A stretch of 64,000 nt of DNA, taken from assembly GCF_005576615.1 (NCBI RefSeq), contig NZ_CP040330.1, positions 3,596,001 to 3,660,000 on the forward strand, given 5' to 3'. Within the stretch, counting starts at the first letter, position 1, and each line of letters opens with the position of its first letter. The notes beneath the pieces were generated by a model. It did not search any database and was not told the origin of the DNA. It worked only from the letters and a program-made list of their open reading frames with translations. Source of the DNA: Natrinema versiforme (GTDB lineage Archaea; Halobacteriota; Halobacteria; Halobacteriales; Natrialbaceae). The position numbers and the translations under genes were made by a program. Positions 1 through 64,000 of the stretch are shown here, piece after piece.

Positions 1-342
1 GGCGGAGGTCGTCTTCCCCGACCCCTGCAGTCCCGCGAGGAGGATCGTCTGTTCCTCGAGGGGCAACTCCGTGGAGTCGCCGATGAGATCGACCAGCTCC
101 TCGTAGACGATGCGGAGCACGAAGTCCCGCGCCGGCGTGCCGGCGGGCGGTTCCTCCTCTAAGGCGCGCTCCTCGATGTTGTCCGACAGCTCCATCACGA
201 GCGAGACGTCGACGTCGGCGGAGAGCAGCGATCGCTGGATCTCCTTGACGATCTCCTCGATATCTTCTTCGCTGAGTCGCGACTTCCCGCGGAGCTTGTC
301 CAAGGTCCCCCGCAGAGACGTCCCGAGATCGTCGAGTACCAT
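1..342 (-). CDS. srp54: SRP54 (Ffh) signal recognition particle GTPase, 5' part only
   Basis: This is the first 114 codons of the GTPase that binds 7S RNA and signal sequences for co-translational targeting to the membrane. Starting at ATG 342 the protein begins [20 protein letters not shown], a typical SRP54 N-domain. The window edge falls just after the P-loop ([11 protein letters not shown]). The receptor FtsY lies about 41 kb away in the same window. A TATA-like CTTTAA near 368-376 on this strand, about 28 nt before the start, fits leaderless transcription. The N domain is well conserved and the P-loop form distinguishes it from FtsY (GVNGVGKTT). The gene runs off the left edge. Confidence 0.93.
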
Positions 343-366
343 TTGCTCGGTATACGTGGCGATGGC

Positions 367-376
367 GTTAAAGGCT
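367..376 (-). promoter_or_regulatory. TATA-like promoter element of srp54
   Basis: CTTTAA on the minus strand lies about 28 nt before the srp54 ATG. This is the spacing expected for a haloarchaeal leaderless promoter. Inferred from sequence and spacing only. Confidence 0.4.
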
Positions 377-480
377 TTTTCTACGACCGACACGAACGAT
401 CCGGTTCGAACGGGACCGAGACACGGCGGACCGCGTGCGTCGTCGATGCGTATTTCACTCGAGCGGGCCAATCCCCGCCC

Positions 481-702
481 ATGAGTTCCGATGCAGACGT
501 CGACCCCTCGGAGTACGAGGCCCTCGCCGATGCGGACGTGACCATGCGACAAAACGACCACGGGCTCCACATCGCCGACGACGAGGCCACCGGCGTCTCG
601 AGTCAGGGCCAGACGCCGGAAGACGCCCTCGAGAACCTCGCGGCGGCGGTCGAGTCCTACCGGGAGGCATCGGCGGACGATACGGGCGACGACTGGCTGT
701 AA
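481..702 (+). CDS. Solitary HicB-like domain protein
   Basis: A 73-aa protein starting at ATG 481. It carries the compact HicB fold pattern: a strand with [13 protein letters not shown], a second strand around [18 protein letters not shown], then a helix, [10 protein letters not shown]. HicB proteins are usually antitoxins paired with the small dsRNA-binding toxin HicA. No HicA ORF is visible on either side, so this is either a solitary HicB-type protein of unknown role or an orphan antitoxin. The longer reading frame beginning at 343 is not needed: the acidic, family-like sequence begins at MSSDADVD. It faces srp54 divergently. Confidence 0.7.
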
Positions 703-778
703 GACGGCTAACGGGCCGTGTTTTCTACGATTGGACCAGAGTGACTATCGGATAGTGCAGCGAACGATAGCCCGACGT

Positions 779-1285
779 ATGGACGACTCACGACAGGCTT
801 CGACGGAACGAACTGCGTCCTCGATCGCTCGTCGACGCGTCCTTCGAGCGGGAACGGGGCTTATAGCAACGGGTCTCGGAATCGCGACGCTCGGCGGCCA
901 GGCGGCCGCACACTTCCCGCCGGAACTCGAGATCGAGGTCAGGCCGGGCAGCGACACGGCACCGATCAATCCCGACAGCTGCGGCATGGTTCCCGTCGCG
1001 GTCGTACAGACTGACGAGTTCGACCCGACGAGCGAGGCCGTTCGGTACCGGTTCGGCGCACCCGACATCGTCGCCGACGGCGGCGGTGCGCGACCGGTCC
1101 ACGACACGGTCGCTGACGTGACCGGCGACGGTCAGGAGGATCGTCTCCTGCACTTCCGGACCGACGAGACGGGATTCGACGGCGACGAATCGATGGGACG
1201 ACTCGAATGGGAACGCAGCGACGACGGGAGCCACGGATACGCCGGCACTGCGCCCATAACCATCGTCGGTCGACGAAGCAAGTAG
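779..1285 (+). CDS. Tat-exported hypothetical protein
   Basis: A 168-aa protein from ATG 779. It has an N-terminal twin-arginine-like stretch, ARRRVLRAGTGLIATGLG, followed by a hydrophobic segment and a small-residue cleavage region (GGQAAA, about residues 40-45). The mature part is all-beta looking. It includes DVTGDGQEDRLLHF, a calcium-binding-like DxTxDGxxD turn often found in secreted haloarchaeal proteins. No enzymatic motif is visible. Likely exported folded by the Tat system. The function is unknown. Confidence 0.65.
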   Translation: MDDSRQASTERTASSIARRRVLRAGTGLIATGLGIATLGGQAAAHFPPELEIEVRPGSDTAPINPDSCGMVPVAVVQTDEFDPTSEAVRYRFGAPDIVADGGGARPVHDTVADVTGDGQEDRLLHFRTDETGFDGDESMGRLEWERSDDGSHGYAGTAPITIVGRRSK

Positions 1286-1373
1286 CGCTGCCCGTCGCCC
1301 CCACTGGCGAACGAGGAGGGTGTCGGGCATAGCAGGCGCTCGTTTTAGGCGGCCGTCCGTGGTCGGGTGGGGT

Positions 1374-2834
1374 ATGGACGCGTACGATATCGTCGTGCTC
1401 GGCGGCGGCTCGGGCAGTCAGGTCGCGACCGCGGCCGCCGACCGGGGCCTCGAGGCGGCCGTCGTCGAACCCGGGCCGCTCGGCGGTGCCTGTATCACTC
1501 GCGGCTGCGTGCCCTCGAAGGCGCTCATCCACCGCGCGGATATCATGGAGGAGGTCCGAGGGGCCGAAACGTTCGGCATCCCCGCGGAGTTGCACGACCA
1601 CGAGTACGGCGAGATCACGGCCTCGATCCACGACACGGTGTACGAGAAGGCGGAGCACCAAGAATCGAGCCTACAGGACAGCGAGAACGTTACCCTCTAC
1701 CGCGGCGAGGGCCGATTCGTCGACGACCGAACGATAGAAATCGACGCAGCGGACGGCGAGAGAGGGGACGACCGAATCCGCGGCGACGCCGTCGTCATCG
1801 CCGTCGGCGGCCGGCCGATGGTCCCGCCGATCGACGGCCTCGAGGACGTGGATTTTCTCACGAGCGACGACGCGCTCTTCCTCGAGGAGCGACCCGACGA
1901 ACTCGCGATCGTCGGCGGCGGCTACATCGGTGCCGAACTGGGCTATTTCTTCGGCGCGCTCGGAACCGACGTGTCGATCGTCGGCCGCAGCGACCGGCTC
2001 GTTCCGCGGGAGGACGTCGACGTCAGCGCGGCCGTGACCGAGTCGCTCGAGGCCTACTGCGACGTCTACACCGGCTACGAGGCGGCCGCGGTCGCAGAGA
2101 GCGACGACGCAGTCGTCGTGACCGCGGAGCCGAGCGACGGCGATAGCGATGGCGATACTGGCGACGACGGTAATGGGGGCGAGACGGTCGAACTCACCGC
2201 CGACGAACTCCTGCTCGCGACCGGTCGGCGACCCAACACTGACACGCTCGACCTCGAGGCCGCGGGCGTCGAGAGCGACGACAAGGGGTACGTCGAGACC
2301 GACGAGACGCTCGCGACGACCGCTGACGGCGTCTGGGCGCTGGGCGACGTACTCGGCGAGCAGCCGTACAAGCACGCGGCCGACTACGAGGCGAAAACCG
2401 TCGCGGCGAACGTCCTCGACGACGCCGGGAGAACGGTCGACTACGAGGCGGTGCCCCACGCGATCTTCACTGACCCGCGGGTCGCCAGCGTGGGCCGAAC
2501 GGAGGGCGGACTCGAGGACGAAGGCCGCGACTACGACGCCGTAACGGTTCCCTACGAGACCGCGCCGATGGGGATGATCCTCGAGGCCGACGAGGGGTTC
2601 GTGAAGGCCATCGCCGCACCGGACGGCGAGATTCTGGGCTGTCACATCGTCGGCCCGCAGGCCGCGACGCTGCTCCACGAGGTGGTGGTCGCGATGGACG
2701 GCGGCGGCACCGTCGACGACGTGGCTGAGCCGGTTCACGTCCATCCCGCGCTGAACGAGGTGGTCTACGCGGCGTTCGACGACCTCTCGGACGCGGCGTA
2801 CTCGACGGCACCGGACTGGCGAGACATCTCGTGA
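1374..2834 (+). CDS. Flavin-dependent pyridine nucleotide-disulfide oxidoreductase (dihydrolipoyl dehydrogenase-like)
   Basis: A 486-aa class I flavoprotein disulfide reductase starting at ATG 1374. It has an N-terminal FAD-binding GGGSGSQVATAAADRG, the redox-active disulfide GGACITRGCVPSKAL (Cys-x4-Cys), an NAD(P)-binding IVGGGYIGAELGYFF, the second FAD motif WALGDV, and a C-terminal dimer-interface region with HPALNEVVY. These order the protein like dihydrolipoyl dehydrogenase or mercuric reductase. No heavy-metal domain is present and no 2-oxoacid dehydrogenase genes are nearby, so the substrate is open. An acidic low-complexity stretch (SDGDSDGDTGDDGNGG, around residue 250) interrupts the NAD domain. 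The upstream in-frame start at 1320 would add 18 unrelated residues and was rejected. Confidence 0.85.
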   Translation: MDAYDIVVLGGGSGSQVATAAADRGLEAAVVEPGPLGGACITRGCVPSKALIHRADIMEEVRGAETFGIPAELHDHEYGEITASIHDTVYEKAEHQESSLQDSENVTLYRGEGRFVDDRTIEIDAADGERGDDRIRGDAVVIAVGGRPMVPPIDGLEDVDFLTSDDALFLEERPDELAIVGGGYIGAELGYFFGALGTDVSIVGRSDRLVPREDVDVSAAVTESLEAYCDVYTGYEAAAVAESDDAVVVTAEPSDGDSDGDTGDDGNGGETVELTADELLLATGRRPNTDTLDLEAAGVESDDKGYVETDETLATTADGVWALGDVLGEQPYKHAADYEAKTVAANVLDDAGRTVDYEAVPHAIFTDPRVASVGRTEGGLEDEGRDYDAVTVPYETAPMGMILEADEGFVKAIAAPDGEILGCHIVGPQAATLLHEVVVAMDGGGTVDDVAEPVHVHPALNEVVYAAFDDLSDAAYSTAPDWRDIS

Positions 2835-2901
2835 TCGCCCCGACGGAGGGCGACCCGAGGACAGCCGCCGACGGCTCCGTCTCCCCGGGAGTCGCCGCGA
2901 C

Positions 2902-3712
2902 TTACCAGTTCCACGGCCCGTGATCGGGGTCGATCACGCGCTGTCGACGATCGATCGAGTCGATCAGTTCGATGTCGTCGTCGTCGAGTTCGAGCGCTCG
3001 CGCAGCCAGGTTCTGCTCGAGATGCTCGCGACTGCTCGCTTTCGGGATCGCAGCGACGTTGTCGTGATCGAGGAGCCACGCGAGGGACACCTGCGCCGGC
3101 GTCGCGTCGTGTTTCTCGGCGACCCGCTGAATTTCGGGCACGTCGAGTATCTCGCCGTTCGCCAGCGGCGAGTAGGCGACGAACTGGTAGTCGTGGTCCT
3201 GTGCGTGAGCGACCAGTTCCTCCTGTGGCAGCAGGGGATGCATCTCGGCCTGATGGGCGAACAGCGGTGCGTCGAGGACCTCGAGCGCCTCGTCGAGAAG
3301 GTCGGGCGTGAAGTTCGAGAGTCCGACGCGGCGAGTCTCCCCGCCTGATAGGCCTCGTCGTAGGCGGGCAGGACCGCCTCGTGGTCGTAGATGCCGGAGG
3401 GCCAGTGAACGTACAGGAGGTCGACGGTCTCGACGCCGAGGCGCTCGAGGCAACCGTCGATCGCGTCGGGAACGGCCGCGGGTTCGGGCGGGACGTCGTG
3501 GTGGACCGTCTTCGTCGAGAGGAAGACATCCTCGCGGTCGACGGACGCGGATCGGAGCGCCTCGCCGACGTACCGTTCGTTCTCGTACACCTGGCCGTAT
3601 CGACGTGGCGGTAGCCGACGTTCAGCGCCGTCTCGACGGTGTCACGCCACTGCTCGCGGTCGTCCTCGGAATAGGTGCCGAGGCCGATGCTCGGCACGGA
3701 ATCGCGGGCCAT
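2902..3712 (-). pseudogene. Aldo/keto reductase, interrupted by two single-base deletions
   Basis: The protein is readable only across three frames. Frame 1 from ATG 3712 gives MARDSVPSIGLGTYSEDD to YRHVDTA. Adding one C near 3592 restores DTAQVYENERYVGEAL. A second base missing in a G-run near 3343 (GGGG for GGGGG on the coding strand) must be restored to reach ETRRVGLSNFTPDLL and the normal C-terminus ending at 2902. All catalytic residues of the family are present across the pieces: Asp in DTA, Tyr in VYENE, Lys in STKTVH, His in YVHWPS. Both lesions are in short homopolymers, so a recent pseudogene and sequencing error are both possible. The product would be an NADPH-dependent reductase of unknown substrate. 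Confidence 0.8.
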
Positions 3713-3785
3713 CGGTGCGGCGTACTCGATACCGGTGGATGGGTCTTCCGATCACCCGCACGGATTCCCGCTACCGATTCGGGGC

Positions 3786-4589
3786 TCACTCGGACGCGAC
3801 CGGGCCGCTCTCGACCTCGCCGTCGTTGGCGAGCCACTCCGTGAGACTCCCCTCGTAGAAGCGGACGTTCTCGTAGCCGAGCGCTCTGAGCACGACGTAG
3901 GTGTGGCTGATCCGCCGGGCCGTGTTGCAGTAGAGCACGATCTCGCGGTCCGGCGTGATCCCGTGGTCTGTCAGTAGTTCCTCGAGTTCGGCCTCGGGCT
4001 TGAGCCGCCGCGTCTCGTCGTCGACGACTTCGCGCCAGTCGAACAGCACCGCGCCCGGCAGGCGGGCCTCCTCGAACTCCGCCTGCTCGCGCGTGTCCAC
4101 GAACACGGCGTCGCGCTCGAGGGCATCAGCGACGGCGTCGTAGCCGACCAGCGGACTCTCCTCGGGGGAGAGCGGGTCGGCCTCGTACTCGACCGGTTCG
4201 ATCTCGGGGGTCTCGCTGGTCGTCTCGTGGGACTGGTTCCACGCGCTGTAGTCGCCGTCTAACAGGCGCACGTCGTCGTGGCCGTACTCGAGGGCGGTGA
4301 GCACGAACCGGGCGGCGAAGACGCCGTGGGTGTCGTCGTAGGCGACGATCGTGTCATCCTCGCTGATCCCCGCGTCGCCGAGCAGGTCCGCGAAGGCCTC
4401 GGCGCCCGGCAGCGTCCCGCGGTCGACGTCGCTCTCGTCGCGGTAGCTATCGAACGGGATATTCACCGCGCCGGGCAGGTGCCCGATCCCGTCGAACTCC
4501 CACGCGTCTCTGACGTCGACGACGCGGACCTGCGGATCGTCCAGACGCGATGCGAGCCAGTCGGGGGAAACGACGACGGAGTCGTCCAT
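3786..4589 (-). CDS. Two-domain rhodanese (thiosulfate/3-mercaptopyruvate sulfurtransferase family)
   Basis: A 267-aa protein with tandem rhodanese domains. The start at ATG 4589 gives MDDSVVVSPDWLASRLDD. The frame stays open far upstream to 6056, but that part reads through repeats and the neighbouring tssA region and looks nothing like protein. In the N-terminal domain the loop is VAYDDTHGVFAARF, without a cysteine, as is normal for the inactive half. The C-terminal domain has YCNTARRISHTYVVL with the catalytic Cys. It should transfer sulfane sulfur to thiophilic acceptors. It is divergent from a second rhodanese (tssA), sharing a 279-bp intergenic region. Confidence 0.85.
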   Translation of the reverse strand: MDDSVVVSPDWLASRLDDPQVRVVDVRDAWEFDGIGHLPGAVNIPFDSYRDESDVDRGTLPGAEAFADLLGDAGISEDDTIVAYDDTHGVFAARFVLTALEYGHDDVRLLDGDYSAWNQSHETTSETPEIEPVEYEADPLSPEESPLVGYDAVADALERDAVFVDTREQAEFEEARLPGAVLFDWREVVDDETRRLKPEAELEELLTDHGITPDREIVLYCNTARRISHTYVVLRALGYENVRFYEGSLTEWLANDGEVESGPVASE

Positions 4590-4868
4590 TAGGCCGTCGT
4601 TCGGAACGGAGACTCGAGTACGCACCGGTTTCGTCCCGGTTTCGGGTACCGGGACAGTGGCAACTCTTGCTTGTTTTTGGTGGGGTATCTGACCTGTGTA
4701 GCGTCCTATATTATCGAATACCGCGCGAATCCGACGAATACAGCCCCTGTACGAACGGTGATTGTGATCGGCTTTGATGGATGCGGCAAGTATTTCCGCC
4801 AGAGTCGATCGGTGTCCGAATTGACCGGTTAAGTAGTCCCTTTGTGTGTCGGCGTCGAAGGCACGGGT

Positions 4869-5735
4869 ATGGCAAACGACTACGCCAACGACGTACTCGT
4901 CACGGCCGATTGGGTCGCCGACCGACTCGACGACTTCCAGGACGACGATTCCGACCTCCGACTGGTCGAGGTCGACGTCGACACGGAAGCCTACGAGGAC
5001 GAACACGCGCCCGGCGCGGTCGGGTTCAACTGGGAAACCCAGCTTCAGGACCAGACCCAGCGAGACATCCTCGACAAGGAGGACTTCGAGGACCTCCTCG
5101 GCAGTCACGGTATCAGCGAGGACGACACGGTCGTCCTCTACGGTGACAACTCCAACTGGTTCGCTGCCTACACCTACTGGCAGTTCAAGTACTACGGTCA
5201 CGACGAGGTCTACCTGCTCGACGGCGGCCGTGAATACTGGCTCGAGAACGACTACCCGACCACGGACGAGGAGCCCGACTTCTCGGCGACCGAGTACGAC
5301 GCCGCCGGTCCGCGCGAGAGCATCCGCGCGTACCGAGAGGACGTCGAGAACGCGATCGACCGCGGCGTGCCGCTGGTCGACGTTCGCTCGCCCGAGGAGT
5401 TCAAAGGCGAGATCCTCGCGCCCTCCGGCCTGCAGGAGACCGCCCAGCGCGGCGGCCACATCCCCGGCGCACAGAACATCTCGTGGGCCGCCGTGACCAA
5501 CGACGACGGCACCTTCAAGGACCGCGACGAGCTCGAGGAGCTCTACGCCGAGGAAGGCATCGACGGCGACGAGACGACCGTCGCCTACTGTCGCATCGGC
5601 GAGCGCTCGTCCGTCGCATGGTTCGCGCTCCACGAACTGCTCGGCTACGATGACACCGTCAACTACGACGGGTCCTGGACCGAGTGGGGTAATCTCGTCA
5701 ACGCGCCGATCGAGACGGGCGAGGCTGACGACTGA
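4869..5735 (+). CDS. tssA: Thiosulfate sulfurtransferase TssA-like rhodanese
   Basis: A 288-aa tandem-domain rhodanese. ATG 4869 is preceded by a GTTAAG TATA-like element about 38 nt upstream, and the earlier in-frame start at 4842 is not conserved-looking. The active-site loop is AYCRIGERSSVAWFAL in the second domain, the classic CRxGERS thiosulfate sulfurtransferase motif. The first domain is inactive (YGDNSNW). Two paralogous rhodaneses back to back suggest a sulfur-transfer locus. The last codons (encoding GEADD and stop) are copied repeatedly in the tandem repeats immediately downstream. Confidence 0.88.
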   Translation: MANDYANDVLVTADWVADRLDDFQDDDSDLRLVEVDVDTEAYEDEHAPGAVGFNWETQLQDQTQRDILDKEDFEDLLGSHGISEDDTVVLYGDNSNWFAAYTYWQFKYYGHDEVYLLDGGREYWLENDYPTTDEEPDFSATEYDAAGPRESIRAYREDVENAIDRGVPLVDVRSPEEFKGEILAPSGLQETAQRGGHIPGAQNISWAAVTNDDGTFKDRDELEELYAEEGIDGDETTVAYCRIGERSSVAWFALHELLGYDDTVNYDGSWTEWGNLVNAPIETGEADD

Positions 5736-6110
5736 GCGAAGCGAGGTCGAAAGCCTCGTAGTGGAGCGGTGAGCCGTCAGGCGAGCCGCGGAACAGGCGA
5801 AGCGGACGACTGAGCGAAGCGACGGAGTTCGCTTCGTGGCGGAACGGCGAACGAAGTGAGCCGTGGAGCAGGGCGAGGCTGACGACTGAGCGTAGCGACG
5901 GAGTTCGCTTCGTGGCGGAACGGCGAACGAAGTGAGCCGTGGAGCAGGGCGAGGCTGACGACTGAGCGTAGCGACGGAGTTCGCTTCGTGGCGGAACGGC
6001 GAACGAAGTGAGCCGTGGAGCAGGGCGAGGCTGACGACTGAGCGTAGCGAAGTCAAAGCCTCGTAGTGGAGCGGTGAGCCGTCAGGCGAACCGCGGAACG
6101 GGCGAAGCGG
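5727..6110 (+). repeat. 76-bp tandem repeat array derived from the tssA 3' end
   Basis: Three near-identical 76-bp units begin at 5805, 5881 and 5957, each opening with GACGACTGAGCG. A degenerate unit precedes them, overlapping the tssA stop at 5727. A diverged tail follows from 6033 that again resembles the first flank (GCCTCGTAGTGGAGCGGTGA occurs at both ends). Each unit contains GCGAGGCTGACGACTGA, the coding end of tssA including its stop. Units also contain partial inverted repeats (CTTCG and CGAAG). There are no spacers, so it is not a CRISPR array. No gene is supported inside. Confidence 0.9.
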
Positions 6111-6373
6111 ACGACTGACGCGAGGTCGACCGCAGGGAGACCTCGGTTTGCGTGAACGGCGGACGCCGTGAGCGAGCGGAGTGAAGCGGCACCGATTCCC
6201 GTTTCTGCTGCACTCGAGCGGAGAGCCCGCAAAGAGTCATCTTCGCCCACTGTGGCGACTAACAGATACCAACCGAAGCGCTTGCGCTGTTTGCTGGCAA
6301 CGGACTCGCATAAAATAGAGGTCGGTCAATCCGAAACGGACCGCGTTCTCAACCCAGACCGTCTGTCGGCCGA
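6111..6373. other. Intergenic stretch after the tandem repeats
   Basis: No convincing ORF. A short hairpin (GAGGTC with GACCTC, near 6121-6146) borders the repeat array. The remainder up to the lipoprotein gene shows nothing recognisable. Confidence 0.5.
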
Positions 6374-7594
6374 CTACTCCTCTTGGATGTAGTCCGAGGC
6401 GAGGTCGTCCGGCGTGATGACCTCGAGGTCGCCGGCCGACTCGAGGTCGTCGAGCGCCGACACCATCCCCTCGAACGCCGCCGCCGAGTCGCCGGAGAGA
6501 TCGGTGTAGGTGAGCGTCGTGATCGTCCGGAACTGGGCCGTCCACTCGAGGAGTTGCTGTGCCTCGTCGGCGGACGGGCTGACCGTCCGTGGCGCGAGCG
6601 CCGGGTTAAGCAGGCTGCCGTGGCCGGCGTAACCGCCGACGAAACCGACGTCGTGGGTCTCCTCGACGATGCTCAGGGTCGTCTCGTCGTAGCGGTTGAG
6701 TGGGTACGAGAAGTAATCGGCCCCGTCTTCGAAGCCGTTGTCCTCGAGCCACTCGACGGCGCCCTCGATCTGGTCGCGCTGGGCGGACTCGCTGTCGCCG
6801 GCGAGCCCGCTGCCGGTCGTCGCCTGACTGCCGATCGTCCAGCCGTCGCTCTGGAGGGTCTCGAGCTGGTCCTGATCGAGATAGCCGCTCGCGCCCACGC
6901 GGTCGGTGGGGACGAAGGCCGTCGCTGGGTAGTCGTACTCCGACAGCGTCGAGCGGGCCTGCGTGTAGGCCGTTTCGGTGCCGCCGTCGAACTGGATGAG
7001 GACCTTCCCCGTCTCCGGTCGGGAGACGAACTGGAGGTCGTCGACCCAGAGCGTGGCCGATTGGTCCTCGCTCGTCCACACGGAGATCTTGATGTGCTTG
7101 ATCGCGCTCAGGTCGGGATCGCCGACGGTGTCGATAACGCCGAGGTCGTGGTGTGCGAACGGGAGTCCGGGCTCGACGTTGCACTGGAGGAGCAGCCGAT
7201 TCCCGTCGGTATCGGAGAGTTGGACGACCGGATCGACGTCGTCCTCGGTCGCGAACGCCAGCGCGGGGAACTCGTCGGAGAGATCCCGCAGCGAGTCGAA
7301 CCGGCGTTTGATCATGACCCGCTCTTCGGACTCGTCGGCCGTCATGCGGCCGGACTGGTCGCCGACGTATGCCCGCTCGTCGTCGAGTTCGAGCGAGCCT
7401 TCCATCACCTCCCACATCGAGAGGTCGTCGAACTGATCGAACGACCCGGGCTCCTCGTCGATCGTGTCCGAGGAGTCGGAGGAGTCGGTCTCGTCCTCGT
7501 CGTCGGGGTCGTCCGATGTTTCCGAATCGCTCAGGGCGGAACAGCCACCGAGCGTCGCTGCGGCGGCCGTCACGAGATACGCTCGTCGTTTCAT
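6374..7594 (-). CDS. Lipoprotein with polysaccharide deacetylase-like domain
   Basis: A 406-aa secreted protein. Starting at ATG 7594 it has a short signal MKRRAYLVTAAAATLGGC with a lipobox (LGGC). An acidic, Asp/Ser-rich linker follows, then a beta-sandwich-like region (residues about 50-200) and a C-terminal NodB-like domain beginning KVLIQFDGGTETAYTQA. The second family-typical segments are GWTIGSQATTGSGLAG and DYFSYPLNRYD. The canonical NodB metal-binding Asp-Asp and His-x3-His are not obvious (FDGG; IGSQAT), so catalysis is doubtful. Likely a surface-anchored carbohydrate-binding or deacetylase-like protein. Confidence 0.7.
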   Translation of the reverse strand: MKRRAYLVTAAAATLGGCSALSDSETSDDPDDEDETDSSDSSDTIDEEPGSFDQFDDLSMWEVMEGSLELDDERAYVGDQSGRMTADESEERVMIKRRFDSLRDLSDEFPALAFATEDDVDPVVQLSDTDGNRLLLQCNVEPGLPFAHHDLGVIDTVGDPDLSAIKHIKISVWTSEDQSATLWVDDLQFVSRPETGKVLIQFDGGTETAYTQARSTLSEYDYPATAFVPTDRVGASGYLDQDQLETLQSDGWTIGSQATTGSGLAGDSESAQRDQIEGAVEWLEDNGFEDGADYFSYPLNRYDETTLSIVEETHDVGFVGGYAGHGSLLNPALAPRTVSPSADEAQQLLEWTAQFRTITTLTYTDLSGDSAAAFEGMVSALDDLESAGDLEVITPDDLASDYIQEE

Positions 7595-7748
7595 TCCGAT
7601 CGAGGAAAATCCGAGTACGGTAATTGTTATGCTGGCATTGGGGTTCAACGGTCGAACAGTAACCGGCCCATATCGACGCCCGAGACGACGGCCGGACCCG
7701 CGGAGCCGTCACGATAAACCTAACCCATGGCCGCCCGAAACCTACCGT

Positions 7749-8381
7749 ATGAGCGATTCGGACACGTTCGTCGAGACCGTCAGCGAAGACAACCAGACCG
7801 CGCTCTCGCGACTCGGCTCCTCGAAGTCGCTGTACGCCGACACCAGTGGCGAGATCGACACCGAACCCGTCCTCGAGGCGACCGCCGACGCCGAGTACGC
7901 CGCGTGGCAGACGTTCCTCGAGTGGGCCGACGACGAGGCCGTAGACGAGGCCCGCGAGGCCTTCGAGGCCACGGCCGACGAGGAGCAGGACCACTACGAG
8001 ACCGTCGACGGGAAACTCGACGACGAGTACGAACCGACCGACACCCCGCAGCTCCACGAGTTCCTCCGCGAGCAGGAAGACACCGTCTCCCGCGCCGGCG
8101 CGCTCGTCGGCCGCATCCTCGCGAGCCAGCGCTCGAAAGAGCAGGTCGTCGGCTATTTCGTCGGCGACGCCGATCCCCAGACTGCGAGCCTGTTCCGCGG
8201 CTTCGGCGAGGATCTGGACGACCAACTCGAGCGCGCGACGGCCCTCCTCGAGACGGTCTGTGAGAGCGACGAGGACTGGGAGCGCGCACGGGAGGCCGCG
8301 ACGGGTGCGATTCAGGCCGCCTACGACGAGTACGTCGAGACGCTCGAGGGGATGGGCGCGAACCCGAAGCCGGTCTGCTAA
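7749..8381 (+). CDS. Rubrerythrin/ferritin-like four-helix protein
   Basis: A 210-aa, almost all-helical acidic protein beginning MSDSDTFVETVSEDNQTALS at ATG 7749. It contains ferritin-like metal ligands in helices: EYAAWQTFLEWAD, then DEEQDHYETVDG (ExxxHY), and later acidic helices. It resembles the haloarchaeal proteins usually annotated as rubrerythrin family. No C-terminal rubredoxin domain (CxxC) is present, so it would be a stand-alone diiron-type helical bundle, possibly acting in oxidative stress. It is divergent from the lipoprotein gene. Confidence 0.7.
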   Translation: MSDSDTFVETVSEDNQTALSRLGSSKSLYADTSGEIDTEPVLEATADAEYAAWQTFLEWADDEAVDEAREAFEATADEEQDHYETVDGKLDDEYEPTDTPQLHEFLREQEDTVSRAGALVGRILASQRSKEQVVGYFVGDADPQTASLFRGFGEDLDDQLERATALLETVCESDEDWERAREAATGAIQAAYDEYVETLEGMGANPKPVC

Positions 8382-8566
8382 CGCGAGAGTAGTGCGTTTC
8401 CATCCGCGAGCGTAGAAAGCGGGCCGCTCGCTGGTATCGGATGTACTCCAGCGCAGACTCGATTCGGAGCGCAGCGTCGCGGGTCGCGGGTCGCAGTTCG
8501 AGTTCCGATACCGTCGCTCGGTATCTGCGATCTCCCGACCCGCAAAAAACGACCCTTCTCGCGCCC

Positions 8567-8839
8567 TCAAACGCCTTCGAGCGTCGAACGGAACGCCGTG
8601 ATCGCCTCGAGCGCGTCGTCGATCGACGCCGCGGCGTCGCCACCCTCGTCGTCGGCGATGTCTTTCAGGATGTGTTCGTGGCGCGCGAGTTGGCCGTGGT
8701 CCGGGCCGCTATCGGCCGTGGCGTAATCCTCGAACTTCGCCGCTTGGTTTTGGAGCCGGTCCCGTGCCTCGTCGTCGGACGCGGCCGTCGCCGCCTCCTC
8801 GATCGACTCGGCCGCGTTCTCGAGTTCGTCTCGAGCCAT
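8567..8839 (-). CDS. Small haloarchaeal conserved protein (DUF7553-like)
   Basis: A 90-aa helical, acidic protein starting at ATG 8839. The pattern MARDELENAAESIEEAATAA then DRLQNQAAKFEDYATAD and GPDHGQLARHEHILKDI matches, from memory, a haloarchaeal family labelled DUF7553. The central GPDHGxLARH segment is its most conserved-looking part. No known function. It stands alone between the rubrerythrin-like gene and thiM. Confidence 0.65.
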   Translation of the reverse strand: MARDELENAAESIEEAATAASDDEARDRLQNQAAKFEDYATADSGPDHGQLARHEHILKDIADDEGGDAAASIDDALEAITAFRSTLEGV

Positions 8840-8933
8840 AGTCGACAGTTCACGCGGCGGTATTAAAACGGTTTCAGTACGATCCCGGGAACTGGAAGTT
8901 CCGGCTGGACAGACGGTCCACTCGACCCCCGTT

Positions 8934-9764
8934 TCAGAGGATTTCTTCGAGCCGATCCTCGAGCTCGAGGTCAGCAACGACCTCGCCGGTGACGCCGGCG
9001 ACCGCGTCGCGGAAGTTCGTTCGGTAGCTTCCCGGGCCCGCGTGGTCCATCTCGGCGGCACGCTCACCGGCGATGCCGAACGCGAGCGTGGCGTGGACGG
9101 CGGCTTCGCGGTCGTCCTCGAGCGCGCCACAGAAGGTCGCGACGGTCGCGCCGAGCATGCAGCCGGTGCCGACGACCTCGCCGAGCATCTCGTGGCCGGC
9201 GGCAACTCGAACCGCGCCGTCGGCGTCCGCGACGACGTCCGTGACGCCCGAGGCGACGACGATCGCGCCGGTCGATTCCGCGAGGGATTGTGCCGTCTTC
9301 TCGATCTCCTCGTAGTCGCCGACGGATTCGACGCCTTTCACGTCGGCCTCGACACCGGCGAGCGCGCTGATCTCGCCGTAGTTGCCCTTGATGACGGTGA
9401 AATCGATCTCCGAGAGGAGGCTCTCGGCGACCGCCTCGCGCGAGGGTGTCGAGCCGACGCCGACGGGGTCGAGGACGACCGGAATCCCCCGCTCGTTCGC
9501 TTTCCGGGCGGCCTCGTGCATGGCCTCGACGCGGGCGTCGGGGACCTGTCCGATGTTGATCGTGATCGCGCGCGCGAGTTCGGCCATCTCGCCGGCGTCC
9601 CCGAAGGAGTCGGCCATCACGGGGAGCCCGCCCCAGTGCAGGGTCAGGTTCGCCACGTCGTTGATCGTCACCGTGTTGGTCAGGTGCTGGACGAGCGGCT
9701 CCGTCTCCCGAACCGCACGGACCGACTCCGCGAGGTCGGCGGCGGCCGTGTCTGTAACGCTCAT
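8934..9764 (-). CDS. thiM: Hydroxyethylthiazole kinase
   Basis: A 276-aa ribokinase-fold enzyme that phosphorylates 4-methyl-5-(2-hydroxyethyl)thiazole for thiamine salvage. Recognisable segments: LVQHLTNTVTINDVANLTL at the N-terminus, PVVLDPVGVGSTP, VIKGNYGEISAL, and the anion-hole motif VVGTGCMLGATVATF. Its ATG overlaps the thiE stop by 4 nt (ATGA), so the two are translationally coupled. Length is normal for the family. Confidence 0.95.
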   Translation of the reverse strand: MSVTDTAAADLAESVRAVRETEPLVQHLTNTVTINDVANLTLHWGGLPVMADSFGDAGEMAELARAITINIGQVPDARVEAMHEAARKANERGIPVVLDPVGVGSTPSREAVAESLLSEIDFTVIKGNYGEISALAGVEADVKGVESVGDYEEIEKTAQSLAESTGAIVVASGVTDVVADADGAVRVAAGHEMLGEVVGTGCMLGATVATFCGALEDDREAAVHATLAFGIAGERAAEMDHAGPGSYRTNFRDAVAGVTGEVVADLELEDRLEEIL

Positions 9765-10426
9765 CGTCCGTTGCCTCCGGCGTCGACCGCCTTCGTCGTT
9801 TCGGCGGCTCGAGCAAGCGATTCAGTCGCGGCTTTCGGGTCCGAGGCCGCCGTGATCTCGGAAATGACGGCCACGCCCGCCGCACCCGCATCGACGACCG
9901 GGGTGGCGTTGTCGGCCGTGATGCCGCCGATCCCGACGATCGGGATCGAGACCGCGTCGGCGATGTCGGCGATCCGTTCCGGCCCGATCCCGTCCTCGTC
10001 CGGATCGACGTCCTTCGAGGACGTTCCGTAGACCGCGCCGACGCCGAGGTAGTCCGCCCCCTCGGCTTCCGCATTCCGGGCGTCCGCGACCGTCGACGCC
10101 GAACAGCCGACGATCGCGTCCGGCCCCAGTAAATCGCGGGCGACCGCGACCGACAGGTCGGACTGGCCGACGTGGACCCCGTCGGCGTCGATCGCCCGCG
10201 CGATGTCGACGCGGTCGTTGACGATCAGGTCGACGCCCGCCTCGGCCGTGAGCTCGCGCAACTCGCGGCCGAGTTCGTACCGCGATCGGGCGCTCGTCTC
10301 TTTCTCGCGCAGTTGGACGGCGTCAATACCGCCGTCGATAGCCGCGCGGACGGTGTCGGGCGTCGACCGGTCGGCCGACAGCGACGCCTGCGTCACGAGG
10401 TAGGTCCGCCAGTTCGAGGGATTCAC
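9761..10426 (-). CDS. thiE: Thiamine phosphate synthase
   Basis: A 221-aa TIM-barrel enzyme joining HMP-PP and thiazole phosphate to thiamine monophosphate. It shows the family motifs QLREKETS, LIVNDRVDIA, DGVHVGQSDL, VGVGAVYGTSSKD and PIVGIGGITADN. It lies first in a two-gene unit with thiM, which supplies its thiazole phosphate substrate. No TPP riboswitch was recognised upstream. Confidence 0.95.
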   Translation of the reverse strand: MNPSNWRTYLVTQASLSADRSTPDTVRAAIDGGIDAVQLREKETSARSRYELGRELRELTAEAGVDLIVNDRVDIARAIDADGVHVGQSDLSVAVARDLLGPDAIVGCSASTVADARNAEAEGADYLGVGAVYGTSSKDVDPDEDGIGPERIADIADAVSIPIVGIGGITADNATPVVDAGAAGVAVISEITAASDPKAATESLARAAETTKAVDAGGNGR

Positions 10427-10503
10427 GCCCGATACCAGTCGGTGGTCACACTAAGCGGCTTCGGTCGAGAGAGTCGGACGCATCGCTCGCCCAGAGAATC
10501 CCG

Positions 10504-11109
10504 CTACGATCGCTCGAGGGACTCGATGCCCGTCCGCACGAGCGAGTCCCAGTCCTCGTCCTCGCGGACCGCCGGAAACGGGCGCGGCCGGTCGGGCGCG
10601 TCGGACTTCTCGGCGAGGGGTCGTCGCCACCACGCCACGTCCTGCCAGTCGGCTTGCGTATAGCCGATCCGGGGGAAATCGACCAGTCGTTCGAACCCCA
10701 TCCGCTCGTGGAAGCGCTCCGTTTCGGGGTTCGGAACCGTCGTCACGGCGTAGGCGTCCCGAATCCCCTGCCGCTCGAGGACGGCGAACAGTGATTCGTA
10801 GAGCGCGCGACCCACCCCGGACTGGCGAGCCGACTCGGCGACGTAGACCGACAGTTCGACGACCCACTGGTAGGCACGGCGCTTGCGCAGCGGTCCCGCG
10901 TAGGTGTAGCCGACGACCTCGCCGTCGATCTCGCAGACCAGCCACGGGTGGTCCTCGAGGGTCGAATCGATCCGATCGGCCAGTTCGGCCTCATCGGGCG
11001 GTGCCTCCTCGAACGTGACCGCCGTCGACTCGCAGAACGGAGCGTAGATGTCTCGGACGGCGGCCGCGTCCGCCGCGGTCGCGACGCGAATCCGCGTGTC
11101 GGACTCCAT
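10504..11109 (-). CDS. GNAT acetyltransferase, phosphinothricin-type
   Basis: A 201-aa N-acetyltransferase starting at ATG 11109. It has the phosphinothricin/methionine-sulfoximine acetyltransferase layout: IRVATAADAAAVRDIYAPF at the N-terminus, ESTAVTFEE, GYTYAGPLRKRRAY, WVVELSVYVAESARQSGVGR (motif A, acetyl-CoA binding), and ERFHERMGFERL. A C-terminal extension of about 35 residues (SDAPDRPRPFPAVREDED) is not typical. The substrate is unknown. It sits 77 bp upstream of thiE on the same strand but is probably not functionally linked. Confidence 0.85.
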   Translation of the reverse strand: MESDTRIRVATAADAAAVRDIYAPFCESTAVTFEEAPPDEAELADRIDSTLEDHPWLVCEIDGEVVGYTYAGPLRKRRAYQWVVELSVYVAESARQSGVGRALYESLFAVLERQGIRDAYAVTTVPNPETERFHERMGFERLVDFPRIGYTQADWQDVAWWRRPLAEKSDAPDRPRPFPAVREDEDWDSLVRTGIESLERS

Positions 11110-11720
11110 GGTCGCCGGTTCCCGTGCGCGGAAGATAAGTTCGCTGAAGCCGGCTCGAGGGCCCGTCGAGAGTCGGCACTGGAGGATAGCAACGAACGCA
11201 CTACTGGTCGCTGGTGGATCGTAACTGCCTCGAGAAGGGCGCTCGTCCGTCGTATCTTCACCTTGTGACCAGAAACACTTAAAGGACGATCGCGGGGAGC
11301 GCGGACATGCCGACTGAGAGAGAAAGCGTTGTGACTGCGAAATTCGTGAAGTGCATCCGAGAACGACGTCTTCCCGTCATAGCTCCACCTTGTGACCAGA
11401 GGCACTTAAAGAACGAGCGGTGGCGTGGGCGAGACGGGATCGGACTCGAGTCGACTCCGAAGGGGACACTCGTACTCGACTGCGCGCCGACCGCTTCGTG
11501 ACGAGCGGATTTCGCGACGCGAACCAGAAGAAGGGGTTCGAAACAGTCAGACGCTCGTCAGACGGACGCCGTTTCGCGACCGTCAGACGTGACACCGTCA
11601 CACGGTCTCCATGCGAAACGAAGGGGTACACTCATCGGTCGCCGTGAATGTCTGTGACCAGACAGATTACGTGCTGTGCCATTGGTGATACTTATTCCGT
11701 CGCGTCCCGTAGGCGCGGAT
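11110..11720. other. Gene-free stretch with two diverged direct repeats
   Basis: No ORF here has family-like composition. It holds two copies of an approximately 58-bp repeat (11232-11289 and 11359-11416, 127 bp apart), best conserved at CACCTTGTGACCAGA followed by CACTTAAA. A third TGTGACCAGA is at 11653. The htpX promoter (ACTTATT, about 11690) is at the right end. Confidence 0.6.
11232..11416 (+). repeat. Imperfect direct repeat pair with TGTGACCAGA core
   Basis: Copies at 11232-11289 and 11359-11416. The last 31 bases differ at about three positions; the first half is more diverged. Each ends in CACTTAAA, which resembles a haloarchaeal TATA element. After the first copy an ATG follows at 11307 at leaderless spacing, but the downstream ORF is not protein-like. 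Confidence 0.65.
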
Positions 11721-12608
11721 ATGAACTGGCAGGCGGACTGGGGATTGCGACTTCGAATGTTCGTGACGATGTTTCTGCTGTTCGCGCTGTACATCGTCTT
11801 CGCCGGCGTGATCACGCTCTACGTCGGCGGCGGACTGTTGCTCTTCGGGCTGTTCTTCGGCGGGTTCTCGCTCGTGCAGTACTACTTCAGCGACACGCTC
11901 ACCCTCCGGAGCATGGGCGCGAAGACGGTCTCGGCCGACGAGTACCCGCAACTGCACGGCTCGATCGAACGGCTCTCGCAGCAGTCCGACCTCCCGAAGC
12001 CGAAGGTGGCAGTCGTCGACTCGAAGGTCCCGAACGCCTTCGCGACCGGGCGCAACCAGCGCAACGCGGCCGTCTGCGTGACGACCGGGATCCTGAACAC
12101 GCTCGAGCAGGACGAACTCGACGGCGTCCTCGCCCACGAACTGGCCCACGTCAAAAACCGCGACATGATGGTGATGACCATCGCCTCGTTCCTCTCGACC
12201 ATCGCGTTCATGATGGTCCGCTGGGGCGCGTTCTTCGGCGGCGGCCACGGCCGCGGTCGGCAGGGCGGGGGCGGCGGCATCGTCGTCGCCATCCTCGTCT
12301 CGCTGGTCGTCTGGATCATCAGCTACCTGCTCATCCGGGCGCTCTCGCGGTACCGCGAGTACGCCGCCGACCGCGGCGCGGCCGCGATCACTGGCAATCC
12401 GTCCGCGCTCGCCTCCGCACTCCTGAAGATTTCGGGCGAGATGGACAAGGTCCCGAAAGACGACATGCGCGAGGAAGCCGAGATGAACGCCTTCTTCATC
12501 ATCCCGATCAAGTCCGGCGTCATCGGTCGCCTCTTCTCGACGCACCCACCGACGGAGAAGCGCGTCGAACAGCTCCGGAGCCTCGAGCGCGAAATGCAGG
12601 CCGTCTAA
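11721..12608 (+). CDS. htpX: HtpX-family M48 membrane zinc metalloprotease
   Basis: A 295-aa membrane protease for quality control of damaged membrane proteins. ATG 11721 lies about 28 nt after a TATA-like ACTTATT and starts MNWQADWGLRLRMF. Two N-terminal membrane helices (residues about 12-55) precede the zinc site HELAHVKN (His139, Glu140, His143). A second membrane pair follows, interrupted by a Gly/Arg-rich loop (GGGHGRGRQGGGGG). The third-ligand region is RYREYAADRGAA. The C-terminus is THPPTEKRVEQLRSLE, as in the family. It normally neighbours PspAB in haloarchaea; here a small gene cassette separates them, flanked by copies of the htpX 3' end. Confidence 0.92.
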   Translation: MNWQADWGLRLRMFVTMFLLFALYIVFAGVITLYVGGGLLLFGLFFGGFSLVQYYFSDTLTLRSMGAKTVSADEYPQLHGSIERLSQQSDLPKPKVAVVDSKVPNAFATGRNQRNAAVCVTTGILNTLEQDELDGVLAHELAHVKNRDMMVMTIASFLSTIAFMMVRWGAFFGGGHGRGRQGGGGGIVVAILVSLVVWIISYLLIRALSRYREYAADRGAAAITGNPSALASALLKISGEMDKVPKDDMREEAEMNAFFIIPIKSGVIGRLFSTHPPTEKRVEQLRSLEREMQAV

Positions 12609-12730
12609 GGGTCGGCTCTTGCCACTCGAGTGTGGATTGCTCCTCGAATCGGCGGTAGACGACAGCTGGCGGGTTCAGGGGTCAGTGGTCAGCCAGTCCG
12701 GGAGTAGAACCACTCCGTCGAACGAAGTGA

Positions 12731-12738
12731 TTTTATAC
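12731..12738 (+). promoter_or_regulatory. TATA box of the small membrane protein gene
   Basis: TTTTATAC in an unusually AT-rich patch, about 30 nt before ATG 12766, as expected for a leaderless haloarchaeal transcript. Confidence 0.55.
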
Positions 12739-12765
12739 CAATAAGTAGTAGATGACATCATCCAG

Positions 12766-13137
12766 ATGTCTGCGAACAGCAATAGTCAGTACGTCCCTCC
12801 GAATGCTATAAAATTACTCGCGGGAATCGTACTCGGCGGGGTCGGTATCGCGGCCGCACTCGAGACGAGCACTGATCCGGAGTCGATGTCCAGTCTCGTT
12901 CTCGTACTCAGTGCCGTTCTGGGGCTCATCGCGGGCGTTGCGGATGATATCGATCCCCTCAATCGCGCACTCGAGCGGGGGTACTGGGTCATCGCCGGCC
13001 TCGCGGTCTTCGCCCTACTGGGGGTTATTTTCACCGCGGACGGAGCCGCGGCACCGCTCGTAATCGGGTTCGCACTCGCGTTCAGTAGTGGTGTCCTCGT
13101 GAGCACGATCGCAACGGTCGTCGTCAAGTCGAGATAG
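12766..13137 (+). CDS. Small four-helix membrane protein
   Basis: A 123-aa protein with four predicted membrane segments: LLAGIVLGGVGIAAAL, LVLVLSAVLGLIAGVA, WVIAGLAVFALLGVIF and LVIGFALAFSSGVLVSTIA. It starts at ATG 12766 with a polar N-terminus (SANSNSQYVPPN). Composition and a strong AT-rich promoter differ from neighbours. It lies between two direct copies of the htpX 3' end, so it was probably inserted between htpX and pspAB. Family not recognised. Confidence 0.7.
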   Translation: MSANSNSQYVPPNAIKLLAGIVLGGVGIAAALETSTDPESMSSLVLVLSAVLGLIAGVADDIDPLNRALERGYWVIAGLAVFALLGVIFTADGAAAPLVIGFALAFSSGVLVSTIATVVVKSR

Positions 13138-13220
13138 CCTATCGCGGGCCGCACCCGAGCGCGGCGTCGATCGAGCGCGAAATGCAGACCTTCTAAGGGG
13201 TGGCCGTCGCTACTCGAGAT

Positions 13221-13871
13221 ATGGGACTACTCGACGGACTCCGCGCCATCCTCGGGTCGCGCGCCGAGACCGACGCCGGACGCGACGCCGACCCGGACGA
13301 CCTCTTCGGGATGAGCACCGCCTACCTCACGATGGAGGCCGATCTCGGCTACGAGTCGCTCGACGTGGGCGCGCTCTGTTTTTCCGGCGTCGACTCGAGC
13401 GACTTCCGGGAGGCCGTCGACGAGGTCGAAGCGATCCTCGAGGCCGGTCGCGAGGAGACGGGCACGGAGTTTTCGGTCACCGTGGACGACCACGGTTACC
13501 ACTGGGTCGTCCTCGCGGACGACGATCCGGAGGACCTGATCACGAGCATGCACTTCGCGGCGGACACGTTCATCGAGCACGGCTACGGCTCGCGGTTGTT
13601 GGCGGCCGTTTTCGCGTACGAAAAGCGCGGCGGCGCGTTGGGCAACCGAGACGGTGGCGAAACCACTGGCGCGGGCGAGTCAGCGTACTGGATCTACTCC
13701 TTCCGTCGCGGGCGCTTCTACCCCTTCGTCCCGAAATCCGGTCGAGAGCGGGACTCGAGCGCGGAATTCACCCTCGAGTCGGCGTTAGACGGCGAACTCG
13801 AGATCGAGCGCGAGAAGGACTACTGGTACCCGCTCTGGCCCAGCGAGGGCGGGACTCATCCGTGGGAGTGA
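13221..13871 (+). CDS. PspA-associated protein PspAB-like
   Basis: A 216-aa soluble protein starting MGLLDGLRAILGSRAETDAG at ATG 13221. It matches the haloarchaeal protein commonly found next to htpX and annotated PspAB: an opening MGLLDxLRxxLG, DLFGMSTAYLTMEADLGY, and a C-terminal YWIYSFRRGRFYPFVP and YWYPLWP. No catalytic motif is visible. Association with HtpX and PspA-type envelope stress responses is inferred from family naming and neighbourhood. An alternative upstream start at 13200 falls in the duplicated htpX tail and is unlikely. Confidence 0.7.
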   Translation: MGLLDGLRAILGSRAETDAGRDADPDDLFGMSTAYLTMEADLGYESLDVGALCFSGVDSSDFREAVDEVEAILEAGREETGTEFSVTVDDHGYHWVVLADDDPEDLITSMHFAADTFIEHGYGSRLLAAVFAYEKRGGALGNRDGGETTGAGESAYWIYSFRRGRFYPFVPKSGRERDSSAEFTLESALDGELEIEREKDYWYPLWPSEGGTHPWE

Positions 13872-14311
13872 CGGCTCGCGATTCGAAGTGAGTATTCGGA
13901 CCGGACACGACTATCGTAGCCACGGAAACTCACTACGCATCGGATCACCGGACGACCGTGCGATCAGTGGGAAATCGGTTCAGTGGCTCCGATAGCGTCC
14001 CGTCTCTCGGTTTCGTGCGTCCGGTCGGCGGACTCCCAAATCGTGTAGGAGTCACTGGTATTGCGGTACCTCGCATACGGGGAAGTACGCGGCAGGAAGC
14101 CACATCAAAACCACATCATCACAACTGCGCCATACACCAGTTGCTCCCTTTTCCTGCCGCCCTCTCAATTCCGACCAGTCCCGGACTCGGACAGATTCGC
14201 CGCTCCCAGTCTGGGAGCGGTGAGTCGCGCGTTCGTTCACGCTCGCTTGACAGCAGGCCGGAGAGCCTATACTCGCGGCGCCACATGTCCGACTAACTAC
14301 TGAGGAGTTCG
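13872..14311. other. Gene-free stretch with a perfect palindrome
   Basis: No supported gene in about 440 bp. The notable item is a 21-bp perfect inverted repeat at 14200-14220 (CCGCTCCCAG, one base, CTGGGAGCGG), about 90 bp before the histidine kinase. Confidence 0.55.
14302..14307 (+). promoter_or_regulatory. Shine-Dalgarno sequence of the histidine kinase
   Basis: GAGGAG, 4 nt before ATG 14312. It supports this start and a leadered transcript, unlike most neighbours. Confidence 0.55.
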
Positions 14312-15931
14312 ATGAGGGTCACTTCCAATCGGTTCGTCGGCCGGCTGATCACCGTGATCGGCGCCCTCCTCTCTCTTTTACACCTCGTCAACGTCATTCG
14401 ATTCGAGACGACGCCCGCGCAGGTGCTCATCGACGGTGCCCCGATTGCCCTCTCGATTGTCGTGGCGGTCGTCGGCGCGTTGCTCGCTCGAGATCGGTTG
14501 GTCTCGAACCAGTTCGTCGGCCGGATGCTGGCGTGGGCGGGTGCCGGCGTGCTGGCGGTCTCGGCGTTGGGTGCGTGGCTGCTCGGGACGGTCGTCGTGA
14601 TCGGGTTCTCGCTGGTCAACCCGTTCGTCCCGATGCTCAACGTCGCGACGTTCGGTGCCCTCGTCGGCCTGCTGGTCGGCGTCTACGACGTACGAGGGCT
14701 GGAACGACAGCAGTCCATCGAGCGATTGAACCGCATCAACGATACGATCCGAATCGCGACCCAAGAAGTGGTGAACAAGACCGACCGAGCCGACCTCGAG
14801 CAGGCCGTCTGTAACCGGTTGAGCGAGTCCGAACCCTACGAAGGCGTCTGGATCGGACGGTACGAGGACGGTATGGAGCGGGTTCGTCCCGTGGCGTGGG
14901 CCGGCTTGGACGACGAGTACGTCGAGTCGATTACCGTCACCGTCGACGACAGTCCGACCGGTGGCGGTGCCGGCGGTCGCGCCATCGAGACGGGAGAGAT
15001 ACAGTGCGTCCCGGACGTCTTCGCGGACCCGACGATGGAACCGTGGTGGGACCTGTTCGAGAGCCGCGGCGTACAGTCGCTGGCAGTCGTCCCGATCGTC
15101 CACGACGAGACCGTCTACGGCTTCTTCAGTATCTACGCGGACCGATGGAACGTGTTCGACGAATACGAACAGGAAGTACTGACGGAACTCGGCGAGACGA
15201 TCGGCCACGCCGTCGCATCGATCGAAGCCCGGCGACGGCTGGCGGACCACGAGCGCGAACTCGCCCGACAGAACGAGCGGTTGGACGCGTTCGCCGGCGT
15301 CGTCTCCCACGACCTCCGGAACCCGCTGAACGTCGCGACGGGCCATCTCGACCTCGCGCGCGAACAGCGAGGCGGTGACGGGGACGGCGATCGAGTGGAC
15401 GAGAATCTGTCCCGGGTCGCGGCGGCCTTAGACCGCATGGAAGATCTCATTCAGGATCTGTTGACACTCTCGAGACAGGGAAAGACTGTCGACGAATCCC
15501 GTCCCGTCTCGCTCCAAACCGCCGTCGACAGGGCGTGGTCGACGATCGAGTCCTCGGAAGCACGGCTTCACGTCGACGGCGACCTCGGGACGATATCCTG
15601 CGACCGGAAACGGCTTCGACAACTGCTCGAGAACCTGTTTCGAAACAGTATCGAACACGCGGGGCCGGGCGCGACCGTCACTGTCCGCCGAACGGACACG
15701 GGGTTCGTCGTCGAGGACGACGGCCCCGGAATCCCGCCTGAGGAGCGACAGACGGTGTTCGAGATGGGGTATACGACGAACGACGACGGAACCGGGTTCG
15801 GCCTCAATATCGTCCGGACCATCGCCGACGCCCACGGGTGGGACGTCTCGGTCGGCGAGAGCGCCGACGGCGGTGTCCGTTTCGAGTTCTCCGGCGTCGA
15901 GGCGGCCGACTCGGCGGCACACGCCGCCTGA
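14312..15931 (+). CDS. Membrane sensor histidine kinase with GAF domain
   Basis: A 539-aa kinase. Four hydrophobic segments (residues about 8-125) form a membrane anchor resembling haloarchaeal sensor N-termini. A coiled linker (LERQQSIERLNRINDTI) leads to a GAF domain (about 150-305; EGVWIGRYEDGMERVRPV, VVPIVHDETVYGFFSIYA). The HisKA phospho-acceptor is VVSHDLRNPLNVATGH. The ATPase has N-box LLENLFRNSIEHAG, G1 VEDDGPGIP and G2 GTGFGLNIV. It probably autophosphorylates in response to a ligand bound by GAF. No cognate response regulator is adjacent. Confidence 0.93.
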   Translation: MRVTSNRFVGRLITVIGALLSLLHLVNVIRFETTPAQVLIDGAPIALSIVVAVVGALLARDRLVSNQFVGRMLAWAGAGVLAVSALGAWLLGTVVVIGFSLVNPFVPMLNVATFGALVGLLVGVYDVRGLERQQSIERLNRINDTIRIATQEVVNKTDRADLEQAVCNRLSESEPYEGVWIGRYEDGMERVRPVAWAGLDDEYVESITVTVDDSPTGGGAGGRAIETGEIQCVPDVFADPTMEPWWDLFESRGVQSLAVVPIVHDETVYGFFSIYADRWNVFDEYEQEVLTELGETIGHAVASIEARRRLADHERELARQNERLDAFAGVVSHDLRNPLNVATGHLDLAREQRGGDGDGDRVDENLSRVAAALDRMEDLIQDLLTLSRQGKTVDESRPVSLQTAVDRAWSTIESSEARLHVDGDLGTISCDRKRLRQLLENLFRNSIEHAGPGATVTVRRTDTGFVVEDDGPGIPPEERQTVFEMGYTTNDDGTGFGLNIVRTIADAHGWDVSVGESADGGVRFEFSGVEAADSAAHAA

Positions 15932-16033
15932 CGGCTTCGTCTCGAGTCTCCTGCCCGATCAGCCACCCATCCGACCGGCAGCACGGTCGCCGTTCCACAT
16001 CCATTATGCCGGTTCGGTCGGTACTCCCGGCCA

Positions 16034-17242
16034 GTGACGGAGTGGAATCAGTACAAGGGCGATTCGCGAAACTCGGGGCTCCGGCGCGACATCGAGGGAC
16101 CGGCTCGGATCGAGGCGGCGTGGACGGCCGACCTCGTCGGCCCGGTCGGGTCGCCGGTACTCGACCGCGACACCGTCTACGTCGGCACAGCAGGGGGCAA
16201 CTGCTACGCACTCGAGCGGGGAACCGGTCGCCGTCGGTGGGTGTTCGAGACGCAGGCCGCGACCGACGCGGCACCGGTCGTCGACCGCGATCGGCTGTAT
16301 TGTGGGACGGCGGACGGCACCGTCCACGCGCTCGATATCAGCACTGGCGAGGCGCAGTGGCACGTAGAGCTACCGGGCGCGCTCGAGTCCCCGCTCGCGC
16401 TCTCCGAGGGGCGGCTCTACGCCGGCCACGCGGCCGGTCTCTCCGCGCTCGAGGCCGAGACCGGAACCGAACTGTGGACCCACGAGACCGAGTCGGCCGT
16501 CGTCGGCTCGCCCGCGATCGCCGACGGACGGGAGGGGGAACAGCGGCGATCGGCGCTGGAGGGAGAGCCGGGCGAGGAGTTGCTCGAGTCGATGGATTCG
16601 GATCTGCTCGCGGCGGAGCGCGGGGAGGAGCCGGATCGGCGGTGGGCGACGACGGCGGAGCGAGCCTTCGTCGGGACCGCGGACGGAACGGTGGTGTCGC
16701 TCGAGGCGGAGGCCGGCGAGGAAGTCTGGACGGCACCGGTCGGCGGGACGGTCGCGGCCGGGCCGACGATCGCCGACGGCCGGGTCTACGTCGGCGACGA
16801 CGAGGGGACGATGGTCGCGCTGGACGCCGCCACGGGCCAGACGTGGTTCACCTACGAGATCCGCGACGGCTTTACCACCTCCGCGACCGTGCTCCCAGCC
16901 GCGGAGACGACCTTTATCGGAGCCGCGGACGGCTATCTCCACGTCACCGATACGACCGTCGGCCGGCGCAAACTGCGCGGCTGGCTGTTCTCGCGCAAGG
17001 GAATCGAACTCGACGGAGCGGCCAGTTCCTGTCCCGTCATCGCGGGCGACGTGCTCTGCGTCGGCGACGCGAGCGGGTCGCTCTACGGCATCGATGTCAC
17101 CGATCCCGACCCCTATTGGCACTTCGCCGCCGACGGCGCTATCAGGGGAACGCCCGCGATCGCCCCGGAGCGGCTCTACGTCGGCAGCGACGACGAACGC
17201 CTCTACTGCCTCGAGTGGGACGCCGACGAGCAACTCCACTGA
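16034..17242 (+). CDS. PQQ-type beta-propeller repeat protein
   Basis: A 402-aa protein made of repeated blades with the PQQ/tryptophan-docking pattern, such as DTVYVGTAGGNCYALERGTG, RLYCGTADGTVHALDISTG, RAFVGTADGTVVSLEAEAG and RVYVGDDEGTMVALDAATG. It starts at GTG 16034 (MTEWNQYKGDSRNSG). No signal peptide, so likely cytoplasmic. An acidic insert (SDLLAAERGEEPDRRW, about residue 185) separates two halves. Such propellers bind partners or cofactors; no catalytic residues are evident. Confidence 0.85.
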   Translation: MTEWNQYKGDSRNSGLRRDIEGPARIEAAWTADLVGPVGSPVLDRDTVYVGTAGGNCYALERGTGRRRWVFETQAATDAAPVVDRDRLYCGTADGTVHALDISTGEAQWHVELPGALESPLALSEGRLYAGHAAGLSALEAETGTELWTHETESAVVGSPAIADGREGEQRRSALEGEPGEELLESMDSDLLAAERGEEPDRRWATTAERAFVGTADGTVVSLEAEAGEEVWTAPVGGTVAAGPTIADGRVYVGDDEGTMVALDAATGQTWFTYEIRDGFTTSATVLPAAETTFIGAADGYLHVTDTTVGRRKLRGWLFSRKGIELDGAASSCPVIAGDVLCVGDASGSLYGIDVTDPDPYWHFAADGAIRGTPAIAPERLYVGSDDERLYCLEWDADEQLH

Positions 17243-17450
17243 TCCCCTGACCGGCCGGCGGTTCGCGGTCCGACGCGAGGTCGCCACACTCCGCCGTACT
17301 GAGTGAGCGGCACCGATTCGTGCCGCCGACACGCGCCTTTCCTCCTAAATCCGTTGCTGCCGTCTCAGTTCACCCCACCGCTTTCCGGCACTTTCACTTT
17401 CACTTCCCTGTTAACGAGGGTTTATGGAGGGTCCGGCACAAGCAGGGAGT

Positions 17451-18482
17451 ATGCCCGAATCAGATCTCGAGGAACTCCCCGGCGTCGGACCGGCGACCGC
17501 AGACAAACTCCACGATGCAGGCTTCGACTCCTATCAGAGCCTCGCCGTCGCCGCCCCGTCGGAACTGTCGAACACGGCCGATGTCGGCGAGTCCACGGCT
17601 TCGGACATCGTTCGCGCCGCCCGCGGTGCCGCCGACATCGGCGGCTTCGAAACCGGCTCGACCGTACTCGAGCGACGGAACGAAATCGGCAAGCTGAGCT
17701 GGCACATCGACGAGATCGACGACCTGCTCGGCGGCGGGATCGAGACCCAGTCGATCACCGAAGTCTACGGCGAGTTCGGTGCCGGCAAGTCCCAGGTCAC
17801 CCACCAGATGGCCGTTAACGTCCAGCTCCCACAAGAGGTCGGCGGGCTCCACGGCAGCGCCATCTTCGTGGACACCGAGGACACCTTCCGCCCCGAGCGG
17901 GTCGACGACATGGTCCGGGGCCTGCCCGACGACGCGATTGACGCGACCCTCGAGGACCGCAAGATCGAGGGCTCGGCCGACGACGAGGAGGCAGTCGACG
18001 CGCTCGTCGAGGATGTCCTCGAGAAGATCCACGTCGCGAAGGCGTTCAACTCCAACCACCAGATGCTGCTCGCCGAGAAGGCGAAGGAACTTGCGGGCGA
18101 ACACGAGGATTCGGAGTATCCCGTTCGACTGCTCTGTGTGGACTCGCTGACCGCCCACTTCCGCGCTGAGTACGTCGGCCGCGGCGAACTCGCGGACCGA
18201 CAGCAGAAGCTCAACAAGCACCTCCACGACTTAGACAAGGTCGGCAACCTCTACAACGCCGCCGTCATCGTCACCAATCAGGTCGCCTCGAACCCCGACT
18301 CCTACTTCGGCGACCCGACCCAGCCGATCGGTGGTAACATCCTCGGCCACAAGTCCACGTTCCGGATGTATCTGCGCAAGTCCAAAGGCGACAAGCGGAT
18401 CGTCAAACTGGTCGACGCGCCGAACCTCGCCGACGGGGAGGCGATCATGCGGGTTCAGGACGAAGGCCTGAAGCCCGAATAG
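17451..18482 (+). CDS. radA: DNA repair and recombination protein RadA
   Basis: A 343-aa archaeal RecA/Rad51 recombinase catalysing ATP-dependent strand exchange. ATG 17451 begins [20 protein letters not shown], the helix-hairpin-helix DNA-binding N-domain. The ATPase core has Walker [14 protein letters not shown], Walker B region [20 protein letters not shown] and loop 2 ([20 protein letters not shown]). No intein interrupts it. Length is normal. It is monocistronic. Confidence 0.97.
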
Positions 18483-18839
18483 AGCGCGACCGGGCTCGGC
18501 GGATTCCCGATTTCGTTTGTTCTGCTCGAGAGTGTAACTCCCGCGAGCGGTAGCTATTGATCCGAGTACAGCTCTCCTGCGTCGACGCCGCTCGCGATGC
18601 TGGCGGGTTAAACGAATCCCCGTCACATGGGTAGTTCTGTCAGTCCATACGTCGTTCGTTTCGGCCCCCATTACGGTCGTTTTCCGCGCATCGACGCCTG
18701 TTCGTCCCGGTGCCGGCGGTGATGTCGATCCGTCAGTACCCGATCCGTCGATGATCGAGTTCCCCTTCGAGCACGATCGCGGCGGCCGTACCGCGTCGCT
18801 ACACGCGGAATTCGACCCGCTCCGCGCCGCGGACATAAG
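18483..18839. other. Gene-free stretch between radA and the siderophore operon
   Basis: About 355 bp without a credible ORF on either strand. Nothing recognised apart from the regulatory sites at its right end. Confidence 0.5.
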
Positions 18840-18857
18840 TTTTAGGTTAGCCTAAAA
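18840..18857. promoter_or_regulatory. DtxR-type iron-repressor operator 1
   Basis: TTTTAGGTTAGCCTAAAA at 18840-18857 contains the palindrome TTAGGTTAGCCTAA. It closely matches the DtxR/IdeR consensus half-sites (TTAGG...CCTAA). Haloarchaea encode DtxR homologues (Idr, SirR) that repress iron-uptake genes. It lies just upstream of the TATA box. Confidence 0.85.
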
Positions 18858-18866
18858 TCCGACACG

Positions 18867-18876
18867 CTTTTATTTG
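18867..18876 (+). promoter_or_regulatory. TATA box of the siderophore operon
   Basis: CTTTTATTTG lies between the two operators, about 28 nt before an ATG at 18899. Repressor bound on both sides would block TBP/TFB access. Confidence 0.65.
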
Positions 18877-18893
18877 TTTAGGCTAGCCTAAAA
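18876..18893. promoter_or_regulatory. DtxR-type iron-repressor operator 2
   Basis: TTTAGGCTAGCCTAAA (18877-18892) is a perfect palindrome overlapping the predicted transcription start. It pairs with operator 1 about 36 bp upstream (centre to centre). Confidence 0.85.
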
Positions 18894-18898
18894 TCCGC

Positions 18899-18967
18899 AT
18901 GTCGCAGAGACAATCACCATTGGACCGAACCAGTGATCGGCGGCCGGACGGCGGTGAGTCGCCGTGA
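18899..18967 (+). CDS. Putative 22-aa leader ORF of the siderophore operon
   Basis: ATG 18899 lies at leaderless distance from the TATA box and opens a 22-codon ORF (MSQRQSPLDRTSDRRPDGGE...). Its TGA stop overlaps the GTG start of the aminotransferase (GTGA). This suggests translational coupling: ribosomes loading on the leaderless ATG would reinitiate at GTG 18964. No homologue is recalled and the peptide itself may be unimportant. Confidence 0.45.
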   Translation: MSQRQSPLDRTSDRRPDGGESP

Positions 18968-20337
18968 CCGACGACGGTTCGTCGGCCGAGGGGCTCCTCG
19001 CACAGCAGGCGCGGCGGGAGTCGAACGCGCGGACCTATCCGCGCTCGCTGCCGCTCGCGATCGACCGCGCCGAGGGGGCCATCCTCGAGGACGTCGACGG
19101 GAACGAGTACGTCGACTGTCTGGCGGGTGCGGGAACGCTCGCGCTCGGCCACAACCACCCCGCGGTCGTCGAGCGAATGGAGGACCTGCTCGAGCGCGAT
19201 CGGGCCGTCCACACGCTCGATCTGACGACCCCGGTCAAGGAGCGGTTCGTCGACCGACTGCTCGAGAGTCTGCCCGACGAGTTCGCCGAGACCGCGAGGG
19301 TGCAGTTCTGTAGCCCGGCCGGGACCGACGCCGTCGAGGCCGCGCTGAAACTCGTCAAGACGGCGACGGGGAACCGGTCGATGCTGGCGTTTCAGGGCGG
19401 CTACCACGGGATGACCAACGGCGCGCTCAGCCTGATGGGCGATACGGCGGCGAAGGAGCCGGTTCCGGGGCTGATGCCGGACGTCCACCACCTGCCCTAC
19501 CCCTACGAGTACCGCTGTCCGTTCGGGCTCGGCGGGGAGGACTGCTGGCGGACGAGCGCGGAATACGTCGACCGCACGCTGTCGAACCCCGACGGCGGGA
19601 TCGTCGACCCCGCGGGGATGATCCTCGAGCCCGTGCAGGGCGAGGGCGGCGCGATTCCGGCACCCGCCGAGTGGCTCCGGGAGATGCGCCGGGTGACCCG
19701 CGAGCGGGACGTGCCACTGATCGTCGACGAGATCCAGACCGGGCTCGGGCGCACCGGCGAGTTATACGGGTTCGAGCACGCCGACATCGTCCCGGACGTG
19801 GTGACGCTCTCGAAGGCGATCGGCGGCGGGCTCCCGCTGTCGGTCGTCGTCTACGACGAGTCGCTCGACATCTGGGAGCCCGGTGCACACGCCGGGACGT
19901 TCCGGGGCAACCAACTCGGGATGGCCGCCGGAACCGCGACGATCGAACACGTCCTCGAGCACGACCTCGCGGACCACGCGGCGGCGATGGGCGACCGGCT
20001 CCGGGCTCACCTCGAGGAGACGGCCGCGACGTTCGAGGCGGTCGGCGACGTTCGCGGGCGCGGATTGTTGCTCGGGATGGAAATCGTCGATCCCGCCGGG
20101 GACCCGGACTCGCTGGGCCACTTCCCCGCGGACGGCGACCTCGCGTCGGCCGTCCAGTCGGAAGCGTTCGATCGCGGGCTCGTGATCGAGACGGGGGGTC
20201 GTCGCGGGAGCGTCGTTCGGTTCCTCCCGCCGCTGACGATCTCGGGGTCGCGGATCGACGAGGTCGGCGAAATCGTTCACGAGAGCGTTCGCGCGGCCGT
20301 CGAGGGCGGGCAACGCCGGGCGGAGGCACCCGCATGA
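18964..20337 (+). CDS. dat: Diaminobutyrate-2-oxoglutarate aminotransferase
   Basis: A 457-aa class III PLP aminotransferase making L-2,4-diaminobutyrate from aspartate semialdehyde and glutamate, the first step of 1,3-diaminopropane supply. Features: EDVDGNEYVDCLAGAGTLALGH, VQFCSPAGTDAVEAALKLVK (PLP phosphate loop), FQGGYHGMTNGAL, PLIVDEIQTGLGRTG (PLP-ring Asp) and TLSKAIGGGLP with the Schiff-base Lys. Start GTG 18964. The adjacent decarboxylase and hydroxamate genes identify the substrate. Its stop overlaps the next ATG (ATGA). Confidence 0.92.
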   Translation: MTDDGSSAEGLLAQQARRESNARTYPRSLPLAIDRAEGAILEDVDGNEYVDCLAGAGTLALGHNHPAVVERMEDLLERDRAVHTLDLTTPVKERFVDRLLESLPDEFAETARVQFCSPAGTDAVEAALKLVKTATGNRSMLAFQGGYHGMTNGALSLMGDTAAKEPVPGLMPDVHHLPYPYEYRCPFGLGGEDCWRTSAEYVDRTLSNPDGGIVDPAGMILEPVQGEGGAIPAPAEWLREMRRVTRERDVPLIVDEIQTGLGRTGELYGFEHADIVPDVVTLSKAIGGGLPLSVVVYDESLDIWEPGAHAGTFRGNQLGMAAGTATIEHVLEHDLADHAAAMGDRLRAHLEETAATFEAVGDVRGRGLLLGMEIVDPAGDPDSLGHFPADGDLASAVQSEAFDRGLVIETGGRRGSVVRFLPPLTISGSRIDEVGEIVHESVRAAVEGGQRRAEAPA

Positions 20338-21932
20338 CGGGCAACGAGTTTGCAGGCCGGGTCCGCCCGGCCTCCGACGAACCGACGCCGCCGGACGCCG
20401 CGAGCGCGTTCCTCGGCGACGAAGCGGGCAACGTCGCTTACGAGGATGCGATCGACCGGGCGCGCGAGCACCTCGTCGAGTCGTTCGCGACTGCGACGGA
20501 CCCCTACGAGGGGACCGACCACGAGACGCTGCGCGAGCGCATCGACGACCTCGCGGTGTTCCCCGATGAGGGAGATTCCCTCGAGAGCGTCCTCGAGACG
20601 GTCGCCGACGAGGTGCTCGGGGATTCGGTTCGGGTCCACGACCCCGGCTGCGTCGCCCACCTCCACTGCCCGCCGGCGATCCCGGCGCTGGCCGCCGAAC
20701 TGTTGCTCTCGGGGACGAACCAGTCGATGGACTCGTTCGATCAGGCGCCCGCGGCGTCGGTCCTCGAGGAGCGCGTCGTCGACGCCTGCTGTGCGCTGTT
20801 CGGGTATCCGGCCGGCGCGGACGGCGTCTTCACGGGCGGGGGCACGGAATCGAACTTCCTCGGACTCCTGCTGGCCCGCGACTGGTACTGCGAGACGGCG
20901 TTCGATCGGACCGTCCAGACCGACGGGCTGCCGCCCGAGGCGTCCGACCTCCGCGTGCTCTGTTCGGACGCGGCGCACTTCACGGCCGAGCAGGCCGCCC
21001 ACCACCTCGGGCTCGGCGAGGACGCGGTCGTCGCGGTGCCGACCGACGGCGACCATCGCATCGATCTCGCGGCGCTCGACGAAACGCTCGAGCGACTCGA
21101 GGCCGAGGGTCGACATCCCTTCGCGCTCATTGGCACCGCCGGGACGACCGACTTCGGCAGTATCGACCCGCTCCGCGCGCTCGCGGATCGAGCCGCCGAT
21201 CGGGACCTGTGGTTTCACGTCGACGCCGCCTACGGCGGCGCGTGTGCGATCAGCGACCGCCTCCGGCCGAAGCTCGCGGGGATCGACCGCGCCGACTCGA
21301 TCGCCGTCGACTTCCACAAGCTGTTCTACCAGCCGATCAGCTGCGGCGCGTTTCTGTTGCGCGACGGCGACGAGTATCGGTTCCTCGAGCGCAACGCGGC
21401 CTACCTCAACCCCGAGCGCGACGACGCGGCGGGGGTGCCGAACCTCGTCTCGAAATCGACGCAGACGACGCGCCGGTTCGACGCGCTGAAGCCGTTCGTG
21501 ACGTTCAACGCGCTGGGCCGGTCCGGCGTGGCCGACTGCGTCGAGTACGTCTGCGACCTGGCCGACGCGGTCGCCGCCGACATCCGGGCCGAGCCGGCGC
21601 TGGAACTGTGCTGTGACCCCGAACTGAGCGCGGTGGTCTTCCGGTACCGCTCGGACCGACTGACTCGAGCGAGCGAGCGGGACGCGACCGGCGAGTCCGC
21701 CACCGCGACCGGCGACGCCGTCGACCGCGTCGACCGCGTGAACCGCGCGATCCGCGACGAACTGTTGGCCGACGGCGAGGTCGTCCTCGCCCGCACCGAA
21801 ATCGACGGCACCGCCGCGCTGAAGTTCACCCTTCTGAACCCGAAGACGACCGTTTCCGACCTCCGCGAGGCCCTCGCGGCGATCACCGACCGCGGCGAGG
21901 CCCTTGAACGCGAGGTGATCGATTCCGCATGA
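20334..21932 (+). CDS. ddc: L-2,4-diaminobutyrate decarboxylase
   Basis: A 532-aa group II PLP decarboxylase converting diaminobutyrate to 1,3-diaminopropane. It has VHDPGCVAHLHCPPAIPAL, FTGGGTESNFLGLLLAR, FHVDAAYGGACAISDRL, and the PLP lysine in VDFHKLFYQPISCGAFL. It starts at ATG 20334, overlapping the aminotransferase stop by 4 nt, and its own stop overlaps the next ATG. An acidic, variable insert near residue 455 (SERDATGESATATGD) is typical haloarchaeal padding. Confidence 0.93.
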   Translation: MTGNEFAGRVRPASDEPTPPDAASAFLGDEAGNVAYEDAIDRAREHLVESFATATDPYEGTDHETLRERIDDLAVFPDEGDSLESVLETVADEVLGDSVRVHDPGCVAHLHCPPAIPALAAELLLSGTNQSMDSFDQAPAASVLEERVVDACCALFGYPAGADGVFTGGGTESNFLGLLLARDWYCETAFDRTVQTDGLPPEASDLRVLCSDAAHFTAEQAAHHLGLGEDAVVAVPTDGDHRIDLAALDETLERLEAEGRHPFALIGTAGTTDFGSIDPLRALADRAADRDLWFHVDAAYGGACAISDRLRPKLAGIDRADSIAVDFHKLFYQPISCGAFLLRDGDEYRFLERNAAYLNPERDDAAGVPNLVSKSTQTTRRFDALKPFVTFNALGRSGVADCVEYVCDLADAVAADIRAEPALELCCDPELSAVVFRYRSDRLTRASERDATGESATATGDAVDRVDRVNRAIRDELLADGEVVLARTEIDGTAALKFTLLNPKTTVSDLREALAAITDRGEALEREVIDSA

Positions 21933-23845
21933 CACACCCACACTCACACTCACCCACACCGACGACGGCGACCGACGAGCGCGATGTCGACGCGGCGCGG
22001 GTCGCCCGCGAGGCGACGGTGCACAGCTTCCTGAACTGCTACTGCCACGAGACCGGTGCCGACGAGTTCGTCGCCGCCGCGGACGCCCCGATCGACCGCC
22101 AGCCGGCGAGCGGGCTCGTCCTGCGGTGTCCGCTGCCGAATCAGGGGATCGAATGCTTCGTTCCCGTGGCGTACCGCTCCCCGACCGGCCGCCACTTGTT
22201 CGATCTGCCCGCGTCCTACCGGGCCGAAGACGGCGGCGACCCGGTCGAACTCGACTACGCCACGCTCGCGGCGCTCGCGACGAAGGAACTCGAGATCGAA
22301 CGCGGCGCGGACGGGAGCCGCGACGACCTCCTCGAGCGAGTCGTGCGGTCCTGCCGGCGCATCGAGCGGTACGTCGACGCCCGCGCGGGCGACGAAGACG
22401 TCCTGTACGGCACTGACTTCACCTTCCGCGAGGCCGAGCAGTCGCTGGTCTTCGGCCACCTCCGGCACCCGACGCCGAAGAGCCGCCGCGGGATGGAGCG
22501 CGACGCCGAACGCTACGCCCCCGAACTCGAGGGTTCGTTCCAACTGCACTACGTTCGCGCGGATCCCGAAATCGTCGAGAGCGAGTCCGCCCGCGAGGAC
22601 TCCGCGGCCGAGTGGGTCCATGAGGCGCTGCGAGAGGACCCGGCCGTCGCCGAGTCCGTCCTCGAGGGATACCTCGCCGAGGACGACGTCCTCCTGCCGG
22701 TGCATCCGTGGCAGGCCGAGCGGCTGTTCGAGCGCGACGCAGTACGGGAACTGGTCGCCGCGGGGAAACTCGAGTCGCTGGGGGAACTGGGCCGGGGGTT
22801 CCATCCGACGACATCCGTGCGAACGCTGTACGCGCCCGACTCGCCGTTCATGGTCAAGGGGTCGCTCGCCGTCGAGATCACCAACTCGCTGCGGACGAAC
22901 AAGCGGCCGGAACTCGAGCGCGGGGTCGCGATCTCGGACCTGCTGGCGACCGACCTCGGCGACGACCTGCGCGAGCGATACCCCGGGTTCGACGTGATCC
23001 GGGACCCGGCCTACCTGACGATCGATCCGGACGCGTTGGGCCTCGAGGGCGACGAATCGGGCTTCGAGGTCGTCCTCCGGGAGAACCCATTCCGGGGCGA
23101 GGCCGCCCGGCGGGCGACGCCGGTCGTCGCGCTCTGTCAGGACGGGATCGGTGACAGCGACTCGCGGCTCGGCCGCGTCGTCCGCGCCATCGCCGATCGC
23201 GAGGGCCGCGACGCCGCCGCGGTGAGCGAGGAGTGGTTCCGGCGCTACCTCTCGATCTCGGTACGGCCGCTGCTGTGGCTCTACCTCGAGCGGGGGATCG
23301 GCCTCGAGGCCCACCAGCAAAACAGCGTGCTCACGCTGGACGAGGCGGGCTACCCCGACGAGTTCCGCTACCGGGACAATCAGGGTTACTACTTCCCCGA
23401 GAGCGCTTACGAGCGGCTCGAGTCCCTGCTGCCCGGCGTCGGCGAGCGGGCCGGCAGCGTCTGTCCCGACGCGGTCGCCGACGAGCGGATTCGCTACTAC
23501 GTCGTCCTCAACAACGCGCTCGGCGTGATCAACGCCTTCGGAACCGCGGGACTGGTCGACGAGCATCGGCTGCTCGCCGTCCTCCGGGCGGAACTCGAGT
23601 CGCTCCGGGAGTTCGACCGGCCCGGCACGTCGATCCTGGACCCGCTGCTCGAGTCCGAAACGGTGCCGTGCAAGGCGAACCTGCTGACCCGCTTCCGGGG
23701 GTTAGACGAGCTCGACGCGCCCTCGCTCGACGAGCAGTCGGTCTACGCCGACGTGCGGAATCCGCTCGTCGACGCAGAGACGCCGGAAGCGGCGGGGTCG
23801 CACGGTTCGACCGCGACCGGCGACGCCGGGGAGGTGGATCGATGA
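21929..23845 (+). CDS. iucA: IucA/IucC-family NIS siderophore synthetase, first copy
   Basis: A 638-aa NRPS-independent siderophore synthetase that activates a citrate carboxylate with ATP and couples it to N-hydroxy-N-acyl diaminopropane. Key family segments: LLPVHPWQAERLFE, GFHPTTSVRTLYAPDSPFMV, VEITNSLRTNKRPELE and GLEAHQQNSVLTLDEAG. The N-terminus is His/Thr-rich (MTHPHSHSPTPTTA). ATGA overlaps link it to the genes on both sides. Which of the two synthetases acts first cannot be told from sequence alone. Confidence 0.92.
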   Translation: MTHPHSHSPTPTTATDERDVDAARVAREATVHSFLNCYCHETGADEFVAAADAPIDRQPASGLVLRCPLPNQGIECFVPVAYRSPTGRHLFDLPASYRAEDGGDPVELDYATLAALATKELEIERGADGSRDDLLERVVRSCRRIERYVDARAGDEDVLYGTDFTFREAEQSLVFGHLRHPTPKSRRGMERDAERYAPELEGSFQLHYVRADPEIVESESAREDSAAEWVHEALREDPAVAESVLEGYLAEDDVLLPVHPWQAERLFERDAVRELVAAGKLESLGELGRGFHPTTSVRTLYAPDSPFMVKGSLAVEITNSLRTNKRPELERGVAISDLLATDLGDDLRERYPGFDVIRDPAYLTIDPDALGLEGDESGFEVVLRENPFRGEAARRATPVVALCQDGIGDSDSRLGRVVRAIADREGRDAAAVSEEWFRRYLSISVRPLLWLYLERGIGLEAHQQNSVLTLDEAGYPDEFRYRDNQGYYFPESAYERLESLLPGVGERAGSVCPDAVADERIRYYVVLNNALGVINAFGTAGLVDEHRLLAVLRAELESLREFDRPGTSILDPLLESETVPCKANLLTRFRGLDELDAPSLDEQSVYADVRNPLVDAETPEAAGSHGSTATGDAGEVDR

Positions 23846-24507
23846 CGGCGCGAGAACCGTCCCGCGGCCCGCACGCCACGGTCGTCTCCGAGTACGATTT
23901 CGAGTACTACGACGAGACGATCGACCGGCACATCGGCTTCCGACCGGTCTCGCTCGAGCGCGATCTCGGCCGGCTGCACGCGTGGCTCGGCTCTGACCAC
24001 GTCAAGCCCTCGTGGGATCTCGATGAGCCGTTACCCGCGTTCCGCGAAACGCTCCGCGAGAAACTCGCGGACGACCACCAGACGCTGTATATCGGCTGTC
24101 TAGATCACGTCCCGATGAGCTACTGGGAGCGCTACTGGGCCGCCGAGGACGATCTGGCGGCGTACTACGACGCCGAGCCGACCGATCAGGGGATTCACCT
24201 CCTGTTCGGTCCGCCGGAGTACGTCGGCGAGGGATACGGGGTGGCCCTCCTCCGCGCAATGGTGGCCTTCCAGTTCAGTCATCCCGAGACCGATCGAGTC
24301 GTCGCCGAACCCGACGCCCGCAACGACGCGGTTCTGACGGTCTTCGAGCGATGCGGGTGCGAGACCCAGCGCCAGTTCGAGTTCTCGGAGGAGGAGAAGA
24401 CGGCGAACCTCGTCGTCTGTACACGCGAGCGGTTCGAACGCGAAATCTGGCCGCCGACCGTCGACGGCGAACCGTCGGACCGCGCCGAGGTGAGCGGCGA
24501 TGACTGA
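23842..24507 (+). CDS. iucB: Siderophore N-acetyltransferase (IucB/RhbD-like GNAT)
   Basis: A 221-aa acetyltransferase expected to acetylate the hydroxylamine of N-hydroxy-1,3-diaminopropane, forming the hydroxamate. It begins at ATG 23842 inside the previous stop codon. Diagnostic IucB-like segments are FRPVSLERDLGRLHAWLGSD, VPMSYWERYW, DQGIHLLFGPPEYVGEGYG and DRVVAEPDARNDAVLTVFER. Position between the synthetase and monooxygenase supports the assignment. Confidence 0.9.
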   Translation: MTAREPSRGPHATVVSEYDFEYYDETIDRHIGFRPVSLERDLGRLHAWLGSDHVKPSWDLDEPLPAFRETLREKLADDHQTLYIGCLDHVPMSYWERYWAAEDDLAAYYDAEPTDQGIHLLFGPPEYVGEGYGVALLRAMVAFQFSHPETDRVVAEPDARNDAVLTVFERCGCETQRQFEFSEEEKTANLVVCTRERFEREIWPPTVDGEPSDRAEVSGDD

Positions 24508-26044
24508 GCGGGGCGAGTCCATCACCGTCGTCGACGGCGCTCGAGACGACGGGGACGCCGTCGACCGTGACGACTCCGACACCGTCATCGACCGCGGGCG
24601 CTACGGCGTGCTCGGCGTCGGCCTCGGCCCGTTCAACCTCGGCCTCGCGGCGCTGCTCGACGGCGCGGAGCCGGCCCTCGAGCTCGACGCGATATTCCTC
24701 GAGCGCGACCCCGAGTTCGCGTGGCACGAGGGGATGCTGATCGAGGGCGTCACGCTCGAGGTGCCGTTCCTCGCGGATCTGGTGACGATGGCCGATCCCA
24801 CGAACCCCTACAGCTTCCTCAACTACGTCCGCGAGCGCGATCGGATCTACGAGTTCTACTTCTACGAGACGTTCCAGCTCCCGCGCCGGGAGTACGACGA
24901 GTACCTGCGCTGGGTGGCCGAGACCGTGCCGACGACGCAGTTCGGACGGGAGGTGACGCGCGTCGAGTACGTCGAGGCGGACGCGGACGGCGGGCGTGAG
25001 GAGTCCGACGAGATGGACACCGACGGAACGGACAACGGCGGGACGTTTGTCGTCGAGGCTGTCGCCCCCGAGACGGGCCAACGCTATCGCTACCGCGCCG
25101 ACGACCTCGTGATGGGCGTCGGCTCCCGGCCCGCCGTGCCCGAGTTCGCCCGCGAGTACGCTGACGCCGACGTGCCGGGAGGTGATCGGGTGTTCCACAC
25201 CGCCGACTACCTCGAGCGCCGCGCCGACGTCCTCGAAGCCGACTCGATCACCGTCGTCGGCTCCGGGCAGAGCGCCGCCGAAGTCGTCCTCGACCTGCTC
25301 GAGCGCCAGTCCGCGAACGGGTTCCGACTCGACTGGCTCACCCGCTCGGACGGCTTCTTCCCGATGGAGTACTCGAAGCTCGGGCTCCAGCACTTCACGC
25401 CCGAGTACGCGGCGTACTTCTACGATCTGCCCCAGTCCCGGAAAGACGACCTGCTGGCCGACCAGGACCTGCTGTACAAGGGAATCGATCCCGAGACCAG
25501 CGAGCGGATCTACGACACACTCTACGAGCGCTCGATCGGCGACCGCGACCCCGACTTCGGCATGCTCGCGACGACCGCGGTCCGCGACCTTGAGCGCATC
25601 GAGGGCAGCTACTGGCTCGAGTGCGAGCAACGACAACAAGAACAGCAGTTCGCCCTCGAGACCGACGCCGTGATCTTCGGGACGGGCTACCAGCGGCCGA
25701 CGCCGACGTTCCTCGAGCCGATCGCCGACCGTATCGCGTTCGACGACCGGGGCCGGTTCCGCGTGAGCGAGGACTACCGCCTCGAGGGGGACCTCGGCGG
25801 GGCGGACGACGCCGGCGGTCGCGTGTTCGTCCAGAACGCCGAGATGCACACCCACGGCGTCGGCACGCCGGATCTCGGACTGGGCTGTTACCGGAACGCG
25901 GTCATCATCGATCGGCTCGCCGGCCGCGAGGTGTATCCGATCGACCGTGACACCGTCTTCCAGCATTTCGACGTCGAACAGTTCGCCGACCACGCGCCGG
26001 TTCGCACGGACGGGGCGCGACCGCGACCGCTCGATACGGAGTAA
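24500..26044 (+). CDS. iucD: Lysine/ornithine-type N-monooxygenase (IucD/RhbE-like)
   Basis: A 514-aa FAD/NADPH N-hydroxylase, here expected to hydroxylate 1,3-diaminopropane. FAD site GVLGVGLGPFNLGLAALLDG; substrate region FLADLVTMADPTNPYSFLNY; NADPH site ITVVGSGQSAAEVVLDLL; second dinucleotide signature DAVIFGTGYQRPTP. It overlaps iucB by 8 nt. An N-terminal acidic extension of about 30 residues precedes the FAD site, so the true start could be a little downstream. Confidence 0.93.
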   Translation: MTERGESITVVDGARDDGDAVDRDDSDTVIDRGRYGVLGVGLGPFNLGLAALLDGAEPALELDAIFLERDPEFAWHEGMLIEGVTLEVPFLADLVTMADPTNPYSFLNYVRERDRIYEFYFYETFQLPRREYDEYLRWVAETVPTTQFGREVTRVEYVEADADGGREESDEMDTDGTDNGGTFVVEAVAPETGQRYRYRADDLVMGVGSRPAVPEFAREYADADVPGGDRVFHTADYLERRADVLEADSITVVGSGQSAAEVVLDLLERQSANGFRLDWLTRSDGFFPMEYSKLGLQHFTPEYAAYFYDLPQSRKDDLLADQDLLYKGIDPETSERIYDTLYERSIGDRDPDFGMLATTAVRDLERIEGSYWLECEQRQQEQQFALETDAVIFGTGYQRPTPTFLEPIADRIAFDDRGRFRVSEDYRLEGDLGGADDAGGRVFVQNAEMHTHGVGTPDLGLGCYRNAVIIDRLAGREVYPIDRDTVFQHFDVEQFADHAPVRTDGARPRPLDTE

Positions 26045-26047
26045 TTC

Positions 26048-27934
26048 ATGCAGAACACACCACGCAACATCGACCGAGACGAGATCGAGTACGGACTCGA
26101 CGGCATCGACACGCTAGACGACGTGCTGACCGCGGACCGCTGGGCCGACGCCGGGCGGGACCTGCTCGCCAAGATCCTTCGGGAGTTCACCTACGAGGGC
26201 ATCCTCGAGCCGGAACGGGTCGCGGACGATTCGAACGACCCGGATGCCGACTCGACGAAGTGGGCCACCTACGAGGTCGACCTCGACGGAACGCGCTACC
26301 GCTTCGAGGCCGTCGAGCGGTTCTGGGACAGCCTCAGCGTTCGCGTCGACTCGATCGAACGCGACGCGGGCGACGGGTTCGAACCGGCCGACGACCCGCT
26401 GGAGTTCGTCGTCGACCTCGAGCCGACGATCGACATGGACTCGATCACGGCCAGCCACCTCGTCCGCGAGTACACGAACACGCTGCTCGCGGACGCACAC
26501 ATCGATGACGACGGCGACGGCAACGGCAGCGCGGCCGGGAGCGACAAATCCGTCCTCGACATGTCCTACCCCGAGATCGAGGGCGAGATGACCGGCCACC
26601 CGTGGCTCACGTTCAACAAGGGCCGGGTCGGCTGGGGGTACGACGACTACCGCGACTACGCGCCCGAGCGCGCCGAGCCGATCCGGCTCTCGTGGTGTGC
26701 CGTCTCGCGCGAGGCGGCCGAATTCGTCAGCGTCGAAGGGCTCGACCGCGAGGCATTGCTCGAGTCGGAACTCGGGAGCCGCTACGGGCGGTTCCGCGCG
26801 GAACTCGAGGACCGGGGACTCGACCCCGACGAGTATCTCTTCCTGCCGGTTCACGACTGGCAGTGGGAGAACGCCATCGTCCCACTGTTCGGCAGACAGC
26901 TCGCGACGGACGACATCGTCCCGCTGGGCGAGGGGCCGGACGACTACCTGCCCATGCAGTCGGTCCGGACCTTCGTCAACGCCGACGAGCCGACGAAGCA
27001 CAACGTCAAACTCCCGATGCAGATCATCAACACGCTCGTCTGGCGCGGGCTCCCCGGCGAGCGGACCGAAGCCGCGCCGCTGGTCACGGAGTATGTCAAG
27101 GACGTGCGGGACTCGGACCCGTTCCTGCGCGACGAGTGCGAGGTCGTCCTCCCCGGCGAAATCGCCGGCGTGAACTTCGATCACCCGACGTTCGACGCGC
27201 TCGAGGCCCCGGCCTACCAGTACAACGAACTGCTGGGGTGTGTCTGGCGCGAGAGCGTCACGGACCTGATCGACGAGGGCGAGCGGGCGATGACCCTCTC
27301 CGCCCTGCTACACGTCGAGGACGGCGAACCCGTGATCTCGAAACTGGTCGAACGCTCTGACCTCGAGCTCTCCGAGTGGCTCGACGAACTGTTCGCCACG
27401 ATGCTCCCGCCGCTGTTGCACTACCTCTACCGGTACGGAACCGCCTTCTCGCCCCACGGCGAGAACACGATTCTCGTCCTCGAGGACGACCGGCCGTCGC
27501 GGCTCGCCGTCAAGGACTTCGTCGACGACGTCAACGTGGCCGAGGCACCCCTCGAGGAACTACAGGGGCTGCCGGAGGACCTCGAGGACGTACTCCTGTC
27601 CGTGCCGCCTGAAGAACTGCGCCTGTTCATCGTCTACGGCCTGTTCGTCGGCGTCTATCGATACCTCGCTGACCTGCTGGCCCGCCACCACGACTACGCG
27701 GAGGACCGCTTCTGGAGGCAGGTCCGGGACGCCGTCGAGGACTACCACGCGCGGTTCCCCGACCTCGAGGAGCGGTTCGAACTGTTCGACCTACTCGAGC
27801 CGACGGTCCCGAAGCTGACGCTGAACCGCAACCGGATCGTCGACATCGGTTACGGCGACCGTCCCGAGCGGCCCCACGCGGTCGAGCACGGCACCGTTCC
27901 GAACCCGCTGTACGAGGTCGGACCTGAGCGGTAA
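26048..27934 (+). CDS. iucC: IucA/IucC-family NIS siderophore synthetase, second copy
   Basis: A 628-aa second synthetase, 3 nt after iucD, probably adding the second hydroxamate arm to citrate. Conserved segments: EGEMTGHPWLTFNKGRVGWG, FLPVHDWQWENAIVPLF, QSVRTFVNADEPTKHNVKLP, YRYGTAFSPHGENTILVLED and LAVKDFVDDVNVAEAPLEEL. Two different NIS synthetases plus diaminobutyrate genes match the schizokinen/rhizobactin pathway. No exporter or receptor-type uptake gene is present in this window. Confidence 0.93.
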   Translation: MQNTPRNIDRDEIEYGLDGIDTLDDVLTADRWADAGRDLLAKILREFTYEGILEPERVADDSNDPDADSTKWATYEVDLDGTRYRFEAVERFWDSLSVRVDSIERDAGDGFEPADDPLEFVVDLEPTIDMDSITASHLVREYTNTLLADAHIDDDGDGNGSAAGSDKSVLDMSYPEIEGEMTGHPWLTFNKGRVGWGYDDYRDYAPERAEPIRLSWCAVSREAAEFVSVEGLDREALLESELGSRYGRFRAELEDRGLDPDEYLFLPVHDWQWENAIVPLFGRQLATDDIVPLGEGPDDYLPMQSVRTFVNADEPTKHNVKLPMQIINTLVWRGLPGERTEAAPLVTEYVKDVRDSDPFLRDECEVVLPGEIAGVNFDHPTFDALEAPAYQYNELLGCVWRESVTDLIDEGERAMTLSALLHVEDGEPVISKLVERSDLELSEWLDELFATMLPPLLHYLYRYGTAFSPHGENTILVLEDDRPSRLAVKDFVDDVNVAEAPLEELQGLPEDLEDVLLSVPPEELRLFIVYGLFVGVYRYLADLLARHHDYAEDRFWRQVRDAVEDYHARFPDLEERFELFDLLEPTVPKLTLNRNRIVDIGYGDRPERPHAVEHGTVPNPLYEVGPER

Positions 27935-28026
27935 CGGCACCAGCGACACGTTCCGAGATCGACGGCGACGATCGGGAAAAGAGAACGCGGCTCTCGATTT
28001 TGGTTTCCGTCGGAGACGAAGCGGCG

Positions 28027-28449
28027 TCAGTCGTCCTCGGTCGTCGTCTTCTCCACGTCGAGTTCGCCCTGATAGATCTCCGCGCCGTCCTGTGCTACCT
28101 TCTCGGCCAGAACGGCACACTTGACCCGCATCGGCGAGATATCGACGCCGAGCATGTCGATCACGTCGTCGCGATCCATCTCGTGGAGTTCGTCGAGGGT
28201 CTTGCCGGCGAGCTTGCCCGAGAGCATGCTAGCGGAGGCTTGACTGATCGCACAGCCGTCGCCCTTGAACGCGACCCGTTCGATCGTCTCCTCGTCGTCG
28301 TCGAGGACGATGTCCATGCGAATCTCGTCGCCGCACATCGGGTTCTCGCCGATGTGGGTGAAGGTGGGATCCTCGAGTTCCCCGTAGTTACGGGGGTTCT
28401 TGTAGTGGTCGAGGATCTGCTGTCGGTACATATCGGAGCCCAGTCCCAT
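28027..28449 (-). CDS. sufU: SufU/IscU-type iron-sulfur scaffold protein
   Basis: A 140-aa NifU-family scaffold or zinc sulfur-acceptor. It has three ligand cysteines in the expected places (ENPMCGDEIRMDI, Cys39; KGDGCAISQASASML, Cys66; RVKCAVL, Cys111) with the neighbouring Asp41, and the family opening LYRQQILDHYKNPRNYG-like (MYRQQILDHYKNPRNYG). A TATA-like TTTTAC about 28 nt before ATG 28449 suggests a leaderless transcript. It works with the SufS cysteine desulfurase encoded about 1.3 kb away on the same strand. Confidence 0.92.
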   Translation of the reverse strand: MGLGSDMYRQQILDHYKNPRNYGELEDPTFTHIGENPMCGDEIRMDIVLDDDEETIERVAFKGDGCAISQASASMLSGKLAGKTLDELHEMDRDDVIDMLGVDISPMRVKCAVLAEKVAQDGAEIYQGELDVEKTTTEDD

Positions 28450-28657
28450 CGTTGGATACGGATAAGTGAGTGAGTTGTAAAAGGGTTCCGGGGGGCGACA
28501 CGGGCGGTCACGTCACCGTTCCGCGGCTTCGGTGTCCGCCCGCGATTTCCGGAAGGCCGACGGTCCGGTCACCGAGTCGCTGAACGCGGATTCATCGAGT
28601 GTGGCAGTCGGGGTCGCGGACCGTCGAGCGTTCGCGAACGGTCGAGAGTCGGTGGCG

Positions 28658-28906
28658 CTACGCTGACCCTCGGTCGACGGGCGGATGCAGGTAGCAGGCG
28701 TCGATGACGGCGGCGACACCGACGCCCGCCGCGACCGACAGCGCCTGCACCTCCGACACGCCCAGCACGGTCGCGGCGACCAGCGCAACCGCGAACGCGA
28801 GCGGAACGATCCCCAACAGGAGATCGTACCGGCTCGCCGCGGTGAGAACGTCGACCAGGGCCTCGAGCGGATCGCGTCCGGGATGGCCGATTCGGTTCTC
28901 GTACAT
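28658..28906 (-). CDS. Small two-helix membrane protein
   Basis: An 82-aa protein starting MYENRIGHPGRDPLEALVDV at ATG 28906, with two membrane segments (LLLGIVPLAFAVALVAATVLG and ALSVAAGVGVAAVIDACYL). Haloarchaeal small membrane proteins of this kind are common. Function unknown. Confidence 0.6.
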   Translation of the reverse strand: MYENRIGHPGRDPLEALVDVLTAASRYDLLLGIVPLAFAVALVAATVLGVSEVQALSVAAGVGVAAVIDACYLHPPVDRGSA

Positions 28907-29094
28907 GCGTTCTCACCTCGGCGGACGCCGGTAGGAGCGCGACGCTAAAAACTCTTTTCCGGTTTGTTGTTTCTTCCGAGAAGACGCGAGTCGAGATTCG
29001 ACAGCCGGATCAGGCGGCCGGGAACGAACGGCAGGCGGAATCGGTTCGTCCGAGCGGCGTCCGGGCGAGTACGGAAGACGAGTCGGACAGGGAA

Positions 29095-29544
29095 CTACGC
29101 CGGCTTCTGAACGATCGCGAACCAGAAGTCCTCGATCGACTGCACGAACTCGACGAAGTCCTCGGGTTCGACCGGCTTCTGAATGTAGGTGTCCGCCTCG
29201 AGCCCGTGAGATTGGACGACCTTCTCGCCGGCATCGGAACTCGTGAGCACGACGACCGGAATCTCGTCGAGCGCCGGCTCGTTTTTCAGCTCCGAGAGGA
29301 CGTCGATGCCGCTCTTGCCGGGGAGCTGTGGCTCGAGGAGGATGATATCCGGGCGCGGTTTGTCCGCGTGGTCGTTTCGCTGGTGGACAAAATCGAGCGC
29401 GGCCTCGCCGTCGGAGACGGTGTGGATGGTGTTCAGGAGTTTCGCGTCCGTGAACTTCTCTTCGAAGAGCCGACTGTCGCCGGGGTTCGGTTCGACCAAG
29501 AGGATGTCAATCGGCTCGTTCACCTGCTCGTCTTCCGTAGTCAT
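29095..29544 (-). CDS. Receiver-domain protein lacking the phospho-acceptor aspartate
   Basis: A 149-aa stand-alone CheY-like receiver starting at ATG 29544 (MTTEDEQVNEPIDILLVEPN). It follows the haloarchaeal receiver pattern (VEPNPGDSRLFEEKF, SDGEAALDFVHQR, VVVLTSSDAG, IQKPVEPEDF). At the usual phosphorylation site the sequence reads PDIILLEPQLPGKSG, so Glu71 replaces Asp. The first acidic pocket also reads VEPN instead of VEDN. The switch Thr/Ser and Lys (QKP) remain. It may be a phosphorylation-independent signalling protein. No output domain. Confidence 0.85.
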   Translation of the reverse strand: MTTEDEQVNEPIDILLVEPNPGDSRLFEEKFTDAKLLNTIHTVSDGEAALDFVHQRNDHADKPRPDIILLEPQLPGKSGIDVLSELKNEPALDEIPVVVLTSSDAGEKVVQSHGLEADTYIQKPVEPEDFVEFVQSIEDFWFAIVQKPA

Positions 29545-29658
29545 CTGAACCAATTATCGTATCCGCGGGTAAAACATCGAGGTAAGCCCCAGTGAACAGT
29601 CCGTTTTCTCGAAGTTACGAGTAAGCGTGTTTTCCGAGAGGGAATCGCTACCGTTCGT

Positions 29659-29769
29659 TTACGCGAACAACTGCCGTGCGTCTACGAAGCGGCGAAGCCG
29701 CTTCGAGCCTTGCCTCGTTGCGCTCGGCAAGACGTCCCTCGCACGTCAGCTAAAGAGCTGCCGTGCGTC
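29659..29769 (-). repeat. Duplicated sufS 3' end with a hairpin insert
   Basis: Reading the minus strand, sufS ends DARQLFS-stop at 29746. After 86 bp the same codons appear again as DARQLFA-stop (29659-29682), sharing CTGCCGTGCGTC on the plus strand at 29671 and 29757. The intervening segment holds a perfect 9-bp hairpin with a 3-nt loop (CGAAGCGGC, GAA, GCCGCTTCG at 29685-29705) and a second stem, CTTGCC with GGCAAG. Confidence 0.8.
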
Positions 29770-30993
29770 GTCGATGGCGTCGACCAGTTTGTCGACCTCT
29801 TCTTTCGTGTTGTAGACGTAGAAGGATGCTCGAGCGGAGGCTGCGACCCCGAGCTTGTCGTGCAGCGGCTGGGTACAGTGGTCGCCGGCGCGGATCGCGA
29901 CCGCATGGTCGTTCATGATCGAGGCGAGGTCGTGGGCGTGGACGCTCTCGAGGTTGAAGCCGACGAGGCCGCCGCGTTCCGGCCCCGGTTCGGGGCCGTA
30001 GACCTCGACGTCCGGTTCCGCGGTCAGCCGCTCGTAGGCGTAGCGGGCGATCTCCTCCTCGTGGGCCTGCACTCGGTCCATGCCGATCTCCTCGAGCCAG
30101 TCGATGGCGGCGACGAGGCCGACGGCCTCGGCGATCTGGGGCGTCCCGGGCTCGAACTTCCACGGGAGGTCGTCCCACGTCGAGTCCTCGAAGGTGACCT
30201 TGCGGATCATGCCGCCGCCGTAGAGATAGGGCTGCATCTCCTCGAGGAGGGCCTTCTTGCCGTAGAGGGCACCGATGCCGGTTGGGCCGGCCATCTTGTG
30301 CCCGGAGAACGCGTAGAAGTCGGCGTCGATTGCCTCGACGTCGACGGGCCGGTTGGGGACGGCCTGCGCGCCGTCGATGAAGGCCAGCGCGTCGCAGTCG
30401 TGGGCGATATCGACCAGTTCGGAGACGGGGTTGACGGTGCCGAGCGTGTTGGAGACGTGGACCGCCGAGAGCATCGCCGTGTCGTCCGTGATGAGCTCGC
30501 GGGCGTGGTCCATGTCGAGGCGGCCGTCCTCGTCGACCCGGATGTACTTCACGTCGGCGCCGGTTCGCTTGCCGATCTGTTGCCACGTGACCAGCGAGGC
30601 GTGGTGTTCCATCTCCGTGAGGACGACCTCGTCGCCGGGGCCGAGTTCGTTCAGGCCCCACGAGTAAGCGACCAGATTCTCCGCTTCGGTCGTGTTCTTG
30701 GTGAAGATGACCTCCTCGCGGCCGCCGCTCGCGCCGATGAACTCGGCGACGCGGTCGTGGGCGTCCTCGTAGGCGATCGAGGCCTCCTGGCTCAGGTGGT
30801 GGATCCCCCGATGGACGTTGGCGTTCGACTCGCGGTAGTAGTCGCTCATCGCGTCGATAACCGGATCGGGCGTCTGCGTCGTCGCCGCGTTGTCGAGATA
30901 GACGAGTTGCTCGCCGTCGAACTCCCGCTGGAGGATCGGAAACTCCTCTCGGATCGCTCCGACGTCGAGCGCCTCGAGGTCCTGGTGACTCAT
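29746..30993 (-). CDS. sufS: Cysteine desulfurase SufS
   Basis: A 415-aa PLP enzyme mobilising sulfur from cysteine for Fe-S clusters. Motifs: QLVYLDNAATTQTPDPVIDA, the catalytic Lys in FYAFSGHKMAGPTGIGALYG, and the reactive cysteine in AVAIRAGDHCTQPLH (SufS type). It starts MSHQDLEALDVGAIREEFPI at ATG 30993. Its partner sufU lies downstream, separated by the receiver and small membrane genes. The 3' end is duplicated beyond the stop. Confidence 0.95.
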   Translation of the reverse strand: MSHQDLEALDVGAIREEFPILQREFDGEQLVYLDNAATTQTPDPVIDAMSDYYRESNANVHRGIHHLSQEASIAYEDAHDRVAEFIGASGGREEVIFTKNTTEAENLVAYSWGLNELGPGDEVVLTEMEHHASLVTWQQIGKRTGADVKYIRVDEDGRLDMDHARELITDDTAMLSAVHVSNTLGTVNPVSELVDIAHDCDALAFIDGAQAVPNRPVDVEAIDADFYAFSGHKMAGPTGIGALYGKKALLEEMQPYLYGGGMIRKVTFEDSTWDDLPWKFEPGTPQIAEAVGLVAAIDWLEEIGMDRVQAHEEEIARYAYERLTAEPDVEVYGPEPGPERGGLVGFNLESVHAHDLASIMNDHAVAIRAGDHCTQPLHDKLGVAASARASFYVYNTKEEVDKLVDAIDDARQLFS

Positions 30994-31324
30994 TGGTGGC
31001 TACCAGGGACCGCACACAAAACACTCCTTCGGTCCAGACGTGGCCGATTTTTCCGGAACCGCGTCGAACCGGACTGTCTTGCCGAGTTGCGGCGATCCCG
31101 GTCCGCGAGCGGCGAGTCGAATAGCGACGGCTGCTCGAGCGTGAGAACGGAAAGGGGGGGAGGTGGGGAGGGGAGGATGGGGACGGGGTTTCGGGAGGTG
31201 AACGGCAGGGGGGAGTGGTGGGGGTACCCTGGTGGGTGCCCTGCCGCAACTGTTCATTGGAGTGTGTCAGGGAAACCAGTATCTCCAAACAATTTTGGTA
31301 TCCACCGAATTGATGGTCAAATAA
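30994..31324. other. Gene-free stretch with G-rich cluster upstream of sufS
   Basis: No credible gene. It holds a run of plus-strand G-tracts (31154-31224), with seven G followed by several GGGG/GGGGG tracts separated by 1-5 nt, a strong G-quadruplex pattern. It then grades into the remnant of the winged-helix gene. Confidence 0.6.
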
Positions 31325-31563
31325 GTGATGGCCGCCACAAGTGAGACGCGAGCGGTCTCGCGTCATCGAGACGTGACCCTGATACTCGTCGGGGAGCCCC
31401 CGGTCTGCGAGCCGTTCGATCCGCCGGTAGAACGGCGGCGAGGCGTCACAGCGCTCGGTGAGTCGGTCGACGGACAGCGGTCCCTCGCTGGCGGCGATGA
31501 GGGTGCGACGCGCATACTCGTCCTCGAGCAGGGCGGCACTTCTCGGTCCTCATCGTCGGTCAT
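31325..31563 (-). pseudogene. Degraded winged-helix (ArsR-like) regulator
   Basis: From ATG 31563 the frame reads MTDDEDREVPPCSRTS and loses similarity. Shifting by one base after about nine codons gives ALLEDEYARRTLIAASEGPL, then SVDRLTERCDASPPFYRRIE and RLADRGLPDEYQ. This is the pattern of haloarchaeal winged-helix repressors, in which TVYRRIERL is usual where FYRRIERL stands here. The C-terminal half is missing or unrecognisable beyond about 31325. It is divergent from an ABC exporter, where such regulators typically sit. Call rests on pattern memory, not alignment. Confidence 0.6.
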
Positions 31564-31622
31564 CGCGTCGTTCGTCTGCTGAAAAGTATGAACCGTCCCA
31601 CATTTTCCGGTGGTGAAATCTT

Positions 31623-31646
31623 GGCCCGTGGATTATACAGCGGGCC
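31623..31646. promoter_or_regulatory. Promoter with flanking inverted repeat for the ABC exporter
   Basis: TATA-like GATTATAC (31631-31638) lies about 30 nt before ATG 31665. It is enclosed by GGCCCG (31623-31628) and CGGGCC (31641-31646), an inverted repeat able to act as an operator over the TATA box. Confidence 0.5.
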
Positions 31647-31664
31647 GGTGAAGCAGTTCTCGAG

Positions 31665-32636
31665 ATGTCCGCAATCGAGATATCCGGGTTAACGAAGGAG
31701 TATGGCGATCTCACGGCCGTCGACGACCTCGATCTGACCGTCGCCGACGGCGAGGTGTTCGGCTTTCTCGGCCCGAACGGCGCGGGGAAGTCGACCACGA
31801 TCAACATGCTGCTGGATTTTACCCGTCCGACGGCGGGGTCGGCGACGGTACTCGGCTACGATACACAGGCGGAACCGGACGCGATCAGCCCGCGAGTCGG
31901 CGTGCTTCCAGAGGGGTTCGACATCTACCCGCGGCTGTCCGGTCGTCGGCATATCGAGTTCGCAATCAAGACGAAAGCCGCCGGCGACGATCCGGAGTCG
32001 ATCCTGCGCCGGGTCGGGCTCTCGGCCGACGACGCCGACCGCCCGGCCGGCGACTACTCCAAGGGGATGCGCCAGCGGCTCGCGACCGGCATGGCGCTGG
32101 TCGGCGACCCCGACCTGCTCATCATGGACGAGCCCTCGACCGGGCTCGACCCCCACGGCATCCGCGAGATGCAGGACCTCGTCCACAGCGAGGCCGAACG
32201 CGGCACGACCGTCTTCTTCTCGAGTCACATCTTGGAGCACGTCGAGGCGGTCTGTGACCGCGTCGGCGTGTTGAACGAGGGGCGACTCGTCGCCGTCGAC
32301 ACGATCGAAGGCCTCCGCGAGGAGATCGGCGGCGGCGCGACGATGACCCTCGCGCTCGCGGACGGGACGGCCGAGGCACGGGAGATCGCCGGCTCGGTGC
32401 CGGGCGTCACCGAGGTCACCGCGTCCGGGCGCACCCTCGAGTGTACGATCACCGATCCGGCGGCGAAAGCCGAGGTCGTGACCGCGCTCGCAGGCGCGGG
32501 GGCGACGATCGACGACCTGCGGATCGAGGAGGTCTCCCTCGAGTCGCTGTTTACCGCGTTGACCGACGGCGACGTGGATGAGACGGAAACAGCCGATGGG
32601 AGCGCTCTGACCGCCGAGACGGAGGCGGCGCGATGA
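31665..32636 (+). CDS. ABC transporter ATP-binding protein
   Basis: A 323-aa ATPase of an ABC-2 type exporter. Walker A FLGPNGAGKSTTINML, signature DYSKGMRQRLATGMAL, Walker B DLLIMDEPSTGLDPHG and the H-loop FFSSHILEHVEAV are all present. A C-terminal domain of about 110 residues (ATMTLALADGTAEAREIAGS) is typical of drug- or lipid-export ATPases. It overlaps the permease by ATGA. The cargo is unknown. Confidence 0.93.
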   Translation: MSAIEISGLTKEYGDLTAVDDLDLTVADGEVFGFLGPNGAGKSTTINMLLDFTRPTAGSATVLGYDTQAEPDAISPRVGVLPEGFDIYPRLSGRRHIEFAIKTKAAGDDPESILRRVGLSADDADRPAGDYSKGMRQRLATGMALVGDPDLLIMDEPSTGLDPHGIREMQDLVHSEAERGTTVFFSSHILEHVEAVCDRVGVLNEGRLVAVDTIEGLREEIGGGATMTLALADGTAEAREIAGSVPGVTEVTASGRTLECTITDPAAKAEVVTALAGAGATIDDLRIEEVSLESLFTALTDGDVDETETADGSALTAETEAAR

Positions 32637-33508
32637 CCTCGCATATCACTACTGTCGCCCGCAAGGAGTTCGACGACGCCGGCCGGTCGAAGCTCCTCTG
32701 GGGGCTGATCGGCCTGCTCGTCGGCCTCGTCGTCGTCGGCTACGTCGCGATCTGGTACACGGTCGACGACGTGACCGCGGCCGAAGTGCTGAGTTTCCTC
32801 GGAACACCGCTGCAGGTGATCCTCCCGGTCGCGGCGCTGATCGCCGGCTACATGGCCGTCGTCGGGGAACGGCGCTCGGGGAGCATCAAGCTCCTGTTGG
32901 GGCTCCCGCCGAACCGGACCGACATCGTCTTCGGCAAACTGCTCGGCCGCACGGCCGTCGTCGGGCTCGCCGTCGGCCTCGCCTTCCTCGTCTCGCTCGT
33001 CCTCGGGGCCGTTTTCTTCGGCTCGGTCCCGTTCCTCGACTGGCTCGGCTTCGCCGCGGTGTCGCTGCTCTTCGGAACGACCTTCGTCGGGCTGGCCGTC
33101 GGCGTCTCCGCCGGCGTCGCCACGCGGGGCAAGTCGATGGCCATCGTCGTCGGACTCTACATGGTGCTCATCGCGCTGTGGGAATTGCTTACCGCCGGGC
33201 CGTACTACCTGATCTACGACGGGTCCGTGCCGGTCGAGCCCGAGACGTGGTATCTACTCCTCGAGCAGTTCAATCCGATCTTCGCGTATACCAATCTCGC
33301 CAGCGCCATCGTCGAGGGCTCGATCTTCCCCTTCCAGTTCCAGTACGGCCTGCAGTCGATCGAGGCCTACGGGATGACCCCGGCCGAGCGCTATCCGGGC
33401 GACGCGCCGTTTTACCTCCAGGACTGGTTCGGGGTCGTCGTCCTGCTGTGCTGGCTCGTCGTGCCCGTCGCCATCGGCTACTACCGGTTCCAGCGAACGG
33501 ACCTGTAG
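32633..33508 (+). CDS. ABC-2 type permease
   Basis: A 291-aa membrane protein with six predicted helices: LLWGLIGLLVGLVVVGYVAI; ILPVAALIAGYMAVVG; TAVVGLAVGLAFLVSLVLGA; FAAVSLLFGTTFVGLAVGVS; AIVVGLYMVLIALWELL; VVVLLCWLVVPVAIGYY. A typical GERRSGSIKLLLGLPPNRTD motif follows helix 2, as in ABC-2 permeases acting with NatA-like ATPases. Translationally coupled to the ATPase gene. Confidence 0.9.
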   Translation: MTSHITTVARKEFDDAGRSKLLWGLIGLLVGLVVVGYVAIWYTVDDVTAAEVLSFLGTPLQVILPVAALIAGYMAVVGERRSGSIKLLLGLPPNRTDIVFGKLLGRTAVVGLAVGLAFLVSLVLGAVFFGSVPFLDWLGFAAVSLLFGTTFVGLAVGVSAGVATRGKSMAIVVGLYMVLIALWELLTAGPYYLIYDGSVPVEPETWYLLLEQFNPIFAYTNLASAIVEGSIFPFQFQYGLQSIEAYGMTPAERYPGDAPFYLQDWFGVVVLLCWLVVPVAIGYYRFQRTDL

Positions 33509-33564
33509 GTCGCTCGAGCCGAGCGCAGAAAATCGATCGCGGCGCTCGCGGTGTGGTCGACCGC

Positions 33565-33858
33565 TTAGGACATCCGCAGCAACTGCGCGTGTAGCGTCTG
33601 GTCCACCTCGAGGACGTTCGCCTCGTCGACGAACCCCTCCTCGACGGCGAGTTCGACGGCGCGGGTGCCGACGATGTTGGCGACGGCCGCCCGCGAGAGG
33701 CTCTCGACCACCGCGTCCTCGTCGACCGCGTCGCCGCCGTAGAACTCCTCGGTGACGGTCAGGGAGAGTTCGCCCTCCTCGAAGGTCTCGCCGAGGACGT
33801 CCTCGTCGCAGACGGCGACCAGCAGCCCTTCCTGTGTCTCGCGTTCGTTGACGATCAT
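33565..33858 (-). CDS. DUF424 family protein
   Basis: A 97-aa archaeal protein beginning MIVNERETQEGLLVAVCDED at ATG 33858, with FEEGELSLTVTEEFYGG and AAVANIVGTRAVELAVEEGF, the pattern of the widespread archaeal DUF424 family. It contains VCDED with one cysteine. The biochemical role is unknown; the conservation across archaea suggests an information-processing job. It directly follows the TPR gene (4-nt gap). Confidence 0.8.
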   Translation of the reverse strand: MIVNERETQEGLLVAVCDEDVLGETFEEGELSLTVTEEFYGGDAVDEDAVVESLSRAAVANIVGTRAVELAVEEGFVDEANVLEVDQTLHAQLLRMS

Positions 33859-33862
33859 CCGA

Positions 33863-34834
33863 TTACTCGCGTTCCCGCTCGCTTTCGTCCTCGTCGTCGG
33901 TTCCGATGCCGAGGTCGGCGACACCGAGGTCGTCCAAGCCGATGTCACCCCCTCGAGGCGGCGACTGGCCGCCCATGCCGCGGCCGTCGCGTCCGGCTCC
34001 GGCACCCGCACCGCCGCGTCCAGCGCCACCGCGCCCGGCACCCGCACCGCCGCGTCCGGCACCCGCACCGCCCTGCCCTTGGCCGTACATCTCCTCGCGG
34101 TCGTCCATCATCTCCTGTTCGGCCTGCTCACGCATCTCGTTCGCCTCGTCGGCGATCTCTTCGGCCTGATCGAACTCGCCGAGCTCCTCGAGGATCTCGG
34201 CTTTCGTCTCGAGGACCTTGGCGTTGCGCAGCCCCAGCCGGATCGCGTTGTCGACGCAGTTCAACGCCTCCTCGGAGAGGCCCCGCTCCGAGAGGAAGAA
34301 CGCGCGGTTGAACCAGCCTGCGGCGAAGCGCTCGTCGATCTCGATGGCGCGTTCGGCGTGCTCTAGGGCCTCGGTCGTCTCGCCGAACTCCCAGAGGGCG
34401 TAGGCGAGATTGGTTTCAGCGGTCGCGGCGTGCTCGCTCTCCTCGTCGATCCGCAGCGCCTCGCGGTGGGCCCCGATGGCCTCGTCCCACTCCTCGAGTT
34501 CGCCGTGGGCGACGCCCTTGTTCACCCACGCCTCCTGCTCGAGTTTCTCGTCTTCGGCGTAGCTGGCGGTCCGATCGAAGGCGTCGGTGGCCTGCTCGTA
34601 GCGGTTGATCTGCATGTAGTTCAGGCCGACATCGAGCAGTTCGCTGGCGTCGACGGCGTCCTGATCGATGTTGTGCTGGTCGAGCGTGTCGGTGACGACG
34701 CGGGAGTCGACGGGGTCGACCTTCGACGGGTCGACGCCGAGCTCCGGCGGATCCAGATCGAAATCGTCGTACGGATCGCCGAACCCCTCTCCTTCGGAGA
34801 AGCGATGGTCGCGGTCGTCGTCTCGGTCGGTCAT
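33863..34834 (-). CDS. TPR repeat protein with Gly/Ala/Arg-rich tail
   Basis: A 323-aa protein. An acidic N-terminus is followed by about five TPR-like helix pairs (LDVGLNYMQINRYEQATDAF; AWVNKGVAHGELEEWDEAIG; TAETNLAYALWEFGETTEAL; AAGWFNRAFFLSERGLSEEA; AKVLETKAEILEELGEFDQA). A low-complexity tail of GAGAGRGGAGAG-type repeats (about residues 250-285) resembles RGG-like segments. Probably a protein- or RNA-interaction scaffold. It is coupled with the DUF424 gene. Confidence 0.85.
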   Translation of the reverse strand: MTDRDDDRDHRFSEGEGFGDPYDDFDLDPPELGVDPSKVDPVDSRVVTDTLDQHNIDQDAVDASELLDVGLNYMQINRYEQATDAFDRTASYAEDEKLEQEAWVNKGVAHGELEEWDEAIGAHREALRIDEESEHAATAETNLAYALWEFGETTEALEHAERAIEIDERFAAGWFNRAFFLSERGLSEEALNCVDNAIRLGLRNAKVLETKAEILEELGEFDQAEEIADEANEMREQAEQEMMDDREEMYGQGQGGAGAGRGGAGAGRGGAGRGGAGAGAGRDGRGMGGQSPPRGGDIGLDDLGVADLGIGTDDEDESERERE

Positions 34835-34921
34835 TACCCGAATGTGGCGGTGACGACTGTTAAGGCCTGCGACCCGGGTAGCACCGCATTGTGTCGCCGT
34901 TCGGATTGCGGCCGAGACGAC

Positions 34922-36694
34922 TCACACCCGTCCGCCGAGTCGTCTGGTGACGCCCCGCAACGACTGGGTCACTTCCGCCGGGTGGGGAAGCCCGAGTCGG
35001 TATCGGAGCCGATCCTGCCGCTTGAGCGGCTCGAACACCGCGGGCTCCTCGAGGTCCCAGATCGCCGCCCGGTCCCGAACCCCGTGGCGCTCGAAGACGG
35101 CGTTCGCCGCGCGCCGGCCGGCCTCCGCGGCCGACTCCATCGAAGCCAGATCCGAGTTCGTTCGCACGTAGTCGCTCGCTAGCGCGAGATTCCGCACGCC
35201 GACATCGGCCGGCGGGCGGTTGCGCAACGAGCCCACGGTGTTGATCAGCAGCGGCGAGCGGTTTTCGACGCCGGCAGCGTCGACGGCTTCTTCTCGCGGG
35301 CGCTGCCCGCTCGAACGGTCCGCGGAGTCTTGGAAGACTTCGTCTTCCAATGGTCGGGAACTCGGCGAGTTCCCTCGACTTCGCTCCGCGTGATCGCCGT
35401 CCGCTCGTTGCGTCGGAGACGCAACGCTCTCGACAATCGACGGGTCGAGAAACCACTCCACAAGCATGTCGTCGGTCAATCGGTCGTCGGGCCCGTTCAG
35501 GTGGACCGTCAGTTGCGCCCAGATCTCCTCGGCGATTTCCTCGCGCGTACACGCTCGAGCCGGCTTCTCGTGGCGGATTCCCGGCGTGTCCCAGTCCGAG
35601 GCGATCACCGAGAGGACGCCCTCGACCGCGTCGGGGCCGCGATTCTCGAGGTCGTAGCCCGTCCAGAACTGCCGCTGCGAGATCGAGGTCAGCGCCCACG
35701 GGGAGTCGGTGTAGACCTGATGGCCGCGGGTCAGTTCGATGTCGTCGCTGAGATAGAACTGGATCCCGTTCATCCACGCCGTCTCGAGCCGGTCGATTCG
35801 GGCCAGTTCGGGCGCGGCCCGGCCCAGTTCCGGCGTGACGAACTCGGGGGCGACCTCGACCGGCACCGCGAGGACGTAGTCGTCCGCGGTCGCCGTCCGC
35901 CCGTCGGCCAGCGCGGCCCCGGTAACCCGCCGGCCGTCGAACTCGAGCCCCCGTGCGGGGGTGTTCGGCCGAAACTCGACGCCGAGGCGCTCGAGGTAGT
36001 CGAGCCACGGCTCGATCCACGCCTCCGACGTCGGCGCGTTCAAGACGAGCTCGGTCGGCGAGGTCGGATCGAGTTGGCCGAAGAGCAACTGCAGGTAGAT
36101 CGCGCCGACCGTGCGGGCGCTGCCGACCTGCGGTCGGAGCGCGACGAGGGCCTGCGTGGCGTCGGCGAGCCGATCGCGGAACGCCTGCGAGCGGTGCTCG
36201 GCGTCGATGAACGCCCACCACGAGATGTCGTCGAGTTCGTCCTCGCGGCGGTCCTCGCAGGCGGTCAGCAGGTAGAGGAGTCGCTCGAGCAGGAAGCGAA
36301 CGTCCTCTCGGGGCAGGTCCTCGGCGAACGCGGGGCGAAGCGCCTCGAGCCAGCCCCGCACCGTGTCGGGCGTGCGCGTCTCGGCGATCCGGCTCGGCCC
36401 CGTCGAACTCGCGATCAGCGTCGCCTCGGTCTCGACGAGGTTGTCCGCGACGGTCCCAGTCCCGTCCGGAATTCGTTCCATCGTGTCGATAACGTGCCGG
36501 TAGAACGCCGGGAAGAACCGGAAGCCGTGTTCGCCGTGTAACGCGTCCGGCTCGTCCGCGATCGGCATCGATCGGGCCTTCCCGCCGAAGCGGTCGTTCG
36601 CCTCGAAGACGGTTACGTTGAATCCGCGTTCGGCGAGTTCGTGGGCCGCGGAGAGGCCGCCGATCCCGCCGCCGAGGACGACAACGTCGGTCAT
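34922..36694 (-). CDS. FAD-dependent amine oxidase / hydroxysqualene dehydroxylase-like protein
   Basis: A 590-aa flavoprotein starting at ATG 36694. The FAD site is VVVLGGGIGGLSAAHELAER followed by FEANDRFGGKARSM; the C-terminal FAD signature is around NLALASDYVRTNSDLASMES. It resembles the phytoene desaturase/HpnE group (GEHGFRFFPAFYRHVIDTME; EVAPEFVTPELG). An insert of about 55 residues (between WFLDPSIVES and VENRSPLLINTVGS) is made of perfect short palindromes at DNA level and should not belong to the fold. The substrate is likely an isoprenoid, but that is inference. Confidence 0.8.
   Translation of the reverse strand: MTDVVVLGGGIGGLSAAHELAERGFNVTVFEANDRFGGKARSMPIADEPDALHGEHGFRFFPAFYRHVIDTMERIPDGTGTVADNLVETEATLIASSTGPSRIAETRTPDTVRGWLEALRPAFAEDLPREDVRFLLERLLYLLTACEDRREDELDDISWWAFIDAEHRSQAFRDRLADATQALVALRPQVGSARTVGAIYLQLLFGQLDPTSPTELVLNAPTSEAWIEPWLDYLERLGVEFRPNTPARGLEFDGRRVTGAALADGRTATADDYVLAVPVEVAPEFVTPELGRAAPELARIDRLETAWMNGIQFYLSDDIELTRGHQVYTDSPWALTSISQRQFWTGYDLENRGPDAVEGVLSVIASDWDTPGIRHEKPARACTREEIAEEIWAQLTVHLNGPDDRLTDDMLVEWFLDPSIVESVASPTQRADGDHAERSRGNSPSSRPLEDEVFQDSADRSSGQRPREEAVDAAGVENRSPLLINTVGSLRNRPPADVGVRNLALASDYVRTNSDLASMESAAEAGRRAANAVFERHGVRDRAAIWDLEEPAVFEPLKRQDRLRYRLGLPHPAEVTQSLRGVTRRLGGRV
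35296..35425. repeat. String of four perfect 3-nt-loop hairpins inside a coding region
   Basis: GCGGGC-GCT-GCCCGC (35296-35310), TTGGAAGAC-TTC-GTCTTCCAA (35330-35350), GGGAACTC-GGC-GAGTTCCC (35356-35374) and GTTGCGTC-GGA-GACGCAAC (35407-35425). All have perfect stems of 6-9 bp and loops of exactly three bases. They lie in frame in the FAD amine oxidase. Confidence 0.85.
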
Positions 36695-36826
36695 TGACCC
36701 CTCTCAGCGCGCGACGGAAATAACGGGTGCCCCTAACCACGAATCGAGCCCCGATCTGCCGTCGTTGGAGACGAACCGCTCCCCTACCCCGTTACCCTTG
36801 AGTACGCCGCTCACGAGCACTCGCGT

Positions 36827-37384
36827 ATGCGACTGTTCGTCAGCGTCGACCTGCCCGACGACCTCGCGGAACCGGTCACCGACCTGCAAGACGAGTTCGC
36901 CGACGCCGGCGGACTCGATTTCACCGACCCCGAGCAGGCCCACATCACGATGAAGTTCCTCGGCGACGTGGACGAGGATCGGCTGCCCGACCTCGAGCGG
37001 GAACTCGCCGCCGCCGTCGAGGACGCGGATATCGACCCGTTTCCCGTCCGCTACGGCGGGCTGGGCGTCTTTCCGAACCTCGACTACATCAGCGTCGTCT
37101 GGCTGGGCGTCGAGCGCGGCGGCGAGGAACTCACGCGACTCCATGAGGCCATCGAGGGTCGGACGACTGCGATGGGATTCGACGCCGAGGACCACGATTT
37201 CACCCCTCACGTCACGCTCGCGCGGATGGAACACGCCGGCGGGAAGGAACTGGTCCAAGAACTCGTCCGGGAGCGCGAACCGACGGTCGGCGAGACGCGA
37301 GTCGACGAGATCCGACTGACCGAGAGCACGCTCACCGACGAGGGCCCGGTCTACTCGACGGTCGCATCGTTCCCGCTCGAGTGA
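36827..37384 (+). CDS. thpR: RNA 2',3'-cyclic phosphodiesterase (LigT/ThpR)
   Basis: A 185-aa 2H phosphoesterase beginning MRLFVSVDLPDDLAEPVTDL. Both catalytic HxT motifs are present: AHITMKFLG (His39, Thr41) and PHVTLARM near residue 127. The spacing and length fit archaeal ThpR, which opens 2',3'-cyclic phosphates and in vitro ligates tRNA halves. Stand-alone gene, divergent from the FAD oxidase. Confidence 0.93.
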   Translation: MRLFVSVDLPDDLAEPVTDLQDEFADAGGLDFTDPEQAHITMKFLGDVDEDRLPDLERELAAAVEDADIDPFPVRYGGLGVFPNLDYISVVWLGVERGGEELTRLHEAIEGRTTAMGFDAEDHDFTPHVTLARMEHAGGKELVQELVREREPTVGETRVDEIRLTESTLTDEGPVYSTVASFPLE

Positions 37385-37523
37385 CGCGGTACTCCTCACT
37401 CTCGGCCGTTTCTAGCGAGGCGATAGTCTCCCGAAGTTGACCATTAGACCGCCGTTCCGGCCGATAGTCAGGAAATACAGAACTGGGTATCAAGACGGCG
37501 TTCGGCGTAGCGAATCCGGTACC

Positions 37524-38507
37524 ATGGGCACCGGACTCGAGGATCGACCGACCGAGCGCGCAGGCGGTCGGTGGCGGGTTACGCGGCGGGAGGCACTCGC
37601 CGCGGTCGGGGGCGCGGCGCTCGCCTCGTCGGTCGGCGCATCGAAGACGGCGACCGACCGCGACGACGCACCCGTTCGCGTCCGAGTCTATCCCGGCGAT
37701 GTACCGCTGCAGGCCCGACTGCGCTACGGACTCGACGAACTGCGTCGCGATTGGCCGACCCCGCTCCGCGACGCGCGTTCGGCCATCGACGCGGCCTTCG
37801 AGCAGGTGCTCGCGTACGCCGGCGAGCGCGAACGCCTCGAGTCCCTCGAGATCAGCGTCGAGCGCGGCGACCCGATCCGGTTTCCGCCTTCGGAGACGCC
37901 GCTGTCGACCGACGCCGTGCTCCCCTCGCTCGGGGGGCTGCTCGAGCGGTTTCGGAAGCGATTACGGAACCGCAACGCGCTCACCGGCCGGGCTTGCCAC
38001 GTCCTCCTGTGCTGGTCGCCGCTGAATTACCGGGTCGGCTACGGGGGAACGCTGTCGCCGAACTCCGTCACCGGCGCGGCCGCCGACGGCGACAGCAGTG
38101 ACGAGCGGGCGGGCGGCGACGCGCAGACGGTCGCCAACGTCGGCGCGACCGAGGTCTGGGACTCCCGGGCGGTGACACAGAATATGGCGATCCATGAGAC
38201 GATTCACACGTTTCTCCCGAACGATATCGTCGAGTCGATCGGCGACGCATACTGCGATCACGAACTCGGGACGGCCGTTCGGACCGACGCGGAGACGCTG
38301 GAAGTATCGCCGATCGCGACCGCCTACGCCGGCCCGGACCGAATCGGCGGCGGCACCCGCTTTCACGGCACCGGTTGCTGCGATCGGAGCCGGTTCGTTC
38401 GCCACGACGGCACCGACGGTATCGAAAACTGGACCTACACGACCGAACTCAGCGACGCCACGTGCGAGGGGGTTACCCGGTTTCTCGAGCGGCGATTCGA
38501 GCCCTGA
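37524..38507 (+). CDS. Tat-exported putative zinc metallopeptidase (HExxH)
   Basis: A 327-aa protein from ATG 37524. The N-terminus has a Tat-like region (WRVTRREALAAVGGAALASS) and small-residue cleavage site. The mature part contains MAIHETIHTFLPNDIVESIG: an HExxH zinc motif (His224-Glu225) in a helix, followed 20 residues later by YCDHELG, which could give the third ligand. Several cysteines (GRACHVLLCW, GTGCCDRS, DATCEG) suggest disulfides in an extracellular protein. It is not an obvious member of a named peptidase family I can recall. Confidence 0.65.
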   Translation: MGTGLEDRPTERAGGRWRVTRREALAAVGGAALASSVGASKTATDRDDAPVRVRVYPGDVPLQARLRYGLDELRRDWPTPLRDARSAIDAAFEQVLAYAGERERLESLEISVERGDPIRFPPSETPLSTDAVLPSLGGLLERFRKRLRNRNALTGRACHVLLCWSPLNYRVGYGGTLSPNSVTGAAADGDSSDERAGGDAQTVANVGATEVWDSRAVTQNMAIHETIHTFLPNDIVESIGDAYCDHELGTAVRTDAETLEVSPIATAYAGPDRIGGGTRFHGTGCCDRSRFVRHDGTDGIENWTYTTELSDATCEGVTRFLERRFEP

Positions 38508-38601
38508 GACCGCTCTCGTGGGCGATCCGATCACGATTTCGCCGGCGATTCGAACCGATCTGTCGCCGTTTCGCCCCGCTTGCCCTGCAAGATGGACAAG
38601 A

Positions 38602-38607
38602 TTTTAA
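38602..38607 (+). promoter_or_regulatory. TATA box of the L39e-L31e-aIF6 operon
   Basis: TTTTAA, about 29 nt before the L39e ATG at 38634, fitting a leaderless ribosomal-protein transcript. Confidence 0.55.
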
Positions 38608-38633
38608 GCCAGCACGGGCTACGTCGGGCTACT

Positions 38634-38786
38634 ATGGGTAAGAAATCGAAGGGCAAGAAGAAGCGACTTGCCAAACTCGAGAACCAGAACAGCCGCGTGC
38701 CGGCTTGGGTTATGATGAAGACGGACATGGAAGTCCAGCGGAACCCGAAGCGACGCAACTGGCGGCGTAACGACACCGACGAGTAA
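38634..38786 (+). CDS. rpl39e: 50S ribosomal protein L39e
   Basis: A 50-aa basic protein starting [20 protein letters not shown] and ending [12 protein letters not shown]: the full-length archaeal L39e lining the exit tunnel. First gene of an operon with L31e (2-nt gap) and aIF6. Confidence 0.96.
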
Positions 38787-38788
38787 CG

Positions 38789-39067
38789 ATGAGTGCAAGT
38801 GATTTCGAGGAACGCGTCGTTACCGTTCCCCTGCGAGACGTCAAGAAGGGAGCCAACCACGAGGCCGCCGACTACGCGATGCGACTGGTCCGCGAGCACC
38901 TCGCGAAACACTTCGCGGTCGACGAGGACGCCATCCGTCTGGACCCCTCGATCAACGAGACGGTCTGGTCGAACGGGCGCTCCAATCCGCCGCGAAAGCT
39001 GCGCGTCCGCGCAGCCCGCTTCGACGAAGAGGGTGAAGCCGTCGTCGAGGCCGAGGTCGCAGACTAA
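38789..39067 (+). CDS. rpl31e: 50S ribosomal protein L31e
   Basis: A 92-aa archaeal/eukaryotic L31e: [20 protein letters not shown] and the conserved [20 protein letters not shown]. Sits near the exit tunnel. Spacing of 2 nt to both neighbours indicates one transcript. Confidence 0.96.
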
Positions 39068-39069
39068 AC

Positions 39070-39735
39070 TTGCAGCGCCTCGCATTCGCCGGGTCGGCCT
39101 ACGTCGGCGTCTTCGCCCGTGCGACCGACTCGTGCGTACTCGTTCGCCACGACGTCGACGACGACGTTGCCGCCGACCTGTCCGACGAACTCGAGGTGCC
39201 CGCCATCCAGACGACCGTCGGTGGGTCCTCGACGGTCGGCGCGCTAGCGACGGGTAACGAGAACGGGCTGCTCGTCAGTTCCCGCGTCCTCGAGTACGAA
39301 CGCGAAGCCCTCGAGGAATCGGTCGACGTGCCCGTCGACGAGTTGCCGGGCAACATCAACGCCGCCGGCAACGTCGTGCTCGCGAACGACTACGGGGCCT
39401 ACGTCCATCCGGACCTGCCCCGCGAGGCGACCCAGATCGTCAAGGACACGCTCGAGGTGCCCGTCGAACGCGGCGACCTCGCTGGCGTTCGAACCGTCGG
39501 CACCGCCGCGGTGGCGACCAACACCGGCGTGCTCTGTCACCCGAAAGCGACCGACGAGGAACTCGATATCCTCGAAGACGCGCTAGATGTCCGAGCGGAC
39601 GTCGGCACGGTCAACTACGGCGCGCCGCTGGTCGGCTCCGGGCTGATCGCCAACGAGGCCGGCTACGTGGTCGGCGAGGACACGACCGGGCCCGAACTGG
39701 GCCGGATCGAAGACGCGCTGGGCTATCTCGACTGA
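39070..39735 (+). CDS. tif6: Translation initiation factor aIF6
   Basis: A 221-aa ribosome anti-association factor of five pseudo-repeats. It shows [54 protein letters not shown] and [21 protein letters not shown], all typical for IF6. It uses a TTG start at 39070, fixed by the 2-nt gap after the L31e stop and the conserved [13 protein letters not shown] opening. Confidence 0.95.
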
Positions 39736-39871
39736 CCCCAGCGCGTCGGTTTCTCGGCGTCGCCGCCCGTTTCTCGGCGCGGTCTGCACTTTGACTCCAG
39801 CGGCGAGGCTGACCGGAATATCGATCGGAATCGGGAAAATCACCCCGTTGAACCGGCCGCTGACCGGTATC

Positions 39872-39893
39872 TATATTTACTCGATATCGAGTA
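39872..39893. promoter_or_regulatory. TATA box followed by a 16-bp palindromic operator
   Basis: TATATTTA (39872-39879) about 26 nt before ATG 39902, directly followed by the perfect palindrome TACTCGATATCGAGTA (39878-39893). Binding there would occlude promoter opening. No regulator is adjacent. Confidence 0.55.
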
Positions 39894-39901
39894 TACGGTG
39901 T

Positions 39902-40213
39902 ATGCTCTGGCAGGACGTGGTTTTCATGGCCGGTAGTCTGCTCTCAGTCGTCTTTCTCGTGCCCGCTCTCCGAGACGCGGCCGCGCGGATCCCTGTCGCG
40001 ACGAGCCGACCCAAGATGGCGCTGGGGGCCGTCTACGCGGCGACGTTCGCCACGATGGGAATGCCCCTCGCCGCGGTCGGCCTGTTGGCCACCGGCGTCA
40101 TGTGGGGCCTGCTCGCGGCGTACCGCTCGCCGCGGGCGACAGCGTCACCGCACACTCGGCACTCCGTTTCGATGTCCCACGAGGGGAAACCACCCCTCGC
40201 GTTCGACGACTGA
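39902..40213 (+). CDS. Small two-helix membrane protein
   Basis: A 103-aa protein from ATG 39902 with helices FMAGSLLSVVFLVPALRD and YAATFATMGMPLAAVGLLATGV, then a cytosolic tail (SHEGKPPLAFDD). Similar small proteins occur in other haloarchaea as far as I recall. Its promoter carries a palindromic operator. Function unknown. Confidence 0.65.
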   Translation: MLWQDVVFMAGSLLSVVFLVPALRDAAARIPVATSRPKMALGAVYAATFATMGMPLAAVGLLATGVMWGLLAAYRSPRATASPHTRHSVSMSHEGKPPLAFDD

Positions 40214-40232
40214 CCGGATCGACGCCGCGCTC

Positions 40233-40544
40233 TTACTGCCGTTCGAACCGATGTAACACGACCTCGCTATCGTCGTCCCACTCGAAATTTTCGTGGGCCC
40301 GCTCGAGCAGGCGCTCGTACGCGTCCAGATTCTCCATCCCTTCGGCCTGTGCGTCTTCGTCAGTCAGGTCGCCGAGCGTCCGTTCGGTCACGTCGGTCAC
40401 TTCGAAGGTCGTCCCGTCGATCGCGAACGTGTCCCCCTCCTCGGCGTACCGGTGGCCGCGGTGGATCTGGGTGACCTCGCCCTCGAGGACCTGATTCTGC
40501 ATCCGATCGCTCGGCAACAGCTCGCCGGGCTCGAGTTCGCTCAT
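40233..40544 (-). CDS. ASCH/PUA-like domain protein
   Basis: A 103-aa protein starting MSELEPGELLPSDRMQNQVL at ATG 40544. The pattern VLEGEVTQIHRGHRYAEEGD then FAIDGTTFEVTDVTERTLGDL with a C-terminal YERLLERAHENFEWDDDSEV is that of haloarchaeal ASCH-domain proteins (PUA-like beta-barrel, presumed RNA binding). Convergent with the small membrane gene and divergent from L18Ae. Confidence 0.75.
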   Translation of the reverse strand: MSELEPGELLPSDRMQNQVLEGEVTQIHRGHRYAEEGDTFAIDGTTFEVTDVTERTLGDLTDEDAQAEGMENLDAYERLLERAHENFEWDDDSEVVLHRFERQ

Positions 40545-40695
40545 GGCCGCGGCTTCGATTCGGCGCGGTAAAATCCTTGACCCTCCGCACGTCGGGAAAC
40601 CGGCGACCGGGGCGGTTCTCACGACGGCCTGCGGGAACTGTGGCCGTCCGAATGGGAAGGGAAGATTCTTCCGACTGCCTGCCGGAAGGACAGAC

Positions 40696-40872
40696 ATGAG
40701 TCAATTTACGGTCAGTGGTCGGTTCAAGAGCCGCGACGGCTTCGCGGAGTTCGAGACGTCGATCGACGCCGAAAACGAGAACGTCGCCCGCGAACACACC
40801 TATACCCAGCTCGGCAGCCAGCACGGGCTCAAGCGTACCGAAATCGAACTCGAGGAGGTAACCCAACAATGA
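40696..40872 (+). CDS. rplX: 50S ribosomal protein L18Ae (LX)
   Basis: A 58-aa archaeal LX protein: MSQFTVSGRFKSRDGFAEFE and NVAREHTYTQLGSQHGLKR. It overlaps prefoldin alpha by ATGA, the conserved haloarchaeal arrangement LX-pfdA-ftsY. Confidence 0.93.
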   Translation: MSQFTVSGRFKSRDGFAEFETSIDAENENVAREHTYTQLGSQHGLKRTEIELEEVTQQ

Positions 40873-41321
40873 GTCAGCAGCAACTTCAGCAACTGTCCCA
40901 GGAGCTTCAGGAGATCGAAGAACAGATCGAAGGCCTTCAGGCGAACGTCGAGGCCGTCCAGCAGGAGAAGACCGAAGTCGACGAGGCCATCGAGGCGCTC
41001 GGCTCGCTCGAGACCGGTTCGACGGTGCAGATGCCCCTCGGCGGCGGCGCGTACCTCCGAACGACGATCGAGGACATCGACGAGGTCATCGTCGATCTCG
41101 GTGCCGACTACGCCGCGGAGTTCGAGGAAGACGACGCCGTCGACGCCCTCGAGAACAAGAAGGAGCACCTCGACGACCAGATCGACGAGCTCAACGAAGA
41201 GATCGCCGAACTCGAGACCGAGAGCAGCGAACTCGAGCAGCAGGCCCAGCAGCTCCAGCAGCAGGCCATGCAACAGCAGATGCAGGGCATGGGCCAGGGT
41301 CAGGGTCAGCCCGACGAATAA
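40869..41321 (+). CDS. pfdA: Prefoldin alpha subunit
   Basis: A 150-aa chaperone subunit with two long coiled coils flanking a beta-hairpin segment (GSTVQMPLGGGAYLRTTIED). The start MSQQQLQQLSQELQEIEEQI and the Gln/Met-rich tail (QQAMQQQMQGMGQGQGQ) are typical of haloarchaeal PfdA. It captures unfolded proteins for the thermosome. Coupled to LX and 28 nt before ftsY. Confidence 0.94.
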   Translation: MSQQQLQQLSQELQEIEEQIEGLQANVEAVQQEKTEVDEAIEALGSLETGSTVQMPLGGGAYLRTTIEDIDEVIVDLGADYAAEFEEDDAVDALENKKEHLDDQIDELNEEIAELETESSELEQQAQQLQQQAMQQQMQGMGQGQGQPDE

Positions 41322-41349
41322 CGCGGCGTAGGGACTCCCATCGATACCC

Positions 41350-43032
41350 ATGTTCGACAACCTGAAGGACAAGCTCGGTAGCTTCCGCGAAGACGCGGAA
41401 GAAGCCGCCGAGGAGAACGTCGAGGAAGTCGACGAGGACGACCTCGAGGACGAGGATCTCGAGGCGGTCGATCCGGATACAGCGGCGGCCTCGACGGACG
41501 CGGAAGCGACCGATACTACCCCCGAACCGGCGGCGGCCGAGACCGCCGAATCGGCAGCCCCGGCGTCGGCCGACGTCGAGCCGGAGGCGGAGTTAGAGCC
41601 GGAACCCGAACCCGAATCGGAAACGGGGGCGACGACCGACTCCGCGACCACGGACGCGGCCGAATCCGCCGGCCAGGAGCCGGCGGCCGAATCCGAACCC
41701 GATTTCCTCGAGTCCGACGATCCGGAGCCGTCGGCAGCGGAGGTCTCCGACGAGGAGGAAGCCGACGCGACGGTTCCCGACGACGAATCGGCCGACGAAG
41801 CCGACGAGACTGAGGAAGTCGACGAGGCCGAGGACGATGACGGCGGTCGGACCGGGCTCGGTGCTCGAGCACGTTCCCTCTTTTCGGGCTCGTCCGACGA
41901 CGCCGAACCGGAATCCGACGAGACGACTCCCGACGAAGAGCCGGACGAGACGCCCGCTGTCGACGAGGCGGCCGCCGAGACGGCGACCGTGGACGACGCG
42001 TCGGCCGGCGCGGCGGCTTCCGATACGGAGGAAGTCGATGCGGCGACCGGCGACGGAGAACCCGACGATGTCGCAGTCGATGACGAGGCGTCGCCCGACA
42101 CAGCGGCTGACGACGCGGCCGAGGAGGCCGACAACGGCAGCACCGGCTTCGGTGCCAAGGCCAAATCCCTCGTCAAGGGGAAGTTCGTCATCGAGGAGGA
42201 GGACCTCGAGGGCCCGCTGCACGAACTCGAGATGGCGCTGCTTTCCAGCGACGTCGAGATGGGCGTCGCCGAGGAGATCCTCGACAACATCCGCGACGAA
42301 CTGGTCGGCGAGACGCGGACGTTTACGACCTCGACCGGCGAGGTCGTTGAGGAGGCGCTGCACAACGCGATCTACGACGTGATCAGCGTCGGGCAGTTCG
42401 ACTTCGACGAGCGCATCGCCGTCGAGGACAAGCCCGTCACCATCATCTTCACTGGCGTCAACGGCGTCGGGAAGACCACCTCGATCGCCAAGATGAGCCG
42501 CTACTTCGAGGAGCGGGGCTACTCGACGGTGATGGCCAACGGCGACACCTACCGCGCCGGGGCCAACGAGCAGATCCAAGAACACGCCGACGCCCTGGAC
42601 ACGAAGTGTATTAGCCACGAACAGGGCGGCGATCCCGCGGCGGTGCTGTACGACGCCGTCGAGTACGCCGAGGCCAACGACATCGACGTCGTCCTCGGCG
42701 ATACGGCGGGGCGGCTCCACACCGACGAGGGGCTGATGGACCAACTCGAGAAGATCGGCCGCGTCGTCGACCCCGACATGACGCTGTTCGTCGACGAGGC
42801 CGTCGCCGGACAGGACGCGGTCAACCGCGCCCGCGAGTTCAACGAGGCCGCCGAGATCGACGGCGCGATCCTGACGAAGGCCGACGCCGACTCCAACGGC
42901 GGTGCGGCCATCTCGGTCGCCCACGTCACCGGGAAACCGATCCTGTTCCTCGGCGTCGGGCAGGGGTACGACGACTTAGAGCGGTTCGATCCCGACGAGA
43001 TGGTCGACCGCCTGCTGGCCGAGGAGGACTAG
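41350..43032 (+). CDS. ftsY: SRP receptor FtsY
   Basis: A 560-aa GTPase receptor for SRP at the membrane. A very long acidic Glu/Asp/Ala-rich A-domain (residues about 10-270) precedes the NG domain (FVIEEEDLEGPLHELEMALL). GTPase motifs: FTGVNGVGKTTSIAKMSRYF (G1), VLGDTAGRLHTDEGLMDQL (G3), ILTKADADSNGGAAISVAH (G4/G5). The acidic segment contains an internal copy of similar wording (GRTGLGARARSLFSG and GSTGFGAKAKSLVKG), a likely duplication. Confidence 0.97.
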   Translation: MFDNLKDKLGSFREDAEEAAEENVEEVDEDDLEDEDLEAVDPDTAAASTDAEATDTTPEPAAAETAESAAPASADVEPEAELEPEPEPESETGATTDSATTDAAESAGQEPAAESEPDFLESDDPEPSAAEVSDEEEADATVPDDESADEADETEEVDEAEDDDGGRTGLGARARSLFSGSSDDAEPESDETTPDEEPDETPAVDEAAAETATVDDASAGAAASDTEEVDAATGDGEPDDVAVDDEASPDTAADDAAEEADNGSTGFGAKAKSLVKGKFVIEEEDLEGPLHELEMALLSSDVEMGVAEEILDNIRDELVGETRTFTTSTGEVVEEALHNAIYDVISVGQFDFDERIAVEDKPVTIIFTGVNGVGKTTSIAKMSRYFEERGYSTVMANGDTYRAGANEQIQEHADALDTKCISHEQGGDPAAVLYDAVEYAEANDIDVVLGDTAGRLHTDEGLMDQLEKIGRVVDPDMTLFVDEAVAGQDAVNRAREFNEAAEIDGAILTKADADSNGGAAISVAHVTGKPILFLGVGQGYDDLERFDPDEMVDRLLAEED

Positions 43033-43099
43033 CGCCCGTCGTCCCGTCAACGGTCCGCGATTTCAGAAGACACTTATTATCCGTTTGAGAAGTTAGCGT

Positions 43100-43735
43100 A
43101 TGAACCGCCCCCGCTCTCGGCGAACGCTTCTCGCGTCGATAGCGACGACCGCAGCGGTTGGGACGGGCGGGTTCGAGTACGACTCGAGCGGCGCGACCGG
43201 GACGAATCTCGAGGACGGAATCGTCCCCGCAGACCGATACGAGTGCAGCGATGTCGATCGCCCCGACCCGGAGCCGCCGGCCGACGAGGATGCGCTCGAG
43301 CCACAGGAGTACCCGTCACCGCCGTGGGAGACGAGCACCGATGCGGACGGTGATCCATCGGACGACACACCTTCGTCGATAATGTACGGTGCGAGCCGGT
43401 ACGTCACGGCGTTTGAACGGGCGTATCGACGGAACGCGTTTCTCGACCGATATCAGTCCGCAGCGCGAACCGTCGACCTTCACCGAACGGCGTATCGAAC
43501 GGCCCCGATCGACTCGGACGCGACGGGAGACGCCGTGTTAGTGGCGATCCAGTACAACGTGGCGATGGCGACACGGCCGGCTGACGTGGCTCCGCGCGAC
43601 GAGTGGGGCGTCCGCGTCACCTACTATATCGACGAACGAGTCGTGCTCCGAGCGCGGTACAACGGCGTCGCCGAGGGTCTGGCGTTCGATCCCGACCCGC
43701 GAACGCGGGGCGAACTCGTCGCGTGTTTCGACTGA
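43100..43735 (+). CDS. Tat-exported haloarchaeal hypothetical protein
   Basis: A 211-aa protein with a short Tat-like start (MNRPRSRRTLLASIATTAAV), an acidic Pro-rich linker and a compact alpha/beta C-terminal domain (ASRYVTAFERAYRRNAFLDR; VAPRDEWGVRVTYYIDERVV; VVLRARYNG). It resembles families of secreted haloarchaeal proteins without known function. Stand-alone gene. Confidence 0.6.
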   Translation: MNRPRSRRTLLASIATTAAVGTGGFEYDSSGATGTNLEDGIVPADRYECSDVDRPDPEPPADEDALEPQEYPSPPWETSTDADGDPSDDTPSSIMYGASRYVTAFERAYRRNAFLDRYQSAARTVDLHRTAYRTAPIDSDATGDAVLVAIQYNVAMATRPADVAPRDEWGVRVTYYIDERVVLRARYNGVAEGLAFDPDPRTRGELVACFD

Positions 43736-44022
43736 TCGATATCGTCTCACAGGTCTCGAGACCGGTCAATCATCCGACGAGAGCGGCGCTTGTGCGCTCG
43801 CTGCGCTCCGCCGTTACCGGTCACAGTTGCCGGTATCCCCGACACGTATGGTACCGACAGTCGTTCTCGAGGGCGCGTTTCGACGTACTGCCGGCGGTTT
43901 TTCGCCGGCACCGTCGTCGGTGGTTGGATAATGCGGTAATATTTTCTGGTGGAAACGACCAACGTCATGATTCGCCGAGTTACGGGGGTGTATAGGTGTG
44001 GGGTGGTATTAGCCGCTAAACA
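43736..44022. other. Upstream region of the siroheme reductase operon
   Basis: No gene. It contains a perfect 8-bp hairpin TGCCGGCG-GTTTTT-CGCCGGCA (43889-43910), an AT-rich AATATTTT patch near 43938, and a TATA-like GTATAGG (43990-43996) about 30 nt before the leader ATG at 44023. Confidence 0.55.
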
Positions 44023-44103
44023 ATGGTCCTTCAAAAGAGCATGCAGGATGCCGAAAGCGTAGGTACTTCTGGCTCCGCACGAACCACGAGGTGGTTCGCG
44101 TGA
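44023..44103 (+). CDS. Putative 26-aa leader ORF before the siroheme reductase
   Basis: ATG 44023, about 30 nt after a TATA-like element, opens 26 codons (MVLQKSMQDAESVGTSG...). Its TGA overlaps a GTG start of the reductase at 44100 (GTGA). The arrangement mirrors the siderophore leader ORF. Alternatively it is fortuitous; the peptide has no recognised relatives. Confidence 0.4.
   Translation: MVLQKSMQDAESVGTSGSARTTRWFA
44080..44098 (+). promoter_or_regulatory. Hairpin over the reductase start codon
   Basis: CGAACCAC-GAG-GTGGTTCG, a perfect 8-bp stem with a 3-nt loop. It includes the GTG at 44091 and lies 2 nt before the GTG at 44100. In mRNA it could hide the start until ribosomes on the leader ORF open it. 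Confidence 0.55.
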
Positions 44104-45800
44104 ATACGACGGAACAATACAAACAGAACAAGCACCCGCTCGACGTTATCGACGATGTCTACGACTACGCCGACGAGGAGCTTTCCTTCGAGGAGATCGA
44201 GGAGCGCGCCGGCGGCGGCGAGTGGGAGCGCCTGAAGTGGGCCGGCATGTACGCCCAGAAGCAGGAGGGCTACTTCATGATCCGGACGAAGGTTCCCGGC
44301 GGGAAGCTCACGCCGGAGCAGGCCGAAGTGATCGGCGAAGTCACCGAGGACTACGCCGTCGCCCCCGAGGAGTACGGCGGCGAGGAACAGAACGAACTCT
44401 GGGGCGACGCCTACCTCGACATCACGACCCGACAGGACATCCAGAAACACTGGATCCGCGTCGAGGACGTACCCGAGATGTGGGAGCGCTACGACGAGGT
44501 CGGCCTGACGACGGTCCAGGGCTGCGGTGACTCGGCCCGGAACGTGCTGGGCTGCCCCGCGGCCGGACTCGACGACCACGAGTGTTTCAACGCACAGCCG
44601 GTCATCGAGGCTGTCTCGGACTTCTTCACCGAGAACCGCGAGTACGCCAACCTCCCGCGGAAGTTCAAGATCACGATCACCGGCTGCGCCCACGACTGCG
44701 CGCAGTCCCAGATCAACGACGTCGGACTCGTCCCCGCGAAGAAAGAGATCGACGGCGAGTACCTCTACGGCTTCCACGCCCGCGTCGGTGGCGGCCTCTC
44801 CGACGGCCCGCGAATGGGCTCCGAACTCGACGTCTTCATCCGACCCGAAGACGCCGTCGAGTTCTGCCGCGCCGTCGCCCAGACGTTCAAGGAACTCGGC
44901 GACCGCAACAACCGCGGCGTCTGCCGCATGCGCTACCTCGTCGAGCAGATGGGCCCCGAGAAGTTCGAGGAAGCCATCCGCGACCGCTGTACGCTCGACC
45001 TGCCGACCGGCGGCGACAACCTGACCGTCGGCTATCAGGGCGACCACGTCGGCGTCCACGAGCAGAAACAGGACGGGCTCAACTACGTCGGTTTCAACGT
45101 GATCGCCGGCCGCATGGGCGGCGACGAGTTCGCCGCGGCCGCCCGCGCCGCAAAGAAGTACGGGACCGAAGACGCCTCCGTGCGTCTGGCGACCGATCAG
45201 AACTTCCTGATCACCCACATCCCCGACGAGAACGTCGACGACCTGCTGGCCGAGCCGTTCGCACAGGAGTACAGCCCCGATCCGGGACCGTTCTCCCGTG
45301 GCGCGGTCGGCTGTACGGGCAACGAGTTCTGTAACTACGCCATCATCGAGACCAAAAAGCGCACCAAACGCTGGGCCCGCCAACTCGACGACCGCATCGA
45401 CGTGCCCGACGACATCGAGGCCATCCGGATGCACATGTCCGGCTGCTCGGCCTCCTGTGCCCAACCGCAGATCGCGGACATCGGCTTCCGCGGCGAGACC
45501 GTCAAACTCGAGGACGAGAACTCCACCAACGCCGAGGGCGACAACATCGTCGAAGGCATGGACTTCGGACTCGGCGGCTCGCTCGGCGCCGACAACGAGT
45601 TCCTCGATTGGGTCGAGAACGCCGTCCCCGCCGATTCCGTGATCCCGGCGCTCGAGCAACTGTTCGATGCCTACTCGGCGGACCGCGACGAGGGCGAGAA
45701 GTTCTACGAGTGGTGTCGCGGCGTCGACAACGGCGAACTGCGGACGATCATGCAAGACGCCGATGCACCGGTCGCACGAGGTGTTGCCCATGGGGACTAA
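44091..45800 (+). CDS. nirA: Siroheme [4Fe-4S] nitrite/sulfite reductase
   Basis: A 569-aa (or 566-aa, if GTG 44100 is used) assimilatory reductase with duplicated ferrodoxin-like halves. Siroheme/cluster cysteines are in GCTGNEFCNYAI (Cys-x5-Cys, near residue 408) and GCSASCAQPQIADIG (Cys-x3-Cys, near 451). Siroheme-binding arginine/lysine segments such as GGLSDGPRMGSELDVFI and DQNFLITHIPDENV are present. It reduces nitrite to ammonia or sulfite to sulfide with six electrons; sequence alone does not decide which. The next gene is an F420/ferredoxin protein that overlaps it, giving a likely electron donor. Confidence 0.9.
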   Translation: MVRVNTTEQYKQNKHPLDVIDDVYDYADEELSFEEIEERAGGGEWERLKWAGMYAQKQEGYFMIRTKVPGGKLTPEQAEVIGEVTEDYAVAPEEYGGEEQNELWGDAYLDITTRQDIQKHWIRVEDVPEMWERYDEVGLTTVQGCGDSARNVLGCPAAGLDDHECFNAQPVIEAVSDFFTENREYANLPRKFKITITGCAHDCAQSQINDVGLVPAKKEIDGEYLYGFHARVGGGLSDGPRMGSELDVFIRPEDAVEFCRAVAQTFKELGDRNNRGVCRMRYLVEQMGPEKFEEAIRDRCTLDLPTGGDNLTVGYQGDHVGVHEQKQDGLNYVGFNVIAGRMGGDEFAAAARAAKKYGTEDASVRLATDQNFLITHIPDENVDDLLAEPFAQEYSPDPGPFSRGAVGCTGNEFCNYAIIETKKRTKRWARQLDDRIDVPDDIEAIRMHMSGCSASCAQPQIADIGFRGETVKLEDENSTNAEGDNIVEGMDFGLGGSLGADNEFLDWVENAVPADSVIPALEQLFDAYSADRDEGEKFYEWCRGVDNGELRTIMQDADAPVARGVAHGD

Positions 45801-47526
45801 TAGCGAGGACGAACGCAGTGAGTCCTCGAGTAAGCGAGCGGGAGCGGAGCGACACGCGAGCCGCGAGGCCGACCGACGGGAGGCCTCGGACGAATCGAGC
45901 GGGGAGCGAAGCGACCCGCGAGGGAGCGAGGACGAGCGTCGCCTCCCCCGCGTTCCCGACTCGGACGACGATGACGACGCGGTCATGGTCCCCGAAGCCG
46001 GCAGCGGTGGGTCTCGCTCCCGAGAGGGAACGGACCACGCTCGAGAGGGCGCGATCGCGACCGACGGCGGCGCGAACGCGGAGGGCGACAGCTGCTCGCC
46101 CGACACCTGTACCTGCGGTGAGAAGACCGCTGAACCCGCAGCCGAATCGACCGGCGACAAGCGCGTCGCCACGGACGGCGCCGGTGCAGCGAACGTCGAC
46201 GAGATGGGCGAACTCGGCGACCTCGAGTTCACCGAGCCCGCCGAGAACGTCAGCCAGGACGTCGACAACGGCTCGCCCGACGCACGCGTCGGGATACCCG
46301 ACGGCGTCGAACTCGAGACGCCGGAGTACTCGATCCGGTCCCGGATGAACGACATCGAGACGCCGGACGAGAAGACCTGGTTCATGGAACTGGACGAGGC
46401 CGTCATCGACGAGGGTCGCTGTATCCAGTGTGGAACCTGTGTCGCCGCCTGCCCGTCGGACTCGATCGGCATCGGCGACGACGGGAGGCCGGAACTCGTC
46501 AAGATGTGTACGGGCTGTTCGATGTGTTGGGACTTCTGTCCCCGCGGCGGCCTGCGCTACGAGCGCCAGTGGAAGATCACCGGCGGCGAGGACAACGTCA
46601 AGGGCGCGGGCGACCCGATCACGGAGTTCTCCGCGAAGGTCGAGGACGACTGGACCGATCAGGCCCAGGACGGCGGCGTCGTCACCGGCATCCTCTCGAC
46701 GCTGCTCGAGGAGGGCGAGATCGACGGCGCGCTCGTCGCGACCGAGAGCGACGAACAGGAGTGGAAAGCCGAGAGCTACCTCGCGACGACGACCGAGGAA
46801 CTCATCGCAAACGCCGGCACCGTCTACAACCAGACGATGGCGCTGGGCAACCTCGACCTCGGCCAGTGGGAGCACAAGCTCCCCGACAAGTCCTGGGACG
46901 AGCTCAGCATCGCGATCGTCGGCACGCCGTGTGAGATCGAGGGCATCCGCGCCCTGCAGGACTTCGAGTGGGACTATCAGGCCCAGAACGAGGGTATTCG
47001 GGCTGTGGACTACACCATCGCGCTGATGTGTACGAAGAACTTCAACTACCACAGCCTCATGGGCGAGCAACTCGAGGAGCAACGCGGCATCTCGCCGTCG
47101 GAAATCGGCAAGATGGATGTCCTCAACGGCAAGATGATGGTCTACGGCCACGAGGGCGAGATGATCGTCGAGGAGGACATCGAGAACTTCCACGACGCCG
47201 CGCTCAAGGGCTGTGACGAGTGTGCCGACTTCACCGGTTTCTGTTCGGATATTACCGTCGGCTCCGTCGGTAGTTCCGACGAGTACTCGAGCGTCATCGT
47301 CCGCACCGAGCAGGGGATGGACGCGTGGGAGCTGACCGAGCCCAAGCTCGACTACCACGATCTCGAGGACAAGTCCGCGGTCGGCAAGCTGCAGGGGTGG
47401 GACAAGAAGAAGGCCTTCGAGAGCCTCGAGCGGCCCTTCGACCCCGACGCACCGCGGTTCATCGAGTACACCGACCACGCCGAGAACTACGGGACCACGC
47501 TGAACCCGCACGACGACGGTCACTGA
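45790..47526 (+). CDS. F420-reducing hydrogenase/dehydrogenase beta-subunit-like protein with two [4Fe-4S] motifs
   Basis: A 578-aa protein overlapping the reductase stop (ATG 45790). The first approximately 190 residues are acidic and low-complexity, with a cysteine-bearing bit (SCSPDTCTCGE). Then two ferredoxin motifs follow, CIQCGTCVAACPSDSIG (about 211) and CTGCSMCWDFCPRGGL (about 240). The rest is FrhB/FpoF-like: ITGGEDNVKGAGDPITEFSA, ELSIAIVGTPCEIEGIRALQ, ALMCTKNFNYHSLMGEQLEE, CDECADFTGFCSDITVGSVG. Family members oxidise F420H2 with FAD and pass electrons through iron-sulfur clusters. Linked to the siroheme reductase, it probably forms an F420H2-dependent system. Confidence 0.85.
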   Translation: MGTNSEDERSESSSKRAGAERHASREADRREASDESSGERSDPRGSEDERRLPRVPDSDDDDDAVMVPEAGSGGSRSREGTDHAREGAIATDGGANAEGDSCSPDTCTCGEKTAEPAAESTGDKRVATDGAGAANVDEMGELGDLEFTEPAENVSQDVDNGSPDARVGIPDGVELETPEYSIRSRMNDIETPDEKTWFMELDEAVIDEGRCIQCGTCVAACPSDSIGIGDDGRPELVKMCTGCSMCWDFCPRGGLRYERQWKITGGEDNVKGAGDPITEFSAKVEDDWTDQAQDGGVVTGILSTLLEEGEIDGALVATESDEQEWKAESYLATTTEELIANAGTVYNQTMALGNLDLGQWEHKLPDKSWDELSIAIVGTPCEIEGIRALQDFEWDYQAQNEGIRAVDYTIALMCTKNFNYHSLMGEQLEEQRGISPSEIGKMDVLNGKMMVYGHEGEMIVEEDIENFHDAALKGCDECADFTGFCSDITVGSVGSSDEYSSVIVRTEQGMDAWELTEPKLDYHDLEDKSAVGKLQGWDKKKAFESLERPFDPDAPRFIEYTDHAENYGTTLNPHDDGH

Positions 47527-47600
47527 TCGGAGCGGACTCGAGTCGGATTTCGGCTTCGTCGATTTTTCGCCGTTCGATTTCCGGTAGCTACGTGTTCGAA

Positions 47601-48059
47601 CTACTCGACTCGCGGGTCAGGGCTCTCATCTGTACCGGGTATAACGCGCCGGTTGAGCAGTGCGCCTGCTCCGATGAGAACGAAAAGGAGACCGCTGGCA
47701 AGCAGGAGATATAGCCCCGGTTCGACCGCATACCGTTCAACTGACCAGTAATTGCGAAGGGTATTACCGGATACCACGAGTAACAGACAACCGGCACTGA
47801 TGAGTGCAATATCCGGTCGCCACGTACGGTATCGTGCTAGTACGGCGACGCCGACGACGGCCACGACGAGCACAATGACGAACGGGTCGATACCACGAAG
47901 GCCGGTTTCCAAGCCCGACACGTATTCCGCGGTATAGATCGGTCGGCCATCTCTGTAGCCGGCCGGGCGCTTTCGAACCCACGGGAGCCACACCCCAACG
48001 ACCCCTATCACAGCCGCGACAATCGTCGCGGTGACATACGCCGTCGTCGGTCTGCCCAT
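47601..48059 (-). CDS. Four-helix membrane protein
   Basis: A 152-aa protein from ATG 48059 with helices TATIVAAVIGVVGVWLPW, FVIVLVVAVVGVAVLA, IALISAGCLLLVVSG and LYLLLASGLLFVLIGAGALL. Similar haloarchaeal membrane proteins of unknown role exist. Slightly lower GC than its neighbours. Confidence 0.65.
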   Translation of the reverse strand: MGRPTTAYVTATIVAAVIGVVGVWLPWVRKRPAGYRDGRPIYTAEYVSGLETGLRGIDPFVIVLVVAVVGVAVLARYRTWRPDIALISAGCLLLVVSGNTLRNYWSVERYAVEPGLYLLLASGLLFVLIGAGALLNRRVIPGTDESPDPRVE

Positions 48060-48146
48060 CGTACGATATCTGTCACTCGACTCTGATAAACGTCTTGTCT
48101 ATATCGAACGCGAGTCGTGTGGTCACCTCTGAATAACGAGCCCGTC

Positions 48147-48163
48147 TTACCAACTACTGGTAA
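48147..48163. other. Short inverted repeat between the two membrane genes
   Basis: TTACCA-N5-TGGTAA, extended by CCCG and CGGG outside (48141-48168), in the divergent-free gap 48060-48302. It could be a terminator stem for the AEC gene or an operator. No other feature is visible there. Confidence 0.35.
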
Positions 48164-48302
48164 ACCGGGCTATCGCACGGATAACAACGGGATGACAGGT
48201 ACTGCCGTCGACGAATGACACAGTACGTCTTCGAATGAGAGAATCAATAGCTCTCGGTGGACCGGTCGTTCCGTTCTGATCTGGGACGGATCCGCAACGT
48301 GC

Positions 48303-49262
48303 TCAGATGACGACCCCGGACTGCAGGATCGCGATCAGCACGGTCAACACCGGAATCGCCAGCAGCGTTGTGAGGAAGACGCAGGTTGAGACGTACTCGG
48401 AGACGAGCACCCCGTCAGTGCGGGCGCTGCCGGCGAACTCGATGACCAGAATCAGCGGCGTCACGGCGGCCGGCATCGCCGTCTCGAGCACGAACACGCG
48501 CGCGACGGTCGGATTCTCGAAGCCGATGAGGAGCGCGATGCCGAGTCCGATGACGGGTGCGATGCCCATCTTGAGCGCCGTCGCGGGCCAGGCTCGAGAG
48601 ACTGCGGACGCGGTATCGGCCCTCGCGAGCTGAACGCCCAGAATCAAAAGCATGAGCGGGATCGAGGCGTCGCCGACGAGCTGGATCGTCTCCATCGCCG
48701 CCGCGTCCGCGGGCGGCACCAGACCCAGCGCCCGCGCGAGCAGCGCCGCGATAACGGCGTAGACGAGCGGGATGTAGAACACCCGACGGACGCCCTCGAG
48801 GCCGGCCGACCCGCTGCTACGGGAGGCGACGTAGACGCCGACGGTGTACATCAGCACGGACTGAACCGAGAGGAACAGGACCGCGGTCTGGCGGCCGACC
48901 TCGCCGAACGCGAAGTCGGAGACGGGGATGCCGAGGTTCCCCGAGTTACAGAAGATGGCGACGAGGACGAGCCCGCTCAACGCCGGCTCTCGCTCGCCGA
49001 CGGTGCGACCGACGGCTTCCGCGATCCCCCACATCGCCGCGGTGAAGGCGGCGATGCCGATCGTCACTCGCAAGAGCGTCGACGCCGCGAGCTCCGTGAC
49101 GGCGAGGCTGTGAAACACCAGCGCGGGTGCCAGCACGTAGACGACGGCCGTGTTCAACGGCTCCGGATCGATCTCCTTGACCGTGGCCAGCACGTAGCCG
49201 ACGGCCGCGATGGCGACGATCGGGCCGACCGCGGAGCCGAAGATCGCGACGAGGTCAGCCAT
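48303..49262 (-). CDS. AEC-family (auxin efflux carrier-like) transporter
   Basis: A 319-aa membrane protein with about ten helices in two inverted halves. It has the AEC/MdcF-type motif IFCNSGNLGIPVSDFAFG in the first half and PAAVTPLILVIEFAG in the second, with LLILGVQLARADTASAVSRA between. Such carriers move organic anions such as malonate or malate. The substrate is unknown. Confidence 0.88.
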   Translation of the reverse strand: MADLVAIFGSAVGPIVAIAAVGYVLATVKEIDPEPLNTAVVYVLAPALVFHSLAVTELAASTLLRVTIGIAAFTAAMWGIAEAVGRTVGEREPALSGLVLVAIFCNSGNLGIPVSDFAFGEVGRQTAVLFLSVQSVLMYTVGVYVASRSSGSAGLEGVRRVFYIPLVYAVIAALLARALGLVPPADAAAMETIQLVGDASIPLMLLILGVQLARADTASAVSRAWPATALKMGIAPVIGLGIALLIGFENPTVARVFVLETAMPAAVTPLILVIEFAGSARTDGVLVSEYVSTCVFLTTLLAIPVLTVLIAILQSGVVI

Positions 49263-49469
49263 CGATCAGCGCTCACCCTCACGACGAGGCGTTCGACTCG
49301 AGCGAGCCATCGATCGGGCGACAGTCGCGTCCTGCATCTGCATTACGCGGCGTGATACTCCCCGAACGTGATATGTGGCTTGCGATTGCGCTACGCGGTG
49401 CCCGCGCGGACGGCCGCCTCGAGCCGGGAGAACGGGTTCCTTAACTCCGTGAGACCCCAAACGGGGCCA

Positions 49470-50603
49470 ATGAGTGAATCGCGTGCGTTCTGTCCCCGGT
49501 GTGGGGACCCAGTTCCCGAGCGGTCGGCGAGCGACGCGAACGACCCGTTGCGGCCCGGTGCGGAGGTCGAACTCTGTGACGCGTGTTACTTCGAGGACTT
49601 CGACTTCGTGGACGCCCCGGACCGGATCGACGTTCGCGTCTGTTCCCGGTGCGGTGCGGTCTACCGCGGCAACCGGTGGGTCGATGTCGGTGCGGAGGAT
49701 TACACGGACATCGCGATCGAGGAGGTCAGCGAAGCGCTCGGCGTCCACGTCGACGTCGAGGATGTCGCGTGGCAGATCGACCCCGAGCAGGTCGACCAGA
49801 ACACGATCCGGATGCACTGTTACTTCACGGGCGTGGTACGCGGAACGCCGGTCGAGGAGCAGGTGACGGTGCCCGTCAAGATCGCCCGCCAGACCTGTAC
49901 CCGCTGTGGACGGATCGCCGGCGACTACTACGCCAGCATCGTCCAGATCCGCGCCGAGGATCGGACCCCGACGACCGAGGAGACGGACCGAGCGAAAGAG
50001 ATCGCGAACCAGATCGTGGCGGACATGGAGGCCACGGGCGACCGCAACGCCTTCGTCACCGAGGTCGGCGAGGTCGACGACGGGCTGAATGTCAAGGTCT
50101 CGACCAACAAGATCGGGAAGAAGATTTCGAACAAGATGATCGAGGAGTTCGGCGGCACCGTCAACGACGCCGAAACCCTCGTCACGGAGGACGAGGACGG
50201 CAACGAGGTCTATCGGGTCACCTTCGCCGTCCGCCTGCCGCCCTACACTCCCGGGGAGATCATCGAACTCGCGGACGACGACGGCGGCCCCGTCCTCGTC
50301 CGCAGCGCCCGCGGCAACCTCAAGGGCGTCCGCGTGACGACCGGCGAGCGCTACGAGGCGAGTTACGAAGAGGGGAATTCGCCCGACGCGCGCAGGCTCG
50401 GCGACCTCGAGGACGCGGCCGAAGCGACGGTCGTCACCGTTGAAGACGACAACGCGGTGCAGGTACTCGACCCCGAGACGTTTCAGGCCAAAACGGTCTC
50501 GCGGCCGGACTACTTCGATCCCGAGGCTGAGACCGTGCCCGTGCTGAAGAGCCGCGCCGGACTGCACATTCTACCCGACGAGGACGACGGGAGCGATGAC
50601 TGA
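49470..50603 (+). CDS. nmd3: NMD3-like 60S/50S ribosome export adaptor homologue
   Basis: A 377-aa archaeal homologue of eukaryotic NMD3, involved in large-subunit maturation. It starts at ATG 49470 with four zinc-binding CxxC pairs (FCPRCGDP, LCDACYFED, VCSRCGAVY, TCTRCGRIAGDYY). The core TNKIGKKISNKMIEEFGGTV and the C-terminal OB-like region (EIIELADDDGGPVLV) follow. It overlaps the downstream methyltransferase by 8 nt. Confidence 0.93.
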   Translation: MSESRAFCPRCGDPVPERSASDANDPLRPGAEVELCDACYFEDFDFVDAPDRIDVRVCSRCGAVYRGNRWVDVGAEDYTDIAIEEVSEALGVHVDVEDVAWQIDPEQVDQNTIRMHCYFTGVVRGTPVEEQVTVPVKIARQTCTRCGRIAGDYYASIVQIRAEDRTPTTEETDRAKEIANQIVADMEATGDRNAFVTEVGEVDDGLNVKVSTNKIGKKISNKMIEEFGGTVNDAETLVTEDEDGNEVYRVTFAVRLPPYTPGEIIELADDDGGPVLVRSARGNLKGVRVTTGERYEASYEEGNSPDARRLGDLEDAAEATVVTVEDDNAVQVLDPETFQAKTVSRPDYFDPEAETVPVLKSRAGLHILPDEDDGSDD

Positions 50604-51966
50604 CGAGGACGCGCCGGAGCCGTCGGCCGACGACGCCCTCGAGCCCGCGGTCGACGAGGTCCTCGAGCGAGCGGAGGCCGACGCCCCGCTGGCTGCGATC
50701 GTCGCGAAAGACCGGGCCGAGACCGCCATCGAGTCGCTTCGCGCCGAGGGGGTCTACGACGAGACGCGGCGCGTCCGAGAGGCGCGAGGCGAACGCGACC
50801 GGGAGGACGCCACCGCAACGCGAGCCGAAGGTGATCGTGAGGACGCCACCGCAACGCGAGCCGAAGGTGATCGTGAGGACGCCACCGCAACGCGAGCCGA
50901 AGGTGATCGTGAGGACGCCACCGCAACGCGAGCCGAAGGTGATCGTGAGGACGCCACCGCAACGCGAGCCGAAGGTGATCGTGAGGACGACCCCGACAGC
51001 GTCGCCCTGCCGGTCACGGAACCGCCGACCGAGACGCGGGTGCTCGAGGTCGTCCGGCAACTCGAGCCCGAGCCGCGGAATCCGGACCTGGAAGACCTAC
51101 TTGCCGATCGGGGCTGGAGCGAGGCCGACCTCGAGTCGGTCCCGGGCTCGTGGGCGGTGATCGGGTCGGTGATCCTCGTGACGGTGCCCGAGGGCTGTCC
51201 CGACGAGGCCGAACTGGGCGAGGCCCTGCTCGAACTCCACGGCGAGGCCGACAGCGTGCTGGCCGACGACGGGATCGCAAACGACGGGCCGGCGGGCACC
51301 TACCGCGAGCCCCGGACCCGGCTGATCGCGGGCCAGCAGGATACGGAGACGATCCACACCGAGCACGGAACGCGGTACGGACTCGACCCCGCGACGGTGA
51401 TGTTCTCGCCGGGGAATCAGGCCGAGCGCGCTCGGATGGGCGACATCGGAAGCGACGACGAACACGTCTTCGACATGTTCGCCGGCATCGGCTACTTCAC
51501 CCTCCCGATGGCCCGAGCCGGCGCGCGGGTGACCGCGACCGAGATCAACCCGACCGCCTTCCGCTACCTGCTCGAGAACGCCGTGCTCAACGACGTCGGC
51601 GACCGGGTCGACGCCTACATGACCGACTGCCGCGATCTCGCCGGGGAGATCGAGGCCGATCGAGTCGTCATGGGCTACTACGGCAGTTCGGACGGCTCGA
51701 GCGACGAGGACGAAAGCCCGGACCACGGCGCGCGCACCGACGAAGCGCACGACTTCCTCGACGACGCCCTCGCGGCGCTCGTCCCCGGCGGCGTCGTCCA
51801 CTACCACGAGGCGACCCCCGAACCGCGGCTCTGGGACCGGCCGCTCGAGCGACTCGAGGCCGCCGGAACCGCCGCCGGGCGCGAACTCGAGGTACTCGAG
51901 AAGCGCCGAGTGAAGAGCCACAGCGCGGGCGTCGCACACGTCGTCGTCGATGCTCGGTTCGAGTAG
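50596..51966 (+). CDS. Trm5/Taw2-like class I SAM-dependent tRNA methyltransferase family protein
   Basis: A 456-aa member of the tRNA G37/wyosine-modifying group. SAM-fold motifs: MGDIGSDDEHVFDMFAGIGY, VTATEINPTAFRYLLENAVL, ADRVVMGYYGSSD. The last replaces the Trm5 NLP motif and is closer to Taw2, which transfers the aminocarboxypropyl group in wyosine synthesis. The N-terminal domain contains five copies of EDATATRAEGDR (residues about 70-129), absent from the family. Coupled to nmd3. Confidence 0.85.
   Translation: MTDEDAPEPSADDALEPAVDEVLERAEADAPLAAIVAKDRAETAIESLRAEGVYDETRRVREARGERDREDATATRAEGDREDATATRAEGDREDATATRAEGDREDATATRAEGDREDATATRAEGDREDDPDSVALPVTEPPTETRVLEVVRQLEPEPRNPDLEDLLADRGWSEADLESVPGSWAVIGSVILVTVPEGCPDEAELGEALLELHGEADSVLADDGIANDGPAGTYREPRTRLIAGQQDTETIHTEHGTRYGLDPATVMFSPGNQAERARMGDIGSDDEHVFDMFAGIGYFTLPMARAGARVTATEINPTAFRYLLENAVLNDVGDRVDAYMTDCRDLAGEIEADRVVMGYYGSSDGSSDEDESPDHGARTDEAHDFLDDALAALVPGGVVHYHEATPEPRLWDRPLERLEAAGTAAGRELEVLEKRRVKSHSAGVAHVVVDARFE
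50803..50982 (+). repeat. Five identical 36-bp in-frame tandem repeats
   Basis: Units starting at 50803, 50839, 50875, 50911 and 50947 are base-for-base identical as read and encode EDATATRAEGDR five times. Perfect identity points to recent expansion. Since the unit length is divisible by three, copy number can change without frameshift. Confidence 0.95.
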
Positions 51967-52039
51967 CGAGGCGCCAACGGCCCGACGGCTCGCGGCGGCG
52001 GTCGTGGGATTGATACACGCGGAGCGAATCCGGTCGTCT

Positions 52040-52126
52040 ATGGACAAGAATCAGCTCATCGCACTCGTCTTCGCGGTCCTCATGGTGTCCTCGATGGTCG
52101 CGTGGGGCGCGACGGCGATCTTCTAA
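52040..52126 (+). CDS. 28-aa single-helix membrane peptide
   Basis: ATG 52040 opens a 28-codon ORF (MDKNQLIALVFAVLMVSSMV...) with one clean membrane helix and a positively charged start, ending WGATAIF. It has coding-like composition and is followed by a stop. From memory similar tiny peptides occur in haloarchaeal genomes, but I cannot verify it here. Confidence 0.5.
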   Translation: MDKNQLIALVFAVLMVSSMVAWGATAIF

Positions 52127-52200
52127 CGGGCCGCCGGGCTCACGGGCTCCGACGCGACGCAGTCCGACGTAGTATCAATAAAATGATTATCCGGTCGCCG

Positions 52201-54066
52201 CTATTCGTCCGTGTCCCAGACGTCCGCCAGCGGACTCGAGCGGGAAGAGCGGTCCGATCCGGATCGACTCGAGCGCGACGACCCCCCATCGCGGCCGCCG
52301 GAGTCGGCGCCGTCGGCTCGTCCCCGGTTCGTGGTACCAGTTCCGGAGCCCGAACGGGATCGGCCGCCGGTTCCCGACGCCGTCCCGTCGAGCGCTGACC
52401 GCGGCTCGAAGGCCGGCAAGTCCGGCCGCTCCATGCGGTCGACCTGCGCCTCGAACCAGTCCGGCATGTCCGTCTTCGCGCGATCGAACAGGTCCACCAG
52501 ACTCGAGTCCGCGAGGTACGTCGCCCCGTAGTCGTCGGGCGCGCGGACGACCCGGCCACAGCCCTGAATGACGGTTCTGAGCGCCGTGCGGTAGTACCAC
52601 GCCCACTGGCCTTCCTCGAGTCGGTGGGCCACCCGCGAGTCACCGGTGTTGAGGAACGGGGCCTTACAGAGGACCTGCCAGCGACAGAGGTCGCCCTTGA
52701 GATCCAGCGCTTCCTCCATCTTCACCGAGAGGAAGACGTCGGGGTCGTCGCTCGCTTTCCACTCCTCGAGGGCGGCGTCGCGGCCGTCGCGGTCGTGGAG
52801 CCGAATCCGGTCACCGACCCCGAAATCCGAGAGGAGGTCGGTGAGTCGCTCCTGAATGTCGTAGGAGTGGGCGTGGACCAGCCCCTTCTCGTCGGGGTGG
52901 TGTTGCATCAGGCGGACGATGGTGCGGGCGATCTTCGGCGTCGTTTCGTCGCGCTCCTCGTAGGTCATCTTCCCCTGTGTCACGTCGTACAGCGGCCGGT
53001 TCTCGACGGGGAAGGTGTGTTCGACGTCGACCAGCGCGACATCGTCGGGGTCGAGTCCGACCTGGCGACAGAAGGCGGCCTTGTTGAGGATCGTCGCCGA
53101 GAGGAGCGCGAACTTGTTGCCCCGGTCCCAGACGGTGTGCTGGAGGTACTTCTCGGGGTTCATCGGTTTGATCGTCAGCGGGCCGCCCTGCGGTTCGTCG
53201 CCCTCATCATCGGTATCGCGCGACCCCGACCGCAGTTCGGACTGGTCGACCAGCCACGTCGTCGGGCTCTGAGGATCGCGGTAATCGGAGACGAACCACT
53301 CGAGTTCGCCGATGAGTTCCTGGAGGCGGTCGCGTTCGCGCACTTCGCCGGGGGACAGCGAGTCCTGTGCGAGCAGGTCGTCCTTGCGGCGCTCGCAGGT
53401 ACCGGCGAGGTTTTCGGCGTAGCGGACGGCACGCTCGATTCCGTCGATCTCGGGGACGCGGAGGTCGTCCCAGAACGGGACGGTCCGCGGGCCGAGTTGG
53501 ATGGTCGCGTACATCTCGGCCCACTCGGCGAGGCCGTGGGCCTCGTCGACGACGACGACGTCGCGTTTGCGGAAGACTTCGCTCCCGGCGGTCTGCATGA
53601 AGTAGGCCAGCGTCATCGCCGCGATTTCGCGGTTCGACGCGATCGCCCGGTCCGAGAAGTACGGACATCGGTGTTTGACCGAACAGTCGTAGCCCCGCTC
53701 TCGCACGCAGGGGGCCTGATTGACCGGCGTGTCGCGTTCCTCCGGCAGGATGCAGGTGTAGTTCGACTTGCCGCGGATGACGTTGAGATCGGCCAGTAAG
53801 TCGTCGGCCGCCACGTCGTCTAGCTGGGAGACCTGCGGGGTCGTGTAGTACGCTCCGGTGGCGTCGCTGGGATCGCCCTCGTCCGCGCGGCGGGCGCAGC
53901 CGGCGACGGCGCGGGCGAGCAGGGACTTGCCGCTGCCCGTCGGCGCGCGAACGAGCACGACGTCGTTACCGGCCGCGAACGCGTCGCGAATGTCACGGAG
54001 GGCCTGCTGTTGGGTCCCGCGGTAACTCGGCGCGGGAAACTCCTCGAAGATCCGCTCGGGATTCAC
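52201..54066 (-). CDS. XPD/DinG-like superfamily 2 DNA helicase with Fe-S cysteines
   Basis: A 621-aa ATP-dependent 5'-3' helicase. The start is probably GTG 54066 (VNPERIFEEFPAPSYRGTQQ); upstream residues look unrelated. Walker A VLVRAPTGSGKSLLARAVAG; Fe-S cysteines in YTCILPEERD, QAPCVRERGYDCSVKHRC; DEAH box VVVDEAHGLAEW; C-terminal motifs FALLSATILN, GLVHAHSYDIQERL, QGCGRVVRAPDDYGATYLAD. A Ser/Arg/Gly-rich tail of about 70 residues ends the protein. Likely in DNA repair. Confidence 0.92.
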   Translation of the reverse strand: MNPERIFEEFPAPSYRGTQQQALRDIRDAFAAGNDVVLVRAPTGSGKSLLARAVAGCARRADEGDPSDATGAYYTTPQVSQLDDVAADDLLADLNVIRGKSNYTCILPEERDTPVNQAPCVRERGYDCSVKHRCPYFSDRAIASNREIAAMTLAYFMQTAGSEVFRKRDVVVVDEAHGLAEWAEMYATIQLGPRTVPFWDDLRVPEIDGIERAVRYAENLAGTCERRKDDLLAQDSLSPGEVRERDRLQELIGELEWFVSDYRDPQSPTTWLVDQSELRSGSRDTDDEGDEPQGGPLTIKPMNPEKYLQHTVWDRGNKFALLSATILNKAAFCRQVGLDPDDVALVDVEHTFPVENRPLYDVTQGKMTYEERDETTPKIARTIVRLMQHHPDEKGLVHAHSYDIQERLTDLLSDFGVGDRIRLHDRDGRDAALEEWKASDDPDVFLSVKMEEALDLKGDLCRWQVLCKAPFLNTGDSRVAHRLEEGQWAWYYRTALRTVIQGCGRVVRAPDDYGATYLADSSLVDLFDRAKTDMPDWFEAQVDRMERPDLPAFEPRSALDGTASGTGGRSRSGSGTGTTNRGRADGADSGGRDGGSSRSSRSGSDRSSRSSPLADVWDTDE

Positions 54067-54230
54067 CGTTCGTCTCACGGGGCGGCCGCGTCCTAAATGC
54101 TGCGGACCGTTGCGCCCGCTGCAGCGTTCCGGAGGGACGGACCCGCAGCGGCGTCGAAACCGCCGGCTACCGTCGAGTATCACGCACCTACGGGAAACGA
54201 GCGGCTATCGACGAGGGGGTAGCCGGCCGA

Positions 54231-54240
54231 TTACAAATAC
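54231..54240 (+). promoter_or_regulatory. Promoter element before the tRNA-like gene
   Basis: TTACAAATAC is TATA-like and 26-35 nt before 54266, the right place for a tRNA promoter. Confidence 0.45.
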
Positions 54241-54265
54241 GAAATCCGCCGTCGGATCGACGTGC

Positions 54266-54354
54266 GGAAGGGTCGCTCAGCGGTAGAGCACCGCGGTGCC
54301 ACTTGGTTCCGCGGCGGCATTTCGCCCCGTGGCGTTCAAATCCCACCCCTTCCG
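54266..54354 (+). tRNA. Atypical tRNA-like gene (best anticodon reading GCC, Gly)
   Basis: An 89-nt sequence with a perfect 7-bp acceptor stem (GGAAGGG with CCCTTCC), T8, a textbook D arm (GCTC AGCGGTA GAGC with A14 and G18-G19) and TTCAAAT in the T loop. It departs in three places. The anticodon arm (stem CCGCG/CGCGG) has a 14-nt loop, where TGCCA fits U33-GCC-A37 followed by 7 extra bases. The variable region is 14 nt with a small GGC/GCC stem. The T stem has one extra C (GTGGCG for GTGGG). It may be a pseudo-tRNA, a tRNA with an unusual mini-intron, or contain sequence errors. Confidence 0.45.
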
Positions 54355-54505
54355 CTCACGGTTACGGTATGCCGTGGACGCGGCTGCGAGCCATCGTGCT
54401 CGCGTCGACACGGCGCAGTGCGCCGTGACCGTCACACTCGCCTCCACTCTCCGACGCCCGACATTTTTTGTGCCGACGACCGTCGCCGAGTCGCCCGGAT
54501 CGACG

Positions 54506-54751
54506 TTATAGCACGCCGAGTCGCGAGGTCTCCTCGTCGACCCGTTCTAACCGCTCGATGTCCTCGACGGTCGGGTAGTCCGGCAGCGCCTCGATACACG
54601 GATAGCACAGCAGGTGCGACGATCCGTCCTCGAGTTCCAGCGTCATCGCGGTCCCGACGGTGCCGGCGTCGGTGCCGAACGACCAGAGGTTGGCGATCCC
54701 GCCCGACACCGTGACCGTTCGGCCGCAGCCGTCACAGGAGTCCTTCGACAT
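54506..54751 (-). CDS. Small haloarchaeal zinc-ribbon protein
   Basis: An 81-aa protein starting MSKDSCDGCGRTVTVSGGIA at ATG 54751, with CDGC near the N-terminus and LLCYPCIEALPDYPTVEDIE later, giving a CxxC...CxxC zinc site. Divergent from the YkgJ-like gene. Probably binds zinc; role unknown. Confidence 0.7.
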   Translation of the reverse strand: MSKDSCDGCGRTVTVSGGIANLWSFGTDAGTVGTAMTLELEDGSSHLLCYPCIEALPDYPTVEDIERLERVDEETSRLGVL

Positions 54752-54872
54752 ACGTTGGCGTGGGTGCCCGACGGTCAAAGTCGTTCTCCCGTCGGACTCG
54801 GTCGTGCTTCTCGAGTCCCGGACGGCGGGAGCCCGCACAGCGGTTATAGGCCACAGCGGCATAGCGCCGCAC

Positions 54873-55961
54873 ATGGAGGTGAACTGCGAGGGCTGTGCGG
54901 GCTGTTGCATGGACTGGCGACCGCTGCTCGAACGCGAGGACGGAGCGACGGCCGCGGCTCGAGACGCCGACGCCGAAAGCGGAGGCGACGGCGAAGCCGA
55001 CCACCGACGCCAGCGGTCGCGCGACCCGTTCACCGAGGGCGGCGACGAGCAGGGATCGTCCCGGAAGCCGCTCGACGATGACGCGAACTTCGTCCCGCTG
55101 ACCCGCGACGAGGTACGGGCGTTCCTCGACGCGGGGATGGCCGACGCGCTGACGCCGCGGTTCTGGTACGCCCGCGACGCCCGCGGCGAGCGCTCCGACG
55201 GAGCGAACGAGGAGGAAGGACCCGCGAGCGGCGCGCCGCGAGGGAACGGGGCCGACGACGAGGGCGTCGACATCGACGGCCACACCGTCGCCGCCGTCGC
55301 GGGCCGGCCGGTCTTCTTCGTGGGCCTCCGAAAACCGCCGAAGCCGGTAGCCCCGTTCGGTCGCGAGGAGCCGACGTGGCTCCCGATCTGCGTCTTTCTC
55401 GATCCGGCGACGCTGCAGTGTCGGATTCACGGGAGCGACCGCTATCCCGACGAGTGCGGGGCCTACCCCGAACGCAACCTCGCGCTCGAGCAGGCGACCG
55501 AGTGCGAGCGCGTCGAGGCGGCGTTCGGCGGCGACCGGCTGTGCGGGGCCGATCACGACGACCCGGACGGACTGCTGCTCGGCTCGCAGGCGATCGGCGC
55601 GAAACTGTTCTGCCATCCGCGGCCGGCCGATCTCGAGGGCATCGTCGAGCGAGCCGCGAGCGGCGACCTCACGCAGGCGGATCGAGCCGAGGTGATCGCG
55701 GTCGCCGCCGCCTCGAGCCCCGGAACGCTGGCGACCTCCGACCACCACTACGAGCGGGCGAAAGCGCGGGTGCTCGAGGATGAGGGCGGAGACGACGAAT
55801 CGACCGCTTCGGAAGAGAGGTCTTGGGTCGGGCCAGCGATCCGCGACTGGAACCGGCGCTACCGGGCGGCCGGCGAGACTGTTCCGTCACCGGCCGTCGC
55901 CGACGCCGTCGAAACGGCCCGCGGCGCACCCGAAACGCCGGGTTGGGACGCCCTCGAGTGA
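54873..55961 (+). CDS. YkgJ-family cysteine cluster protein
   Basis: A 362-aa protein from ATG 54873 starting MEVNCEGCAGCCMDWRPLLE, the CxGxCC start typical for YkgJ-family putative metal-binding proteins, with later ligands in ICVFLDPATLQCRIHG, YPDECGAYPE and KLFCHPRP. Two acidic, variable inserts (about residues 25-65 and 105-140) pad the domain. Possibly an Fe-S or zinc protein; function unproven. Confidence 0.8.
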   Translation: MEVNCEGCAGCCMDWRPLLEREDGATAAARDADAESGGDGEADHRRQRSRDPFTEGGDEQGSSRKPLDDDANFVPLTRDEVRAFLDAGMADALTPRFWYARDARGERSDGANEEEGPASGAPRGNGADDEGVDIDGHTVAAVAGRPVFFVGLRKPPKPVAPFGREEPTWLPICVFLDPATLQCRIHGSDRYPDECGAYPERNLALEQATECERVEAAFGGDRLCGADHDDPDGLLLGSQAIGAKLFCHPRPADLEGIVERAASGDLTQADRAEVIAVAAASSPGTLATSDHHYERAKARVLEDEGGDDESTASEERSWVGPAIRDWNRRYRAAGETVPSPAVADAVETARGAPETPGWDALE

Positions 55962-56109
55962 CCGGTTCGGCGCGAGTGCGTTCGAAGTCGTACGAATTCG
56001 ATGGCGTGCGAACGAGAGCGGACGAGTCGAGGGGGTTCGAACGGACGGACTGCACTCTGGACCCGCGGAAACCCCTGCCAAAAGAGGAGAAACGCACCGC
56101 CGGTCGGCG

Positions 56110-56283
56110 CTAGTCCGATTTCATCTGTTCGAACCGGTCGAGGAGTTCCTCGGTGGAATCGCCGGAGTCGTACTCGACCTCGCCGCGGTAGATCGTCCGC
56201 TCGTCGTCGAAATCGGTGTCGACCTTCGATGCTTGTTGTTCGCGGCGCTCGTGCTCGTCCTCGTCATAGGCACCCATTGACAT
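56110..56283 (-). CDS. Small haloarchaeal protein (DUF5786-like)
   Basis: A 57-aa acidic protein starting MSMGAYDEDEHERREQQASK, ending STEELLDRFEQMKSD. It matches, from memory, a strongly conserved haloarchaeal family labelled DUF5786. No cysteines or catalytic motif. The upstream gap holds a promoter-like AT patch. Confidence 0.75.
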   Translation of the reverse strand: MSMGAYDEDEHERREQQASKVDTDFDDERTIYRGEVEYDSGDSTEELLDRFEQMKSD

Positions 56284-56463
56284 GGTAAGTATAGACACGG
56301 TAGGGGCGTCGCGACTATTAATGTAACGGTCCATCACATCTGCTGATCGCGTAAAACGAATCCCGTTTCCTGTAACGATTACACGAATCGGGCGACGAAT
56401 CGGACGATTCGTTCGACAGGTGACAACGAACGATATATGCACCCCCGCGGCCTAATACCGAGC

Positions 56464-57471
56464 GTGGCACGGCCGCTTCGCTTTCGCTACTCGCCCCAGT
56501 CGTGGAGCGACGGGCGAGTACAACACGATATTCTCCAGCCGCTCCAGTCGAATATCGGCGCACAGGAAGTCTCGCCGTGGTTCAAGATCGGCGGCGGCTG
56601 GCAGACACACCGCTTCGAGATGCAAAACGGCGATGTCGCCCTCTTTGCGCGCACCGACTCGGAGGCCTACTGGATGGGCAACACCGAAACGCCCTCCGCG
56701 CTCTGGAAGACAAACAAGTTCGGCTGGCAGGAAGTCCCCCATCACGTCTCGCGGTGGGCCCAGCGGGAACTGACCGCGACGCTCCACGAGGAAGACCCGT
56801 GGCTCGCCGACTACCCGCACCTCTCGTGGTTCTTCCTGCCGGTTTTCATGTCCAAAGACGGCCGTCACTCGACTCGAGCATTCTTCCGCGAGCACGCCGC
56901 CGGCTTTCCCGACGCCGGCCGTCGGGAAGCTACCCGCTTCTTCGAGGCGTTCCTGCAGACCGGCATTCTCGACGAGTACCGACACGTCATGTCGGGGAAA
57001 CTCGGGACCAGCGACCACGTCGACCGCGTCCGGATGAGCGCCGCGATGGCCGAGTTCATCGCCGCGAAGATCCTCACCGACGCGGGCTACGGCGTCGTCC
57101 CGGAGATCGAGGTCACGACCGGTCACTCGCTCGATTTCCGGGCCGAAAGCGCCGACACGAACGTCCTCGTCGAAGTCACTCGCCCGCAACCGCCGGGCAA
57201 CCGCGCCGCCTCGGGTCCCGTAGCCGCCGTCCGCGACACCGCCGAGACCAAGACCAACGGCCAGCTGGCCGAACACGGCGGCGGCGCGGTGCTGTTCGTC
57301 GACTGCTCGAGTTTCCGAGACGATTCGTGGAGTGCGGTCCGCGGCGAACAACCCGACGTTCGCCACCGGCCCGCGGTCGTCTACCGTGTCCGGCCGAACG
57401 GCCACGTCGAGGGGTATCGGAAGGGCGCGGTCCCCCTCGATCTGGGCGACGCGATGGAATTTCTGGACTGA
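56464..57471 (+). CDS. Haloarchaeal protein (DUF5784-like) with nuclease-like motif
   Basis: A 335-aa protein. GTG 56464 lies about 30 nt after GATATAT (56432) and gives MARPLRFRYSPQSWSDGRVQ; the ATG at 56437 would overlap the promoter spacing. The C-terminal third has GHSLDFRAESADTNVLVEVT, resembling the D...ExT core of PD-(D/E)xK nuclease folds, in a beta-rich context (AVLFVDCSSFRDD). The family is haloarchaeal with no assigned role. Confidence 0.65.
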   Translation: MARPLRFRYSPQSWSDGRVQHDILQPLQSNIGAQEVSPWFKIGGGWQTHRFEMQNGDVALFARTDSEAYWMGNTETPSALWKTNKFGWQEVPHHVSRWAQRELTATLHEEDPWLADYPHLSWFFLPVFMSKDGRHSTRAFFREHAAGFPDAGRREATRFFEAFLQTGILDEYRHVMSGKLGTSDHVDRVRMSAAMAEFIAAKILTDAGYGVVPEIEVTTGHSLDFRAESADTNVLVEVTRPQPPGNRAASGPVAAVRDTAETKTNGQLAEHGGGAVLFVDCSSFRDDSWSAVRGEQPDVRHRPAVVYRVRPNGHVEGYRKGAVPLDLGDAMEFLD

Positions 57472-57613
57472 GTCATCGAGACCGTGCTCGAGACTGTCGT
57501 CTGTGCTCTCACACCCTGCAACGGAGTGTGACGTAGTTGTAGCATGCCATAGTTCCCGTTGGTCGCTCGCGGGTGCCAATAGGGGCCTCTCCGCCAGTGG
57601 GAAGTACAAGCAG

Positions 57614-57708
57614 TTGTACCGAGCGTGAGCGAAGCGAACGCTCGGCCTTTTTTAATCGAATTTTTTTGCTCGAGCGGTCGGCCTTCGGCCGACCCGAGAG
57701 TAAAAAAC
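57614..57708. terminator. Bidirectional terminator-like region with hairpins and T/A runs
   Basis: CGAGCGT...ACGCTCG (57620-57644) is followed on the plus strand by six T. A perfect hairpin GGTCGGCC-TTC-GGCCGACC (near 57680-57698) follows, and the minus-strand gene ends next to a run of six T in its own direction (57703-57708). It serves the convergent ends of the DUF5784-like and DUF5789-like genes. Confidence 0.6.
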
Positions 57709-57716
57709 TTCGTTCT

Positions 57717-58004
57717 TTAGAAGGAAACGGCGTCGGGCGAGTACGGGCTGCCGACCGGGGTCGGGTCGCGGTCGCTGTAGCCGACGCGGCCGACGGCCTT
57801 GTCGCTGACGGCGGAGTAGACGGCAAAGCGCGCGTCCTCGGAGTTGTCGAAGGTTTCGGGCTCGAGGCGGGCGAGTACATCGCCGACCGTCTCGCTACCG
57901 TTCGGGAGTTCGAGGGTACGGTCGCCGTACTCCTCGATCAGTTCCTCGGTCGTGGCGGGATACTCGTGGTCGTCGATGACGTCGCCGGTGCCGTTGAGCA
58001 GCAT
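57717..58004 (-). CDS. Small haloarchaeal protein (DUF5789-like)
   Basis: A 95-aa protein starting MLLNGTGDVIDDHEYPATTE with LELPNGSETVGDVLARLEPE and AVSDKAVGRVGYSDRDPTPV. It matches, from memory, the haloarchaeal DUF5789 family. No function known. Its upstream gap (58005-58161) is AT-rich, with divergent promoter elements shared with the PHP gene. Confidence 0.75.
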   Translation of the reverse strand: MLLNGTGDVIDDHEYPATTEELIEEYGDRTLELPNGSETVGDVLARLEPETFDNSEDARFAVYSAVSDKAVGRVGYSDRDPTPVGSPYSPDAVSF

Positions 58005-58161
58005 TACACCCTATCTTCTGTGAACGATAATTATAAACATTGTCCACGTATGTTTCCTAGTAGCACTGGACACCTTATACACCTAATATTACCCTAGAGA
58101 TAGAGGACGACGGGTGCGAATCAGAGTAACGCCTTTACGAGCGGGCCCGTTCGGATACCGT

Positions 58162-58941
58162 ATGCTGTATGCGGATTTACACGTCCACACGACGCGCTCG
58201 GACGGGAGCCTCGAGCTCGAGGCCGTCCCCGAAGCCGCCCGTCGCGGCGGCGTCGATGTCGTCGCGGTGACGGACCACGATCGGGTACAGCCGTTCGACG
58301 GACCGGTCGTCGAGCGCGACGGGGTGACCCTCGTCCACGGGATCGAGCTGCGCGTCGAGACGCCGGGGGGCCAGCGGATCGATCTGCTCGGCTACGGCCT
58401 CGAGCCGAGCACGGAACTCGAGGCGATCCTCGGGAAGATTCAGGAGAACCGCATCGAGCGCGGTCGGGCGATCGTCGACTGCGTCGAGTCGCGACTCGAT
58501 ATCGATCTCGACGTGACCATCGACGGCGGGTTCGGGCGGCCCCACATCGCGCGGGCGATCGAGGCCCATCCCGGGACCGACTACGACTATCAGGGCGCGT
58601 TCGATCACGTTATCGGCTCCGATTGTCCGTGTTACGTCCCTCGAGACGTCCCGTCGTTCGAGCGCGGGCAGGCGGCGTTATCCGAGTCGTGTCGGCTCGT
58701 CTCGCTGGCCCACCCGTTGCGGTACCGCGACCCCGAGAGCGCCCTCGCGCTGGCCGCCGATCTCGACGCCGTCGAACTGCAGTACCCCTACGGCCGCGAG
58801 GTCGATCGCGAATCCGTCGAGCGGGCGATCGAGCGCCACGACCTGCTCGCGACCGGTGGCAGCGACGCCCACGACGAGCGACTCGGCGTCGACGGGCTCT
58901 CCCCCGAGGCCTACGACCGACTCGAGTTGACAGTCGAGTAA
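58162..58941 (+). CDS. PHP-domain phosphoesterase
   Basis: A 259-aa metal-dependent phosphoesterase. ATG 58162 begins MLYADLHVHTTRSDGSLELE, and the metal ligands are HVH (motif 1), AVTDHDRVQ (motif 2), VHGIELRVETPG (motif 3) and GGSDAHDERLG (motif 4) near the C-terminus. Stand-alone PHP proteins of this size act on nucleotide or sugar phosphates (RNase AM/TrpH type). CCTTTACG about 28 nt upstream is TATA-like. Confidence 0.9.
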   Translation: MLYADLHVHTTRSDGSLELEAVPEAARRGGVDVVAVTDHDRVQPFDGPVVERDGVTLVHGIELRVETPGGQRIDLLGYGLEPSTELEAILGKIQENRIERGRAIVDCVESRLDIDLDVTIDGGFGRPHIARAIEAHPGTDYDYQGAFDHVIGSDCPCYVPRDVPSFERGQAALSESCRLVSLAHPLRYRDPESALALAADLDAVELQYPYGREVDRESVERAIERHDLLATGGSDAHDERLGVDGLSPEAYDRLELTVE

Positions 58942-59013
58942 CCCAAAGCGTGACATCCTCCCCACCGTTCACGGCGGGGCTTCCCCTACAACGGGAATCC
59001 GATCTGGCAGGTT

Positions 59014-60249
59014 TCAGTCCGAGTAGGCCGTGAGCGTCATCTGCGAGGATTTCTCGCTCGTCTCGCGGTGAACTGTGGCGCTGTCACTGGCGCTCCCGTT
59101 CCGAGGCGAGTCATCGCGTTCCGGTTCCCAAGGAACGCTCTCTCCCCACGGATTGACGCGTCCGGCGATGTTTGCCGCCGCGTTGATATCTGCTTGGAAC
59201 TCTGTTACGTGGCAGTCGTCGTGCGGACAGACGAACTCCGCTTGTTCGTCTCGCCGCCCAAGGCGGTTGCACGCGTGGCACGTCTGCGAGGTGTACGCCG
59301 CGTTGACGTACTCGACCCGAATCCCGTCTTCGGCCGCTTTGTCTTCGATACGACCCTGAAGACGAGCGAACGCCCACGCGTGAAGCCGCCGATTCATGAA
59401 CTTGCCGTAGTCGAGTCGTTCCCGGATGTACGACAGGTCCTCGAGTACGATAACTGGGTCCTCGAACGACTTGGCGTACTTGACGGCACGTCGAGACACA
59501 TTCTCGACAATATCTGTCAGCGCGTTCTGGTAGTGGTCGAAGCGTTCGTTGATCCGCCACTCGGCAGTATCACGTTCCTGCAGGCGCTTCAGGGTCGTGA
59601 ACATCTCTTTGCGGAGGTGTCGCGCACGACTGCCACTCTCGAGCATTGGCTTCCGTGGTACGTCGCGTTTGAGGGCACAGCCCGTAATTAACGCGCTCTC
59701 GCCTACGTCGAAACCGATGTACGTTATATCGTTAGACTCAGCCGGTTCGTTGACCGAGAACTCAATGGTGACGTGTAACTCCCACGACGTTCGATGACGC
59801 TGCAGCCGCAGTTCGCCTGCCTTGGCGTTGTCATTGAGCAGGTCGAACCACAAGGACTCTTGCTCAGGATTGATCCGAAGCGGAATCCAGAAGTTCGTCC
59901 CGCGACCGGGTTGCGGGACCTGCCAGACAAAGCCGTGTTCACGCTCGTCGGTGTGATCGAATTTCGCGGCCCGGTTGACGAGTCGGAGCGGATGTTCGTC
60001 GTCAAGCTCACGGGCGTTGTACGTGTCCCGAAGCTTCGGGACGTACGACTTGAGCGCGTCTTTGGCTTGATAGGGCAGGTCGTAGGGTGTGACGATATCG
60101 TTAACCGCAGACATCGTTTTTGCTCGGGCGTCAAAGGCGTCGTGGAGTGCGTCGCGGTACGTGTCCAAGAGGTGCTGCAGGCGTTGCTCTTTGCCCGCAG
60201 TGGGTGTAGCGAGCGTGGCCTGTAGTGTTTTCGTCACCGTATCGGACAC
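59014..60249 (-). CDS. tnpB: TnpB RNA-guided nuclease-like transposon protein (OrfB)
   Basis: A 411-aa TnpB starting at GTG 60249. The RuvC triad is intact: Asp181 (YIGFDVGESALI), Glu270 (VIVLEDLSYIRERL) and Asp354 (EFQADINAAANIAGR). The zinc ribbon has Cys324, Cys327, Cys341 and Cys346 (TCHACNRL and VCPHDDC). The N-terminal wedge-like helices and the family length are normal. Homologues of this class are omega-RNA guided DNA nucleases that maintain their transposon. It is therefore likely active as a nuclease, although no transposase for mobility is here. Confidence 0.93.
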   Translation of the reverse strand: MSDTVTKTLQATLATPTAGKEQRLQHLLDTYRDALHDAFDARAKTMSAVNDIVTPYDLPYQAKDALKSYVPKLRDTYNARELDDEHPLRLVNRAAKFDHTDEREHGFVWQVPQPGRGTNFWIPLRINPEQESLWFDLLNDNAKAGELRLQRHRTSWELHVTIEFSVNEPAESNDITYIGFDVGESALITGCALKRDVPRKPMLESGSRARHLRKEMFTTLKRLQERDTAEWRINERFDHYQNALTDIVENVSRRAVKYAKSFEDPVIVLEDLSYIRERLDYGKFMNRRLHAWAFARLQGRIEDKAAEDGIRVEYVNAAYTSQTCHACNRLGRRDEQAEFVCPHDDCHVTEFQADINAAANIAGRVNPWGESVPWEPERDDSPRNGSASDSATVHRETSEKSSQMTLTAYSD

Positions 60250-60263
60250 ATATTTAGGTAGAG

Positions 60264-60274
60264 CTTATATAAAG
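60264..60274. promoter_or_regulatory. TATA box between tnpB and the divergent small ORF
   Basis: CTTATATAAAG is nearly palindromic and sits about 28 nt before ATG 60297 on the plus strand. On the other strand tnpB starts at 60249, only 15 nt away, so tnpB may use TATTTAG-like elements or another promoter. Confidence 0.5.
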
Positions 60275-60296
60275 TTAAGTGTAACGGAGTACGAGA

Positions 60297-60435
60297 ATGA
60301 TCTGTACCAAACATCAATTTCGAGGTAGACGACCAGCACGAACGGTTAAAAGAGACAAAGAAGCGCCACGGGCTGACTTGGAAGGGGATGATGCTCTACG
60401 CGCAAGAGCAGTTGGATTCCGAGAGAGGCAACTGA
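60297..60435 (+). pseudogene. Frameshifted 45-aa companion ORF of the TnpB element
   Basis: After ATG 60297 one extra A (60300) throws the frame. Without it the ORF reads MSVPNINFEVDDQHERLKET and continues KKRHGLTWKGMMLYAQEQLD to a TGA at 60433-60435. The sequence resembles a small ribbon-helix-helix or helical DNA-binding protein that I associate with haloarchaeal IS200/IS605-type elements. The frame is otherwise clean, so the lesion is recent or a sequencing error. Confidence 0.6.
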
Positions 60436-60556
60436 TCGGTGGACAGCGTAGTCAAGTGACGCGATTCCCCACCCGGCCTAAAGGCCGGGGTTCCCTCGCT
60501 GCTTAAAGATGGCCGCTAGCGGAGGGTTCAATGCATCGTGGTCCTAACGAGGGAGT

Positions 60557-60721
60557 ATGAACTGCCACTATTGCGACCGCGAGGCTGCCTTCGCCGCGGA
60601 GTCCGACGGGCTCAAAGTTGGCCTCTGTGAGGAGCACTTTCGCGAGCGGCTGCAAGAGCTCGCGGAGGCAGACGGGCTCGAGAGCCTGAAGGAGAAAGTC
60701 GACGTCGACCGCGCCGAATAA
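60557..60721 (+). CDS. 54-aa zinc-binding-like small protein (DUF6757-like)
   Basis: ATG 60557 gives MNCHYCDREAAFAAESDGLK then VGLCEEHFRERLQELAEADG, a CxxC...CxxH zinc-knuckle pattern on a helical tail. It matches my memory of a conserved haloarchaeal family (DUF6757). The gene ends 8 nt before the convergent ferredoxin gene and lies just outside the TnpB element. Confidence 0.7.
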   Translation: MNCHYCDREAAFAAESDGLKVGLCEEHFRERLQELAEADGLESLKEKVDVDRAE

Positions 60722-60729
60722 GGCGTCCG

Positions 60730-61975
<1,246 letters not shown>

Positions 61976-62039
61976 GGTAGGTACATGGCCAGAGCGGAGG
62001 AAAGAGCGCGGCTTTCGAGCGCCGCCCCGTTATCACCGC

Positions 62040-62189
62040 TCAGGAGAAGACGCGAAAGGAGGTGCTACCGCAGGGACAGCCGTCCGAGCTGCCGATCGGC
62101 CGAACCTCGTCCGGCGAGAGCCAGACCGCAAGCGCCCGGCCACAGTCCGTACATCGTGCTGCGCCCTTCCGCCGTGACTGTGCTTCCAT
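62040..62189 (-). CDS. 49-aa zinc-ribbon protein
   Basis: A short ORF from ATG 62189: MEAQSRRKGAARCTDCGRAL, then AVWLSPDEVRPIGSSDGCPC and GSTSFRVFS. It has CxxC and CxC pairs spaced as in one zinc ribbon, a sequence style seen repeatedly in haloarchaea for tiny zinc-finger proteins. The function is unknown. Confidence 0.65.
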   Translation of the reverse strand: MEAQSRRKGAARCTDCGRALAVWLSPDEVRPIGSSDGCPCGSTSFRVFS

Positions 62190-62295
62190 AGAGCGTTCTT
62201 CGTCCGCACAGCATATAAGCAGTCTGTGAGTTCAATGCGAGTCGGCGGACGCCTACTCCCGCCGTAACAACAGCCGCGCGGGCCTCGAGCGCGAG

Positions 62296-63468
62296 TCAGT
62301 AGCCCAGCGAGAACGCCCAGTTAACCGCCAGTGCGGCGAAGACGAGGGCGAGCAACGCACCGAGAAAGCCGAAGGAGACGCCCCAACCGAACAGATCCGC
62401 CAGCGTGCCGGTTATCACCGACCCCAGTGCGCCGACGAAGCCGTAGACGGTGCGAACGAGTCCGAACCCCGCGCTGCGCTCGGCCGCGGAGAGTTCGTCC
62501 ATGAACCGGGGCAGGAGCGCCGCGCCCCAGCCGAGGCCGATCCCGAGGAGGGTGGTCCCCGCGACGACGGAGACGGGCCCCGGAACGGCGATGAACAGGC
62601 CGAAGCCGGCGACCGAGAGCACCATACAGGCCGCCGTGGTGACCTCGCGGCCGTACCGATCGGAGGCCGCCCCCACGCCCACCTGCGTGATCCCCTGAAC
62701 GACGAAGTAGCCGCCGAAGACGAGACTCGCCGTCGTCGCGGACTGGCCGCGATAGGCGACGAGGAAGGTCGGCAGGAACGAGGAGGTCGCCTGCCAGACG
62801 AAATCGCCCAGAATCGCGAGGACGCACGTAAAGGCGATCTTCGGTCGGGAGAGCAGTTCGACGAGCGGCGCGAGTTCGAAGCGCGAGGCCATCGGCTGGT
62901 CGGGCCGCTGGGGCGCGGTGGGCCGAACCGAGCGGGCGAACAGGACGAAGATCGGCACGGCGACGACGGTGCCGACCGCGATCGCGGCGCGCCAGCCGTA
63001 CCGAACGGCGATCCACGCGGCGACTGGCGGCGCGACGAGTCCCGCGATCGGACCGCCGCTGTTGTGGACGCCGATCGCGGCCCCGATTTCGTCGTAGGTC
63101 CGGGTCAGCAGCGACGTCGCGACGCTGTAGTGGAGGCCAGCGACGGCCCCGAGCACGATGGTTCCGACGACGAAGACCGGAAACAGCGGCGCGACCGCGA
63201 GGAAGGCGCTCGCGACGGCCGTCCCGCCGACGGCGACCAGAATGATCCGCCGCTCGCCGTACTTGTCCGCGAAGACGCCGCTGGGGAACTGCGAGCAGAA
63301 GTACGCCATCCACATCCCCGTCAGCGCGAGGCCGATCACCGAGTTCGAGATGCCGAACTCCGCGGTGATCTGTGGCACCACCGGACTGATCACCAGCCTG
63401 CCGGCCATCGTCGCCAGAAAGGCGAGCGTACACATCGCGAGGACGGTTTCCTTGTATCGCCAGCGCAT
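62296..63468 (-). CDS. MFS transporter
   Basis: A 390-aa major facilitator protein with 12 predicted helices from MRWRYKETVLAMCTLAFLAT. The loop 2-3 motif A is SGVFADKYGERRIILVAVGG. It repeats in the second half as GAASDRYGREVTTAACMVLS. Length and layout fit the proton-linked sugar/drug group; the substrate is unknown. Confidence 0.92.
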   Translation of the reverse strand: MRWRYKETVLAMCTLAFLATMAGRLVISPVVPQITAEFGISNSVIGLALTGMWMAYFCSQFPSGVFADKYGERRIILVAVGGTAVASAFLAVAPLFPVFVVGTIVLGAVAGLHYSVATSLLTRTYDEIGAAIGVHNSGGPIAGLVAPPVAAWIAVRYGWRAAIAVGTVVAVPIFVLFARSVRPTAPQRPDQPMASRFELAPLVELLSRPKIAFTCVLAILGDFVWQATSSFLPTFLVAYRGQSATTASLVFGGYFVVQGITQVGVGAASDRYGREVTTAACMVLSVAGFGLFIAVPGPVSVVAGTTLLGIGLGWGAALLPRFMDELSAAERSAGFGLVRTVYGFVGALGSVITGTLADLFGWGVSFGFLGALLALVFAALAVNWAFSLGY

Positions 63469-63712
63469 CAGTCGACCTCGAGTAGTCCTGTTATCGAAAT
63501 CATCACGTCGGCTGTAGTCACTCGTGGCTCATCGATTCCGACTGATGAGGGTATTGCTCCCGGCAGGCGACGCTGGATCGCAGTTCGATGGCGGTCGGCG
63601 ACGACCGTCGAGCGCCGGTGGGACCTCCAGTCACTCACGGCGCGCCGTCACGCCGGACGGCCCGCGGGACATCGAGCGCATCGCTTTTGCGACTCCCGCC
63701 GAATACACGGCT

Positions 63713-64000
63713 ATGGATCTCACTCATCGTCCCCGACGGCTTCGACAGGACCGGGTGCGCGGCCTCGTCAGCGAGACGAGCCTCGAGCCCGCCGATCTCA
63801 TCGCACCGGTGTTCGTCGACGCGACGACCGACGAACGCCGGCCGATCGAGTCGATGCCCGGCCACGACCGCGTGCCGATCGACGGGATCGTCGACCGGGT
63901 CGAGGAAGTCCTCGAGACCGGCGTCGAGGCGGTCATGCTGTTCGGGATTCCGGCGTCGAAAGACCCCGAGGGGAGCCGCGCGTGGGCCGAAGACGGCGTC
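63713..64000 (+). CDS. hemB: Delta-aminolevulinic acid dehydratase, 5' part only
   Basis: The first 96 codons of porphobilinogen synthase, starting MDLTHRPRRLRQDRVRGLVS at ATG 63713, with LIAPVFVDATTDERRPIESM and VEAVMLFGIPASKDPEGSRA. The segment matches HemB N-termini; the zinc/Schiff-base residues lie beyond the window. It supplies tetrapyrrole for heme and siroheme, the latter needed by the reductase at 44091. Runs off the right edge. Confidence 0.92.
   Translation, partial: MDLTHRPRRLRQDRVRGLVSETSLEPADLIAPVFVDATTDERRPIESMPGHDRVPIDGIVDRVEEVLETGVEAVMLFGIPASKDPEGSRAWAEDGV

Follow-up and report, generated by a model that had tools for sequence, protein, structure and literature searches.

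The tRNA-like domain of tmRNA has acceptor and T arms and lacks a normal anticodon arm. In Bacillus cereus, a tRNA-shaped RNA named tRNA-Other is described as acting outside translation; it lies beside mobile DNA, and its deletion alters gene expression (PMC3399842). The t-element of Haloferax volcanii is reported to be a tRNA-like structure located directly upstream of 5S rRNA and a substrate of RNase P and tRNase Z (PMC4326828, PMC4946936). Also described from this species is rancRNA_s194, a 97-nt intergenic, ribosome-bound RNA (PMC6104027) that is encoded at HVO_2011s2 and reported to be absent from other haloarchaea (PMC6104027, PMC3956466). The tRNA elbow is documented as a feature recognized by RNase P, RNase Z, several synthetases, and many proteins (PMC4810234).

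We identified a predicted 89-nt tRNA-like RNA that lacks an anticodon in the haloarchaeon Natrinema versiforme, within the window (the whole 64,000-nt stretch of DNA that was analyzed; Table 1). tRNA-Other is the nearest idea to this RNA. Both are tRNA-like RNAs unable to translate, as judged here by structure only, but tRNA-Other has a Trp anticodon and is described from some Bacilli (PMC3399842), whereas the haloarchaeal RNA has no anticodon, has a bulged T stem, and occurs in an archaeal order. The t-element is likewise a tRNA-like structure in a haloarchaeon, but it is described as adjoining 5S rRNA; the gene reported here is freestanding: it has a promoter box of its own, and no conserved RNA follows. 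Class II tRNAs (tRNA-Ser and tRNA-Leu) share with it the acceptor, D, and T arms, a variable arm, and often G73, but differ in having an anticodon arm and an unbulged T stem. The likeness to rancRNA_s194 is one of length, as Haloferax members of the new family are 98 nt long. That RNA, which has a C-rich 3' end, was considered as a possible Haloferax member and rejected because it lies at another locus and is reported not to be conserved. ARAGORN called no tmRNA in the window, and we found no entry attributable to this gene in the small-RNA table for H. mediterranei (PMC5852579). A literature search that reached few subscription journals found no description of the family; an earlier listing among t-elements (Holzle 2012) is possible.

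Table 1. Features of the tRNA-like RNA locus (window coordinates).
Feature	Position	Strand	Basis
Promoter element with 16-bp dyad symmetry, GTAGCCGGCCGATTAC; may be an operator or a BRE region	54219..54234	+	Symmetry over copies
Putative TATA-like box TTACAAATA, ~30 nt 5' of the RNA	54231..54239	+	Conserved in alignments
Anticodon-less tRNA-like RNA, 89 nt, discriminator G73 at 54354: GGAAGGG-TC-GCTC-AGCGGTA-GAGC-A-[CCGCGG T GCC ACTT GGT T CCGCGG]-C-GGC-ATTTC-GCC-CC-GTGGcG-TTCAAAT-CCCAC-CCCTTCC-G	54266..54354	+	Rfam tRNA, R1 and R2 scores, conservation; window sequence
Acceptor stem GGAAGGG / CCCTTCC	54266..54272 / 54347-54353	+	7 pairs unchanged in 63/63 Natrialbaceae sequences
D arm GCTC-AGCGGTA-GAGC	54275..54289	+	100% of cells paired; A14, G15, G18, G19 kept
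Hairpin replacing the anticodon arm, CCGCGG-T-GCC-ACTT-GGT-T-CCGCGG	54291..54314	+	Fold; double-sided changes in 7/9 pairs
Short variable arm GGC-ATTTC-GCC	54316..54326	+	Fold; 96.8% of cells paired
T arm GTGGcG-TTCAAAT-CCCAC, bulged C at 54333	54329..54346	+	Straight 5-bp T stem impossible in 162/162
T6 run, possible transcription stop	54464..54469	+	Sequence only

The Rfam tRNA model (RF00005) matched exactly the interval 54266-54354, with 33.7 bits (cut-off 29) and an E value of 1.1e-5 in a 221-base search; a scan of the whole window under fast filters did not detect the element. RF00005 alone passed its cut-off at the locus, and no other Rfam family reached its gathering score there. ARAGORN run on the window called no tRNA at 54266-54354. 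Folding of positions 54264-54357 gave five helices with a minimum free energy (MFE) of -47.7 kcal/mol (z -4.66), and 0 of 200 shuffles folded as well. Features of a decoding tRNA are present, namely a 7-bp acceptor stem, T8, a D arm with G18G19, and a TTCRANT loop (TTCAAAT in the window copy). The initial annotation was right about the acceptor stem, T8, D arm, and T loop, and its 14-nt variable region and single extra T-stem base are also found in the sequence. The CCA end is not encoded. The GGAAGGG acceptor occurs in none of the 57 tRNAs of the N. versiforme genome.

The place of the anticodon arm is occupied by a closed hairpin. A 14-base loop (54296-54309) had been proposed here, and it exists if 5 bp of stem are counted, but the folded arm is a long hairpin with a four-base loop. 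Immediately 3' of the D arm, 5 of 162 distinct copies could form a 5-bp stem closed by a 7-nt loop that has U33; as a control, the same geometry placed at the ARAGORN anticodon is found in 54 of the 57 N. versiforme tRNAs. The loop predicted from the MFE fold is 3-5 nt in 132 of the 162 copies. These results bear on the suggestion of a tRNA-Gly(GCC) gene interrupted after A37 by a 7-nt intron, in favor of which T-GCC-A is at the right place in the window copy. TGCCA is not kept: the triplet differs or is absent elsewhere, the length of the arm varies freely, and the small loops cannot accommodate both an intron and a 7-nt loop. Judged by loop size, these folds do not fit the bulge-helix-bulge borders from which splicing of an archaeal tRNA would restore a normal arm. 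Moreover, the second, normal tRNA-Gly(GCC) gene that the initial annotation proposed to look for does exist, as two canonical chromosomal genes and one on contig C3. We regard the intron reading as hardly conceivable. The predicted closed hairpin would instead make normal decoding impossible.

In contrast to this lost decoding half, the elbow and acceptor half are kept. C48, the base that partners G15 in the Levitt pair of tRNAs, is present in 160 of 162 copies. The T-stem bulge is common to all of them, with a six-base 5' strand that reads GTGGCG (84 copies), GCGTGG (75), or GTGTGG (3). The discriminator is G73 in 127 and A73 in 35. When ARAGORN was run over 20 loci, copies were named tRNA-Arg, -Gly, -Cys, -Val, -Glu, or unknown, or were left uncalled; tRNA finders can thus overlook or misname such RNAs.

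BLAST identified the element in 29 of 29 Natrinema genomes, N. versiforme itself included, at 90-100% identity, which argues against a chance match. Across Natrialbaceae it is present in 107 of 125 genomes and 27 of 29 genera. A filter on the acceptor and T arm was passed by 71 of the 72 copies in the BLAST-derived Natrialbaceae set, yielding 63 distinct sequences; the one interrupted copy that failed (L104) was left out. In L104 the variable arm has grown to a long hairpin and the element is 169 nt long. An intron was considered for this insertion and rejected, as the insertion folds as an enlarged variable arm. The 63 aligned sequences were used to build a model (R1), which gives the window element 106 bits and gives at most 39.6 bits at five loci with ordinary tRNAs (5 of 30 tRNA loci). 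R1 matched in 188 of 392 Halobacteriales genomes and 53 of 95 genera at E<=1e-7. The 20 more distant matches examined all start with GGAAGGG and end with CCCTTCC-R, and are variable in the middle.

We also built a broader model (R2) from 47 diverse members, in an alignment of 46 representatives of the 162 copies and the window copy. At E<=1e-6, R2 matched 203 of the 392 Halobacteriales genomes, and 192 of these are clear by hand count, with a best E<=5e-11. The window element scores 81.5 bits and is the sole match in the N. versiforme genome at E<=1e-6. The lowest clear member scores 65 bits, versus 42-47 bits for the inspected tRNA-Ser-like genes, and no R2 match above 51 bits was found outside Halobacteriales in a phylum sample of 392 genomes. 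A clear copy is absent (by R2) from about half of the sampled Halobacteriales genomes, near-complete ones among them, so the RNA is not essential to the order.

A pattern scan of 84,980 named species genomes returned 116 stretches; 79 of the 80 titles listed for them carry names that we take to be haloarchaeal, and the remaining title is that of an unplaced Euryarchaeota bin. Among the carriers named are Natrinema, Natrialba, Halopiger, Haloferax, Haloarcula, Halorussus, Halorientalis, Halobellus, Halogranum, and Haladaptatus. Searches of plasmids identified one copy, on pHOS100 of Halorientalis sp. IM1011, and neither the phage search nor the viral-contig search returned a copy; one short match, from Acetobacter, was also obtained. 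Two divergent copies per genome occur in Halegenticoccus soli (L220 and L229, the latter near sdhA) and in genomes G146, G174, G181, G188, G212, and G244. Lengths range from 78 to 105 nt in the 162-copy set, where all three values modulo 3 occur, and go up to 132 nt elsewhere, which indicates that the element is not coding. The element appears to be a separate conserved small RNA, and neither a chance match nor a damaged gene.

The pattern behind the species-genome scan and the 162-copy set itself dictates the ends of the acceptor as well as portions of the D arm and T loop; the BLAST-derived Natrialbaceae set is independent of it. In the 63-copy alignment, 97.8% of cells are paired, and 8 pairs and 21 cells are changed on both sides. 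Shuffles gave 2.7 pairs and 3.7 cells, and 0 of 500 reached the observed values, a comparison with the caveat that related sequences may score above their shuffles on other grounds. Pairing fell to 39-58% when the partners were slid by 1-3 columns. Covariation within Natrialbaceae sits in the hairpin at the anticodon place, and the seven acceptor pairs are invariant, so the acceptor sequence, beyond its pairing, probably matters. When distant relatives are aligned, acceptor pairs 2-71, 3-70, and 4-69 and one D-stem pair show double-sided changes and all cells pair; the compensatory acceptor changes are G2-C71 to A-U, A3-U70 to U-A, and A4-U69 to C-G. The variable arm is missing or altered in several non-Natrialbaceae families. 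The tRNA-like fold is under selection, and the anticodon is absent. Kept across an archaeal order, a non-decoding tRNA shape separates looking like a tRNA from decoding.

Relatives with other acceptors were also identified. Six copies (L309, L310, L311, L313, L327, and L328) have a GAAAGGG/CCCTTTC or GAACGGG/CCCGTTC acceptor and a straight T stem; they too have the closed hairpin and no normal anticodon loop. The bulge is thus not needed in every form. One further relative, with a GGTAGGG/CCCTACC acceptor, has a bulged T stem. Genomes G291 and G414 hold both subtypes. Downstream of the subtype copy at L309-L311, ARAGORN calls a tRNA-Gly(TCC) gene.

The initial annotation reported a promoter at the right place, and a conserved promoter-like box, GATTACAAATACGAA, indeed lies ~30 nt upstream in the window copy and its relatives. 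In sequence terms it is a candidate TATA box. By eye, other families have AT-rich boxes upstream at similar spacing. In Natrialbaceae-type copies the box falls within the 16-bp dyad, in which a mean of 10.1 of 16 positions are symmetric over 82 of 84 copies, versus 2.5-6.6 at shifted positions; in this count the TTAC anchor fixes four letters, two of the 84 copies lack the anchor, and three are anchored elsewhere. The dyad GTAGCCGGCCGATTAC is unique in the N. versiforme genome, where GTARNCRNYYGATTAC also matches the dyad site only. A regulon sharing this operator was considered and rejected, given the single occurrence of the dyad in the genome. Mean per-column conservation within Natrinema is 0.96 in the element, 0.88 in the promoter box, 0.74 in the spacer, and 0.73 in the 12 downstream bases. 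The downstream sequence diverges even within Natrinema, and T runs like the T6 run follow several Natrinema copies.

This arrangement bears on the possibility that the element is a processing signal of the t-element kind, at which RNase P and tRNase Z would act to free a neighboring RNA. The kept shell is what these two enzymes read, and Haloferax t-elements are described as being cut by both (PMC4326828). However, no conserved RNA lies 3' of the element, as shown by the divergence downstream, and the element has its own promoter box. As the sole R2 match in the genome, it is also set apart from any 5S-associated element, which would belong to another family. We therefore consider a role as a processing signal very unlikely.

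The neighbors in the window, from Pfam matches, are a DEAD_2/Helicase_C_2 helicase gene on one side and a DUF7561 gene on the other. Elsewhere the setting differs. One flanking protein that was tested matches FAD_binding_2 (Pfam), and from its sequence we take it to be succinate dehydrogenase (sdhA). An sdhA-like motif lies 47-1432 nt upstream on the same strand in 30 of the 78 copies with a non-Natrialbaceae T stem; 38 of the 78 lack the motif and 10 loci are too short to tell. The location near sdhA is conserved in several families. Two of the 30 sdhA-linked copies (L065 and L148) come from Natrialbaceae genera, which suggests that the sdhA side may be the older location.

At 15 of the 162 loci we found partial copies of the 3' end of the RNA (CRANTCCCRCYCCTTCC) on the same strand, 75-267 nt downstream. 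They are sometimes in tandem with hairpin-like stretches between them, at loci that include L137, L155, L201, L255, and L267, and resemble either attachment sites present several times over or the members of a small family of repeats. Their likeness to attachment-site duplications would fit a tRNA pseudogene or remnant that is retained as a place where mobile elements integrate. A pseudogene would not be expected to show compensating changes, nor a D arm and promoter box that are widely conserved, and we judge this explanation highly improbable.

We think it probable that the RNA is an independently transcribed, non-decoding tRNA mimic that acts via proteins that read the acceptor stem and elbow. 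The initial annotation had offered a regulatory tRNA mimic as one option, and this fits a conserved tRNA-like fold without an anticodon. The RNA would be made as a discrete transcript from its own promoter box, and RNase P and tRNase Z may trim the precursor, to which CCA might be added. The invariant acceptor stem and the elbow could then engage one or more tRNA-recognizing proteins, such as a synthetase, a translation factor, or an enzyme that processes or modifies tRNAs. The T-stem bulge would make elongation-factor binding weaker, and together with the absent anticodon it would exclude the RNA from normal elongation. The most likely function would be that of a decoy or regulator of a tRNA-recognizing protein, which we favor over that of an amino acid carrier because the discriminator is inconstant and no tRNA-dependent ligase was recognized alongside. 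Haloferax species carry the element, and gene deletion is routine in H. volcanii, which provides a handle on two questions: which tRNA-binding factors a mimic can control, and whether charged RNAs serve archaea in roles other than translation.

A wider formulation, which we hold to be somewhat less likely than not, is that of a dedicated haloarchaeal non-decoding tRNA, a second kind of tRNA-shaped molecule maintained by descent, the constant acceptor-elbow shell of which either carries an amino acid non-ribosomally or tunes a tRNA-binding machine, with a lower arm that varies as a scaffold. A rival reading is that of a charged tRNA with a non-ribosomal job: an anticodon-independent synthetase, most obviously SerRS in the case of the class-II-like G73 forms, would aminoacylate the RNA, which would donate its amino acid outside translation. 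The invariance of the Natrialbaceae acceptor in sequence, beyond pairing, the combination of G73 and a variable arm in many copies, and the mostly tRNA-Ser-like nature of the next best R2 matches inspected are all in line with charging. Yet A73 is present in 35 of 162 copies, the variable arm is missing in several, and neither the flanking proteins nor a Pfam scan of the window neighbors revealed a recognizable tRNA-dependent ligase. Given the A73 copies, a SerRS substrate is unsupported as a general rule, and overall we consider charging unlikely.

Other observations in this genome concern tRNAs and repeats. The 492-kb contig C3 of N. versiforme holds, at ~21-26 kb (L271), an array of 14 tRNAs with sequences unlike those of the chromosomal tRNAs. 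In the window, ARAGORN called an 85-nt tRNA-Phe(GAA) at 29925-30009 (+), possibly spuriously; a canonical tRNA-Phe is present elsewhere in the genome. An open reading frame at 50596-51966 (+) has several tandem copies of approximately REDATATRAEGD near its N-terminus.
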